From Pegea sp. RAD2-039 (lineage: Eukaryota > Chordata > Thaliacea > Salpida > Salpidae): a DNA stretch of 64,000 nucleotides. This document shows, one piece after another, positions 1 to 64,000 of the stretch. The stretch lies in NCBI GenBank assembly GCA_034620365.1, contig JAQGEQ010000363.1, positions 434,001-498,000 of the forward strand, written 5' to 3'. The first letter of the stretch is position 1. Every line of letters starts with the position of its first letter. The position numbers and the translations under genes are program-made. The notes below the pieces were generated by a model. It saw nothing but the letters and a program-made list of their open reading frames with translations. It made no database searches and was not told the origin of the DNA.

Positions 1-3000
1 TTTGAAAATTGTTACCAGCTTACCTAGAAGACTCGTTAGGTGATAGAAGTTGGGTTGATGACCCCGACTGTCAGGTGTTTGTGGCTAATATCATGACAGC
101 ATTCAACACCAAAGTCAACAATTCAATACTAGGATATGAAATGGCAGAAAGCGAAAGAATAGAAGTAAAACCGAGGTATGTATCTGAACTTTGTAGGTCC
201 AACGACAGCCTTCCTACTTGCGCATGGGCTTTGACTATAGTGCGCTAAATTGTCCTCAATCTTTAAACCCGCTGTCCAGTGACATGGTCCATCTGCTATT
301 TATGTGTGACCTCGTCATCTACATCATCCCTAAATCTTTCTAGTTTTAAGAAGCAAATTGGTTTTGAAATAACTTTTAGCAGAAAACATCTTTCAAAATT
401 GTGATCTTCATCAGATTTGATTCAAAAATGTCTGAAATTCATAATTTCACGTTGGAGATGTTGAAAGAGCGAAGTGAAAGGAGACAAAATGAAGCCTCTA
501 TCATCAGTACTGGTTCCATGCCTACACACTATCACAATCTCGTCAAAACATTTGTGTTTTGTTGCGGAGTTTTGTCTATTCGTGTCCTAGCTTGTTCGAA
601 GCTGGATAGTTGGATGCAACACAAGTTTACTAAAACAGCTGCCCAGGTTTCTACCCCGCAAACCTCTCATCTCATTTTTGAAATGCTTCGAAATTTAGTT
701 AATAACAATTTCTACAAATTTCAGGATTTACTGATGGCAGTTTGTCTCAATTGCAACACTCATTCACAAGAAGATATACAAAACATATCTCAGTTAACCA
801 AGTTACGTTCTAGACCAAAGTGTCTTCAATACTTCTTTGACTGCCTTAAGGTTTCATCATAAAAGTAGCAGGTCACATGACAACTTAATTTCCATTTTAG
901 GAGCTTATTCAATGTCATCCTAGTAACCACTACACCCTTATCACTCATCTTATCTACATGGAACTCTCTAACAACCGATTGTCTAACAATATGGTTGTAC
1001 TGGTCGGCCTATTACCTCTATATCCTTCTCAAAGTACTCGATACGTCGGTAAGGGACTTTTTGAAGCGATTACAGCGGAATTCTCATTTCTATGTTTGTA
1101 GCACAAGTTTGTCAGGGTTTGGTGTTAAATAAAGATGACTCGATTAGGCCGGTTCGAACTTTTGTTCGCGAAGTATTTCGCTGCGGCAAATCCGACTTTG
1201 ACCTTTTAGATTTTATTGTTGGGTTTCTCGTTCCACCTGAACCGGAAAAATTAGCCTCGATGACCGACAAATCCAAAGGTATTTTCCGTCAACTCTCTTT
1301 AAAAATCGTGATCTAACGCCGCCATATTTACAGAACGATTCGTTAGCTTGTCGTGCGATCTCGTCTGCATGGTGATGTTGAGCTCTGTGACGTCACAAGT
1401 CAAAGAGGCGCTGCACATCATGACCGGCAAGGTTGCCCCTCGCTCGGCACGCGCGATTAGACCCGCTATAACCGCGCGTGGCCCGCAGAAACCAGCAACA
1501 GCGAACTTGGACCCGGAAGTAGTAATCGACGGATTTCGACGAAGTCTCGCGCAGATGCAGCAGCACGTAATCTGGTGGATGCAGGAAGTAGTGTTACGTC
1601 ATCTACACACGAAGCGCCTCGCTGAAGTCGATTTTATTCCACTTCTAAACAAGGTAACAGCTCATTTGCATAATCGTTTAGTCTCAGTCCAGTCTCTCAC
1701 AGGTTTTGTTTCTGAAACTTCACGACAGCTACCACAGCAAGGACAATTGGCCACTTGAAGCAGAACGCGCTTTCCTCTTCAAAGCTTGTCACGATGTCTA
1801 CGTCACAGAAGACAGCATCATGCGGTTAGCACAAGTCGCGCGTAGCCCAGACTTCCCGCGCGTCATCGAAGGGATCGAATTAATCAATCAAATGATCAGG
1901 TGACCTTTAACCTCACATGTAGCTGCTTCCTGGTAACCACTAGCAACCACAGACGCGCGGCTTCCATTCCCAATTGTAACCATAGCAACCCAATCAGTTG
2001 TAATCGAACAGATCTTCTCGTATCTCTTCTCGATCTAGCTGTTTACCGGATTCCCGACAACATCACGACCCCGGATGGTTACCAACCTCCATCGCGTCTT
2101 CTCATCGGCCAGTACTACTGGAATCTTCTTCAATCGCTTCTCATCGTCGCAGCTTTCAACCCAACAACAGTAGGTCGTCAAGCGTGGCTCTCAACTCCAA
2201 CTCTCAAGTCCTTGATGGAGATGTCGATCTCAAATCGCTTCTGCTTCCCGCCTCTTACTATCGCCAACGACCAGCAACGCTCCGAACTCATCGCTCACGA
2301 GCAGCACGCGGCAGCGGTTAGTGACGTCATCACTCGCTCGTCATCATTATGACGTCATACATGTAGAATGAGAAGCACGCGATTTTGGAGTTGGAAACCA
2401 TCTTAGCAGCAGCAAGTACAGGTCTGAAAGTAACTGAATCCAGCAGTTTGCTCCTGCCGCAGATTATCATCGATCACGGCCAACCACTTCGACCACCAGA
2501 TGGATTTCTCGATCAATTCTCGCGTATGTCGCGTCATCTTGATTTAGGTGTACGTTTGTGCCGGTCACGTGATTCAGATTTTCTCTTGGAGATTATGGAC
2601 AGGTGAGTCTGGTTGAAAATGGTTTCTATGGATGGTTTGAATCGTGTTTGTGACGTAGGTACGGAGAGAACCAGACGATTCCTTGGTTATCAGATCTGGT
2701 AGCATCCACTCGAGGTGATTTAAGCGCACTCAATGTTCAATGTCTTTGTGAGTTCTTCCTCGCGTATGATGAGGAGTTAAACAAAGTAAGAATCCCTCAA
2801 AGTCCTCTATTTGTTTCTCAAAGTGCCCTTGTTTTAATTTGATGAAACTTACAGAAAGCGAACGGAGCAATCAATAAGAACGATCTGACTTTACAGCTGC
2901 GTAAGATTCTACTCAGCGATCGTGTTGAGGACGCCATGCAGGTATGACGTCATCACAGGCAACTACGTTATCAGCAACACGTGACATTTTAGGTGTTGCG

Positions 3001-6000
3001 TTACCTCATTAAACGATTGTCGTCGAAGTCGAACGCGGTCAGAGCGCGATCTCTCGAAGGTCTTTCACCTCTTCTTTATGACATCAAACTACAAAATATC
3101 GAAGTAAACTTTGAAGACGCGCGCGTTAACCCACATCGGTAACCATGGCAACCACCTTATCTCTACTGCGTCATCATATCACGTGTTTATACTACAGTTG
3201 GTTGTTGGTGGATCTACAACACTTGCCATTTGCAAATAATCTGCTGCAAACAGAAGTTTCAGAAGCGATTAAAGCGGCGGTTGTCATGGAAACCGATCCA
3301 TGGACAGTAGCTGCTTACGTTAATTTTCTTCGAATGCAAGTAGATAAGATGGTTGATCAGATACGTCATGATGTCATTTCTAGCATCGCGGAGACGTGCG
3401 CTACACTCGTTTATCAGAGGTTGGTTGCCATGGTAACCCACGATGAATTAAACATCGATTATGGCCTCACAGACCGGTCCTGGTATCAAGCATCTTAACC
3501 CGAACACAACAGACGCTAGTTGAAGACTTGCCGCCCTCTAGTGGCCAATCTATCGCTTCCAGTTTCATCTCCTCTCTTTTATTCATCTTTCAAATCCATC
3601 TGGAATCTATTTTTGCTATTGATCAATCTAGCGCTGATGACAGTTCGCCACCAGGTGGCGAAAGTCCAGAAGTGAGTACTTTATTGATTCATTTCAAATC
3701 TCAGCTGATCTTTTACTTATTCAGATTTACGTCTGTTGGCCTGACAACGCGCGATCAGCAAAGCTGACGCAGTTGGTACAACGATCGGTGATTCTACTAC
3801 TATCCTACGGGCCTCCGAGCTTTTACAACCGGCTGAAATCATCTGATAACCTCGATGAGAATTTTTACAAATTATTTAAGATGTGGATCAGTCCAGAAGG
3901 TCACTTCCTACCTCAAGTTTGTCATCACCGTTGCCTTAGCAACCGAGGTTGACTATTTGTCTGCTGATAGGGCTTTGCGGTCGGGACGCGCGAAATAATT
4001 CAGTTGATTGCTGACGCCGACAGATCGCGGATTCTGACACATACGCGAATGACGTCATCAACTAAACCAATCATCTTAGCAGCTGTTGATGACTTTCAAC
4101 CTCAAAATATCATCGGATTTATCCAAACTTTTGGGATTCCAGATGATACGATGATTCATCTGTTGAAGGTAAAGATTATATTCGGAAGTGATGATGATGA
4201 AGATGAGGATCTTTTTAGATGTTTGTTGAGAAATTACCGAAAGATGAAGAAGCACGAAAAGCGATTCATGATGACATCATGAAGAATTACATCTCAGATT
4301 ACTTTGATAAGTTCCTAGAGATTCAAAGATTGCGGAAGACTCGTGTTTGTGATGACTTCATCAACTTCTTCAACACTTACAAACCTGCTGTAAAAGTTGC
4401 GGAAGAGATGGAAGTTGATGTAAGTTGATCTTCATCTGTTGATCTTCATCTGTTGATCTTCATCTGTTGATCTTCATCCGTTGATCTTCATCTGTTGATC
4501 TTCATCCGTTGATCTTCATCTGTTGATCTTCATCCGTTGATCTTCATCACTTGATCTTCATCAGTTGATCTTCATCTGTTGATCTTCATCTGTTGATCTT
4601 CATCTGTTGATCTTCATCAGTTGATCTTTATCAGTTGATCTTCATCTGTTGATCTTCATCAGTTGATCTTCATCCGTTGATCTTCATCTGTTGATCTTCA
4701 TCTGTTGATCTTCATCTGTTGATCTTCATCTGTTGATCCTCATTTGTTGATCTTCATCTGGTGATCTTCATCTGTTGATCTTCATCCGTTGATCTTCATA
4801 CGTTGATCTTCATCTGTTGATCTTCATCCGTTGATCTTCATCCGTTGATCTTCATCCGTTGATCTTCATCCGTTGATCTTCATCAGTTGATCTTTATCAG
4901 TTGATCTTCATCTGTTGATCTTCATCTGTTGATCTTCATCTGTTGATCTTCATCAGTTGATCTTCATCTGTTGATCTTCATCCGTTGATCTTCATCTGTT
5001 GATCTTCATCTGTTGATCTTCATCTGTTGATCTTCATCTGTTGATCCTCATTTGTTGATCTTCATCTGGTGATCTTCATCTGTTGATCTTCATCTGTTGA
5101 TCTTCATCTGTTGATCTTCATCTGTTGATCTTCATCCGTTGATCTTCATTTGTTGATCTTCATCCGTTGATCTTCATTTGTTGATCTTCATCCGTTGATC
5201 TTCATCTGTTGATCTTTTAATGATTTTGCTGATTTGATCTTCTTTTGACAGACTATGAAAATGGAGTCAAACAAATCATCCAAGATAAAATCTTCTTCAT
5301 CTTCATCAATTGAATCTTGCAAATATCAACTTCCTGCTAATAATATACTTTCATTAAAAAGCGTTATCAACAAATCCTTCTCATCAGGTTTGATCTTTAT
5401 CACCTTATCTACCTCTTCTTGATCTTAGAGATCAACAGATGCAGATTTAAAGGAATGGAGATGCTACATCTCTTCTCTCACTTCTATCACTTGTTGTAAG
5501 TCTGCAGGAGGCAAGAGAAACGGATATCTCCTCGCTAACATCAAAGCACTTCACAAACTGCTACAAAACACAGGTTGCCCTGGCAACCGTCACCCTCGCG
5601 CCCCTACTCATCACTCATTTCTTCTCAGAATTCTTCATCAACTTTATGACGTCACCGCAGCGCGCGTGCTCTTTTCTACGCCTTATCAATCGCTGTTTGA
5701 CTTCAGGCAAAGTCGGATGCGGCGCTAAAACTCTCTTCAAAAATGTAACTTCAACAACCAATTACAAGGCGCCACGTCATCACTTCATCTCGCGCAGATC
5801 CTCACTATCTTACATGAGAAATGTCAGCAGAACAAAATCGTCTCTTCCTTCTCCAAACTCATCGCTCATTGGCTAATGCATCAAAACGTCACTGATCCTG
5901 ACAAAACATCGAGCGACAAAAAATCCAACCTCGTGGCTGATGGTGGATTGGAGAAGTACATTCGGGAGGGCGTGGATCAGGTAGGTGCTGAGGGGGATAA

Positions 6001-8974
6001 GGTGAGGTGCTACTCACGAGTGACCTCTAGTGGTTGAATATTGTTGTTCTCAGATTTTGTCAGTAGCAAATCTTTTACTGGAAGAGATCAAGAAGCAACA
6101 AAAGTTAACCGAGATTAAGAAAGATGAAAACTCGCTTAAAAGTGTTGGAAATACAGGTCTTCATCTGATCTTCATCTTCTTTTTCATTTAATCTCCAACT
6201 TTGTAGGTCTTCTTATTGATTGGCTACAACTACTTGATCCAGAACTGTTGGCACATATGCCAACTTTGCAGAGGAAACTTCTGTTTGAAATCCCTAAATC
6301 TAAAGACACAAAAGTATCTTTCTTCTTCTTCATTTATCCATCTCTAACTCATCTGTATATTTCAGTATACCAATAATCAGGGCTTTGACCAATCCTACCT
6401 CTTGTCGTTGTTGGTCGAATGTTGTGATTGGTCCACTATTCGAAGCACTATTCACTGGTTGTTATCAGATGTTCCAGCTGACCCTACAGAGACCAACTCA
6501 GACCAGTCAGTGTCCACTAGATCCCATGGGATCGGTGGTTGTGAAATTATTTTTTGTTTTCAGAAGTTCGATTTCGATAGACCCCAAAACAGCTCTGGAC
6601 TTTCTTTCAGTTGTGATACAAGCTCCGAAAGTAAGTCCTGTATCTTCATCTTTAGTAGAGATCACTTGTGTAGGTGTGAGTCTCTCGATATTGAAGTAAC
6701 AACCAACTTTTTAGCTTTGGCAAGGACGCGAAAATAAAAGTACTAGTGTGAGTGAAGCAGTGATGAAGTTAGAATATCATCAAACCTGTAAACTTCTCAA
6801 TTATATTGTTGCTGCGACAGTGGCTCAACACCAACGACCTACTTGTGACAGCAAAAATCCCACTTTGTACATTGATAATCTCAGTACCTTGTTCAGGTTT
6901 GAACACATCATACTAATCTACTAAAACTTCCAATACTTATTCAATTCACAGCAAGTTTGGACAAGATCAATGTAAGTTGGAAGAAATCAACAAAATCATT
7001 TTATACACGAGGCAGAAATTGAAGTCGACAAAATCTACCTTCAGTTCAGTCTGGTTACAAACTCTTGCTCTTCTCTACATTATGAAACCAAATGCGACGA
7101 TATGGGACAAAATGCAAGTCAGCTCCTTAGACCGCGATTGTGGTAGGTGTTCACTGGTCCATTTGTCTACAAGTCCTCACTATTTGTGTCCAGGCGACCA
7201 ATTCTATTTCAAAGATTTGATCAAATTTACCAAAGTGATTAGCAAAGTGACAGCTGGTTCCAACTGTCGTACAGATGCTCTTATCTGCTCCCTACTAAAC
7301 CGAGTTGGTTACATGCAAGCAAGTGTCAACATCCATGGTAAGGTAAGTGATCCTCATCTTCATAATCTCATCCATATGATGTCCTAACATCCGGTTTAAA
7401 GATGGGATCAGGAATGCAGATGGCTGATACAGACTCAGCAACTGATGCGAGTTTATTGTTACTCAAGATTGGAAGTTGGCGTCCTTTTCTGCTCCTTAGA
7501 CAAGTAATCTTAATCTGTGATCCTAATCTTACTCTTAATCGAGTCTTTTTCCACCAGATGCCACTAATTTGTGCGATGATTCGCGGTCGAACGCGGTTTG
7601 AATTCAACGAGTTCAAAGGTCAACGCCATCTACCATTGATGATGAATCTTTTATATTTGTTACTTCAACTTTCTTCTTATATCTTTTGTGCTGAGTACGA
7701 GCCCCTGGTCACCGACTTGATAGCCACTTTGTGGCAGGTACGTGTCCTGCACTTTATGTCATCACTGTTCACTCGTCATCTTGATTTCAGGTGCTGAAGA
7801 ATTATTGTCAAATTGCACGACGTCAGTTGCAACCAATCATGCTACAAACTGTTTTACTCACACACCGCTATTTGTACACATTACCCAGACCAGCTAACCG
7901 ATTAATGTGCAAACATGTGCTTACCATCAAAGTGAGTCTTTGATCTTCATCTTCATCATCTCATATGTCTTCTTCGTAGGACTTGATCAATTCTTATAGT
8001 GATTGTCAACAAGTTGTTTGTTGGATGGAATCAATTATTTCTTTCATCTCATCTACGGTAAGTGATAAAGTTGATGAGGCGGCCCGTCTGCCCTACCTTC
8101 CCCCGCCCCCTTCCAGAGGTATGGATGAAGTAGTCCCCGCTTACATGGACCTGATCTGTCACCCTGACAACGATGTCGATGTTCTCAGCCAAGTCAGTTT
8201 CCTTATTTGGTCATCACCTTCTTTTCATCACATCTTTTTCAGACATTAACAGATTTGGAAAAGAACGCGCAACGCCATGAAGTCAACGATCTCACATCCT
8301 TCCTTCCCATACTCAACGACAAGTTTGTTCGCATTCGCGATCCTAATGTGCGCAAGGTCGCGTTATCGCTGCTGTTACGTCATGCGCGTGCTGATCCAGG
8401 CAGCGCTAAACGATTTATCTTCAGCGCTTTTCTTTCTTTTATCACTGGAAGATCGGAGGTAAGTTGGCCACGTGACTTGCTCACTTCTGACCACGTGACT
8501 CAATCACTGGTGACCACGTGACTTAATCACTGGTTATCACGTGACTTAATCACTGGTTATCACGTGACTTGCTCACTTCTGACCACGTGACTTTTGCAGA
8601 GCGAGAGATATCTCCATGACGAAAAGCGTAATATTGGAGTGATTTCAATGAAAGCGCGCGGCTTGATTATGGACGGCATCTACTCTTCCTTTGTCGCTGA
8701 CCGCTCTCATTCCCTACCTGAACTCTTCGATATGCTTCCAGAAGTTGTGATTTTGTGTCGCGAAAACGCGATCGAACTTTTAGGCGTAGCTTTTGACGCT
8801 GGGTGTCGCTGCACACTCACGCTACCACCTCTGACGCCAACCAACACTGCTGCTGGTCCAAAACCATCAGCTCGTACTGAAGATTTGGCTGATCTGTTAT
8901 CCAGGTCGTTGTGGTTACTGTCCGGCCTTTCTCAGTCTCATGGACTACTTGAAACACCAATAAACGCGTCCTAA
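1..8974 (+). CDS. INTS1: Integrator complex subunit 1 (3' part; 5' end outside window)
   Basis: Scaffold subunit of the nuclear Integrator complex, which cleaves snRNA 3' ends and attenuates promoter-proximal Pol II. Family knowledge: INTS1 is a very large (about 2,200-residue) alpha-helical repeat protein. Recognised by a colinear series of INTS1 segments: YLEDSLGDRSWVDD, a DLLMAVCLNCNTHSQED stretch, SSSLLLPQ, LCRSRDSDFLL, METDPWTVAAY, FGIPDDTM and ICAMIRGRTRFEFNEF. Exons resolved with consistent phase: 19-175, 415-646, 725-850, 901-1048, 1102-1278, 1334-1653, 1703-1899, 1953-2316, 2367-2602, 2659-2785, 2855-2941, 2993-3138, then from 3198; the last is 8600-8974. Most introns are about 50-60 nt. 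Joins between 3.2 and 8.4 kb are less certain. The stop at 8972-8974 is followed by AATAAA at 9051. The N-terminal part is not in the window. Confidence 0.93.
4424..5216. repeat. 14-bp minisatellite in an INTS1 intron
   Basis: About 56 tandem copies of a 14-bp unit, GTTGATCTTCATCT and close variants (TCC, CAG, TTT endings), fill an intron that starts right after the donor at 4420. The variants recur in blocks: a run ending in a TTTATCAG unit, then CTCATTTG and CTGGTGATC units, appears twice. This points to higher-order duplication of several units at once. Coding sequence resumes after an acceptor near 5250. Confidence 0.95.
8459..8599. repeat. Intron made of a 23-bp tandem repeat with CACGTGAC boxes
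   Basis: The last INTS1 intron consists almost entirely of six copies of a unit of about 23 bp. Each copy begins CCACGTGACT or TCACGTGACT and continues with either TGCTCACTTCTGA or CAATCACTGGTGA-type sequence. Each contains the E-box palindrome CACGTG. Flanking splice sites are GAG|gtaagt at 8458 and ttttgcag at 8599. Confidence 0.9.
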
Positions 8975-9050
8975 GGACATCTTGGGCCGCTCTCATCAAT
9001 ATTTGTTTCTTTTATTTTATATTTTTGATCATTGATTGAAATTGTCGAAA

Positions 9051-9056
9051 AATAAA
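9051..9056 (+). promoter_or_regulatory. Poly(A) signal of INTS1
   Basis: AATAAA about 77 nt after the INTS1 stop codon, in an AT-rich downstream context. It is the first such hexamer downstream of the stop. Confidence 0.6.
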
Positions 9057-10991
9057 TATGTTTAAATGAGCAAATGTGGCCCTAGGTTGGACAGCTGCCT
9101 GTCCACTTGATTTTGCGACAATCTGAGACAGTTGAACTGATTTTTAGTATCTCTAGTAGATGATTTTTCGTGATGTACAGTTGATGGTTTGAAAGTTGGT
9201 AGCGAATCAACATCTTAGGTTGAACTGATGTTTTTTCTAAATAATTTTATGCTTTTGGTGAATTTAATCTTTTTTTTCTTTTTTATATTAAAATTTGCTA
9301 ATTTTTTACCAACAAATTAATTGACAAACTCCAAAACACTGAAAACTAGAGAGGTGATTTCATTTGTAATTTCTTACGGAAAAATAACATTTTTATTTAA
9401 AAACTTAAATAAAGTTTAAAGAAATTTACGTAAAAATAACCCATTAAGGTAAAAGTGGTTAGTGAGTTTAGTGTCATCTACCAACTTTGCTCTTTCTATC
9501 ATTATAAGATTTAGATGCAGGCGAAAATGTTTCCTTGATGGTCTGATTATAGCACAGATCTACCCAACTTAAGATGCAATGTTTTGTGACAAGGTTTCGG
9601 TTCTGCGTATTCAAAATTATAATTCGTTGCGCTGCTGACATACAGCAGCATCTAGTATCACCCTAGACAACTAAGCAGCCCTATTTAGGAGAGTACAGCT
9701 TGCTTCATGCAAAGAATGCACCGAGAAAAGGTGGCCTAAGCATATAAAAAACGCAAACCAACCAAAGCAATTTCTCAAATCGACTATCTGCAGTTCTGGA
9801 GTTTAATCGACTCGATATAGATTGATGCTCATTTGTCGGGTGCTGGAAGCCTCAAAAATAAAGTCCTAGTTACACTCTGTTGTGGTCGGGACCAGAAACT
9901 GTACGCGAGCTTTCTTTAAGTTTACTTTTCTGTCCTCACAGTTTACATGATGATCAAATGAGATGCTAGTTAGATGAACTGAATACCAAATCTCTCATTT
10001 ATTATTCAAATTTATTTTTTAAATTCAAATTATTTTTAAGCGTTTTATTTGATATTATGACAAAGTATTTTAGAAATAAAATAAAAGTATAATGATAAAA
10101 ATATCTTAATACGCTAATAGAGCTTAAAATAGTTTTTTAATCATAAAGAACGATTTAAAAACTACTTCTACAAAACCAATATTCAGAAGTTTGAATTTAT
10201 TTAAACATTAGCAAAGATGAGTAACCCTTCTTTACTTCGTTATATACATTTTATTAAAAATTCGGTTTTGTTTTTTCATCAGTACAATTTTAGATATAAG
10301 AAAATTTTTCTCAAGCTTTGCTGGAGTATATTATTAAAAATCTTTAAGAAAAATAAGTATTTTTGACTCACTTTAATTAAACAATTATTTCAATCAAAAA
10401 CAAACTCAAATTTTCTATTAAGAAATGTTGGTGCTTTCTCTTTACTAGTTAGAAATGGTGAAACTAATAAATAATGATAAAATAATTTAATATTAATTTA
10501 TATAATTAGCTAATGTAATAGAACACAATAAACAAATTAAAAGATTAAACAAATTTCAGCTGATTTTATGTAATCTTAAGACACAAATTTGTGTAGATCT
10601 TTATTATTGGAAGTATAACTTTCTGTTTCAAATATATTTTATTTAAAACTCAGCTACAAAATAACTATGAAAACTGTTATACTTGGTAACAACCACAAAA
10701 GCAAGTATTGTTTCTACTTTACTATTGTTGTTCATTCTTTATAACTGTTTATATTGGTGTCAATTCTTTATATTTTATTCAAATATTACAATTAATTACG
10801 TGTTTACACACTAAAAACAATAAATTTACAAATATTCATCCAAAACTATTCAAATAAAAATTAAAAAAAAAGAGTAAAAAGTTTTTTTTGTCTCTATATT
10901 GAAAAAAACGTTATTAAGTAAAAAATGTACAAAATTGAAAGTGATATTTTCATTCAATTATCCAATTACAAAATAGTTGTGATGTTTTAAA
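9057..10991. other. Intergenic, no gene seen
   Basis: AT-rich spacer between the INTS1 poly(A) signal and the end of the convergent coiled-coil gene. A less AT-rich patch lies at about 9.5-9.95 kb, but I see no long open frame, tRNA or recognisable repeat in it. Confidence 0.5.
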
Positions 10992-13900
10992 CTACTTTTT
11001 CCATTTTCTCAATCTGTTTGCTTTCATGCGTTCAATACTTTCTCGGTGGAAGTTTTCGCCTCTCTCTAACAGTTTTTTAGCTTTTAATTGAGCTTCTTTA
11101 TAATAAAAGTCATAAGCTTTCATTTTCATGTATGACTGTAGAAACATTGATTTAGTTACACTAAATAGTAATTGTGATTGGCATAATTTTAAAACTTAAT
11201 CTATTTGATCAGGAGAACTGGAACAATTAAAAACTAATTACCTTTCTACATGCAGCACAGTTCTGGCTTAAAATAATTAACAAAATTAAAATTATTTTAA
11301 ACTTGAACTTGTTTACTTAAGATTTCTTATATTTCAAAGACAACTTTCACAATCTAAATAAAATTTCTCTTTTTATTGTTAAATTTTCCATCACGTACTT
11401 CATCTTCCACTTGACACCCAAAATCACATCCGTTCCAGGATCTGTATTCTTTCTAAACAAAATTAGTCTTACATTAATAACAGACTTATTTTCACTGAGA
11501 ACATTCAGAGCTAATAATAATATTATATATAAATATGAATATCTATACATATATTGAATGAATGCATGTAATTATGTGAATATTTGTAAACGATTCGGAC
11601 AAACCTTGTTAGGTGCTTTTTCAAAATTACTTAATTCTCGCTCGTCACGATTGAATGACTTCTTGATATTGTTTAACTTTCAACAAAATTCGAAGTAAAA
11701 TAAATATGGCAACAAAAAATAATTAAAGTTGTTTTAACTTTTTTATTATTGTTAAGTTAATTCATGATTAAATAAGATAAAGTTGTATATTACCACGAGA
11801 CAGATTATTAAGCCGGCCTCAAACAAGTTTTCTTTGAAACTGTTGCAAAGTACAAGCAAGTATAGACAAAAAATAGAATTTATAGAAAACTCAAAACCAA
11901 TAGAAAAAGAAACATAAATAAAACGTTTTCTAACCTGCAGATCAGAAAAGCAATTTTCTCAAATTTTATCGCAAGAATGTGAGTAAGCTAATTGATAAGC
12001 AGAAAAACCAAAATACCTCTTGTTCAATTTTCAATTTTCTCCCTACTAGTTCACTATGATCTTTCTGAAGTAAATTCACTTCTTGTTTATAAGTTTCCAT
12101 CTTTAAACAGTATTTAGTAAAAGTAGCTTTTTAAGAAGAAAATCACTTTTCACATACCTGTTCTTGAAGAATAACAACTTTGCTTTTGGTCATTGTCATC
12201 TCTTCTTCATTTTTCCTCAAGTATTCATCTCTCCGTCCTTTTCTAATAAATCACAAATTAATTAGCAATGCGGTTTTGCAAAATGCTAAATACATTGCAG
12301 CTGATTTAAATAATTAGAATCATTCTTTGTTTAAAAAATACTTTTTTTCATCTTGAAGCAGCTTTTTTAAAAACTCAATTTCTTCAGAGAGATCTTTAAT
12401 TTGTTTATCTTTGTTGTCAGTATTTCCTGGTATTTCTTCAAAATGACTTTTTGAAGTTCCATCATTAATCTGAAAACAAATTGCAAAGTTCGTTGAAGTA
12501 AATATGTTTCATTGTATTAAAAGTGTTTAAGAACATTCTCAGCATAAAAAACAATTTTTTAAATGTTTTATTTTTTATAAAAATAGTTACTACATCTTAC
12601 ATGTTGTTTATCTAAACTTTTAAAATCCAAAGCAGGAAGATGCTTTTTTGCGTCACATTTAATTGAACCAGAGCTTGTAGCGACTTCACCATCGATAACT
12701 GCGTCACTATACTTTTCGTCCATTTTTAAAAAATTCACTGAAAGAGGTGACTCTTTTTTTTGGATATTAATTGTTAGTGTCTTCAAGTCTTTTTCGATTT
12801 TAACGTTAATCGTGTGGATTTGTTCAAGATCTTGATCTTTTAAAAGGTCTTTTGTCATGCTTGTAATTGCATCGCTTTCTAAAGATTCATTTGATGGAGT
12901 ATTTTGTAGATTGAGTAAACATTGATTGAGTGAGCCAACTAAACTTTTCAGTTTAAGTTCCCACTATCAACATATTCAATTTAATAGATTTATAACTCAG
13001 AAGTTTTAATTTACATAAAAAGATAAATTTTTGATATTTCATAACAATAGTTTTATTTATTTTACTTTTATTACTTTATAGTTTTTAAACAAAAAATACC
13101 GTGTTATTTCGAAAGCTGTCACTTCTTAAAAGTAATCCACCTAAAAAAGTAGCAACAACAGATTATAAATGAATTATGTTTGCTCTTCATATAAACCTTT
13201 TGATGAAAGATCAAATGTTTCTTCAGTTAAACGTTTTTGCAGATAATTGATCAAATCATTAGAAACTTGTAACAAAGTTTCTTTTTGTTTAATGCCTGAT
13301 GGTTTCGTTTTCTAAAATATGAGAAAATATATTTAATGAGTCATCACTTATTTAATAAAATATTTTATTAAGTTGAAAAGATTTAAATTCTGTTTGTTTG
13401 AAAAATTACTATTTTATTAAATAATAGTAAAAAATTCGTCAAATATTTGTTTTGTAAATTATATCGTCTTTAAAAATGTAAAGAATTTATTTTACTACAT
13501 GTTCATTATAAAATTTAAGAACTTTTAATATATTTTTCAAATGTAAAAATCATTAAACTAATTACTGTAAATTTATTTTAATATAACTTAATAATAAACT
13601 TTATTTTGCTGGGATAAAAATTTCAATTTAGCAGTATTTAAAAATTATAAAAATTATCACTTGTGATTGACAAAAATTTTTTCGATTATTAAACTTATAT
13701 TTAACTAATATTAAACAACAACTATTTAAAATATGACCAACTAAGATTCGTAGAAAAAAGATTTAATAGTCACTCACATTAAATAAAGGAGAACACAAAT
13801 CAGTTAAGTGAATTTCTAGCTCTTCTATAAAGTTTAGAAGCCAAATTTCATCATCAATTTCATCTATAATTCGAGTTTCGTCAACTAGTTTTTTAAGCTG

Positions 13901-14355
13901 ATAAAATAATTCAATAATAAGAAGTTTGAAACAAGAAAATTTCTTTAATGATCATATTCTGTTATTCTTTTTAATGTAAACGCGCGATGTATATATTAAT
14001 AATGATTTTCTACAAGTTGAACTTATTGAAAAATATTTATAAATTATTTTTATGAAGATTCATCAACTTCTCGATCACCTTAGAGATCGATTCAATCAAT
14101 TTTCGGGTCACTTCAACATCTTTTTCCATCAAACAAAATCTTAAATCGCTTGCTTTGTTGTGATTAAAGTCTGAAAAATTATTTTTTTTAGATACGAACA
14201 TGTTTAATAATCTCTTTCTGAGACAGAAGACCTTTTGAATCATGTAAAATATGTCTCTTTTTTTCATTTACTTCGATCACAGGAGAAGTTATCGATGAGT
14301 TCAAATCTTGAATCTTTCTAAATCTAGTTTTATGAGACACAGAAAAGCCATACAT
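10992..14355 (-). CDS. Unassigned coiled-coil protein, 449 residues
   Basis: Not recognised. I assembled 11 exons with compatible phases and GT-AG ends: 14355-14232, 14170-14079, 13897-13778, 13311-13197, 13140-13100, 12963-12601, 12469-12342, 12242-12158, 12100-12017, 11452-11399 and 11135-10992, giving 449 residues from ATG to TAG. The N-terminal third is acidic and helical (DEIDDEIWLLNFIEELEIHL). The middle is Ser/Lys-rich. The C-terminal half is strongly heptad-like (LSEEIEFLKKLLQDEKK, YKQEVNLLQKDHSEL). The tail is very basic (RMKANRLRKWKK). There is no signal peptide or membrane segment. A cytoskeletal or centrosomal role is conceivable, but nothing in the sequence proves it. The least certain exon is 11452-11399. 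Confidence 0.7.
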
Positions 14356-15199
14356 CGAATTTATTTGGTAATCTAACAAAATATAAATATTTCATTTTTC
14401 TATTTGCTCGATTAAGGTTTTAGTTTTATCTAAAAACTTAAATCCACTTATAGAATATTTTACAAGAAAAATAAATTTTTTAAAATCTTTTTAAAAAACT
14501 TTCAACCACCAACCCTCTACACAGAAATTTTCTCAACTAAGTTATCTTTTATAGAAACTCAAAATATTTGTTGTTAGAATATCACAGCCGGAGGCAAAAT
14601 ACTTTTAAAAATTTCACATCGGTCAAGATAACAGTAACGGACTTGTTTTTGTAGATTGTTCATCTTATTTATATCAGATAATCATTATTACTTATCAGTT
14701 TCTTCAAGTATATACTCCCAATTAAGATAAAGATATAAATGAACAAATTAGTTGATGATAAAAAATTTGTGGAAAGTAAATTTTGTTTTTTGGAACTTAA
14801 TACTTTTGAAATATTTTAGTTGGATGCTTATGGTACAAATTACATCAAAATATTTTACTAATTTCTTTGATCTATCTACATCTTTTTCATGACGTCATGC
14901 GCCTGATAGCAATATCTTACTATTATCTGAACAACAAATTTAAAACGATCAAATAACAAAAGGTTGTAAATATTATTTACAGTTTATTAATGACGAGTTA
15001 AATAATCGCGCTTATTGACACTATTAAACGTATTAGATGTCATTTAACTACGCGATGACTCATAACCAATACAACTTAACACTACGTTAAAACCTGGAAA
15101 ATATCTAGATAAGGATTTTAGGTATAATAAACGAATGGAAAGATAAGTATTAACATTAAGGTGTCATTCGTTATCCTCTTCATTTTCCCTGTTTCAACA
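14356..15199. other. Intergenic, no gene seen
   Basis: AT-rich spacer upstream of the coiled-coil gene on the minus strand. It contains one TGACGTCA near 14890, which could belong to the upstream region of that gene. No open frame of note. Confidence 0.4.
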
Positions 15200-16270
15200 T
15201 CTTAAGCGTTTGATTCTGTTCCACACAACAAGCTCATTACTATTTAACAAAACTTACAAATCCATCTTTATCTTCAAGTGTCATCTTGAAGATTACTTAT
15301 CAGGTAGAACCCAACAAACAAGTCACCAGTGATGTTCCTCAGGGTTCTGTTCTGGGTCCCCGTTGCCTTTTTACTTTTCATTGAAAACCTCACCACAAGA
15401 CTAGTAACAGTAGATGATGTCAGTGTGTTTGTGTATGCAGATGATATCAAGCTATTATCTTGTAATCCTTCAAAACTTCAAACTGTACTACACACTGTAA
15501 AAAACTGGTCTACAAATCGGCAGCTCAGAATCCAGCCTACAAAGTCTGAATTTATAAATTTTTCTCGTAAGCCAGTTGTAAATTGCTTGAACCAATACTC
15601 CATCAATAGATTTATTATTCAACGAGTATCTTCGGTTCTAGACCTTGGTCTTACTCTATCATCTGGCTTTAAATGGCGCGATTATGTTTCTAAAATCTTT
15701 GCAAAATCAATCAACCTTGTCTACCTTATTATAAAGACCTTTAATTCTAAGGACCCATGCTTTTTTATCAATTTATTCAAACTGCATGTACATCTAGTTC
15801 TTGAATACAATGTCAGTGCATGGATGTCATAACAAATCGGTGGTATAAAAAAAATCGAATCTGTTCAGGCCACATTTACGAGATTAGTATGCAGGAAACT
15901 TAATATTAAATACAATAGTTATAAATATCGTCCCAGCTTCTTCAATTTAGATACTTTGGAAATTCGACCGTTTGAATACGACTTAATTCTTATTTTTGAA
16001 ATTATCCACAATTTAATTGACATTCAGATGGATTTCTTCTTTTCCATTAGTCCTTCCCTCAAGTTATATCAGCTCAGACGACACACATTACATCTTGATA
16101 AGCCCATATCACTTGGTACATTAATCAGAGCGATTTTTTTCTCATACCGCACAGTTAATACATGGTACAAGCTGCCATCAGACATTATCATGCTAGAATC
16201 ACTCGTGTTGTTCAAGCAGAAGTTGAACCGTTATAACATTGCCAACATTACCATTTCTAGATTGTGAATT
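15200..16270 (+). mobile_element. Degenerate CR1/jockey-like LINE reverse-transcriptase fragment
   Basis: Remnant of a non-LTR retrotransposon ORF2. In order: AFDSVPHNKL near 15207 (RT motif A region), SDVPQGSVLGP near 15325 (motif B), VFVYADDIKLL near 15428 (catalytic YADD, motif C), LEYNVSAWMS near 15800, and a C-terminal tail with FFSYRTVNTWYKLPSD and LFKQKLNRYN at 16137-16240. The order matches CR1/jockey-type elements. Motifs B and C are in different frames, a stop falls at about 15830, and the part between motifs A and B is shortened. No intact endonuclease domain lies upstream, so this is a 5'-truncated, frameshifted dead copy. Confidence 0.88.
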
Positions 16271-18739
16271 TTGCCTTTTTTATATTATTAACATTCTATG
16301 TAATTGTTCACTGTTATATGCTTCGAGGACTGCTGAAAAGCCACGTTAAAAAAGCATTAGTTCTTTTGCATCTCAACGGTTTTTCAACATCATCACTTAT
16401 AGCACATCCAGCATGGCCGTTCCCAGTCAAGCCAGGCCTTATTTGCGAATCCAACTTCTTTATTTGTTCTTTCTTCATCTTCACCCTTCCATCGATAAGC
16501 ACCAGCTAAGCGCAGACTCACCTCCACCTAGAATGAGTTGTACCGGTGAGCTTTATATCGTTTCTACAATATATCATCTCAGCTGATCACCAATATGGCC
16601 TAGATAAATTACAAAGTAAAACCAATGAAAAAAAAATAAAAAAAAAACGTACATACTTGAAAATCATAAAATTCTTAATCCGTAAAAATATTAATATAAA
16701 ATTGTAAAACATAAACTACTTTTAAAAACTCAGCATTCAACAAGTTTCCAACCTTGAAGAAGAGTAACATGAGCTTATGCTCTATCGGTTTCATTATGAA
16801 ACCATCTGTTTATGTCTTCTTTAGTAGAAGACTCTACATTGCAGTTTAAAATCTAATCAAGTAATTTTTACGGTTCTATTTTGACTAAACTGTAATTAAA
16901 GAAAATGACTTGATTAATTCCTATTTCATTTCTTCATTAATTCCTACTATACAAGCCTATTAACCGTTTATAGAACGCTGTTGTAGAACGACTACTTAGT
17001 AAGTTTATTTACATCTGACAAACTCAGAACCCTATAAAAACTACAAGGTATCAAAACTTATTAAACATTTGTTGTAATGGTGAGGCAAGCATAGTCTCTA
17101 TTCTTGTTGTTAAGAAGTCCTGTGCTTAAGTCTTTTTAAATACACCCAAAAGTTTTAACAGCCAAGCTATTTAAATAGCTAGATCAAACGTTTTCTCGAT
17201 GACGTCACAGTAGCTACATTCTCTTTGAGGGGATCTTCCAAAACACAGTTTCCCGGTTATAAAGGTCATAGATGACCCCATTATTAGAATCCTCTCACGA
17301 GTAGATACATTTAAATTACTTTTAACTTTAAAAGGTTGCAAGGGCTGTCATAGTCCTAATTTACCCATTTGATTTGCTTTTGAAGATCTTTGGCAAGACA
17401 GATGTGGATTCGATTTAAACAAAAATAGATTTCAAAAACTAAACACATGAGCAAGACCTTTTAAAAAGCAAACATTTCTTACATTGAATTTTTAGTTTAA
17501 GATAACAGTCATTTATAAAGAAGTTTGTTGCAATGATCACATTGATAATAAGTTAGTAGGATTTCATACACAACAATCAATAAACGATGTAAAAAAACGT
17601 TATTGAAAAAAATAAATTTCCTTGTCGCTAAATCAGAAAAACTGTCTTAAATCTATAGTCTGTGGAGTAAATAGAAAGCAAAAGTTAGCAATTCTTACCA
17701 GCAAAGTAAATAAGACCATGCAAACCAAAGAACTATAGATATATAAATAATTTGAAAATCTTACATGTCTTATCTTTTCTCATTTATTTAAAGTAAGAAG
17801 GTAGAAATGAGTCAATACTCCTTAACTCCTTGAAATTCATGTTTTAAACTTTGAATAATATGTTTTGCTTATTGTTCTGATAACTAAAATGTTTTATTTA
17901 ACATATATCAACGCCATTTGTGATATCTAAATACTAAGTATATGGAATGCTTATCGTATAGATAATATGGTCGTCATATTTATATTTATTAGCGCGTGTG
18001 TTTAAGTTTTAAAATTTTATGTAGTATTCTGTTTGCTAAAGTTATGTTAACCTTTTTTTAGCATTATAAATATGAAAAAAATATTGTTTTATTAACGATA
18101 AAAGATATAAAATATTATATAGATTGTAAAAATCACTTGCACTTGTCTGGATAGTCAATAGATATATTTATAGATTTAAATCTAACTTTAATTTGATAAA
18201 TTATCCAAATGTTAATATTTCAAATAATTTACTTTTTGCTTAATTAACATTTTATACTTTTAACTAGTTGTGTTTAAGATTTTTTTATCAATTAACTTTA
18301 ACTTATGGCTTTTAAATAATTTTAGTAACTTCATAATTTTTTTTGAATTAAACTTTTTTACACAGAACTCTAAAGTTTATTATTTATACTTGTAAATTTT
18401 TTCATTGATTTTTTTTATTTGGTTGATAATTTTATGCTCTCATGTAATCCTAAATGAATTTGCATAAAGATAATTTAAGGTTGCAGAATTTTCTTAAAAC
18501 TGTTTTAATTCAAACTGATTTTTAATAATATTAGTTAAATTTTTCAGTATATTTATTAAAAAGCCTATATATGCTGTAAAATTTAGAAATTGATGAATAA
18601 AGTTTCTGTTGAACAATTAATTTAAAAAATATTTTAATTGTTTAACATAGGAAATAATTGTTATTATTATATAAAGGACTTATAATTATTTTCATCAACA
18701 AGTTTATCTTTTTAATTTCTTTTTCTACATCTTATCATT
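16271..18739. other. Intergenic, no gene seen
   Basis: Very AT-rich spacer. The first 250 nt are probably the 3' tail of the LINE. One TGACGTCA lies near 17200. No coding signal is supported. Confidence 0.45.
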
Positions 18740-21700
18740 ATGGTAGAAGAAGATGATGGCTATCCTCCTGAAACTCACAAAACAGTAAAAAAAATGTTAT
18801 TTCTTGCATGAAAAAGAGATAAAAATTGTAGATTTTTAATAATTATAAATCATTTATAATTTTTTAATAAACTTTATTAATTTGTTATTATTTTATTGAT
18901 TATGTTTTAGGCAGAAGAGTTTATGTTTAGTCAAATAACTTCATTCAAAATTATTGAAGAAGATTTCCACACAGACAAGCGGAGACTCAGTCTAATTGCT
19001 TTTGCTAACCTTTATGGTTATACATTTGTTGCGTCTAAAAATGAATTTAAGGTTTTTATTTTAAACATATTTCAAGTTGAATCTTTAGAAATATTTATAA
19101 TTAAAATTTTTATCTTGTAAATGTTGTTTTTTTAAACAAATGACCAGAATAAGATGATTATATTTAAATCTGCTTACTTTAAATTAAAACTTTTAAAATA
19201 TTTATTATTTAATTTATAATAGTTTAATAAAGATGCTTTATTAATCAGGGATATATAAGTGAAGATATTTTAACTGGCAATCCCAAGGTACAGTTTTCTG
19301 TGTCTTTAAGATCTTCCCCTAGTTGGATCAGTTGCAGTTCTGATAATTTGACTCTAATAGTTTGTTGTAATGGAAGTGGAATTTTAAGAATACTTTTCTT
19401 TGACATGAGGCATCTTATTAATACAGTTAGTAACAATTGCTCTTTCAAAGGTCTTTGCTTCAATGTTTTTATTTGTAGTCAAAACCAGCCAAGACACCTT
19501 TTAGTGATTTTGAGCTTGGTAAATGTAATGAAGAAATATCAGACCTTCATTGGAACCCATCTGTTGAAAATGGGAAATATCTTTCTATGTAAGTAACTGA
19601 TGCAGTTGTTATATAGATTAGAAAGTCTTTGTTTTATAGATGTTTGTCCTCTGGAGCTTTTATCATGTTTTCAGTTGGAGATACAGTTGAATATCATACA
19701 CAAAAACCAGCTTCCTTTGGAGCTACAGCAGGTAAAAACCAGATGTTTATTGTTTCAACTTGAAAAAATTGTAAAAACCATTTCTTATAATAAATTTCTG
19801 TCAAAAGCTTTTAAACTTACTAAAAGTTTCTTTTTCACCTTCTAAAGTTTAAGATTTCTTTTCTAGTTTGTTGGAGTCCCAGAGGGAAGCAGATGATGAT
19901 TGGAAAGTCAGATGGATCATTAGAACAATACACACCTGTAAATGAAATCAAACACAAACCCACCAACCAACCTAATGTTTAAACAGGCGATGGACATCCG
20001 ACGTACAGTTGCTACTTGGGAATGTTTGGATAGATCAGCAAAAGTGTCAGATGTATTGTGGCTTTCTACTTTCCAAGTTGCTGTTACATATGTAGCAAGA
20101 TCTTCAACTGATGTGTCTTTGCATGAACAACCAAATCTGCTGATTGTTAAATTACCTTCGAGTAAAGAAATTCACAAAAAACCCGAATGGAAGTTTTATG
20201 AAGATCCTACATATGGTCAGTCACTTCTTCTTCTTCTTTGTTTAATCTTCAAATTTTCAGGATCAAGTTCTTCGCGTTCACCTCGGGGTTATTTCAATTA
20301 CGTTGAGAAGTGGTCCTCCTTCGTCTACTTCACTTCAACCTCCGCTGAATCCGCTTTGATGGGAATCAACAAAGACACAGTAAATCTTGCTCTTTATCAT
20401 CTCTTCATCTTTTTATCTTCTTCATCTTAGAATCAATGGGAGATATGGAATCTTGATGATGAGTGTATTGCTCGTGTCCCGTATGATGAGGATTTACCGG
20501 ATGAACCATTCACAATCGGAAGTGGTTTCATTCTCACCTCCACTTCACCTATCAACATAAGTCAGTTGTTTCATTTTCTCGTCTACATGACGTCACAAAG
20601 AAGCTCACAGATGGCAAGAGCTACGACGCGATGCCTATTCTGACGTGTTTGTCATGTGATGGCATCATCACATTATTCCACGCAATTGGAAACTCACCGA
20701 AAGACCGCTTCCCGTCCCTAGTAACCGCACGCGCTTGCCTAGAAGCAAGTGGGGAACGAACACCGAAGATCACAGTAAGTGGATCTTATCTTCAACTTCT
20801 GCTCCTGACTTCATATCTTCAGCAGCAACAAGCAGACGTGAACCCGGTTGAAAGCGGATTTTCTAAACCAAAACTTTCAGCGAAACCTTCAGTACTTACC
20901 ACTTTTCCATCAACAACAGCTTTCTCTACTGGTTTTAAAACTCCACTCAAAGCGATTAACTCATTAACAGCAGTAAGCGAAAATGAAGTCGCACCTAACC
21001 ACTCAACCCCCCTGCCAATCAGTAAACCACAAACTTTGCCACCACCACAACCATCTATTCAGAAACCACCACAACCATCTACTCCGCAACCACCACAACC
21101 ATCTATTCAGAAACCACCACAACCATCTACTCCGCAACCACCACAACCATCTATTCAGAAACCACCACAACCATCTATTCAGCAACCACCACAACCATCT
21201 ATTCAGCAACCACCACAACCATCTATTCAGAAACCACCACAACCATCTATTCAGAAACCACCACAACCATCTATTCAGAAACCACCACAACCATCTACTC
21301 CGCAACCACCACAACCATCTATTCAGCAACCACCACAACCATCTATTATTAAACCACCACAACCATCTATTCAGCAACCACCACAACCATCTATTCAGCA
21401 ACCACCAACTTTTCTTGCATCGAAACCAGCTTCAACCAGCGTGAAAGAAAACCAACCTGGTAACTTGTTCATTTCTCGAACACGATGACGTCACTGATGA
21501 CATCAACAGGTAACATATCATCAGATGCAATACAAATAGTAGAAGACTTCCAGCGCGAACTCAATCATTTTCTGACGAACGCGCGACTTGACGAGCATCT
21601 AAACTCATTAGGATCTCCTTCTTTCAAAGTCAATCACACCCTGGTACCCTTCAGCTCTCAACGCCCTCTTTTTGAACCTCTTTTGCTTGTAGGCAGTCAA

Positions 21701-24700
21701 GGAGCTGATCCAGTTCCGCAAACAGATCAGTGTCACTGTGAAGGAACAACACGAAGAGATTGTTGACGTCACTAATCGCTGTCTCGAGTCATTCACGGGT
21801 CTTCGAAGCTTCCAGCTTCACAAACAGCGTTTAGAGAGCGCTGATTACCGCGACGCTTTGCTATCGCGACCGCTCGACCTGAATGACCAGAAAACAATGA
21901 AGGTGCTGACCAATGACCCACAAATGTGGTCCCCTAACCCTTGAATATGCGCAGAGGATTCGAAGCTTGTACTTGTATACGCGCGATGCGATACGTGAAG
22001 CTGATGCAAGTTTGAATGATCAATGGAATGAGTATATAAATAGACAGAACTCTAAGACGCCGAAGACGGGTCGTCACGCTGTTGTAAGTTCCCCTGTTTC
22101 CCCTCACGCCCCTTTAACCGCTCGATGACAACAGACGGAAGAGCGGCAGATGCTTCATCGCGCGCTTGTCAATCAAACTACTATCTTACATGCAAATGAG
22201 ATCAAATTGACCAAGTTGTCTCAGAAACTTGATCGATTGAGACTTCAACGGACCACTGGCCTGGGTTTGCTGCCCGATCGGTGGGTTATGTCGTCATCAG
22301 CGGTCATCAACTAATCTTGAAGTCCTCAACAGAGATGCACTTGTTGCTGGCAATCTGCTGCAGAAGCATCGCGAAGCTGAAACACCACCACGTGATCATC
22401 AGCAACCGGAAGTAAAAGCGCGACGCGCTGAGGTCGCCAACTGGCTGTTGTCGCGTCCCCGGACCCCAGTGCGCACTACAAGTTGGTGATGACGTCATAA
22501 CCGCTCGATTGTTAATCAAATTTCGTCGATTAGTGAAGAAGAATGTGAGCACGATGAAGATGTCCCCTTCACCCCGTCTTCCTGACTCATTCAGCCGTCA
22601 GAAGTCACCTCTTGTCACTACATCCGCTGATCCAGAAGAAGAAGTCCCGAAATCAGTGAATTGTGACGTCAGTGCGAGTAAATCGCTGATTGGGACATCT
22701 ACAATCACTTACGGTGCCCCTGCTCGCCCCAAACATCAAATCCCGTCATCATTGTTCGATGCTTCAGTGACTAAAGAAGCAAAATCAAATCTCAACAATC
22801 CCCCTTTGGTAGGTGCCCCGATTACACCCGAATCACGCCCCCTAATCTTCCTTCATTTGCAGGTTGTTAACATCAAAGAGTTCACGAATTCGCCTCCACC
22901 ACTTACAGCCCCATTCACCCCTCAATTCCAACCCACGTGAGGCTTCAACTGTTCCATCTCTTTTTATCTAATTTTGATCTTCTTCAGATCGGAAGTTCCT
23001 TTAGGAGCTGCTCAGGAAGTCCAAAAGGTTATTAACACAGTTCTGGCTGAAAAAAAGAAGTCTCCTGCTACCACGGAGCCACTAGCAGTGACTAGCACCC
23101 CAGATAAAGTTGCTTCTCACCCTCAGCAACCTTCACAATTTGGACTAACTACTTCTGCTCTCGTTACGACACCAGTCACCAGTGACGTCATAAAGCAGGA
23201 CAAGTCGCGCTTCGATAAAGAAGATCGAACGCCCTTACAGTCTTCAGTGCCCTTGACTTCTGATTCTGTTCGTAAAACTCTCTTTAAAGCACCTCAATTA
23301 GAAGGAGGTGGTGATAGACCTGACTCACCAGCCATTAGCGAACCACAGGAAGAAACCTTATCATCAGCTGGAAGTCATCTGCTTGCTAATCAAGCTGCTG
23401 ATGATCAGATGAAGAAGAATCAAGTGGAAGTCACTCCAGATGATAGTCCTGACGATGAGGAGTCGAACTCTTTGAATAATCAGCAAATTGAATCATTTGT
23501 TGCTACTGAATCTATTAAACCCTTATCAGAATCTCCTGCTTCTGATGAAGTTGTGACTACATCTTCAGGACTTTTTGGAAGTGCTCCAGCAACTACATCT
23601 GTATCTTCAGGACTTTTTGGAAGTGCTCCAGCAACTACATCTGCATCTTCAGGACTTTTTGGGAGTGCCCCAGCAACTACATCATCTTCAGGACTTTTTG
23701 GAAATGCTCCAGCAACTACATCTACACCCTCAGGACTTTTTGGTAGTGCTCCAGCTACTACATCATCTTCAGGACTTTTTGGAAGTGCTCCAGCTACTAC
23801 ATCATCTTCAGGACTTTTTGGGAGTGCTCCAGCAACTACATCTGCATCCTCAGGACTTTTTGGAAGTGCTCCAGCTACTACATCATCTTCAGGACTTTTT
23901 GGGAGTGCTCCAGCAACTACATCATCTTCAGGACTTTTTGGAAGTGCTCCAGCTACTACATCTACATCCTCAGGACTTTTTGGGAGTGCTCCAGCAACTA
24001 CATCATCTTCAGGACTTTTTGGAAATGCTCCAGCAACTACATCTACACCCTCAGGACTTTTTGGTAGTGTTCCAGCAACTACATCATCTTCAGGACTTTT
24101 TGGGAGTGCTCCAGCAACTACATCATCTTCAGGACTTTTTGGAAGTGCTCCAGCAACTACATCTTCTTCAGGACTTTTTGGAAGTGCTCCAGCAACTACA
24201 TCTTCAGGACTTTTTGGAAGTACTCCAGCAACTACATCATCTTCAGGACTTTTTGGAAGTGCTCCAGCAACTACATCATCTTCAGGACTTTTTGGAAGTG
24301 CTCCAGCTACTACATCATCTTCAGGACTTTTTGGAAGTGCTCCAGCAACTACATCATCCTCAGGACTTTTTGGAAGTGCTCCAGCAACTACATCTTCTTC
24401 AGGACTTTTTGGTAGTGCTCCAGCAACTACATCATCTTCAGGACTTTTTGGAAGTGCTCCAGCAACTACATCATCTTCAGGACTTTTTGGAAATGCTCCA
24501 GCAACTACATCTTCTTCAGGACTTTTTGGTAGTGCTCCAGCAACTACATCATCTTCAGGACTTTTTGGGAGTGCTCCAGCAACTACATCTTCTTCAGGAC
24601 TTTTTGGAAGTGCTCCAGCAACTACATCTACATCCTCAGGACTTTTTGGAAGTGCTCCAGCAACTACATCTACATCTTCAGGACTTTTTGGGAGTGCTCC

Positions 24701-26181
24701 AGCTACTACATCATCTTCAGGAATTTTTGGGAGTGCTCCAGCTACTACATCATCTTCAGGACTTTTTGGGACTGCTCCAGCAACTACATCATCTTCAGGA
24801 CTTTTTGGAAGTGCTCCAGCTACTACATCATCTTCAGGACTTTTTGGAAGTGCTCCAGCAACTACATCATCCTCAGGACTTTTTGGAAGTGCTCCAGCAA
24901 CTACATCTTCTTCAGGACTTTTTGGTAGTGCTCCAGCAACTACATCATCTTCAGGACTTTTTGGAAGTGCTCCAGCTACTACATCATCTTCAGGACTTTT
25001 TGGAAGTGCTCCAGCAACTACATCTGCATCTTCAGGACTTTTTGGGAGTGCCCCAGCAACTACATCATCTTCAGGACTTTTTGGAAATGCTCCAGCAACT
25101 ACATCTACACCCTCAGGACTTTTTGGTAGTGCTCCAGCTACTACATCATCTTCAGGACTTTTTGGAAGTTCTGCTATTGTAACAAATGAAGAAACAGGAA
25201 TGGCTGTTGAGACTGCACAAAGTACCAATTTGTTTGGTACTAGCGCATGTTCTCCATTTGGGTAAGTTTCATGTAATTACCAAACAGCTAAATTTTCATC
25301 AACTCTTAATTGTGTTGATGGTTGTTACACCTGATGTCATTGCTTTACTGGTTGCCTAGCAACCAAATAAGATCTTGTTTGTGAAATTTGTAAATCATTT
25401 TGCAGACAAACGAAGAAAAGTTTGTTTGGATCAGGGACAGGAGGATTTCTATCTGGATTAGGATCCACATCTTCTACTTCATCTTCTACTAATCCTTTCG
25501 CTTCACAAGCTGCTTCATCACAAGCAGGTAATTTTCACGTTTTTTGTCGTCATCGGCATCTAATCTTCATCAGTAGGTGATGTCAAATCTATCTTTGGCA
25601 CTACCAACAACACCACCTTTGGTAGTTTCAACCAACCCAAGCAAACGACCCAGGGACCTTTTGGTCAGTCCCTTGTCCCTTCTCAGTCGGCCAACAACTC
25701 TTTCAGCGCCTTCAACCGACCTGCAACTGGTGGGTTCGGGGCAGCACCTGTTTTTGGGGCAACTGCTACTTCAGGTGGCTTCGGTTCAAAACCCGTCTTC
25801 AGCGGAACCTCACCTTTTGGAGGATTCAGTTCTTCCAGCAATCAACCCTTTGCTGCCGCTAGCGGTTCGGGCTTTGCGGCGTGAGTTTCCCGCTTCACTA
25901 ATCACGCACCTTTCATCACTGATGACGTCATAGATACGCGGGAAATAGCAGCAACCAATCAGCGAATACATCGGGTTTTGCAGCGTTAGCAGCAGGTTCC
26001 CCTCAGCAAGGGTCAAGTGGATTTGGTGCCCTTGCTTCCAATCAGAGCTTCGCTTCCACAGGATCCGGTTTTGGTGGTTTTGGAACCCCTGAGAAGTGAG
26101 TAAAACGCGATTGATGACGAAAAAGATTTGATTGGTTAATTTGTTTACAGAAAATCGGCATCTTTCACTCAATGGAGATAG
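18740..26181 (+). CDS. NUP214: Nucleoporin NUP214
   Basis: Cytoplasmic-face FG nucleoporin that docks export factors and, through NUP88/NUP62, sits at the cytoplasmic filaments. I resolved 23 phase-compatible exons: 18740-18784, 18911-19051, 19249-19425, 19479-19588, 19640-19731, 19867-19937, 19987-20215, 20261-20379, 20431-20560, 20611-20774, 20823-21459, 21510-21628, 21693-21902, 21955-22083, 22135-22280, 22333-22481, 22534-22808, 22863-22936, 22988-25261, 25406-25527, 25574-25880, 25934-26095 and 26151-26181; about 1970 residues. The N-terminal beta-propeller shows CSSDNLTLIV, SDLHWNPSVE, VCWSPRGKQ and VSDVLWL. Then come a Pro/Gln repeat, coiled coils (exons 12-16), a conserved VVNIKEF stretch, the GLFG array, GGFLSGLG and a basic FTQWR end that resembles the human C-terminus. 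Length is close to human NUP214 (about 2090). Confidence 0.95.
21042..21401 (+). repeat. 15-copy 24-bp repeat coding PPQPS(IQK/IQQ/TPQ)
   Basis: Inside NUP214 exon 11, 15 tandem 24-bp units each encode PPQPS plus a variable triplet (IQK, IQQ, TPQ or IIK). The repeat links the beta-propeller to the coiled-coil region, where vertebrate NUP214 has an irregular Pro/Ser-rich linker. The units are nearly identical, which indicates recent expansion. Confidence 0.95.
23568..25170 (+). repeat. About 41 tandem GLFG repeats of NUP214
   Basis: A 39-bp (sometimes 42-bp) unit encoding GLFGSAPATTSSS is repeated about 41 times in NUP214 exon 19. Variants include GLFGNAPATTSTPS, TSASS, TSTSS and one GIFG. 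A variant block (TSASS unit, TSSS unit, GNAP..TPS unit, plain unit) occurs at the start and again at the end, and a related block lies in between. This indicates multi-unit duplication. The array supplies the disordered FG domain bound by transport receptors. Confidence 0.96.
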
Positions 26182-26289
26182 CTCGTCACCTAGCAACCGA
26201 ACTCGAGACTTTATGACGTCACGAGACCACCTCATCTTCTGCTGATTTTATTTGTTTAAGTTTTTCAAATAATGAACAACTTTCATTCC

Positions 26290-26295
26290 AATAAA
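26290..26295 (+). promoter_or_regulatory. Poly(A) signal of NUP214
   Basis: AATAAA about 110 nt after the NUP214 stop, followed by a T/G-rich stretch (tcgttttgttggtttcc), as expected downstream of a cleavage site. Confidence 0.65.
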
Positions 26296-28058
26296 ATTCG
26301 TTTTGTTGGTTTCCAATTTGCCCCAGAAGTTTTATTAAAGAAGTTTCAACTCATGAAGTCACGTGTTCAATAGGGAACAGGGAACGCATCTTTTTTTTAA
26401 TTTATTTCAACATTCAGATAATTTTACAAACTCAAAATTAATTTATAACTTCCTGAATGCTTTATTGAGAATTTACAAATTATTTGTTGAAATTAAACTT
26501 TTGTAAAATCAAAATAGATATTTCTAGATTGGTTGAAAAATTTTGAAATTTCTGCCTATCATATTTGAAGCTCGTTACACTAAAATGGGATTTCTTATCT
26601 TACTTAATTATACTCTCACCTAAAAGTCTCCAAATAACTTTTAAAATCACAAAAATTAAGAGTTCATCTGGTCCAGTGTTACTCAACGCCAAATCACTCA
26701 GATAAGTTTACTTTAATTAGGAGTCACTTTATTGTGTCTGAAGATCTATAATAGTCCAACAAGATCGTAAGTGAGCTTAGCAGAAGAAAATTATGTTTTA
26801 GATTAATGACTAATTAGTGAGTATAAGGGTTTCTCACCAATATAAGTTAAACGGCTTATATAATATGGATTTCTTAAAAAGCTGAAAATTTCTCTTTGCT
26901 AAAATATCTACTGCTTCGAACGACAACAGTCATGTACACGGTTCTTTTGCTAACAAATCTAGTAGACTGTAATCTAAATATTTCTAAAAATATATTTACA
27001 AAATCTGTTTACTTCATCAGTTTTTGATTTAATTACAAGAAACAAAAGTTTATTTTTATTGATAACTTCATCATATGTTAACAGGTAGAGGAATTTAAGC
27101 AATCATATTTTGTGAAAATTAAAATATAGTATGCCGTCATTACTCTTCACAAACAATAGTTTTGGTTTCTTAACCTAATAAATTAGAAATATTTTAATTT
27201 TGTTGTTTGCACGGTTTTCTTTAATTTTTTGAAAAGTGTGTTGTAGCAGAATACTGAAAGCTAGCTATTTGTAACAGTCGATATTCACAACTGAAAGCAA
27301 ACAGAATTTTAACAAGTGTTTTGCTGCCTAAAGCGTTTACAAGGAACCAATCATTTGAGTCGACCATCACAACCGACTTGTTTACTGTTTGGATGGTATT
27401 GTCCACTAAAATAAATCCACGTTTCTAACTGTAATGGAAGCAACCAATGAAAGTGGCTGGTTTGTTTCCTTCCAGCAATTCTTTTTTTTTTGTACAAGCG
27501 CCAAAGTAAACAACTAAAACATTTTTTGAAAGTTTTCGAAAATATGGAAGTTTTGATGTTGAATTTTGGATAAAACGTTGGACATAAAACTCGCGTCTGC
27601 TGTTTGTACTTTCAGATTTCTTTTAAAGATTTTTAAAGCAATTTTGATATTTACAACTTACGATATATTACCAACTAATTCAAGTCACTTAAATAAAAGT
27701 TGGAATTATTTTTAGTGTTGTTGACAATATTTCACCAAAATAAAAATTTGTCGAAAACTTCTGAACTAAGATTACACAGATGATCAGAAAACTTCACTTG
27801 AACTACTCTCAACTGTCATCCGAAGATACTTTGCTGAATAATCAAACTTAAATGCCAAATATATGAATGAAGAGTTTATTTATACAGAAGATAAATTACA
27901 TGATGTAGTGAACAAGTTAATTATCTAATACTAGAAGTTAGTTCATTTTTAGCTATTGCTTAAATATCTTATAAATTAATTTCTAATTGGCTAAAATTGA
28001 ACTACAAAAATAGTTTAATTGTGCCGCGGGCAGGGTCCTCTGCATAGCCAGAAAATTA
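26296..28058. other. Intergenic, no gene seen
   Basis: AT-rich spacer between convergent NUP214 and pyrophosphatase genes. No open frame longer than background, no tRNA and no clear repeat noticed. Confidence 0.45.
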
Positions 28059-30134
28059 TTATTTTGATACATAATACCAAGTATCTGTTGAAAGAAAAAA
28101 TTAATAGTTAAAAACAAATTGGTCGGATTTCAGTTTTACCTTTTTCGACTGGAATCGCAGTTGAAGATGCCTTTGGAGGATGCTGTATAGAAGAGAAATG
28201 TGTTAATGATCATGAAAGTAGAAACTATAAGTTAATACTTACACCACCAACAATACTTGCAGCTTTGTCTTGACTTACAAAAGTTGGTGAATCAGAATTA
28301 GTAGTTGTAGATCTGGAAAATATCAAAGTATTCATATTTTTGTATGTAAGTTAATAATATAAAAAATTTAAAGCAAAGTTAATATTTACCAATTACAAAT
28401 ACAAACATCAAATTATCTTTCATTGGATGTTTACCTATCTAATGAGTTATCAACTTTATTCAGAATCAAATCTTTCCAAAATCCATGCGTTTCATCAATG
28501 ATATTCTCAGCAAACTTTTTATCTTTAAACTCTTCATTTAAAGCGAATGAATTGAGAGGTTTCCCGTCTGGTACTTTGTAAATACGAAACCATTCTCTTG
28601 TATCTTTCAAATAACCAGGCTTATAAGTTTCAACATCAGAGATATCTAAAAACAGAAAACTTTATTCAAACTTTGAACCAATTAAAAGCCTTGTTTCAGT
28701 TGAAATTATTTTAACTTGTTAATTAGTTACCATTAAATTTTGAGGCTTCAGGATCTTTTACATCAATAGCAATCACTTTCCAATCAGTTTCACCTTCATC
28801 AACCATAGCCAACACTCCAAGAACTTTAATCTAATTAAACACATCAAGTAGTTTTGTTTGCCTCCTAATTAGTTGACACCAACTTGAATGACTTCACCGC
28901 GACTGCAGACTCTTGAACCAATCTCACATACATCAATAGGATCATTATCACCATTGAATCCAGTACTGGAGTCCTTGTGATTTGGATTCTCCCAGGTCTT
29001 TGAGAGATTAATTGTTCAAATATTTTAATTCAGGGAACAATTAACGACTTCTCACTTGAGGAATGGCTCCATAGTTCCATATGTATCCTTTGTAAGGATA
29101 ACAGTTAGCCACAAAACGAACTTTTTCTTTCTTGATGTCTTGTTTTACTGGATTCATTGGCTCTTTAGTTGCAATCTCCATCTTTTGGTTGGTCCACCGA
29201 GGCACCTCTACTACCATATTGTAGATTTTCTATTAAAGTTTAAATGAGATTTAGTTTCAACAATTACTAAAATTGTACATAGCTAAATTCAACTTGAATG
29301 TTTCAGCAAAGATTTAATAACAAAAAATTAATAAAATGTACCAACTTTTAAATACAATTATAATAACAACAAGTAAATATTCTATAAGAAAACTTTAATA
29401 AAAGATCAAACTTTAGAATAATTAGTATTTTTGATTAGTAACTTGTCTAAATAATATTTAGTTTTTTCAAACTATAATTGTAGTCATTCATACATAGTTT
29501 ATAAATATATTTAAATAATTTAATAAAATTAGTATTTAACAAATTATGAATTACTTTTTCTTGGTTTGAACAAAATGGAATATCATGAAAAGGAGAAATA
29601 TATTTTCCATCTTTTTCTTTAAAAAGATAAAATAAAATTAAAAAATAAATAAAGTGTTAAATGTTTAATGACTATAATATCCTAAATAAAATAAAAATTT
29701 TAGAGATTAATTGAAAAGATTTTATTTCAACATTTAAAAATAATTTTTAACATTATATTCAAAAAGATAATAAAACTTTTAACAAGCTTTAACAATAAAG
29801 TTAAAAATACTGATTTCTAAAAAAAGATTTAAATAACTTATTTAAAAATAAGTTTATAAAAATACTACAAAAAGTCATTTATTTAAATTCAAAATGATTG
29901 CAATATTTGCATACACAGAGTTTTAAAAAATAAAATGGATTTTCCATTAATTCAACTGAATTTAAATATTTTTAAGATATCATTTGAATCAAACTTACGA
30001 TAAAAGATACGAAAACTCTTTGAGTTACAAGATCCTTTTTCCACCAAATTGTAAGACATCTTAGCAAAGTGTTCAAGAGAAAGCGAAGAAGAGAGCTTGG
30101 ATGTGAAGCGAGCAAATAATGATGAACTAAACAT
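28059..30134 (-). CDS. PPA: Inorganic pyrophosphatase (family I), dual-start
   Basis: Hydrolyses pyrophosphate to two phosphates with Mg2+, pulling biosynthetic reactions forward. Nine exons with consistent phase: 30134-29999, 29616-29555, 29229-29056, 28997-28884, 28830-28731, 28645-28435, 28312-28243, 28182-28140 and 28084-28059. Family I features: [28 protein letters not shown], the active-site motif [36 protein letters not shown] and YKVPDGKP. From the first ATG the protein has 311 residues, with a Ser/Arg/Lys-rich leader ([17 protein letters not shown]) like a mitochondrial presequence. From an in-frame ATG at 30059 it has 286 residues, matching cytosolic PPA1 length (289 in human). The genome may use one gene for both compartments. 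Upstream of 30134 a possible acceptor suggests a 5'UTR intron. Confidence 0.94.
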
Positions 30135-30843
30135 TCCTGTAGAGCTGCTTTTGGTTTTACTAAATTTACGTGGCGCAAGACCAATCTGAAGGTGTTTTAG
30201 TTTGAAGGACTTTTTGTCATGTAATATTAATTGGATTTTCTTGTTTTTTAGAAAAACAAACAAGACTTTGCAAATTTTGTTAAAGTAAATATGAAAATGA
30301 ATGTACTTTTATCAAAGTAACCTTATATCAAATTTTATTGAACTAATTATCCATTAAAGATTAAAAGATTTATTTTTTATCGGCAAAGTTAACCAAAACT
30401 GAAAACAAAAGATTGTAATTCCACATAGTTGAAATAAGTTTAAAAGTCTTTTCAACTTTTGTGAAGCTTCTATAACTAAAAAAAAGAATAGAATCACGGT
30501 ATATGCATTTAAATCCAATAAAGGAATTTTAATGAATCAAGTTACTCATAATCATTTATGTGAAACCTGCAGAAAACTATCGTTCCATTGTACAAAAATA
30601 TTATTATATAACGATAGTATAATAGCTATACTATAAAAATAAAAAACAGTTTTAATTTCTTTTAATAAAAAAACAAAACTTAAAATAAAAAGCTAGTACC
30701 ACATATAAGACCTAAAAGTAAAATTAGTTTTAAAGATTACTTTTACTGTAAAATACATAAATAGAGACATATCTTAATCAACTATCTTAAGATATTTTTA
30801 AGCAGGTTGTAAAAAAAGCTAAGTTTTTATCTGAATTTTCTAC
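30135..30843. other. Divergent upstream region of pyrophosphatase, no gene seen
   Basis: AT-rich. It holds the presumed 5'UTR and promoter of the pyrophosphatase on the minus strand. No recognisable core element. Confidence 0.35.
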
Positions 30844-31014
30844 ATGTCTAAAAGTGTTTTGGTTGAAAAAGAAGCTACTCAACCATCAACTTTTCTTACT
30901 GACACAACTGTTTTTGATATTCTTTCGGAAGCCGTGATCTATTTTCCAGATAAAAATAAACATGTTTTTTTGATTTTTTTACTTTTTTTTTTGGTACTTT
31001 ATTGCTATTTTTAA
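30844..31014 (+). CDS. Candidate 56-residue tail-anchored microprotein
   Basis: A short ATG-to-TAA frame encodes 56 residues. Residues 1-40 are polar (MSKSVLVEKEATQP... FPDKNKH). Residues 41-56 form a single very hydrophobic C-terminal segment (VFLIFLLFFLVLYCYF). This layout is that of a tail-anchored single-pass membrane peptide, as in the SERCA-regulating micropeptides. The hydrophobic part comes from a T-rich tract, so chance is a serious alternative in DNA this AT-rich. No homologue recognised and no splice evidence. Confidence 0.22.
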   Translation: MSKSVLVEKEATQPSTFLTDTTVFDILSEAVIYFPDKNKHVFLIFLLFFLVLYCYF

Positions 31015-32122
31015 TATGGCTATAGAAACAAAGATGCTTCAAGTTAAAGGTACGAAGACCTGGTAAAATCTTTGTTGTAATAGCTAGGTATACAACATTG
31101 TTCAATTGTCTCAACCAGTTGCAAATTGCAGAAAAACTATCAATAGTCCTTCAACATCTTTTGTCAGCTAGGGTCAACCGTGCTAATAAAACAAGAAAGT
31201 GCAAGAAAGATGAACCTTTCACAGCCACCCGGCAGTTTCGTTTATCGCACCCCAGTAAAAATACGACTTAGTGTGCCTTCCTTTTGCATTGGTTTAATAA
31301 TCACGAAAAGAAAATATAAAAAATATGGGATTTCCTCTCACTGTTTTTTCGGTCTTTTTTAGAGTATCTTTCTTTCATATTTTTTCCCTTGAATTTTCAT
31401 CCAGCACTATTTTCGAAAATCGAAGCATTTCCAATACACAAATAAAAAAGTTGTTCGGAAAAAGATATGTCAGGTTTTATTATTCGAATTTAAGCCTTTA
31501 TCTGCAATTTTAACAATTATCTATAAATTTCATAGTTTTTCTGATTATTTTTTTCTTATTGATTAGAGTTAATTTAGTTATAAATATGCCTTAGGTGACA
31601 TATTTATAGCTAGTTTATTTTATTTAGTTTTTTAAATAGTAGGCTTTCCAACGGATGAAAACTAACTAAACTTTTTTAATAAACACATTATTATTTGGTA
31701 AGTACTTTGCTAGATCTGTTAGTTGCAAATTATAGCACTTTTAATAATGCTTTACCATATAATATACTTAATTGGTACTCTACCGGAGACTCGCATCAGG
31801 TTCATTGAATTTTAAACTAAAGTTGTTGTCACGCTGGTAGCATACAGTGAAAGTGCAAAATTTTATTCTATAGACTGTCCTTGATTTAAATCAAGTAAGT
31901 TTGTAGAAGGTCTGATCCTCCACTCTAAAACTTTTTATTGAAACTAGTGAATTTTATCAGATAAAAATTTGCTAACTAGACCTAAAATTGCAGGCTATTT
32001 TTTAAGGCTCAAATTTTTTTTAATTTTTTTTAAATTAGTTTTGAATTATTGCAAGCTAAAATTTTTATCTAAACCACAACTTTTCATTTTTTGTTTATAA
32101 ATTAAACACAAAAATTTATATG
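31015..32122. other. Intergenic, no gene seen
   Basis: AT-rich spacer. Short open frames at 31180-31513 look like background. Upstream flank of the SRSF3-like gene. Confidence 0.35.
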
Positions 32123-32132
32123 GCGCATGCGC
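32123..32132. promoter_or_regulatory. NRF1-type palindrome, probable SRSF3-like promoter
   Basis: GCGCATGCGC is a perfect copy of the NRF1-binding palindrome. It sits in a small GC-rich patch (through about 32175: TCGTTCGGGCGTC) in otherwise very AT-rich DNA. It lies about 1.4 kb upstream of the SRSF3-like ATG, and a 3' splice site (tttttaag) just before that ATG fits a 5'UTR intron. NRF1 sites are common in promoters of broadly expressed animal genes. The assignment is inferred from position. Confidence 0.5.
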
Positions 32133-33545
32133 AAATTTCTTGCTTTTCTTTCTAAAAATCGTTCGGGCGTCTTGCTTTTCGTTGTAATTAGAACTGATTG
32201 GTTTTGTTGCTTAATTTTTATTAAATATATAAATTTGTTCATTTAAACTTTTTACGCACAGGTTTTTTATGGTATTTATTAATTTTACTATCTTAGATTA
32301 ATGTTTATTAAGTTTTTAGTATTTAGTAATATTTTTACCTATAATTTTATTCATACATATGTTTGTGTTTTCTTATTAAATGAATTCTTGTTTGGTTCCT
32401 TAATTTTTTTGTGTTGTATTGTTATTTTATTAAGATTAAGTTATTTATAAAAAAAAAATAATTAAAAATTATATCATTGTAGATACAACCTGTTTAAAAT
32501 CAGTTATTTTTAATATCTTAATTTTAATTGTATTTTAGTATAAAACTTATAGAAGTTAATTTTAATTTGTATAATTTTATTTAAAATTTTATATACTGTA
32601 TTTGAAGCTTTTTTTAATTTAATTAAAAAATTAAATTTTAGAATTATATAAAAACTTTTGTTTAATATTTTAAATTGATATAAATTAATTTACAATTTAT
32701 AACCATTTTATAAAATTATATTTTTTGTTGAATTTATTCTTAAATTACTTTATTTATAATAAATTATATTTAATAAGTCTGTTTAAAAGTTATTAAACTT
32801 TATGAAAAGTATATTGGTTCATAAAGTATTTGATTAAATTTATTTTTATATATTTTATTGTGGACAGTAAATGATCTTTATATTATTTTATTGAATAAAA
32901 ATTTACTTCTTAAAATTCACTTATATGTCTTGTTTTTGTAACTATTTTTATTACTTTAAATATATTTAAATTTTACTAAAAGTAAAAATATAATTTTTCT
33001 CAATTTTTTAAACTAAATTTAAATAGTTTAATCAGAGTTTTTAACCCACTCTCATTTCAACTTTATATAACTTGTTTATCTTGGAAAATTTGAAATAAAT
33101 TTATATTAAAATTAACCTTTCGCTAATGCTAAAAATTTAGTTAAAAAATATAAAAAAATTATTAGAATTTAATAATTATTTAAGATGCTTTTTAAGACAT
33201 TATTTATTTAAACATTTGGTTACCAATTAGCCAAATTTATTTTTTCTGACTTTTGTCACTTGTATTGTTAACCAGCCTCTTCTTAAGATTTGAAATTTGT
33301 CTCTGAAAAAGGTTAGGTGTCTTTGATCTACTGATCTATATTATTTTTATCATAATTTTGACTAAATCCAAGCAGATATATTTTTATATCTAAATTATTT
33401 AGTTACTAAAAATAAGAAGATTTTTTTTCTGGAATTTTTCCTTGATTTAAAGTGTTAAATTAAACAAATTAGAAAATAATTGTTAGTTATGAATTTATAA
33501 AAATTTTTAAACTAAAATGTTTGCTCATTTTTAAGATTATTTAAG

Positions 33546-34925
33546 ATGGCTCATAGAGGATCTTTAGAATGTAAAGTCTATGTAGGAAATCTTGGTAATC
33601 AAGGATCTAAAATTGAATTAGAAAGAGTTTTCAGCTATTATGGAAACTTGAAAAATGTTTGGGTTGCAAGAAACCCGCCTGGGTTTGCTTTTGTAGAATT
33701 TGAAGATCCGAGAGACGCAGAAGATGCAGTTCAAGCCCTTGATGGGAGGTTCGTTGATTGTAGAATTTCATCATCAATGATTTTGTTGATGAAACATTTC
33801 TATGAAAAATATTTTTATTTCAATTTCATAAATGAATTTACTAATTAAATAAAGATAATATTTAAAATATTATTAACAAATTGAACTTCTTTCTACAACT
33901 ATTTTATCAAGTTTTATTATAAGATCTTCAAATTATGATATTGAAGTTTTTATTTTTTGTTTATCAGAACTATTTGTGGAGTAAGAGCTAGGGTAGAGAT
34001 GTCTTCTGGGATGTCTAGAAGAGGAGGTGATAGGTCTAGTGGTGGTAGACGATATGATGACCGCGATGATGGGCGACGATCGCGATATGATAGGTAACTT
34101 CATTACTATGTTTGATATTTCATCAATGAATGCTTTGAGTAACATGAAACTGATTGTAACTTGGTTCAATATAACTTTACATACATAATTTTCTCAGGCT
34201 AACATCACTGCATCATACCTACTGCATATATCAACGCCTTTTACTTAGCCTACAAACCGTCATAAACGACGCACTACGCATCTACTTGCTCGACCCCACA
34301 ACTACAAATCAGCTTTTTCTACTACTTCGTTTAAAATTGTCACCGTCACCATAACAACATCTTCCCAACATTTCGTCGTTAGTAAACTGTGATTGGAACT
34401 ATTATCGAAACCAACATTTTCTGCTGATATTAAGTTTTAAATATTTACCTATTCAATGACCTTGTTGCTAAAATAAAGCAATTATCAAAAGTCTCCGAAT
34501 TGTAATTAGATCTCATTCCCTTTACGTAACTTGTGTCAATTACTTTTTACTCTCATCAATAAGTACTGAATATTTTCATGGTTAGATCTCGTTCTCGCTC
34601 ACCAAGAAGAAGGTATTCAAGAAGTAGAAGCAAATCCCCCCGCCGCAGAAGAAGGTGATTAGTTTTCTTTTTCATCTGCTGGTAATCTGACATTTTTGCT
34701 TTCAGTTTACCTTATAGCCGATCAAGAAGCCGTAGTAGGTCTCCTTATGGCAAAGATAGAGATCGAAGTCTTACACCGAGAAGGTATTTTGTACAGGTCA
34801 TGTTACTAGCTTTTCAATCTCATCTTATTAGTAGGGATCGTTCAAGAAGTCGTTCGAACAGTGCAAGTCCTTTGGGTAGAAATGGAAGGAATCACAGTCG
34901 AAGCTCTAGTAGAAGCCGTTCCTGA
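33546..34925 (+). CDS. SRSF3: SR splicing factor, SRSF3-like
   Basis: Nuclear RNA-binding splicing factor. Five coding exons (33546-33748, 33968-34093, 34586-34654, 34706-34783, 34832-34925) give 189 residues. An RRM occupies about residues 9-80: KVYVGNLG is RNP2, [16 protein letters not shown] is RNP1, and the [13 protein letters not shown] strand follows the first intron. A Gly/Arg/Asp linker leads to an RS domain ([32 protein letters not shown]) ending RSRS. There is no CCHC zinc knuckle, so SRSF3 fits better than SRSF7 (human SRSF3 is 164 residues). Introns are short except the second (34094-34585), which holds a predicted poison exon. A 5'UTR intron is likely. Confidence 0.92.
34198..34381 (+). 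promoter_or_regulatory. Predicted poison cassette exon of the SRSF3-like gene
   Basis: Within intron 2 a 184-nt segment has an acceptor (aattttctcag, ending 34197) and a donor (A|gtaaac at 34382). Read in phase after exon 2 it stays open for 51 codons and then meets TAA at 34352-34354. Several coding exon junctions lie downstream, so inclusion should trigger NMD. The segment is C/A-rich, unlike its AT-rich flanks, and is packed with CAUC, CUAC, UCAACG and ACGACGC words resembling SR-protein sites. Vertebrate SRSF3 autoregulates through such an exon. Confidence 0.55.
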
Positions 34926-35853
34926 GTTTTTTTTTTACGAGGAAGTTTAACAACACGCTCACTTCTGTGTTGCTATCTTATGTTATTTTGTCTAAATTAA
35001 AGACTGAAACAACAAATAGCTTTGACAATACTATCATGATGTAATCTGGCTTTCTTTTACCCACTTGTGGGTACCACGTGATAAGAATTTGATTGTAGAA
35101 ATCTGATCAACTCATTTCTCTCTATACATTAGATAATAAAATAATACTAATTTGATATTAGATTTTATGAGTCCTTAATCAGTTTACCAAAAGTATTCTA
35201 AAGAAGTTTAAATGTCTTTTCTAGTCAGCTAGTTAGTATATATTAAAGTAGGGTTGAAGCAGAATTTTTTTAGCTCTCAATTAAAACTTTTATTTATAAA
35301 TTATTAAAAAGCTATAATTTTTATTATCTGCAGCCGTGGGTTGAATAAATAAATATTTTAAATATTACTTTTGGCTTCTCCAATAAATGTTTCGTTTAAT
35401 CAACTAATCTGGAAAATTATTCTTACCCATAAACTTATTGGAATAAAAATATTTAAGTTTCAGTGCCTCAATCAAAACTCAGATTTAATGAATGTCTGGA
35501 CTTAAGTTGGTACTTAGCTTTATAACTTAACTAGAATCAACTGCTTTAGTTTAATAAAGCCAATTTTTTTTATAATCATTGTCCTTGAAGTCTAACACCC
35601 TAAACTTATTTAGTTTAACTAAATATAACATTTATTAATATTAATTGATTTATCTGCTGTCTTAATTTGTTTATAAAGTTCAAGATCTTTTCTTATGCTT
35701 GTGTACTTAAATAATCACTCAAAAAAGGTTTTTAAGAATTTATCTTGTGTTGGTATCGCACAAATATCCTCATAAATCTTCTCTAGAAAGTTTGTATTCA
35801 GACCATTCATAAATAAAATTCATCAAAAAGAAATTATAGAAACAAAATTTATA
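34926..35853. other. Intergenic between convergent SRSF3-like and TSEN34 genes
   Basis: Holds the 3'UTRs. No canonical AATAAA immediately after the SRSF3-like stop; an ATTAAA near 34997 (aaattaaagac) may serve. AT-rich, no other gene seen. Confidence 0.4.
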
Positions 35854-36708
35854 TCACCTATCATAGCGTAAGTATTGATACTTTAACTTCCCATTTTCTT
35901 TAGGAAAACAAACCACAAAACATTTTTTTACAGATAAAGCAGATCGACCAAGGGCATTTTTTGTAAGAGAATGAAGATGTTGTTCATCTACAAGGCATTG
36001 AAGAACGAAAGAGGAATGATAGATACCTGGATCCCCATGATATACCAAATAGTCCCCACCAAACTTGTGACCACATGACAAAAAGTATCCTTTAGCATGA
36101 AAGTCACAAAAAGCTTTATATAAGACTTCATCATGTTTTGTAAATAAAATATCATTTATACCCAAAAGTGTTTCAGTTCCAGATGGTCCATTAGTTAATG
36201 ATAAGACAATCCATAAATCGTCCATAGAAGTATGAGATAAAACAGTTTCAGAACTTTTTGAATCCTTTAGTGAGCTTATAGATAAATTATCAGTTTGTTC
36301 ATTATTAGTTTTCAGTTTTGTTTTCTTTATACACTTTGAATAAGGTTTACTTTCACATTTTTCTTTCCTTTTTAAAACTGTTACATATTTTTGAGCTTCT
36401 AATTGCTTTGTTCTATTTTTTTTAACTTTTTCTTGATAAGTTTCATGGCAAAAGTCCTCTTTTATAGCATTAGGATGATACTTAACAAGTTTAGCTTTAT
36501 CTGGATAGTTTTCTAATATGAATTTCACTTCAATTTTACTTAATTCAAGAGGTAGACTTCTGTATTGATTTTGATGTTGAGCTGCAGCAGAAGAACCAAT
36601 AAAGTAACCAACAATTTTCCATTCATTCTTTATCAATATTGCATCATTTGCTTCCCATACAAGATAATGACCATTACAAAAAGTTATCATAACAACATTA
36701 GTCTCCAT
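35854..36708 (-). CDS. TSEN34: tRNA-splicing endonuclease subunit Sen34
   Basis: Catalytic subunit of the tRNA-splicing endonuclease, which cuts the 3' splice site of intron-containing pre-tRNAs. Single exon, 284 residues (human 310). The C-terminal nuclease domain has FHAKGYFLSCGHKFGGDYLV followed by YHGDPGIYH. The catalytic triad is visible: Tyr223, His231 and Lys262 have the same spacing as human Tyr247, His255 and Lys286. The N-terminal domain (about 1-75) has the expected LPLELSKIEVKFILE region. The middle (about 90-160) is a Lys/Ser-rich linker. The ATG is chosen because it is the first in frame after upstream stops. Intronless, unlike most neighbours. Confidence 0.9.
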   Translation of the reverse strand: METNVVMITFCNGHYLVWEANDAILIKNEWKIVGYFIGSSAAAQHQNQYRSLPLELSKIEVKFILENYPDKAKLVKYHPNAIKEDFCHETYQEKVKKNRTKQLEAQKYVTVLKRKEKCESKPYSKCIKKTKLKTNNEQTDNLSISSLKDSKSSETVLSHTSMDDLWIVLSLTNGPSGTETLLGINDILFTKHDEVLYKAFCDFHAKGYFLSCGHKFGGDYLVYHGDPGIYHSSFVLQCLVDEQHLHSLTKNALGRSALSVKKCFVVCFPKENGKLKYQYLRYDR

Positions 36709-39209
36709 TTGTAAATATAAGTTTACTCTTTAATTAATAAGGAAAAGTTTTTTATACTGATAATTATACACAAATAATATCTTAATTGGTTAAACTATTA
36801 CTTCAAATTAGTTAAAAATTAATTTTTATAATAATTTGGTATAGATGAATTACATATGGAAACTAATTAATAAATATTATACAAAATAAAATTATTAATA
36901 GAGAAGCAACCAAAAACTGTCAACTAAAAGTAATGCTATTTTGAAAACAATAAACAATCTAACTATGCAAAATTATGTTTATTAATGATATAATTTGGGT
37001 TTTAAACTTTAGATATCTCATTTACCTGCTACAATGTAAAAACCAGATTAAAAAATTGTTATAATCAATTTATAAATCACACAAATTTGATTACCAAAAA
37101 GTGTTTTTAAAAGTTTATCAAATATAAAATGTAAAAATCAAATTTCTAACATCAAAATGATAAGTTTACAACCAAAATAAATAATTATTTAAAAAATTTT
37201 ACTGTAGAAAACTTTTGATGATGCTTTTAAAAAAACAATGAATCTTTTAAAGAAATATATAGTAACCAAGAAAATGTTTTGTACAAAGATTTAAATTAGA
37301 ATACTAAAAACTAACTAAATTGGACAAACGTTAATAAGGAACTAAAAAGTTAACTTTTTATGTGCTTTTTCAAATTGCTCTTTAAAATGTTTAAAATTAC
37401 AACCAATTATTTAGCAACATAAGTAAAACTTAAGTTTTTTTCTAAAATAACGAACTCTATCAACATATGCAATTGATTTAATATACTGCTTGATTTCATT
37501 TTCTACACTTTTCTTTTACGATACGATTAGTTCTAGATTACATTTAGAAATCTTATAATTGTATTAATCCTAATTTTTTAAGAATAAATTGTTTCTTGTT
37601 TTCTTCAAAAAGAGGTAGAACACTTGTGTAGACAATAACTTAATGCAAAAGTACTATGATGTAAAGTTATTAATAGTATTAAATTTAAAAAAGCTGATGT
37701 CAATAAGAAAAAAAGAATACTAAAGTAACTTTTATTATTTAACTAATTTTACTCTTCTGTAAAAAGTAACTTTGCGAAGAATTGTATAAGCTAAGAAAAT
37801 TGATTCAATTGTTAATTTGAATTGCTTATAAGCTTTTTTTTAATAAAATGAAAGCGTATTTGTATTTTTTAAGAAGTTTTGTTGTCAAGGTGTTAATTAG
37901 CTTCTAAAATTGTGTGTTTTCGTAAGATTTCAACCAATGTTGCTAGCTTACCAGTTGTGGTTTATAGATTAAAAAAATGATTTTATAATGAGTCTAATAC
38001 CCATACCATTTGTGCGCTAATACCTATATAACATGGATACTTCATTTAGAAGAATGTAAGATTTTCAATGGTGTATAAAGCATTAAAGCTTTATCGAAAA
38101 TAAAATAAATTTATAAAACTTTATTATTTTATTATCTCAGAGCAACGTCTAATGTTCGAGACTGGATCTTGGGAAAATTTGGGCATGCAATCGAGCTCAA
38201 TCACCGAAATTATCTAAAGTAACATGCCAATGAAAAAGCAAAATGAATACAAGTAAAATATATACCAAGCAAAAACTTTAAATGATTTCTTCTTTGTTTT
38301 TAATCCTTGGAAAAGCTAGATAAAAACTCTTGAAAAACACTTCATTTTTTTCAAAGGCTGTAGATTTAAACAGTATGTATGTTCAAAATTATAATAAAAA
38401 GATTTAAACTTTTAAAAATTTTAAAAAGATTATTTGCTGTGACGATTTATTATAAAACCAAATTATCATTTTTATAAATATGTTTATTGACGTGTTGTGT
38501 TGGTTGTTAGTTTATGAGTTGTTAAAGTTGAAAAGATGAATTTGTTTTGTTTATTCTATTTTGTGAGTAGTAATTATTTCACATTTTTTTTGCTATATTA
38601 TATAATTACGTGCACCTGTAAGCACTGTTATTACTGAAGTAGTTTATGTTTTCTTATTTTGTATTTATTAAAAATATGAATATAGAATGATGTAAGTATA
38701 GTTTAAAAACTGTTTTTAAACTTTAAACCCTTGGCTAGAAACTACTAAGTCAATTTTAATTGAAAACATACAATTTCTCATATATATATAATAATAATTA
38801 GTTGATATTATCTATAGTTATTATTATTATTTATTTTTAAGAATTCAATTTATGACATAGTATTGCTTTTAGATAGCTAGAACTTTTTCTTTTTTAAATT
38901 GTTTATTTTATTATTTTTGTTGTTGTACTTTTTTTTAATGTTTAGCTAAGATACTTATAAATTGTACATATAAATTATTCATTGATATTTTTGCTAAGTT
39001 TCATTAAAATAAAACAGTAATGATTAACATTATATCATATAAGATTAATTTTTGTGAACAAGAATCTATTAATTTAAATCTATTTTTTACCAAAAATATT
39101 CATACCAATTCTTATTAATAAATCATTTAAAAAATGTTAAATTTTATAAAATTTTAAAACTTTAAAATTTTTAACAACTTTCATAGAATCAAACACTTTT
39201 GGAATAATA
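36709..39209. other. Intergenic, divergent promoter region of TSEN34 and MAN2A
   Basis: 2.5 kb of very AT-rich sequence with no coding or RNA feature that I can support. No CpG-rich patch or recognisable motif marks a promoter. Confidence 0.4.
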
Positions 39210-42200
39210 ATGCGGCGGAGACAACAATGTTATCTCATTGGTACAATTACTTTTTTTGTAAGTCTTTTATATATGGTTTCAAAATTGGACTCATCATTAC
39301 CTGATCATCAAAAATTTGAATGGAAAAATGGAAAGTTACTTCATGAAAAGATAAATGATCTTCAGTATAAGATCAATATCTTGGCGTCAGATATCTCTTT
39401 CAATAAAAAGACTTTATTAAAAGTTTGTAAGATTATTTTTATTGATAATATTAAATAGTTTGAACATTTCTATTTTGACTTTTTTTAATAGTTTAATTTC
39501 TTAAGGTTTTTGAAGAGCTTCAAAGACTAACTCCTAAATCTGGTGGCAATTCTTTGAATAAAGCTAGCACTATTAAAAGTACAAGGTCTTCACTATCTAC
39601 ATGATTATTGATGAGAAGCTTGTTAAATTTGTATATTTTTGCGTAGATATGGAGCTATAAATGTATCAATCACTGATGTATGTCCTGCAACCCCTTTTGA
39701 TATTTCTCAGTGTGATGTAAATATAATTGATTACAACAAATGGAGTTTTGAAGATGTTGATGGTGGTGTATGGAAACAAGGTTATGATATACAAACAAAT
39801 GATGAGGAATGGGAAAACCAGAAGTTGAAAGGTACATTAAACCCAAACCTGTTCTTTGATGACATAGTTGTTGATACAGTATTTGTTGTTCCACATTCTC
39901 ATAATGACCCGGGGTGGATTAAAACATTTCAACAATACTTTGAACAACAAACCATCAACATCATCAATAATATAGTTGATTATTTAACAGGACATCCGAA
40001 AAGGTTTGTACTAACATCATCTGTTTCTTCCTGTTTCTACAAATTTCAACTTTCAGACGTTTTATATGGGCTGAGATGTCATATCTGTCGATGTGGTGGT
40101 TATCTGCAAGTTCAGAAAGACAAGAAAAGTGCCGGGAATTGGTCAAAAATGGACAATTAGAGATTGTCACTGGGGGATGGGTGATGAATGATGAAGCCAA
40201 TACTCACTACTTTGCTATTATTGATCAAATGATTGAAGGTTATTATAAAGTTGAAACTTTTTAATTACAGATCAACAGGTGATTAAGTAAAAGATAAAGT
40301 TGTCAGCAGATGAAAAAGTTTTAACAAGAATCTAAAATAGTGTCTTCATTTGAAAGAGTGATTGGAACTTTGATTTGTAGTAAGGTGCTTTGCAGACGCG
40401 TAGCTATATGTAGTGAAGCACTTATCTTGATGGTAGCGCGCGTGTTATTCAACAAATACACTTTTAGTTGGTGTTGCAAATTTGTAGAAATTTTAATTAA
40501 TTATCTAAATATGTTGTTCTTTTATCATTTAATTGTCACTTAAAAAGATAATCAATGAAATAAGTTGTTGTTTTCAAAGAAATTCTATAGATAAATCTGA
40601 TTAAGTAAACGACAAAAAGCAGAACTTTCGATGATAGAAGCTGATATTGGCAACTTTTATTGAAGTGTAAAGTATTAAAAGGATAAAACAAAATCTTTAT
40701 AAGCTAAAATACAGCAAGCACCTATCAAGTTCTTCTAGACATAAATGAAAAAATGAATATTAAAAGTTCTATTAATCATTAATCTATTGACTGAGATCAA
40801 AGAGTACTTTCTAAAGGAGCATCTATCTCTCTTTGATATTTTTATCACCCAGTGAGACATATTACACTGTGGGACACACTCACGGAGGTGTTGATGCAAA
40901 CATCGAAGTCTTTCTATTTTAATTTCTTTTTTTGTCATGATAATTCACTGGTTAAAGAATTGTGAGAAAACTCAGCTGAACTAAAAGTTGAAACTGAAGC
41001 ACAATATCCATGCGAGCTTTTGATGTCTTTCAAATCACTATCTTTTTAATTTTATTTAGTAGATTGTCTTGATAATTGATTTCAAACTCCTAGGAAACGA
41101 ATGGTTACATAAGACCTTTAATGTAACGCCCACTAGCGGATGGGCAATCGACCCGTTTGGCCACAGTCCTGTCATGGCTTACTTGCTGAAGAAAATGAAT
41201 TTTGAGAACATGTTGATTCAACGAGTACACTATCACGTGAAGAAGCAGCTGTCGATGTCGAACAGCCTGGAGTTCAGGTGTTAGCGGCTCGGCTGCTGAC
41301 TGTGAATGAAACTGACAATTTGATATCTAGATGGAGACAACAATGGGACAAAGAAGGTCGGAATGACATCCTCTGTCACCTCATGCCCTTCTATTCATAT
41401 GATATCCCACACACTTGTGGACCAGACCCTAAGATTTGTTGCCAGGTACAAATTATATTGCATCGTTTTTGTCACTGATTGGTCGATATTTAGTTCGATT
41501 TCGCGCGACTTCCAGCTTATCGGATAACAAATTGTCCCTGGAAAGTGAATCCAAGAGAGATTAATGGGGAAAATATTGATGAACGATCCAGAACACTTCT
41601 GGATCAGTATCGGAAGAAATCGAAGTTGTTCAGAACAAACACTTTGTTGGTGGTTTTAGGAGACGACTTTCGTTATTCAAAGGTTGTTGTTCTGATTGTT
41701 TCTGTCATGTTTGTTGATTTGTGCTTGTTTTTTAGAGTGTTGAAATCAACGGACAGTTTATTAATTACGAGAAGATCTTTGACTACATCAACAACAAACC
41801 CGAGTTAAATGCCCAACTTCAATTTGCAACTCTTACTGAATATTTCCAAGCCCTTAAACAAGATTTAGGAGCAAACAACAAGTAAGTGATGTTTTTAACC
41901 TGTCCACATGTCCCATTTGTAACCACTTTCAGGTTCCCATCTTTGACAGGAGACTTTTTCACTTACGCTGACCGAGAAGATCATTATTGGAGTGGTTACT
42001 ACACAACACGACCTTATTACAAGCAACAAGTAGGCCTTGTGACGTCATCACCGCTTAGTTGTCACGTGATCGCTTTGTAGGATCGAATTGTTGAGTCGTA
42101 TCTACGGAGTGCTGAGATCATCTTTTCACTGGCTCGGTCAGTTGCCAGGAAAGTCGGAAGATTAGATGAATTTGAAAAGCCCTTGTTCAAGTAATTTTAT

Positions 42201-44297
42201 TCATTTGACGATTGTGGCTTTTATCGAGTTTGGCTTCAACAGATTGTTGACCGAATCACGTCGTAGTTTGGCGCTTTTTCAACATCATGATGGAATCACT
42301 GGAACCGCCAAAGATTTTGTGGCCGTAGATTACGGGAACCGACTTCTGGAGTCTATTCAAAACTGTCAGAAGGTGAAAGGTGAGATGATTGACAAGTAAC
42401 GATATTAAAATGTGTCTTGCTCTCTGCAGATCATCAGATCGAGTGCTAAAGCTCTTCTAATGTCTTCTCAAGATCAATTTGATCATAATATTGAAGTATT
42501 TTCATTTGATAAAGTTTTTGTTCAACATAACCTTCAAGCGGAAGTGAAACTTCTCGATATGAGCGGAAGTGGCCACAAGGTGGTGCTGTTTAACAGTTTG
42601 ATGTATGAAAGATCAGGTGAGTAGTGACCAAATCCCTTATCATCTGCTCCATATGTCTTCATCAGGAGTCGTTCGACTTCTCATCTCACGTCCTCATGTG
42701 GTGGTGATGCATGGAAACGAGAAGATGACGTCACAAGTGAATCTCGTGTGGGATCATGAAACATCTCAACCGAGAACTGATCGCTATGAATTATTGTTTG
42801 AATCTAGGGTCCCTGCTCTTGGCTTCATCACTTACATCATCACGTAATCTGATCTTCTAAATGCTTCTCGTTGTAATTGGAGGTTGATGCAGATCTTCAG
42901 ATGAGGGAATTTTATCGGAAGTTGATCTGATCAACTCGAAAGAAAGAGTCAATCATGAAGGATTCACTATCAACATGCAAGCGCAGGATGTAGTGATAGA
43001 GAACGAGCTATTTGAAGCCAAGTTTGATGCCAGCAACGGTATGTTGCAGACAATCACAAACAGATGGAACAACAAAATTAATCAAGTAACTTCCAATTCG
43101 AATTCCGACGACTTGGAATCCATCTTCTTCTTTCAGGTCAATCTTCAATTCGTGTTTTACTCTTCCCGAAAATCTAAGGACACAAGCGGAGCCTACCTCT
43201 TTCTACCCAAGGGCAAAGCTGAGTTGTTGACCACGCCAGAAACTCGACCATTGATTCGAGTGACCCGTGGACCACTGGCTTCTCAGGTCCATGTTATTCT
43301 ACCAAACATCCGACACACGTAAGTGGTCCACACTGATCTGGTCATGTGGTCACCTGGTCCATATTTCAGGGTCACCTTATACTCGGGAATGAAAGGTTCC
43401 AAGTCAATGGGTTTACACGTGACGAATGAAGTGGACATACGTCACAACTTCGACAATCGTGAGATCGCTATGAGGATTCAAACATCCATCGACAACAAAA
43501 ATGACTTCTTTTCTGATCTCAACGGATTTGAGATTCACAGGAGAAAAAATCGCCCCAAACTGCCTCTACAAGCCAATTTCTACCCCATGCCCGCCATGGC
43601 CTTTATTCAGGACCACAAGAACAGGTAAGAAGCGGTGATGACGTCACCGTTGATGACATCACTTCTTCTCGCGTTAAGGGTGTCGGTGTTGACTGCCCAG
43701 CCACTCGGTGTCGCTTCACTTGAATCCGGGCAACTCGATTTGATCTTGGATCGAAGATTGATGCAAGATGATAATAGAGGATTGGGTCAGGGCATCAAGG
43801 ACAACGTGATGACGTCACAATCGTTTGTGATCGCGATCGAAGAGTGGACGAAATGGGAAGATCAGGAACTTAATCATCCATCTCTTTTGGTTCATCGACT
43901 CTCATGGGAGCTTCTGCATCCGATCCAAACGTTGATTGTTGAAGATCAGAAGCAAAAAATGACGTCAGAAGACGCGAGTTTCGTTCTTTCAACTCCTCCC
44001 TGCTCTCTACATCTTCTTAACTTACGCGCGATTCAATCACGTGACAATCACATTGACCAATCAGCGTTAATCCTTCACAATGTAGGGCGTGACTGTAAAC
44101 TCATACCACAAATGACGTCACCACGCTGCCGCGTGACCACTGACGACATCAATTTGAAGACTTTGTTACCGTTGAGTTACGTAGAAACGATTTCATTGTC
44201 GCTACAACAACGCGGTAATGATCAGAAGATGAAAGTGAAGATTCCTGTGATGGAAATTGAAGCTTTTCGCGTCACTATCAACCCTGACGTCATCTAG
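39210..44297 (+). CDS. MAN2A: Golgi alpha-mannosidase II (GH38)
   Basis: Golgi enzyme that trims two mannoses from GlcNAcMan5GlcNAc2 in N-glycan maturation. Sixteen phase-compatible exons: 39210-39422, 39506-39585, 39647-40003, 40057-40238, 41094-41277, 41331-41445, 41494-41682, 41736-41881, 41933-42029, 42081-42190, 42243-42372, 42430-42616, 42666-42843, 42893-43318, 43370-43624 and 43679-44297; 1155 residues (human MAN2A1 1144). Type II membrane topology: short MRRRQQ cytosolic end, one hydrophobic segment (about 7-25), then a coiled stem. Catalytic elements: zinc-binding [18 protein letters not shown] with the nucleophile Asp, DDFRY, and [13 protein letters not shown]-terminal GH38 landmarks: [43 protein letters not shown] and MEIEAFR. 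MAN2A1 versus MAN2A2 cannot be decided. Intron 4 is long (855 nt); the rest are about 50-80 nt. Confidence 0.95.
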
Positions 44298-46626
44298 TAT
44301 CTAGTGACGTCATCGAAGATCCGATGACGTCATGTACTTCATATTTACTTGCTTTCTATATTTTATATGATTTTATTAAGAATGCTTTAATTGCGGATAA
44401 TGTAATTGAAGAATCATTTTTAAGCTGAATCATACAAACTATCTTTTTGATAGGCTCCTTGCTTCTAATGATTCGCGAAACAAGTTTTTCAGATTAGTGT
44501 TTCTCATTGATCAGTTTGTCGGTCGATGTACTAAATCGGCCAGACTAGGCACTTATTAGAATTTTGTGATTTAAGTAGTGCTTGAAGCAGAGTGGCTACT
44601 TTTACAAACTGATACTCTTAAAATTCTAAAAAATAAACAAAGTCATGATATTACTGTGGTGAAATGATCAGATATTCAAGGGTGTTATACTTTCAATTAT
44701 CTTATTACTTGAATTAGTACAATCAACTTATTACTTGAAGTGTTAAAGAAAATGTTAAGATATAATATTCAGTTTTAAACAAATGAAGTAATAAACTATT
44801 TCGTGGTCAATTACAGAGGGTTTAGATTACTTGTTTAAGGACTATAGGAAAATGATTAATTGTTTTTGTCTAAATATAATTGTCAACTCTTAAAATCTTT
44901 TTGTCTGGCTATTTACAGTTTCCTTTAATTACTGCAACAGCTGGAAAGCTCTAATATGGGGGCGTTTAAAAAATATTTTCAATATTAATGATTTTTAACA
45001 TAAAACAGTTCTTGACAACGCTGTACCTACATTTAATATCTCCACTATTGTCTTTCACAAATAAGCTTGTATGCAACTAAGATTTAATCTATATTACTTT
45101 ACAGGTGAGTTATAGCTTAGAAATCATATATATAAAAAGCTAAATTGATAAATTCGTTAAAGTTACTTTAAATGATGTCGCTAAATAAGGATGATTTTGG
45201 CTTTTAACCATTATCTCTTCAATCTAAATATTAATATATGAGCGAAATAAAAAACAAATCTATAGATAGTAATTATTTTTGAAAGTTAAAAGATTTACTT
45301 TTATTAAAAAATATAGTTTTATGATTGAAATCATTTAACTAAATTAGCGTTTTAAAAAGCTACACTTTTCTCGCTAGGTGCATTTGTTTTTGTTTGTAGC
45401 ACCATTTGTACATGAATTTAAAATTGTTTGGCTGAATAAATTTGACAGCACACCAGAAATCCATTTTAAACAGCTTCAGGGCTTCAGACGATAACTAGCC
45501 TAATATAATTAGTTATTTTTAATCATAAAAGTTAGAAATTATAAATAGTATGATTATTTTGTTGTACAACTTATGTGTTTCAACTTTTTAAAATTCCTTG
45601 GATATATATATATATATTTTGTTTATAAATTCGAGTTTTCTGGTAAACATACATTAAGAGTTAGAAAAGTATTTTTTAGTTTTGTTTAACTTTTGTTGTA
45701 TTTTGTTTTTAATTATTGACATCAATACCAAACAGCTTATTAATCAGATTGACAACAAAATAGAAATGCTAGTTTGAAGTTTTTGATGATTATACTCTTT
45801 TACTGCATAAGCTTTAAATTATAACTTTACATCTTTAATTTCTTTAAATGCAGATCAAAAGTCAAGCTATCCAATAAAATATGTTTTACATTCTTGAAGT
45901 ATATATAATAATTACTGAACTCGATAAAACTATTAGAAAACAATCTTAGCCATAAGGAGTTGGCAAAAAGTCCAATATTTGATAGCCCAATAAAAAGTTA
46001 TTTTGAAAAATATTTTCAAATGCATTCTGTTTGTGTTAGTTGTTGATTTTTGTTAAATCTGACAAAATAGCTAAGTATAAAGTTTATGATTCAGCAATTC
46101 TTTATTTGTTTCTGTTACTAATTGCTTATTCAAGTCTTTTTATTATATCTTATTTATATAAATGACTTTTAATTACTAGTCTATTTTAAGAAATATTTGT
46201 TTATAAAAGGTTCATACTAAATCTTTTTTTAATCAACTGAACTGCATTTTCTTCAGTAAAATATTATTTTATCTTGTTTTTATTTAGTTTTGTTATTACT
46301 TAACTTTTATTTTTTTTATTTATAAATTTTATGTTAGATAACTTGAATGCTGAAATATTTTATTTAAAAAAAAATTATTTTAAGCTAACTTCTTTAAAAC
46401 AAATATTTTATGCCAAAAAACTTATGTAAATGTCTGTGTAATGCTTTTATTTTTTCAATATTAATTATGCTAAATTGTGATATTTTTTATTATCTTTCCT
46501 TTCATGCTGTGTTAATAAGATCTGCATAATTTGTTAAAGAAAATAAATGAATAAATACTTGATAGATTTATCATGATTATTCTTTAACTATCTAAAAATT
46601 TTGTTTTTTAGAATCATTTTTTTACT
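44298..46626. other. Intergenic, no gene seen
   Basis: Two TGACGTCA copies lie just after the MAN2A stop (44304 and 44325 regions), in the presumed 3'UTR. The remainder is AT-rich with a short (TA)n near 45604. No gene supported. Confidence 0.4.
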
Positions 46627-47927
46627 ATGGACTTATTTACTGTTCAACTACTATCTGCAGTAACACTGTTCTTGCTGAGTGTTATTTTTACAATTGCTAT
46701 TCCTTTATACATTTTAAAACCTCGTGTTGGATTTCAAAATGTTCCTATTTATGATGTAAATGAAGATGGCTTTCATGTAAGAGATAGTCAAATTTATTCT
46801 GAATTAAGTGATGATTCAAACCTAAGTAGATTACAAAACTACAATGACGCTAGTTTACTAATTCCACAAAATGACAGTCGTTTAAAGGTATACATTGATT
46901 TTATATAGTTTAGAATAATTATTATTTTAATCAGGTAAAAAACTCTTAATTTATGGTATAAGTAGGTATATAAATATATTAGTTTTTTATGATTTTACCT
47001 TATTTTCAATCTAAATGAATCCTTTTTAATGTAGAATTATATTTGTAGGCTCTATGGAAAAAAATCAGCAAGTATAATTTAATCAGTGGCATAAACTGTT
47101 TTTGTGGAGGACTTTTTCTTGGTATTTGTTTGCTTGATATGATACCAAGTGCCCAACAGGATGTCGCTGAAGTTGTGAAACTTTCTAACCTTCAACTTAA
47201 TTACCCTATCGCTGAGTTTTTTATTTCTATCGGGTTGCTATTAGTTATTTTTATAGAAGTTATGATGCTAACTTGTTGTCAAATCAATCCTCATAATCAT
47301 GATATAACTTCTTCTAATAATCCACATCACTTTGACTCTGAACAAGAGACAACAGAAGCAACTAGAGCACTTGTACTAATTGTTACTTTAATATTTCATT
47401 CAGTTTTTGAAGGAATGGCCTTAGGGTTTGCTGATACTACAGCTAATGTCTTACAACTATTACTTGTTCTGTCTTTACATAAGTGTCCATTTGGTTTTGG
47501 GATTGGTATGAAACTATTTGAAACAATTGGTCGGACTAGGAAGCTATTATCTGTAATTTCATGTATGTTATTTTGTTTAGCTTCACCGTTAGGTTGTATT
47601 ATTGGAATTATCCTTAGCAAAGCTTCTTTTAAACCTTCTACTGGTTTAACTTCAGTCTACACCATAAACTCAACATTTGCTGAAACAGATGAACTTTCAT
47701 CTGTCCTTGTTTTGAAAATGATTTTTTCATGTTTAGTTGCTGGTACATTTGTCTACATCACTTTTGTTGAAGTGATTCCATCTGAATTTTCTCATCATGA
47801 TCATCATACTCCATCCACTGAAAATTTACTTCGTCCACCTAAAATTTCTATTCCTAAATTCATGAAACTTGTTCTTTTAGTTTTAGGGTTTGCTTTAACT
47901 TCTGGTTTACAATTTTTAGATGGTTAG
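46627..47927 (+). CDS. ZIP-family zinc transporter (SLC39A1-3 type)
   Basis: Membrane importer of zinc into the cytosol. Two exons (46627-46887, 47049-47927), phase 0 join, 379 residues, similar to the usual 310-370. About eight hydrophobic segments: TM1 at residues 7-30 (LLSAVTLFLLSVIFTIAIPL), then after an acidic loop GGLFLGICLLDMIPSA. A His-containing variable loop precedes TM4 (NPHNHDITSSNNPHH). TM4-TM5 carry the metal-binding ZIP signature HSVFEGMALGF and LSLHKCPFGFG. TM6 is CLASPLGCIIGIIL and TM8 is at the C-terminus (VLLVLGFALTSGLQF). HSVFEG and LHK are typical of subfamily II (ZIP1/2/3). The insertion of about 50 residues between TM1 and TM2, at the exon junction, is longer than usual. 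Confidence 0.9.
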
Positions 47928-48187
47928 TCTTCTAACTTTGATTGTTATAATCATTTTTTTCAACCATTTTTAGTTAAGTTTTTATTTTTTAATATTTTAA
48001 ATGATTATGACTAATAGAAGTCTATTTCAATTTCTACAAAACTCAATTCATTACTTTCTGTAAATATTCTGTAATTGTTTTTGAAAAGTAGTAAATGTTA
48101 TTTTATTCTTGTTCTAGCAAGGCTGTAATATTTAACATCTTACACGATTGATCTATTTTTAAATGTAATTTTTTTTAAGTTGCTTGA

Positions 48188-48193
48188 AATAAA
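48188..48193 (+). promoter_or_regulatory. Poly(A) signal of the ZIP gene
   Basis: AATAAA about 260 nt after the ZIP stop codon. Plausible, but other A/T-rich hexamers are nearby. Confidence 0.4.
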
Positions 48194-48286
48194 TGAAAAA
48201 TTGAGTTGATCTTATATTTTCTAAACGTGATAAAGCAGTTTTGAGGTTAGCTTCAGGCTAGCAATCACCAAATGCTGATAAAAAAG

Positions 48287-48435
48287 GTGTTTCTCAAAAA
48301 CTTCAATATACCAGTGAACCATTCAAGACTAACCAAATACAAACTTTGTTTGCTTCTCTTTTTGTTTTCTTGTTTAATTTATGAGGAAATAATAGAAAAG
48401 TATTTTGAAATACAAACACCAGTAGTGATAAAAAT
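48287..48435. repeat. 150-bp dispersed repeat, copy 1
   Basis: Nearly identical to 50272-50420 in the same orientation. Both run from TTTCTCAAAAACTTC or TTTTTCAAAAACTTC to CCAGTAGTGATAAAAAT, with about four substitutions. It has no tRNA-like boxes and no coding frame. Probably a non-autonomous element or a recent duplication. Confidence 0.9.
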
Positions 48436-51400
48436 AAAAAAAGTTCTTTAGTCAACCATTAAATGGTTTTTTCAAATTTTATTCGATTTTTTAACGTAAT
48501 GAAATCTCTCAAAGTTATTTCCGTTTATACATAAATTGTATAAAATACAAATTACTGATAGCAGATTTCTGGTTTGAAAAATTCCATTGAGTTTTTTTTT
48601 ATTTATCTCTAAACATATATCTAATAAGATCTATTTAGCAAAGTGTTTTTGACCTTGAACTAACGATGTTTGGTTTCAATTTTGCATTTATCTTAAAAAC
48701 ATGGTATAATGAGGTAACTATTTTCAAAAATTAGCTGATGTTCAAACTATGGTAACTGGTTTAAAATCTTTCATATTACTACATCAATTTCAAGTGGTAT
48801 TAGATGATATTTACAACCATAATTCATAAAACATTTGAAAGTTTCAACATTTGAATGAAGCAAGCAGTTTGTGATGTAATCTAAGTTTTTTGTTGTGATT
48901 TATTTGTAATGAAGTAAACAAAACAGCCCATGAAGAATAAAATTAGTTGTTATCATACGTAGATTTACGTAATTTCCTCAAATTATAGTTTACTTTTGAC
49001 TATTTTTAGTCATTCATAAACTAAATAATAACACACTGACAGTTTAGTAGTTTAAGGAAACTTTTCTAACTTCCATTTATGTACGTCATAACATAAATAC
49101 ATTTTTATCTCTCTTTAAGATATAAATGTAAATAATTATGGTGTGTTTGCAAATTACTTAATGATTAAACACTTAAATAAGTATTTGAATCAACTTTGTA
49201 GTAATTATCAAAATTTAATAGAAATTTGGTTGAATAACCATAAAGTTTAAAGATCAATTAAATATGTAACGATTCTGCAAATTGTAATATTTGAACTAAA
49301 AGCCCACCAACAAACTATTAGAATTGAACAAAATACCAATTTTGTCTATCTTTCACAAATTTGATCAGAAATAGATAATGTCTGAGTATTTTTCCAAATA
49401 AAACACCAATAGATTTTTACAATATAATTTGTTGTATCATAAAGTAGTTTTAAGGAAACGATGAACTGTTAGCAGTCTTATAAAGATTTTAATTAAATAG
49501 AAGATTTTTAATAATTCATAAATAAATCTGTTTCGCAAATTTCATAAGTTTTGAGAACTTTAGTTTAAAGTACCAGCAAATATGGTTGGAGTATTACGTA
49601 GGCGATACCGTTTAAAAGTTTTAAGATATAAAATACCAACAACAGAAAATAAAGTGTAGGTTACTTCAAAATTCAACTTTAAAATATAGTTATCGTAGTA
49701 TTTGTAAATTAGATTGAGAAAAATTTGCTATATGGTTATAGATGAATTTTGATAAACCCTAAAATATTATTGTAAGTATCAAATACTTCTTAGTACATAA
49801 TTTAATAGAACTATCATTTGCTATCATTGTATTTTTTCTACAACTGAGCTTTATTCTTTCTATAAAGTCTAATCATTCTTACAAAAATCATTTTACAATA
49901 ACTTGACTTATGATATGTATGTTTTGTTTATTCAAGTCATATACTACAGTAATTAAAAATATCTGATAATTTATGAATAATTAGATAAGCAACTATAAAC
50001 AATTTAAAGCTACTATAATGCTTTTTTTATTTCTTATTATGTTTATAAGCTATTTATGATTTTTGCAAACTACCGAAGCTGTTTTTATTGAATCATATTA
50101 TGTTTAATCATAATCAGAACTAAAAGTAAAGTTTGCTGCATTGTTTCATTTGACCATAATCTTCATATTTAATTTTGTAGCTAAATTTTCAATCACCATT
50201 TTTACGAGTGCAAGCAATGTTGAATTAGATAATAAATAATCGATAAAAAACCAGGCGTTAGTTAAAAATATATGTTTTTCAAAAACTTCAATATACCAGT
50301 GAACCATTCAAGACTAACCAAATACAAACTTTGTTTGCTTTTCTTTTTGTTTTCTTGTTTAATCTATGAAGAAATAATAGAAAAGTATTTTGAAATACAA
50401 ACACCAGTAGTGATAAAAATTATCAAAGTGTAAAGTCCATTAGTGAACCATATAATAGTACTTTGTTCAAAACAACAGGATGCAAAAATATTTTGATCAA
50501 GTATAATTGCAAAATTTCTAAAAGTAAATATATTCTAAATAAATAAGGACAAAATATTCAAAAATCCATCATATGTTAAAGTTGTTATCAAAGTGACAAA
50601 TAAATTCCTTCTTTATTAAAGCTTTGGTTTGAATTCTTAAAAATTAAAAATAAAAATTTCAGAAAACTGATGAAACTCATGATTTTATATGCAGATGAAG
50701 TATATACATCAATTTTATTTACTTAATGTATTAAATACAATCGTTTAAAATCGAAAATGTATAAATTTATATAAAAGTTTAATTAAAATGATAAACAAAA
50801 TACTTCCAGTGAAACACTAACTGCTTTCACAAACAGATGGTCCTGAAGTTTTTGCCTAGCAGTCTATTTTCGATTCACTACCAGAATAAAACATTTGATG
50901 TAATACATATGATTATAGGCTGACGACTACTTGTAAAATCGATTGTGACAATTTAATTTTTCGACTTTGCAGGTTTGCAAACTAAAAAATCAAAAAGTTT
51001 TTTATAGAATCTCTTTTGTAATAATTTTTTACCGAAATTCTTGAGCATCTGTCGTAAGGTAAAATGATTTAGAAGAATTGTTTGTTTTTTCTTAGAAGCT
51101 TTCACAACTAGTAGCAAGTACTAAAAAGTACGTTACACAACTTCTTTAGAGCTTGCTACGTAATATGTTTCATTTAGAAATTATTTAATTATTAAAAGAG
51201 GAGCTTACTAATAAGTTGCAATTTTTTAAGTGTAATACTTTGGTGATTTGCTGTTAAAATTTTTGCTAAACTATTTTATACATCTTATCGTTAGCTTAAA
51301 AAACTAATTTATCTTGAATAAGCTAAAAATTTAAATATGTCAAAAAGAGATACCAACATGATTGTATATAAACATCTAGAATAGACTATTATGATTTTGA

Positions 51401-52230
51401 TTAGCTTTTAATTGAAGAATTACTATAAAATAACTTTATAAATTGTTATCTAACGTATCATTTAGAAAAAAATATTGTGAAAATATATATTTAAAAGACT
51501 GGTCTTATTGGCTGACACATTTGGTGATTTAAATATTTACACGCTGCTCAAAAACAAACTTCTTTTTAATTTTTTGTAATTTGATTGTTATGAAAGTGAA
51601 AGTATTTTCCAAATTTTTAAAAACAGTTCAACTTAATTTTGTAATATTAAGCTTTCAGCGCTAGTTGGTGTAATAACAAAACAAGCTTCAGTAATAGCAT
51701 GTAATCAAAGTTACTAGTTGTAATCTTTAAAATAAACATTTTTCCTTAAAAGTTTCTGAAACTTAACTTCACAATTTATTACCGTTGGTTTAAGCTGAAG
51801 CCTCTTTTTTCACTAATATTTTGGGTGGGGGGGGGATTAAAAAATATTTAAGTTTTTTTAATTCTCTATTTCCTTATGATTAATTTTTGTAAAAATCATT
51901 TACTTTTTAATTAAGGCCTTGAAACCACTTAAAAGAAATATTATAAGAAATACTCTTTTTATATCATATGCTAATTCTTATTATTATTCATTTACAGAAG
52001 TCATCAATTTATCATTTAGAAATAAATATTTGTTGTTTTTGAATTATTTTCATCAAAATGAAATTACTTTAATGCATTTCTCTAAAATTCACTTTTGTTA
52101 ACAATAGAATTTCTTAAGAAAAACAAATATAGTTTTTTAATGAGGTTATTGTTCAAACTACTTTATATATAAGTTATTTTATACTATACATGTAATTGTT
52201 TACTATTATTTTTGTATTGATTTTTGATTA
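48436..52230. other. Intergenic, no gene seen apart from the repeat pair
   Basis: Very AT-rich. A run of ten G's sits near 51826-51835, unusual for the background. An open frame at 51919-52101 has no features that suggest a protein. Confidence 0.4.
50272..50420. repeat. 150-bp dispersed repeat, copy 2
   Basis: Second copy of the 48287-48435 repeat, same strand, about 2 kb away. Differences seen: TTTTC for TCTCA at the left end, CTTTTC for CTTCTC, AATCTATGAAG for AATTTATGAGG. Flanking sequences differ, which places the boundaries close to the stated ends. Confidence 0.9.
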
Positions 52231-52422
52231 TTATTTTTTTTTATATATATAAATGAGAAGGAGGGTGCCTAAAGAGAGCACATCTCACTAACACTCATTC
52301 TCAGGAGTTTTTTATGGTTTTTCTCAGGAGTTTTATATGTCTCCACCTGGGGTCGAACCCGGTACTTCCTAGCTAGATGTACCTTGTAGCTAGGTGTAGT
52401 AACCGCTTCGCCACCAAGCAGG
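52231..52422 (-). mobile_element. tRNA-derived SINE
   Basis: Read on the minus strand, the head carries both internal Pol III promoter boxes. An A box TGGCGAAGCGG lies about 52405-52415 and a B box GGGTTCGACCC about 52350-52360, with tRNA-like spacing. A non-tRNA body follows, with a duplicated CTCCTGAGAA word, then a TATATATAAAA / poly(A)-like tail ending near 52231. Head and body together are about 190 bp. It would not fold as a good mature tRNA (mismatched acceptor stem), so a SINE is more likely than a tRNA gene. Target-site duplications are not clear. Confidence 0.8.
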
Positions 52423-52913
52423 AAAATTTGTAATTTATTGTTCTTATGATGTTTATAAGTAAAGATTAAACATATTAAACTATTTCAATTGATATCTCTT
52501 ATTTATAAATTCAATTGAAGTTGGCTTGATGTTGTTATTTTGATTTTGTTTTATTTGATTGATTAAATAAGAGATTCATAGAACTAGTTGTTGATCCTAC
52601 ACAATCATGATACATTTATTATGATTGTTATAGCTGCTTCTGTTTTTTATAACTTGATCTTGTTTCTTAGTAAACTTTGTTTAATAATCTTCTGTAACTA
52701 CATTTGTATTTATGAAATTCTAAACTGAAAAAAACTTTATCACTAAATAATGAAGATTTAATTATGTAAATATTCTGATATTAATTTCTATTTTATAAGT
52801 TTATGTTTTATTATTAAAAATTCAAGGTTTCAAAAGCTTTTGTTTTAATTTTTAGTTTTCGGTAAATAGGTCATTTTTATAATTTCTATTAAATCTGTCT
52901 ATTCATTATACAA

Positions 52914-53591
52914 ATGAAGTTTCAGATAACTTTTGTTAGACATGGAGAGACTGACTACAATCACAAGGGTATCATACAAGGGCAGAGTATAAACTGTCAC
53001 TTGAATGAAACTGGCAAGTTACAAGCTCTGAAGCTTGGTGAAGCTTTGAGTGATGAACAATTTTCAAGAATATTTTGCAGTGATTTGAATCGTGCAAAAG
53101 AAACTTGTGAGAAAGTATTGGAAGAAAATAAATATGGAAAAGACATGGAGATTCAATTTGATATCAATTTAAGAGAACGAAATTATGGAGATTTTGAAGG
53201 AAGGTCAATTGATGAGTTTCAGTCACGTGACAAAGATAAACCTGATTTAAAAGCGGGAGAAACTTTGAAACAAGTAAAAGTAAGATGTAAAACCTTTTTT
53301 GATCAACTTTGTTATATGATGTCATTAGAAGAAGATATTGTTAATCAAAAAATTCTTGTTGTTTCTCATGGACGTTATTTAAGTACCATGTTCAGTTACA
53401 TAATTGAACAATTTGGATGTGAAATAGACGGTTATAAGTCGTGCAAAAAGCTATTAAATGCTAGCAGAAGTTGTTTTGAAGTTACAATTGACGATAGATT
53501 GAAGTTTTCTTGCTTTAAAACATTTTCATCATCAAAATCTGCCAATAAATTGTTAATTAAATGCGTTCGTTATAACCATTGTGATATGTAA
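52914..53591 (+). CDS. TIGAR: TIGAR-like fructose-2,6-bisphosphatase / histidine phosphatase
   Basis: Member of the phosphoglycerate-mutase-like histidine phosphatase superfamily. TIGAR dephosphorylates fructose-2,6-bisphosphate and other phosphoglycolytic substrates, lowering glycolytic flux. Single exon, 225 residues. Visible catalytic residues: FVRHGETDYN with phospho-acceptor His10, IIQGQ, SDLNRAKET, LRERNYGDFEG with proton donor Glu88, GGET-like AGETLKQVK, and VVSHGRY with His152. The order and the ERxYG motif are those of TIGAR (human 270 residues). The variable insert before VVSHG is about 40-45 residues shorter here. No intron, no targeting signal. AATAAA follows at 53731. It could also be described as a generic TIGAR-family phosphatase. 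Confidence 0.88.
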   Translation: MKFQITFVRHGETDYNHKGIIQGQSINCHLNETGKLQALKLGEALSDEQFSRIFCSDLNRAKETCEKVLEENKYGKDMEIQFDINLRERNYGDFEGRSIDEFQSRDKDKPDLKAGETLKQVKVRCKTFFDQLCYMMSLEEDIVNQKILVVSHGRYLSTMFSYIIEQFGCEIDGYKSCKKLLNASRSCFEVTIDDRLKFSCFKTFSSSKSANKLLIKCVRYNHCDM

Positions 53592-53730
53592 GAATGAAAT
53601 ATAATACCGACAAATTGTTTTTAAGTACTCTTTTCTAACATATTTATTTTCAATTCTTAAATACTCTTTCAAACAACTAGATTGTTTTGATTTTAGACTA
53701 ATTTTTGTACTTCTTTAAATATCAACTTTT

Positions 53731-53736
53731 AATAAA
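53731..53736 (+). promoter_or_regulatory. Poly(A) signal of the TIGAR-like gene
   Basis: AATAAA 140 nt after the stop codon, followed by T/G-rich sequence. Confidence 0.55.
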
Positions 53737-56700
53737 ATGTTCTTTCTACTGAATATTGTAAAGAGCTACTTTTAATTATACAAAATATTTCCAGCAATGA
53801 AAGTTTTTATACTGGCAACAATTTACTTATACAAAATTAGAGGTGGTTTGCTGAGCGCAATTACGTGCCTCCTTGCAACCTAAACCACTAAGCAAAAGAT
53901 CTTTCAGTATAACAAGTTTTTGATGGCTGAGTTTTTATAGATCAAAATGTTAAGTTGAACTTACTAGATTCTAAATAAGTTTTGCTGATAACTGATATCA
54001 AAGTTTTTATCGTATTACCAAATAATATATAGATTTATTAAAGATGTTACGTTTACTAGAAGTTATAAAAAATACAATTATTTATAGACTATATTATCGT
54101 AAATATCTTTATAAATAGAGTTTAGTATTAGAAGTTACTTCATCTTTTAATAGTTTTCACGAGACATCAGCTTTTAATATGTGTTGATATTTTCAAAAGT
54201 TTAGATCTTCAATCGATTTCTTCTAATTATAAGTTTTAGGATGCTTATAATTAGAAATTCTATTTTTTCAGTAATTTCTTTCATTTATAATTAAAAGATA
54301 ACATTTCATAGATTTAAAAGCATGAAAAAGCTGATGGAGATAATTTTATAGACAAATATTTTCAAAATTTAAGTATATTATATATGAAACTATCAGTGTG
54401 TCCGCTAGGTAGTGCTAGATAGCCTTTATATATAGATAATTTATTTGCCAACACATTCAAGCAGTTTAAGTTCAATCACGGTTACTTTTAGCTTATTTGA
54501 AATTTTCTAGTGCTATTTACTATATATATGCTGATATCATTTTGTGAGAACAATCAAATATACCTACTACAACTTTTAGATTTATTCCTGGTGAATGGTC
54601 ATAAAATTTACTGCACAAACAATTCTAGAATATTATCTCTGATTAATTTTAGTTACCTGTCTGGCTAATCGATTTTAGGAATCCGTCATCACATATTTTC
54701 AAAATTCTTCATTCAACCTTAAATAAATGTTGTACTTAGTTCTTCAAATTTCTAATAAGTCTTCAAAAAAAATTTATAAAAACCTTATTCAGTAGTAGAA
54801 GGGTTTTTTTTAATTCAATAGAACTATTTTCATACAATACATATACTTTAAACAATTTTATTAAATTTTTTTTTAAAGTTTCCACAATTCCATAGTCTGT
54901 GGTGACAAGCTTGTTTACATTTGGGTTTATTCACAATAATAAAGTCTTTTTTGCTGGCCCAGCTAAAAATATTTTGAAAATTTTAAGGCTGTGAGCTTTG
55001 GCCTAAATAACCAACTTGTGATATAAAATCAATGATAAAACCAGTTGATGAATATTTACTGCTTATCTAATGTTTTCTCTCAAGGCTCTTAGGAAAGGAA
55101 TGAGAGTTGTTGCCTTAAGCGCTTAGCTGTCAGTAGAGATATTGATCAACCTACAGAGTTCTTAAACGCAGTCCACAACAGCTTTCGTGAAGTCCCTGGT
55201 CTAGTTAAAATCACTCCTAGGTAGTGTCACATTTCATTAATCAGGTAAAAAATAAAAAAGATCCTGTTTGCCACAAGATATGTTCATATACATGGCATTT
55301 AAATTTCATAGTCAAGGTTATTAAATCGTGTTTCTATCTGTTTATACTTAAAAATAATCAATTTTTAAAGTAAAAATCTAATTTAATATGATCATGATTA
55401 AAAAGTTTGAAAGATATGATCACAGCATATTCAGATATGATCTGTTTTATAGAAAAATGTTTAAAAATGCCAATTAAGTTTTTAAACAAATTTGTTATAA
55501 ATAGATTTGAAGTATTTTTGTTTGAGAAATTTTGGTTGTAATTAGAATTTACAATAAAAACTAGCAACAAATATGTCAGGACTGATCTTCATTTTTATTA
55601 ATTACAACCTTGCTAAAAGGAAGTATTCTCTTGATTAATAGAATTTTAAACTAGAGATGAAAATCATCTAATAGTTTTTCTACTGATACCAACATATCGA
55701 AGAGCCTTCAAAGAAAAACCAACTTTTTCGAGGAAGACAAATGAATAATTCTCAATAAATGAGAAAGAAATATTTTCAAACTAAAGTAGATACAAGGAAT
55801 CGTCGGTTTATAGTGGATTATTTTTAAGCAGCTTTTGTAAACTGCCTGCTTTAAAATTGCGTTCGCTTTAACTCAGTTGTCAACAATAAAGATAAACTTC
55901 AAATTTTGCAACAAAACGACTTTGCTTGAATTTTTGAACTCTTATTTGGATGGTTGTTAGTTTGGAGGGTTAAATTTACTGTAATTTTATGGCCTTGTAA
56001 CAAATTTACAGTCCTTGACTGATTTTTGAGACTGAAATGTGGCCCTGGAACTACCAACGCTAAAAAACTTCTGATGACAAATTCAAAGCTATGTTTGAAG
56101 GTTGTAAAACTAATCAATAACATATAGTTCCTATTTATATACAGTACATCACTTCCTCTAAATTATTTATAACCTTGTTTCTATGTTTTATTTCGATCTA
56201 AATAGTTTACATAACTTAAACTTATATGAAACTTTTATAAAATATATCTTTTTCAAATGAAAATTTCTACAAAATGAAATTTAATCACTGTTTGAAAACT
56301 TTCAGAATACTCAAATTTAATTTCAATTGTTTGAATTACTAGAAGATTTTGAGTATATACACTTTGACATTATAGCTTAGTTATTATATTAAAGGTCAAC
56401 AAGTTATAAGCTATAACAAAGATTTCATTAGAAAATCTTGATAAACAAAAAGTAATATAAATTTTAAAAGTATAAAACGATAAAAATCATTATTTGAAAG
56501 TATTATTGTAAAACATTCTTTTTACTAGTTGAAAATAGATAACATTTTTTATAAAATTTTCTATTTTTGAAAACTAACTTACATTGCATTCAAACGGACT
56601 AATAAATCTAATTAAGGCAATAAATATTTATTCTAAATTAAATTTTAGTTTGTTTTCGGAACATTATTTTTCACTATAAATTAAGAACCTTTATAGAGTA

Positions 56701-59700
56701 GTGTAAAAAATAATCTTCCAATAGCATGACAGATCAATATTTTCACCAGAAAGCAAATGAAAATAGAGCTTAGTTCAATTTTTTAGAAATTTTGATATGC
56801 TGTTAAAAACGTAACTTTTAAACCTCATCAAAAAGTTAAAATCTTCTAAATGACTATAATTTATAATTTTAATTCTATTTCCACGAATTGATTTTCTTAT
56901 CACTAGTAAGTTTTAAGAAAATAAATCTTACATATCATAACATCAATGTTAATAAATTAGTTTTTCACACTTAAGTTTTATCTAACTTGGTCATCAGTCA
57001 ATTCGATTATTATTTAATCTTTTGAAGTACTTCTAAGTAGATTCAGAAATAAGTTTACAAAATTCATTTCTTTTTTATATTTTTGAGATATTATTTTATC
57101 AATTTAAAAATGAATTTATAGAACTATTTTCAAGTTATATATAATTTCCGCTTTTTCTATGAAAATAAATCTATTTTTATTCATTTTAAAGTTCTAAAGG
57201 ATATTACTTTTTATTAAAAAAATAGTTGAAAGTAAAATTCAATTGATTTTTATTAAATTTCAACATATGTAAAATGAAATCTAAAACTAAAGAATCTCCC
57301 TTAGATTTATTCTCTACAAAAGATTTTCGTAAGCTTAAAACTTTCCAGTAAAGAAGTCAAGTTACATTTCTTATGGTGGGAAAATTAAAGCTATTAAAAT
57401 ATAAAATATTTAGGTTTCTCACTATACAAAAACTACTCACGTTCGAGTTGCTATGACTTCATCAACCTTGGCAACGCTTGTAATTGACTTGACGCAAACC
57501 ATTTTAATTAAACTTAAACAAATAAGGTTCAGCCATGGGAACAGTAAAAAGCTGTTTTGACTTCCGTTTCCTAACTTGACGTTTTGAATGACGCTGTTGA
57601 CGTTCTATAATTGCTTTTAGAGAACATATTTTTGATAAGTTGAACAACCAGCAGATTAAGCTTGACGTGTTGCCATGAAAACATAGCCAACGTCATTTAT
57701 TATAATTGGATATCGAAATTTTCACAGGATTTTAAGGTCAGATTTCAATTATTAAAAAAATATTTTTTGTATATTAAAAGGATGAAGGGGTTTTAAAAAT
57801 GTAAGAAAAAACTTTATTAGACATTTATAATTAAAACCAAGTTAAGGTTTTTTTTGAATTTTTACTTAAAACTAATTAAATAATTTGCCCAAACTAAAAT
57901 CAGAAAAATTAATTTCTTTACTTAAGAGATGAAGATTTCTTAAAAAACCTTTTTAAATATTCTAATTAAGTTTTTTTATTGTTTGCTTCGCTTAAAGATG
58001 TTAATCACCCAAATGATTTTTTGGTTATAAAAAGCAACATCAAAATTTGAATAACCAATTTGCAGCTGCATCTAATGACGTCACGGAGGTTTATGACGTC
58101 AGTTAACTTGCAGGTGCAAAAGAAATAAGATGTGGATATTAGAAGAGATTATTAAGTGTTCACTTATATTGAGCTTTTATTACTTCAAAGTTATTTTATT
58201 CTAAAACCTTATTTGTTGTAATATTTTTGTTTTTTTTTGTCATTGGTACTTTAAATCTAAATAACAACTTTATTTTACAATCAATTTAATCAGCTTAACA
58301 AAGTATTTGTTGAAAAATTATGTTGCTTTGTTACTAGTTGGTTTATTTCTTAATTTTTAGCTCTGCTCAATACCAATTAATCAAATTTAGCTTTCATTTA
58401 TTTTTTGTGGCTTTTAGAAAGTAATTTATACAGCTGTAATTGTCTTTATCACTTTTTGATTATTTCCCTTGCACTCTTTTTCTTTCAAAATCAACTAATT
58501 CTGTTTTCTGCTTTGTTTTTCACATTTCAACTTAAAAAGCAATTTTCATTTTTATTAAAGTCAAATTAACAAATTGATCTTTTATAAAGCAATCTACAAA
58601 GTTCGGTTGTTAAATTCAATTCAAGCTGTTTTTGCAAAATCATTTGCATCCTTTTTTGGACAGCTTGCACAAACTTCGTTTACAATAATTACAATTTTTT
58701 TCAAGAATTAGCCTCTTATAGAAAATTTAAATTACAATGAAATTTAAATATCTAAGTTATTTGAAGCTTGATGGTTTGTTTATTATATTACGTAAATTAA
58801 ATATGAGCGACAAACATGTTTTACTGTTTTTAAACATTTAATCATCGATGAAGATATTAGCATTTTAGTTTGTTACACAATTTTTTTATTAAAAAAAAGA
58901 CAGAAAAGTTTCGTTGGTTGATATGGCAACAAACCCTGTGGTATGGAGAAAATTATTCTTTTTTGTTATCACATTTTTTCTTTTCATATTCTTGTATATT
59001 ATTTGAATTAAGGAGAATTATTTCGTTGATTATATCGCTGTTTTGTTTCATTTCTAATTCATTTTTAGTTACAAATCCAGAACGAGACGTAAACCTTCAA
59101 ATAAGAGCTAATAATAGGTAGAAAAAAATAATCTATGTAACTTATTAAGTCAAAAATGTTGAGTTTTGAATTATATTCGAAAAATTATGGTAATTATTAT
59201 TGTTAAGTTATTTCAGGACCATTCAAATAGCTTTAGCTACTTTATCTTTTGAATAGAATTTTAAGGGAATTATTTGGAATCTCCCGGTGGCATGTTAGGT
59301 AAGGAAAACGGCTTATGAGAAAGTAAAGATGAATACCTTAGTACAAGAAATTGTTGATGTAACCTAACCACAAATCTATTGAAGTGAAAATCATTTCTTT
59401 ATATGCTCAACTTTGATATAACCATTAGTTTAAAGGTTAAAAAATTTATTCATCAAAAATTATTTGAAAATGAAAGGTTTTAAAATAGGAATTTTGGTAA
59501 AAATATTAGAAATTTATCGATTCAAAAGGCAGTGTTGTGCTTTGTTTGATGCTGATTTTATTGTATGTCAGAAACAAAGCTCTGTTATAAGTTTACTTTG
59601 ATGAGATGTGAGCTGAATTTTGAGTTATTTTGAATCACTTGATACTTTTAGGAAGTGATTTGTTTTATTTTGAGATAAATCTATCAAAATTTTCTTATTT

Positions 59701-59963
59701 AAGTGATCAGTTTACAAATAGATCCACAGCAGTAGAAAAGAAAACATGAAAGAGAATAAAAACGAGAGAATGAAAACGAGAGAAGAAAACTTTTTTTTTA
59801 CTGGTGGTTTCTTAAACGGATTTAAAAGAGGATTTTAAGATGCTAGGATCATTGCAAAATTCTAAAAGTGAACAAAGAGAGTTTTTTTCATCTGAAGTTC
59901 TTTTCAAGTTTTTAAACTTTTCTTTTTTTAGATACTTGATTAATTTATTTAAAAGTTTATTTG
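53737..59963. other. Long AT-rich intergenic region with possible promoter elements
   Basis: Over 6 kb with no convincing coding exon. At about 58075-58102 two TGACGTCA palindromes lie 18 bp apart in a less AT-rich patch, possibly the promoter of the PH-PDZ gene. A possible small 5'UTR exon at 59070-59117 (acceptor ttttag, donor AG|gtagaa) and an acceptor at 59931 just before the PH exon suggest a spliced leader of that gene, but this is weak. Confidence 0.35.
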
Positions 59964-61531
59964 ATGATGAAAACAGAATACAAACAAATTCAAAGTATGT
60001 CTACTCCAGTCTGTGAAGGATTTGTAGAGAAGAAGAAGTCAGATCAACGACGGATTCCTATTGGTCCATCATGGAAGAAGCGTTATTGTGTCTTGAGTTC
60101 AGACGGGATACGTTTGTACAACTCAAAATCTAATTATCTTTGTGGAGTGTCAGAGACACGGGTAATAGCCATGTGTCACGTAAAATCCGTTCGACAAACT
60201 TCTAGTCTGATGTCAGATGGATGTACTTTTAGTTATTTTGATCTTGAAACAGAGAGAGGATCAAAAATCTCATTCAGATTCAAAGACAAAATTGCATGGT
60301 CAGCATTGATTCAAATTGAACTAATCAAATACAAGGTAAATCAGTTTCAGAAATTTATTCTTTTGTTTTTCCCTAAAAAGTTTCGATTTTTTTACTTGAA
60401 TTTTATTTCTTGCCTATTTCCTGACAAATAGTTTTTTTCGATGGTAATCAGCTCCCTCTAGTGGCCGAACGTGATTTGGCAAGAAGCATTTAATAGCTTT
60501 TAATCCCTTTAAATAAAATTTAAATTATTTTTAGACAAATTTCTCTTTCCAAACTTCTAAAAAAGTAAAAATAAAATCTGATTTGTTTGATGCAGAACAA
60601 ACAGGATATGGCTCAATACAAGAGGCTCTATCGGAACAACGGACCCTATACAGGGACTGTTCCTCCGGTCAGATGTACTTGCCATGCCAGTTGTGGGTCG
60701 TCCATGAACCAGGTGTACAATACAGATATCAGAAAGTGTAAAAATGACCAGGGACTGAAAACTGTGGTTCTACCTCACCACCGAAACTCAGGTTTGTACC
60801 TCTGAGAATGTGTCTGAGGTAGAAAATAGCAAATTGATGATGTAGGGATCGGGATCAGTGTGAGAGATACACATGATGGTCGAGTTTTCATCAGCCGATT
60901 GATTGATGGAAGTGTTGCTGATTTTCACGGGAATATCTATCCAGGAGATGAGATTATATTAATGAATGGAAGACTGATTTCAAACGTGAAGATGTTTCAA
61001 GACATTCTTAACTCTTCTTCTTCCATCAGACTTCAAATCCGAACCTCAGACTCACAGTAAGTTGCAAACATCTTCTGTGTCACGTAACCACATCTAAACA
61101 TCAAATCAACTCCAATTGCTTTTACTATTATCCACGTCACAACCAATATTGGCCCGGGAAAGTGTAGTCGATCTCTTATGACGTTTCTTGTGTGCTGAGA
61201 AAGCTATTGGTGAGCTTTATTTCAGTTCGAAGCTGAAATCAATGCCAAGTGACGTACACAATCCCACAGTCAATTGCTGTTAATAATAGGACAGGGGGGA
61301 GGCCCGGGTGATAAGTGTGCATTATGGCGCTTTTGTTATTTGTCTTTTTTATCTATTTACAGAATGCAGCTGAGTAATGCGAGAGACCCGGATGTGATGC
61401 AAGAAAAGTGGTTTGCAAACTACCGTCACAACATGGTAACGAAAATGGACGATTTGAAAAAAGGTTCGGTGTATAGCTTTGTTAGAGTTCTAATAATCTA
61501 ATAATGATATTTTTTAGATCAGAGCATCTAA
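59964..61531 (+). CDS. Small PH-PDZ adaptor protein
   Basis: Five exons (59964-60335, 60596-60791, 60846-61056, 61363-61463, 61518-61531), all phase-compatible, about 297 residues. Residues about 17-124 form a PH domain: VCEGFVEKKK at the first strand, SWKKRYCVLSSDGIRLYNSK, and the closing helix with the invariant Trp (IAWSALIQIEL). A Cys-rich linker follows (VRCTCHASCG). A PDZ domain occupies about residues 185-260: GIGISVRDTHDGRVFISRLIDGS, then YPGDEIILMNG; the carboxylate-binding loop is SGIGISV in place of GLGF. A short helical tail (VMQEKWFANYRHNMVTKMDDL) ends DQSI. No enzymatic domain, so a membrane-recruited scaffold is inferred. The ATG could also be 59967 or 59997. I cannot match it to a named family. 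Confidence 0.82.
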
Positions 61532-61728
61532 AGACAAAGTAACGTGACCAACAGACTGTTGCCATGACAGCACAGCTGGTTTTCCAGCGACAATTTTTGT
61601 ATGTGATTAAAAGGAAGTTTCCTAACAACAACTTTTTTTAATTTTATTTTTCATTGTTTCTTGTTGTGTTCTTAGTTTTATTTATTTCGATTTGAAAACT
61701 GACAATTTGAAAGCAAATGTTTCTTACA

Positions 61729-61734
61729 AATAAA
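61729..61734 (+). promoter_or_regulatory. Poly(A) signal of the PH-PDZ gene
   Basis: AATAAA about 200 nt after the PH-PDZ stop. It lies close to the opposite-strand signal of the NUDT7-like gene at 61759-61764. Confidence 0.55.
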
Positions 61735-61758
61735 AAACAAATTCATTTCATAAATTTT

Positions 61759-61764
61759 TTTATT
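61759..61764 (-). promoter_or_regulatory. Poly(A) signal of the NUDT7-like gene
   Basis: AATAAA on the minus strand only about 27 nt beyond the stop codon of the NUDT7-like gene, so its 3'UTR would be very short. Confidence 0.5.
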
Positions 61765-61790
61765 TCGGTTTCCTAAACAAAAACAAAAGT

Positions 61791-62545
61791 TTAGAACTTC
61801 GAAGTCGGTTTGAGAGACTCAATACCGCCACTTAGCGGTCTGTCGATAAGATACAAAAGTTTATCAAAAGTAGCTGATTGGTTGAAGCAAATGACAGCTG
61901 TTGTTATAGCAACCACGCCAGTCAATCCAAAGATGTTAAAAGTCTTTGTTGAGGAAACAAGTTGAGGTAGGACAGAGGAATGCAGATCAGGATGATAAAG
62001 GAAGTTGTACATGAAGAGATCTTTAGAAGATGAGCAAGACTCGATTGGTAGCTCAAGAAAGATCTTGAGAGGACATGCAAAGATATCACTCACTTCATCC
62101 TCATTCAAACTTATTTCTGCTAACGAGGGGTCTTTAAGAAGAGCTACGATTGGTTGAACTGAAATGTTGCTTCGTGTCTGAAGAGGAATCAGCATCCCTA
62201 AGATAGTGAAGAGATCAGATGAAAGACCAATCTCTTCTTGTGTCTCTCGAAGAGCGATTTTGATTGGATCTTCGCCTGGAAAGTCTTCCTTCCCCCCTGG
62301 GAAACAAATATCGCCTGGATGTGAGCTTAATCGTTGGGAGCGTTTTGTTAAGATTGTGAAGACTTCATTATCGTGTTCAAACAAAATCACTAAAACAGCA
62401 GATCTGTAAAAAATTGGTGAAAGAGGAAGATAGAGAAAACTAATTTCGACCTTTTTACTGCAGAAGACATGCTTTGTTTTCTTTCTTCAGAAATTTTGTT
62501 GTAACCAGCTTCTAACTTTGTTTTTATGGTGTCAAAATTTATCAT
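61791..62545 (-). CDS. NUDT7: Peroxisomal CoA diphosphatase, NUDT7-like
   Basis: Nudix hydrolase that splits CoA and its esters to 3',5'-ADP and phosphopantetheine derivatives. Two exons (62545-62451, 62403-61791) with a 47-nt intron; 235 residues (human NUDT7 238). The start at 62545 is preferred because exon 1 adds the expected N-terminal helix (INFDTIKTKLEAGYNKISEERKQ). The CoA-type UPF0035 signature precedes the Nudix box: SSHPGDICFPGGKED. The Nudix box itself is GGKEDFPGEDPIKIALRETQ followed by EEIGL, with the catalytic REXXEE glutamates. The protein ends in SKF, a variant of the peroxisomal PTS1 tripeptide (SKL in the consensus). NUDT8 is the alternative, but that family is mitochondrial and usually lacks a PTS1. 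Confidence 0.9.
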
Positions 62546-64000
62546 TGTTGTTTTCTTTGTTACATTTATGAAAATTTATCTTCAACAATTTAATTCAATT
62601 TGTGGAATAAAATGTCGTGCCTTCTACAAAAATCAATCAATTAATCTAATTAAACTAAAAAGCCTAAAGTTGAATTCATTACAAGAAACCATTTCTCCAA
62701 AAAATTAGACTTTTAATATCAAAACAACAAATCAATTAATAAAAGAGAGAAAATCAGGATGATAGGAAGAAAGAATTATTTTCACTTCATTTAGAAAATC
62801 ATTTTTTATCTATGACATTTATTTAAATGTTATTATGCTGTAAGCATTTAACTTAATTGGTTGTGCTTGCTTCAAATTATAAAGTTTATCTCAAATAAAA
62901 TAAACTAATTGATTAGGAATAAGAGTAGTTAATTATCATATATAAATAGATTGGATCATCAAAACATAATGATGATCACATCAAAAAAGATGACACAATT
63001 TGACTGATATATGGATCAAGTGCAGTTAGTTTTCTGATTAACAACTATATTTCAAAGATAAACCAACAAACTACCATCAAAAAGAACCAACATCATATTA
63101 TAAACATACAAACAACTTCTGGATCTAATGCTAGGATCAGTTGTAATCTTGAATAGTTGCTTCTAATATCAAAGTTCATTTGCAGAGAAAGAGAGGCTTA
63201 ACCCATGCTTTCATCATCATTAAAAAAGCTTGTTTCTTGAAATGGTCTTAAGAGATACTACTTTTAAAGATCAAATAAATGAAAAAAGAAAATTATAAAA
63301 TACAAATGATCCTAAGGTGTTAATTTCTTTGAGGGTTTTGATGTATCCTAGAGTGAAAAGTCAGAAATTTTTTTCCCTTATTTGGTACAAGAGTAGCAAA
63401 AAATAATCTCTACTTGATGTTGAATATATTTTAAATTATTTTGATGCAAGTAAAGATATATCACCATTTTATGACAAATTTACAAAAATATAATGTTTGA
63501 AAGGACAAAATTTCTGTATTTGCTATTTTTATAGTTATTATCTTAAAATATTTATTTCTAGAGTTCAAAGATAAGATAAATTTCTAAAATATCACAACAA
63601 GGTTTATAACTCATTAGTTGTGGTTAGACTTTCTATATTTTTAAAGAATGAACAATTTTTTTATACTTTTGTAATGAGAAAAAAAACATTTCAACCTTTT
63701 TAAAATGCAAAAATTATATGATTACATAGGCAAAATTTGGAATAATTTCAAACACTATCTTGCATAAACTATTGATTAAGAAAACCTTTTTAGAGATAAC
63801 AATAAAAATAAAAACCATTCTTTAAACTCTTACAAAATAAAAAAGTTACTAATAAAGATTGCATTATTATTAATCATTTAAATCAAATTTAAATACAAAT
63901 TATTAATTTAATAAGCACTTAAGAAATTTGAGATTGTAACTTGAAAACTATAAACGTTTTTCTTATTATTTTCTTTTAAAAAATGTTTAATTGATGATGA
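62546..64000. other. Intergenic / upstream of the NUDT7-like gene
   Basis: AT-rich sequence to the window end. A 60-codon open frame at 62526-62708 looks like background. No RNA gene or recognisable repeat. Confidence 0.4.

Follow-up and report, generated by a model that had tools for sequence, protein, structure and literature searches.

The gene discussed here lies on the forward strand at positions 33546-34926 of the window, by which we mean the whole 64,000-nt stretch of Pegea sp. DNA that was analysed, taken from an assembly of 105.7 Mb in 387 contigs. Its five coding exons encode 188 aa, comprising a single RRM followed by an RS region. Exon 1 (33546-33748) encodes the N-terminal part of the RRM and exon 2 (33968-34093) its end and a linker; exon 2 ends in AG, in phase 2. 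Exons 3 (34586-34654) and 4 (34706-34783) encode RS sequence, and the normal stop is found in exon 5 (34835-34926). Introns 1 to 4 measure 219, 492, 51 and 51 nt, respectively. Intron 2 (34094-34585) is long for this genome, because 18 of 23 homology-anchored introns located elsewhere span only 46-61 nt, while four of the 23 exceed 100 nt. We take its position to be equivalent to that of the intron that holds exon 4 in human SRSF3. Intron 1 (33749-33967) contains six CNNC words where 1.6 are expected, with a CATCATC run near the donor, although these are small numbers.

The identity of the gene as SRSF3-like, part of the original prediction, is borne out by the best of its matches to 94 distinct PDB sequences, the SRSF3 chain 9asq_H (E 3.5e-44), below which the SRSF7 and SRSF1 chains rank. 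The protein has the single N-terminal RRM of the SRSF3/7 type (9asq_H; Pfam RRM_1) and, by translation, a C-terminal RS region. The CCHC knuckle, which SRSF7 has and a protein of the SRSF3 type must lack, is absent: Pfam returns no zf-CCHC match in the 188 residues at E 0.01, and does find the domain in a paralog.

Other parts of the window contain repeats and a reverse transcriptase-like open frame. A 39-bp unit repeated in tandem about 41 times (23560-25169) overlaps long open frames of 763 aa on the forward strand and 582 aa on the reverse strand. Two further tandem arrays have units of 14 bp (about 57 copies, 4424-5216) and 24 bp (about 15 copies, 21041-21407), and an open frame at 15329-15829 matches the reverse transcriptase family RVT_1 (E 4.6e-10).

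Within intron 2, a C-rich, G-poor and CNNC-dense segment of 184 nt extends over 34198-34381 on the forward strand. It had been proposed as a poison exon, and its coordinates within the 492-nt intron are correct. The segment is composed of C59, A55, T53 and G17, compared with C15 and G13 in the 104 nt upstream and C34 and G25 in the 204 nt downstream. Its description as C/A-rich therefore holds for C, to which the scarcity of G should be added, but not for A (30% inside, 32-33% outside). A fit with two breakpoints places the compositional island at 34193-34369, with edges that are uncertain (90% sets 34157-34257 and 34297-34428).

Read on from exon 2, the segment stays open for 51 codons and a split codon before the TAA at 34352-34354. 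This stop lies 27 nt upstream of the segment's own 3′ junction and 174 nt upstream of the last junction, so that translation confirms the predicted in-phase stop ahead of later exon junctions, a feature of poison cassettes. The segment contains no ATG. A coding exon was considered and rejected, since the 52-aa in-phase extension belongs to no Pfam family at E 0.01 and the spacing of C is not codon-periodic. A dispersed repeat was likewise rejected: the segment finds only itself in its own genome at E values up to 10, in a search that skips very common words.

Splice sites in intron 2

Splice sites were scored with a model built from 36 introns, comprising 13 read by hand (nine from an SRSF7-like gene and four from the SRSF3-like gene, intron 2 included) and 23 of 26 junctions placed by homology in chaperonin and RRM genes. 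A MAG/GTRAGT donor and a T-rich stretch before a CAG acceptor form its consensus, towards which the model leans, its sites having been model-chosen among frame-consistent options. The proposed donor GT (TTA/GTAAAC, 34382-34383) scores 0.25, under all 36 reference donors. The AG of the candidate acceptor (TTTTCTCAG/G, 34196-34197) scores 4.22, and seven of the 36 reference acceptors are as low or lower. A cassette pair better than 34198-34381 occurs in 987 of 1000 shuffled introns. The segment had been credited with good splice sites; the GT of a poison cassette is in place at the donor, but none of these scores agrees with that description. An alternative donor, GTC/GTTAGT (34378-34379), scores 3.38, with two of the 36 reference donors as low or lower, and gives a 180-nt exon with the same TAA; here a better pair than 34198-34377 is found in 833 of the 1000 shuffles.

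Four earlier splice-site models gave a similar view of the donor. Three of these had been trained on automatically bridged open frames, which contaminated them and degraded their consensus, and the fourth on the 13 hand-read introns, first by themselves and later joined by 21 others. The 34382 donor is at the bottom in all of them, at or below the 3rd percentile in three and under 13 of 13 in the hand-read model. The 34198 acceptor varies, standing at the 18th, 48th and 4th percentiles and, in the hand-read model, again under 13 of 13.

A poison cassette with exactly the ends 34198 and 34381, the donor at 34382 and control by the SRSF3-like protein is thus quite unlikely. Its in-phase TAA lies upstream of junctions, the island begins at most 5 nt from the acceptor by best fit, and weak splice sites are common among regulated exons. 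However, the donor falls short of every reference and does poorly in all five models, and shuffled introns surpass the pair readily, even when the 34378 donor is substituted. As the splice sites are poor, a cassette represents one of several unproductive outcomes and not the demonstrated one.

The strongest acceptor of intron 2 is located at the right edge of the segment, where the AG at 34381-34382 precedes position 34383 and scores 7.03, versus 5.19 for the acceptor of exon 3 itself. A shift of the 3′ splice site to 34383, for which the C-rich tract would supply the upstream context, would lead to a TGA at 34390; in the SRSF7-like paralog, too, the CNNC tract extends as far as a 3′ splice site (L021:5855). 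Nevertheless, 403 of 1000 shuffled introns hold an internal acceptor that is equally good, and the use of 34383 is improbable, both as an explanation of its own and as the mode of the circuit proposed below. Retention of the intron meets a TAA at once (34095-34097). An in-phase stop by itself is therefore weak evidence, as the cassette, the 34383 site and retention all stop the frame.

CNNC words in the segment

CNNC is bound by SRSF3 (PMC10328067; PMC9022966). According to PMC7948361, SRSF3 prefers CNYC and SRSF7 prefers GAY, and an SRSF7 with a dead knuckle switches to CNYC. The segment contains 30 CNNC words compared with 18.1 in 1000 dinucleotide shuffles (p 0.001). The same shuffles show enrichment of WCWWC (12 versus 5.0, p 0.004), CTAC (7 versus 2.35, p 0.003) and CATC (4 versus 1.4, p 0.04). 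Enrichment of the narrower word CNYC is weak (13 versus 8.7, p 0.045). The claim that the segment is dense in such words stands for CATC and CTAC, but not for TCAACG (UCAACG in the RNA) and ACGAC, each of which occurs once, the latter not above chance in the shuffles (p 0.19). The one UCAACG is contained in ATCAACGCC (also given as AUCAACGCC; 34230-34238), a run of nine letters also present in the CD44 exon v9 enhancer that SRSF3 binds (PMC10321290); it occurs three times in 261 kb, counting both strands.

The spacing between C residues is enriched at 3 (z 3.94) and depleted at 2 and 4, and it is not enriched at 6 or 9, a pattern that indicates a pile-up of CNNC and not codon periodicity. The rest of the intron contributes little, with two CNNC words in the upstream and four in the downstream flank, which gives 36 for the intron when its parts are added (2, 30, 4).

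How rare such a cluster is was surveyed in 2818 tiles of 184 nt on both strands of 261 kb, a sample that is not random for the genome, as 197 kb of it lie beyond the window and were chosen around RRM genes. Exclusion of 1859 tiles with repeats or open frames of at least 60 aa left 959, among which a count of 25 or more CNNC is reached by one, the segment's own. The tile at window position 22817 also has 25 and was narrowly excluded by an open frame of exactly 60 aa. The z-score by itself is not rare, being at least 3.5 in 14 of the 959 tiles. These data support the view that CNNC words of the SRSF3 type are clustered in the segment to a statistically unusual degree; as regards a poison cassette, binding sites for the gene's own protein are present at the level of motif (CNNC 30 versus 18). 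Elsewhere in the sample, a minisatellite with CAACCACTTGCAACCATCAT-like units (L037:8265-9012) is rich in CNNC through repetition.

The cluster could also aid intronic polyadenylation at the AATAAA at 34472-34477, which would yield a protein of the RRM without the RS region, ending at 34095. SRSF3 and SRSF7 are reported to influence the choice of poly(A) site (PMC7948361), and the signal is indeed present; but the hexamer is found seven times between 33501 and 36000, as expected for AT-rich DNA, and this reading is highly improbable.

The matching intron of an SRSF7-like paralog

The closest other match in the genome to the RRM of the SRSF3-like protein (59%) is encoded at locus L021 on contig 202. 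This paralog encodes an RRM and a CCHC knuckle (Pfam), and for this reason is called SRSF7-like. The intron that follows its knuckle exon (L021:5345-5854, 510 nt) matches intron 2 of the SRSF3-like gene in phase and in protein position. It too is loaded with CNNC: positions 5597-5854 contain 36 where 24 are expected, and the best 184-nt stretch of the intron holds 26, whereas the best one lying wholly outside it, on the forward strand of the 10-kb locus, holds 17. Density in 5597-5854 reaches 14.0 per 100 nt, against 4.5 to 11.3 in the other introns of the gene, so that this cluster stands out less sharply than that of the SRSF3-like gene. Besides the spacing of 3, that of 6 is mildly enriched between the C residues of this element (z 2.1). 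Copies of a palindrome, TGACGTCA, number 19 in L021 (10 kb), 27 in the 64-kb window and eight in L028, and between zero and three in every one of the 18 remaining loci.

Unproductive outcomes are also close at hand in this gene. Retention stops immediately (L021:5355), and all 12 internal acceptors tried (12/12) stop ahead of the next normal exon. A candidate cassette at 5657-5770 (114 nt, TAA at 5658) has an acceptor at or above 32 of the 36 references and a donor at 16 of 36, and is equalled in 141 of 1000 shuffled introns. It looks better than the cassette of the SRSF3-like gene and may be treated as a lead only.

The 261 kb contain 46 CNNC clusters, and only the SRSF3-like and SRSF7-like elements pass all four filters, which were set after the list had been seen (non-repeat, no open frame of 100 aa, G/C < 0.5 and z of at least 3). 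Near misses include L035 9407 (complexity 0.86; read as coding) and, on the reverse strand, L031 4967 and L030 4781, with open frames of 108 and 127 aa. Neither element is enriched in GAY, which suggests that both are more probably read by the SRSF3-like protein. Homology between the two elements was considered and is not claimed, as their alignment does not exceed chance (local p 0.15, strict scoring p 0.26), nor does that of the whole introns (p 0.58). The two do have more 6-mers in common than shuffles have (p 0.017), with p 0.047 for 5-mers and p 0.078 for 7-mers.

That the segment is a chance C-rich island without function in a long intron is possible but doubtful. Its pairs of splice sites are at chance level, and z-scores of its size recur among the tiles. 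Its fold is ordinary (z -0.24; 74 of 200 shuffles fold equally well) and Rfam gives no match anywhere in the window, on which grounds a structured RNA was rejected as well. On the other hand, no other tile of the 959 has as high a count, and a second cluster is found in the matching intron of the paralog.

Retention could alternatively account for both clusters, with protein bound at many intronic sites blocking removal of the intron. Clusters of this kind require no splice sites, the stop is immediate in both paralogs, and the intron is long by the standard of a genome whose introns mostly span 46-61 nt. Mammalian SRSF7 is reported to retain an intron carrying 76 of its motifs (PMC9022966), and the retained introns of fungal SRSF5-type genes are described as unusually long (PMC4379411). 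By its sequence, intron 2 resembles the SRSF7 type of retained intron, with 36 CNNC words in one intron and the stop at 34095. However, the mode known for SRSF3 itself is a cassette (PMC3439968), and retention is unlikely, whether as a separate explanation or as the mode of the circuit.

A predicted circuit of self-repression

Taken together, these features point to a circuit in which intron 2 would provide a CNNC platform of SRSF3-type sites. When abundant, the SRSF3-like protein would bind this platform in its own pre-mRNA and shift splicing towards an unproductive product, whereupon its level would fall. This could happen by inclusion of an exon that begins at 34198, by splicing to the 3′ site at 34383 or by failure to remove intron 2. 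In every case the frame would stop ahead of later junctions and the mRNA would be exposed to removal by NMD. The SRSF7-like gene, with a comparable platform in the matching intron, would be self- or cross-repressed in the same way. We give a probability of roughly 0.6 to this reading, namely that the platform of intron 2 drives unproductive splicing and thereby self- and cross-repression, with the SRSF7-like gene behaving likewise. The gene, its cluster, the stops, the cluster of the paralog and a UPF1 gene are all present in the genome; we infer binding, the change in splicing, NMD and the feedback. Three exon matches encode the zinc-binding domain of UPF1, and NMD is thus plausible. Self-repression as first proposed for this locus finds partial support in the SRSF3-like gene, the two clusters and UPF1, whereas an exon delimited by good splice sites is not supported. 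A cassette that uses the 34198 acceptor is the likeliest of the modes, though still less likely than not.

One of the nearest known systems is exon 4 of vertebrate SRSF3, which belongs to the same gene family and is a self-promoted poison cassette of 456 nt, compared with 184 nt here (PMC10321290, PMC3439968). Going by these sources, both lie in an intron that follows the RRM and precedes the bulk of the RS region, stop in phase upstream of later junctions and contain SRSF3-type sites. In contrast, the donor of the Pegea element is not recognisable as a normal one, and the element is known from DNA sequence alone. Mouse SRSF3 is reported to crosslink to its own poison exon and that of SRSF7 and to increase their inclusion in minigenes (PMC3439968). 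SRSF3 binds mammalian SRSF7 transcripts and promotes their unproductive splicing; the SRSF7-like gene is similar in that SRSF3-type words cluster in its matching intron, where retention stops at once. The Split-ORFs described for SRSF7 (PMC9022966) differ in that the SRSF3-like segment has no ATG, so that a split open frame would have no restart there. By analogy, the element of intron 2 is predicted to work like the vertebrate SRSF3/SRSF7 circuits.

Among invertebrates, Drosophila Rbp1 and Rbp1-like are an SRSF3-like pair reported to regulate themselves and each other through negative feedback (Kumar and Lopez, 2005, as cited in PMC4617965). Poison-exon autoregulation of a non-vertebrate SRSF3 or SRSF7 was not found in the literature searched, part of which was judged by title, and its absence is claimed for that literature only. 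Elements for unproductive splicing are reported to arise repeatedly in SR genes (Lareau and Brenner, 2015, PMC4379411). That study deals with SRSF4, SRSF5 and SRSF6, other genes than those considered here; the likeness lies in SR-gene introns that stop in every alternative tested and in elements of paralogs that cannot be aligned.

A wider reading would treat the SRSF3-like and SRSF7-like genes as one homeostatic pair, whose long introns, equal in place and phase and loaded with CNNC, are both read by the SRSF3-like protein. The density of sites may then go back to the ancestor that both genes share, as a trace of an old circuit, sequence and mode having drifted, and the common trait of the pair would be this density rather than an alignable exon. 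This extension of the circuit is speculative and, at present, unlikely.

The main interest of the locus lies in the paired SRSF3-like and SRSF7-like introns. SR genes repeatedly gain unproductive splicing, and the question is whether exon, intron or only the binding sites are inherited. A lineage of short introns, in which these two genes each carry one long, site-loaded intron, would be a clean place to pose this question, and the prediction is checkable by ordinary RNA-seq. The locus also cautions against calling a compositional island in an SR gene an exon just because it is bounded by an AG and a GT.
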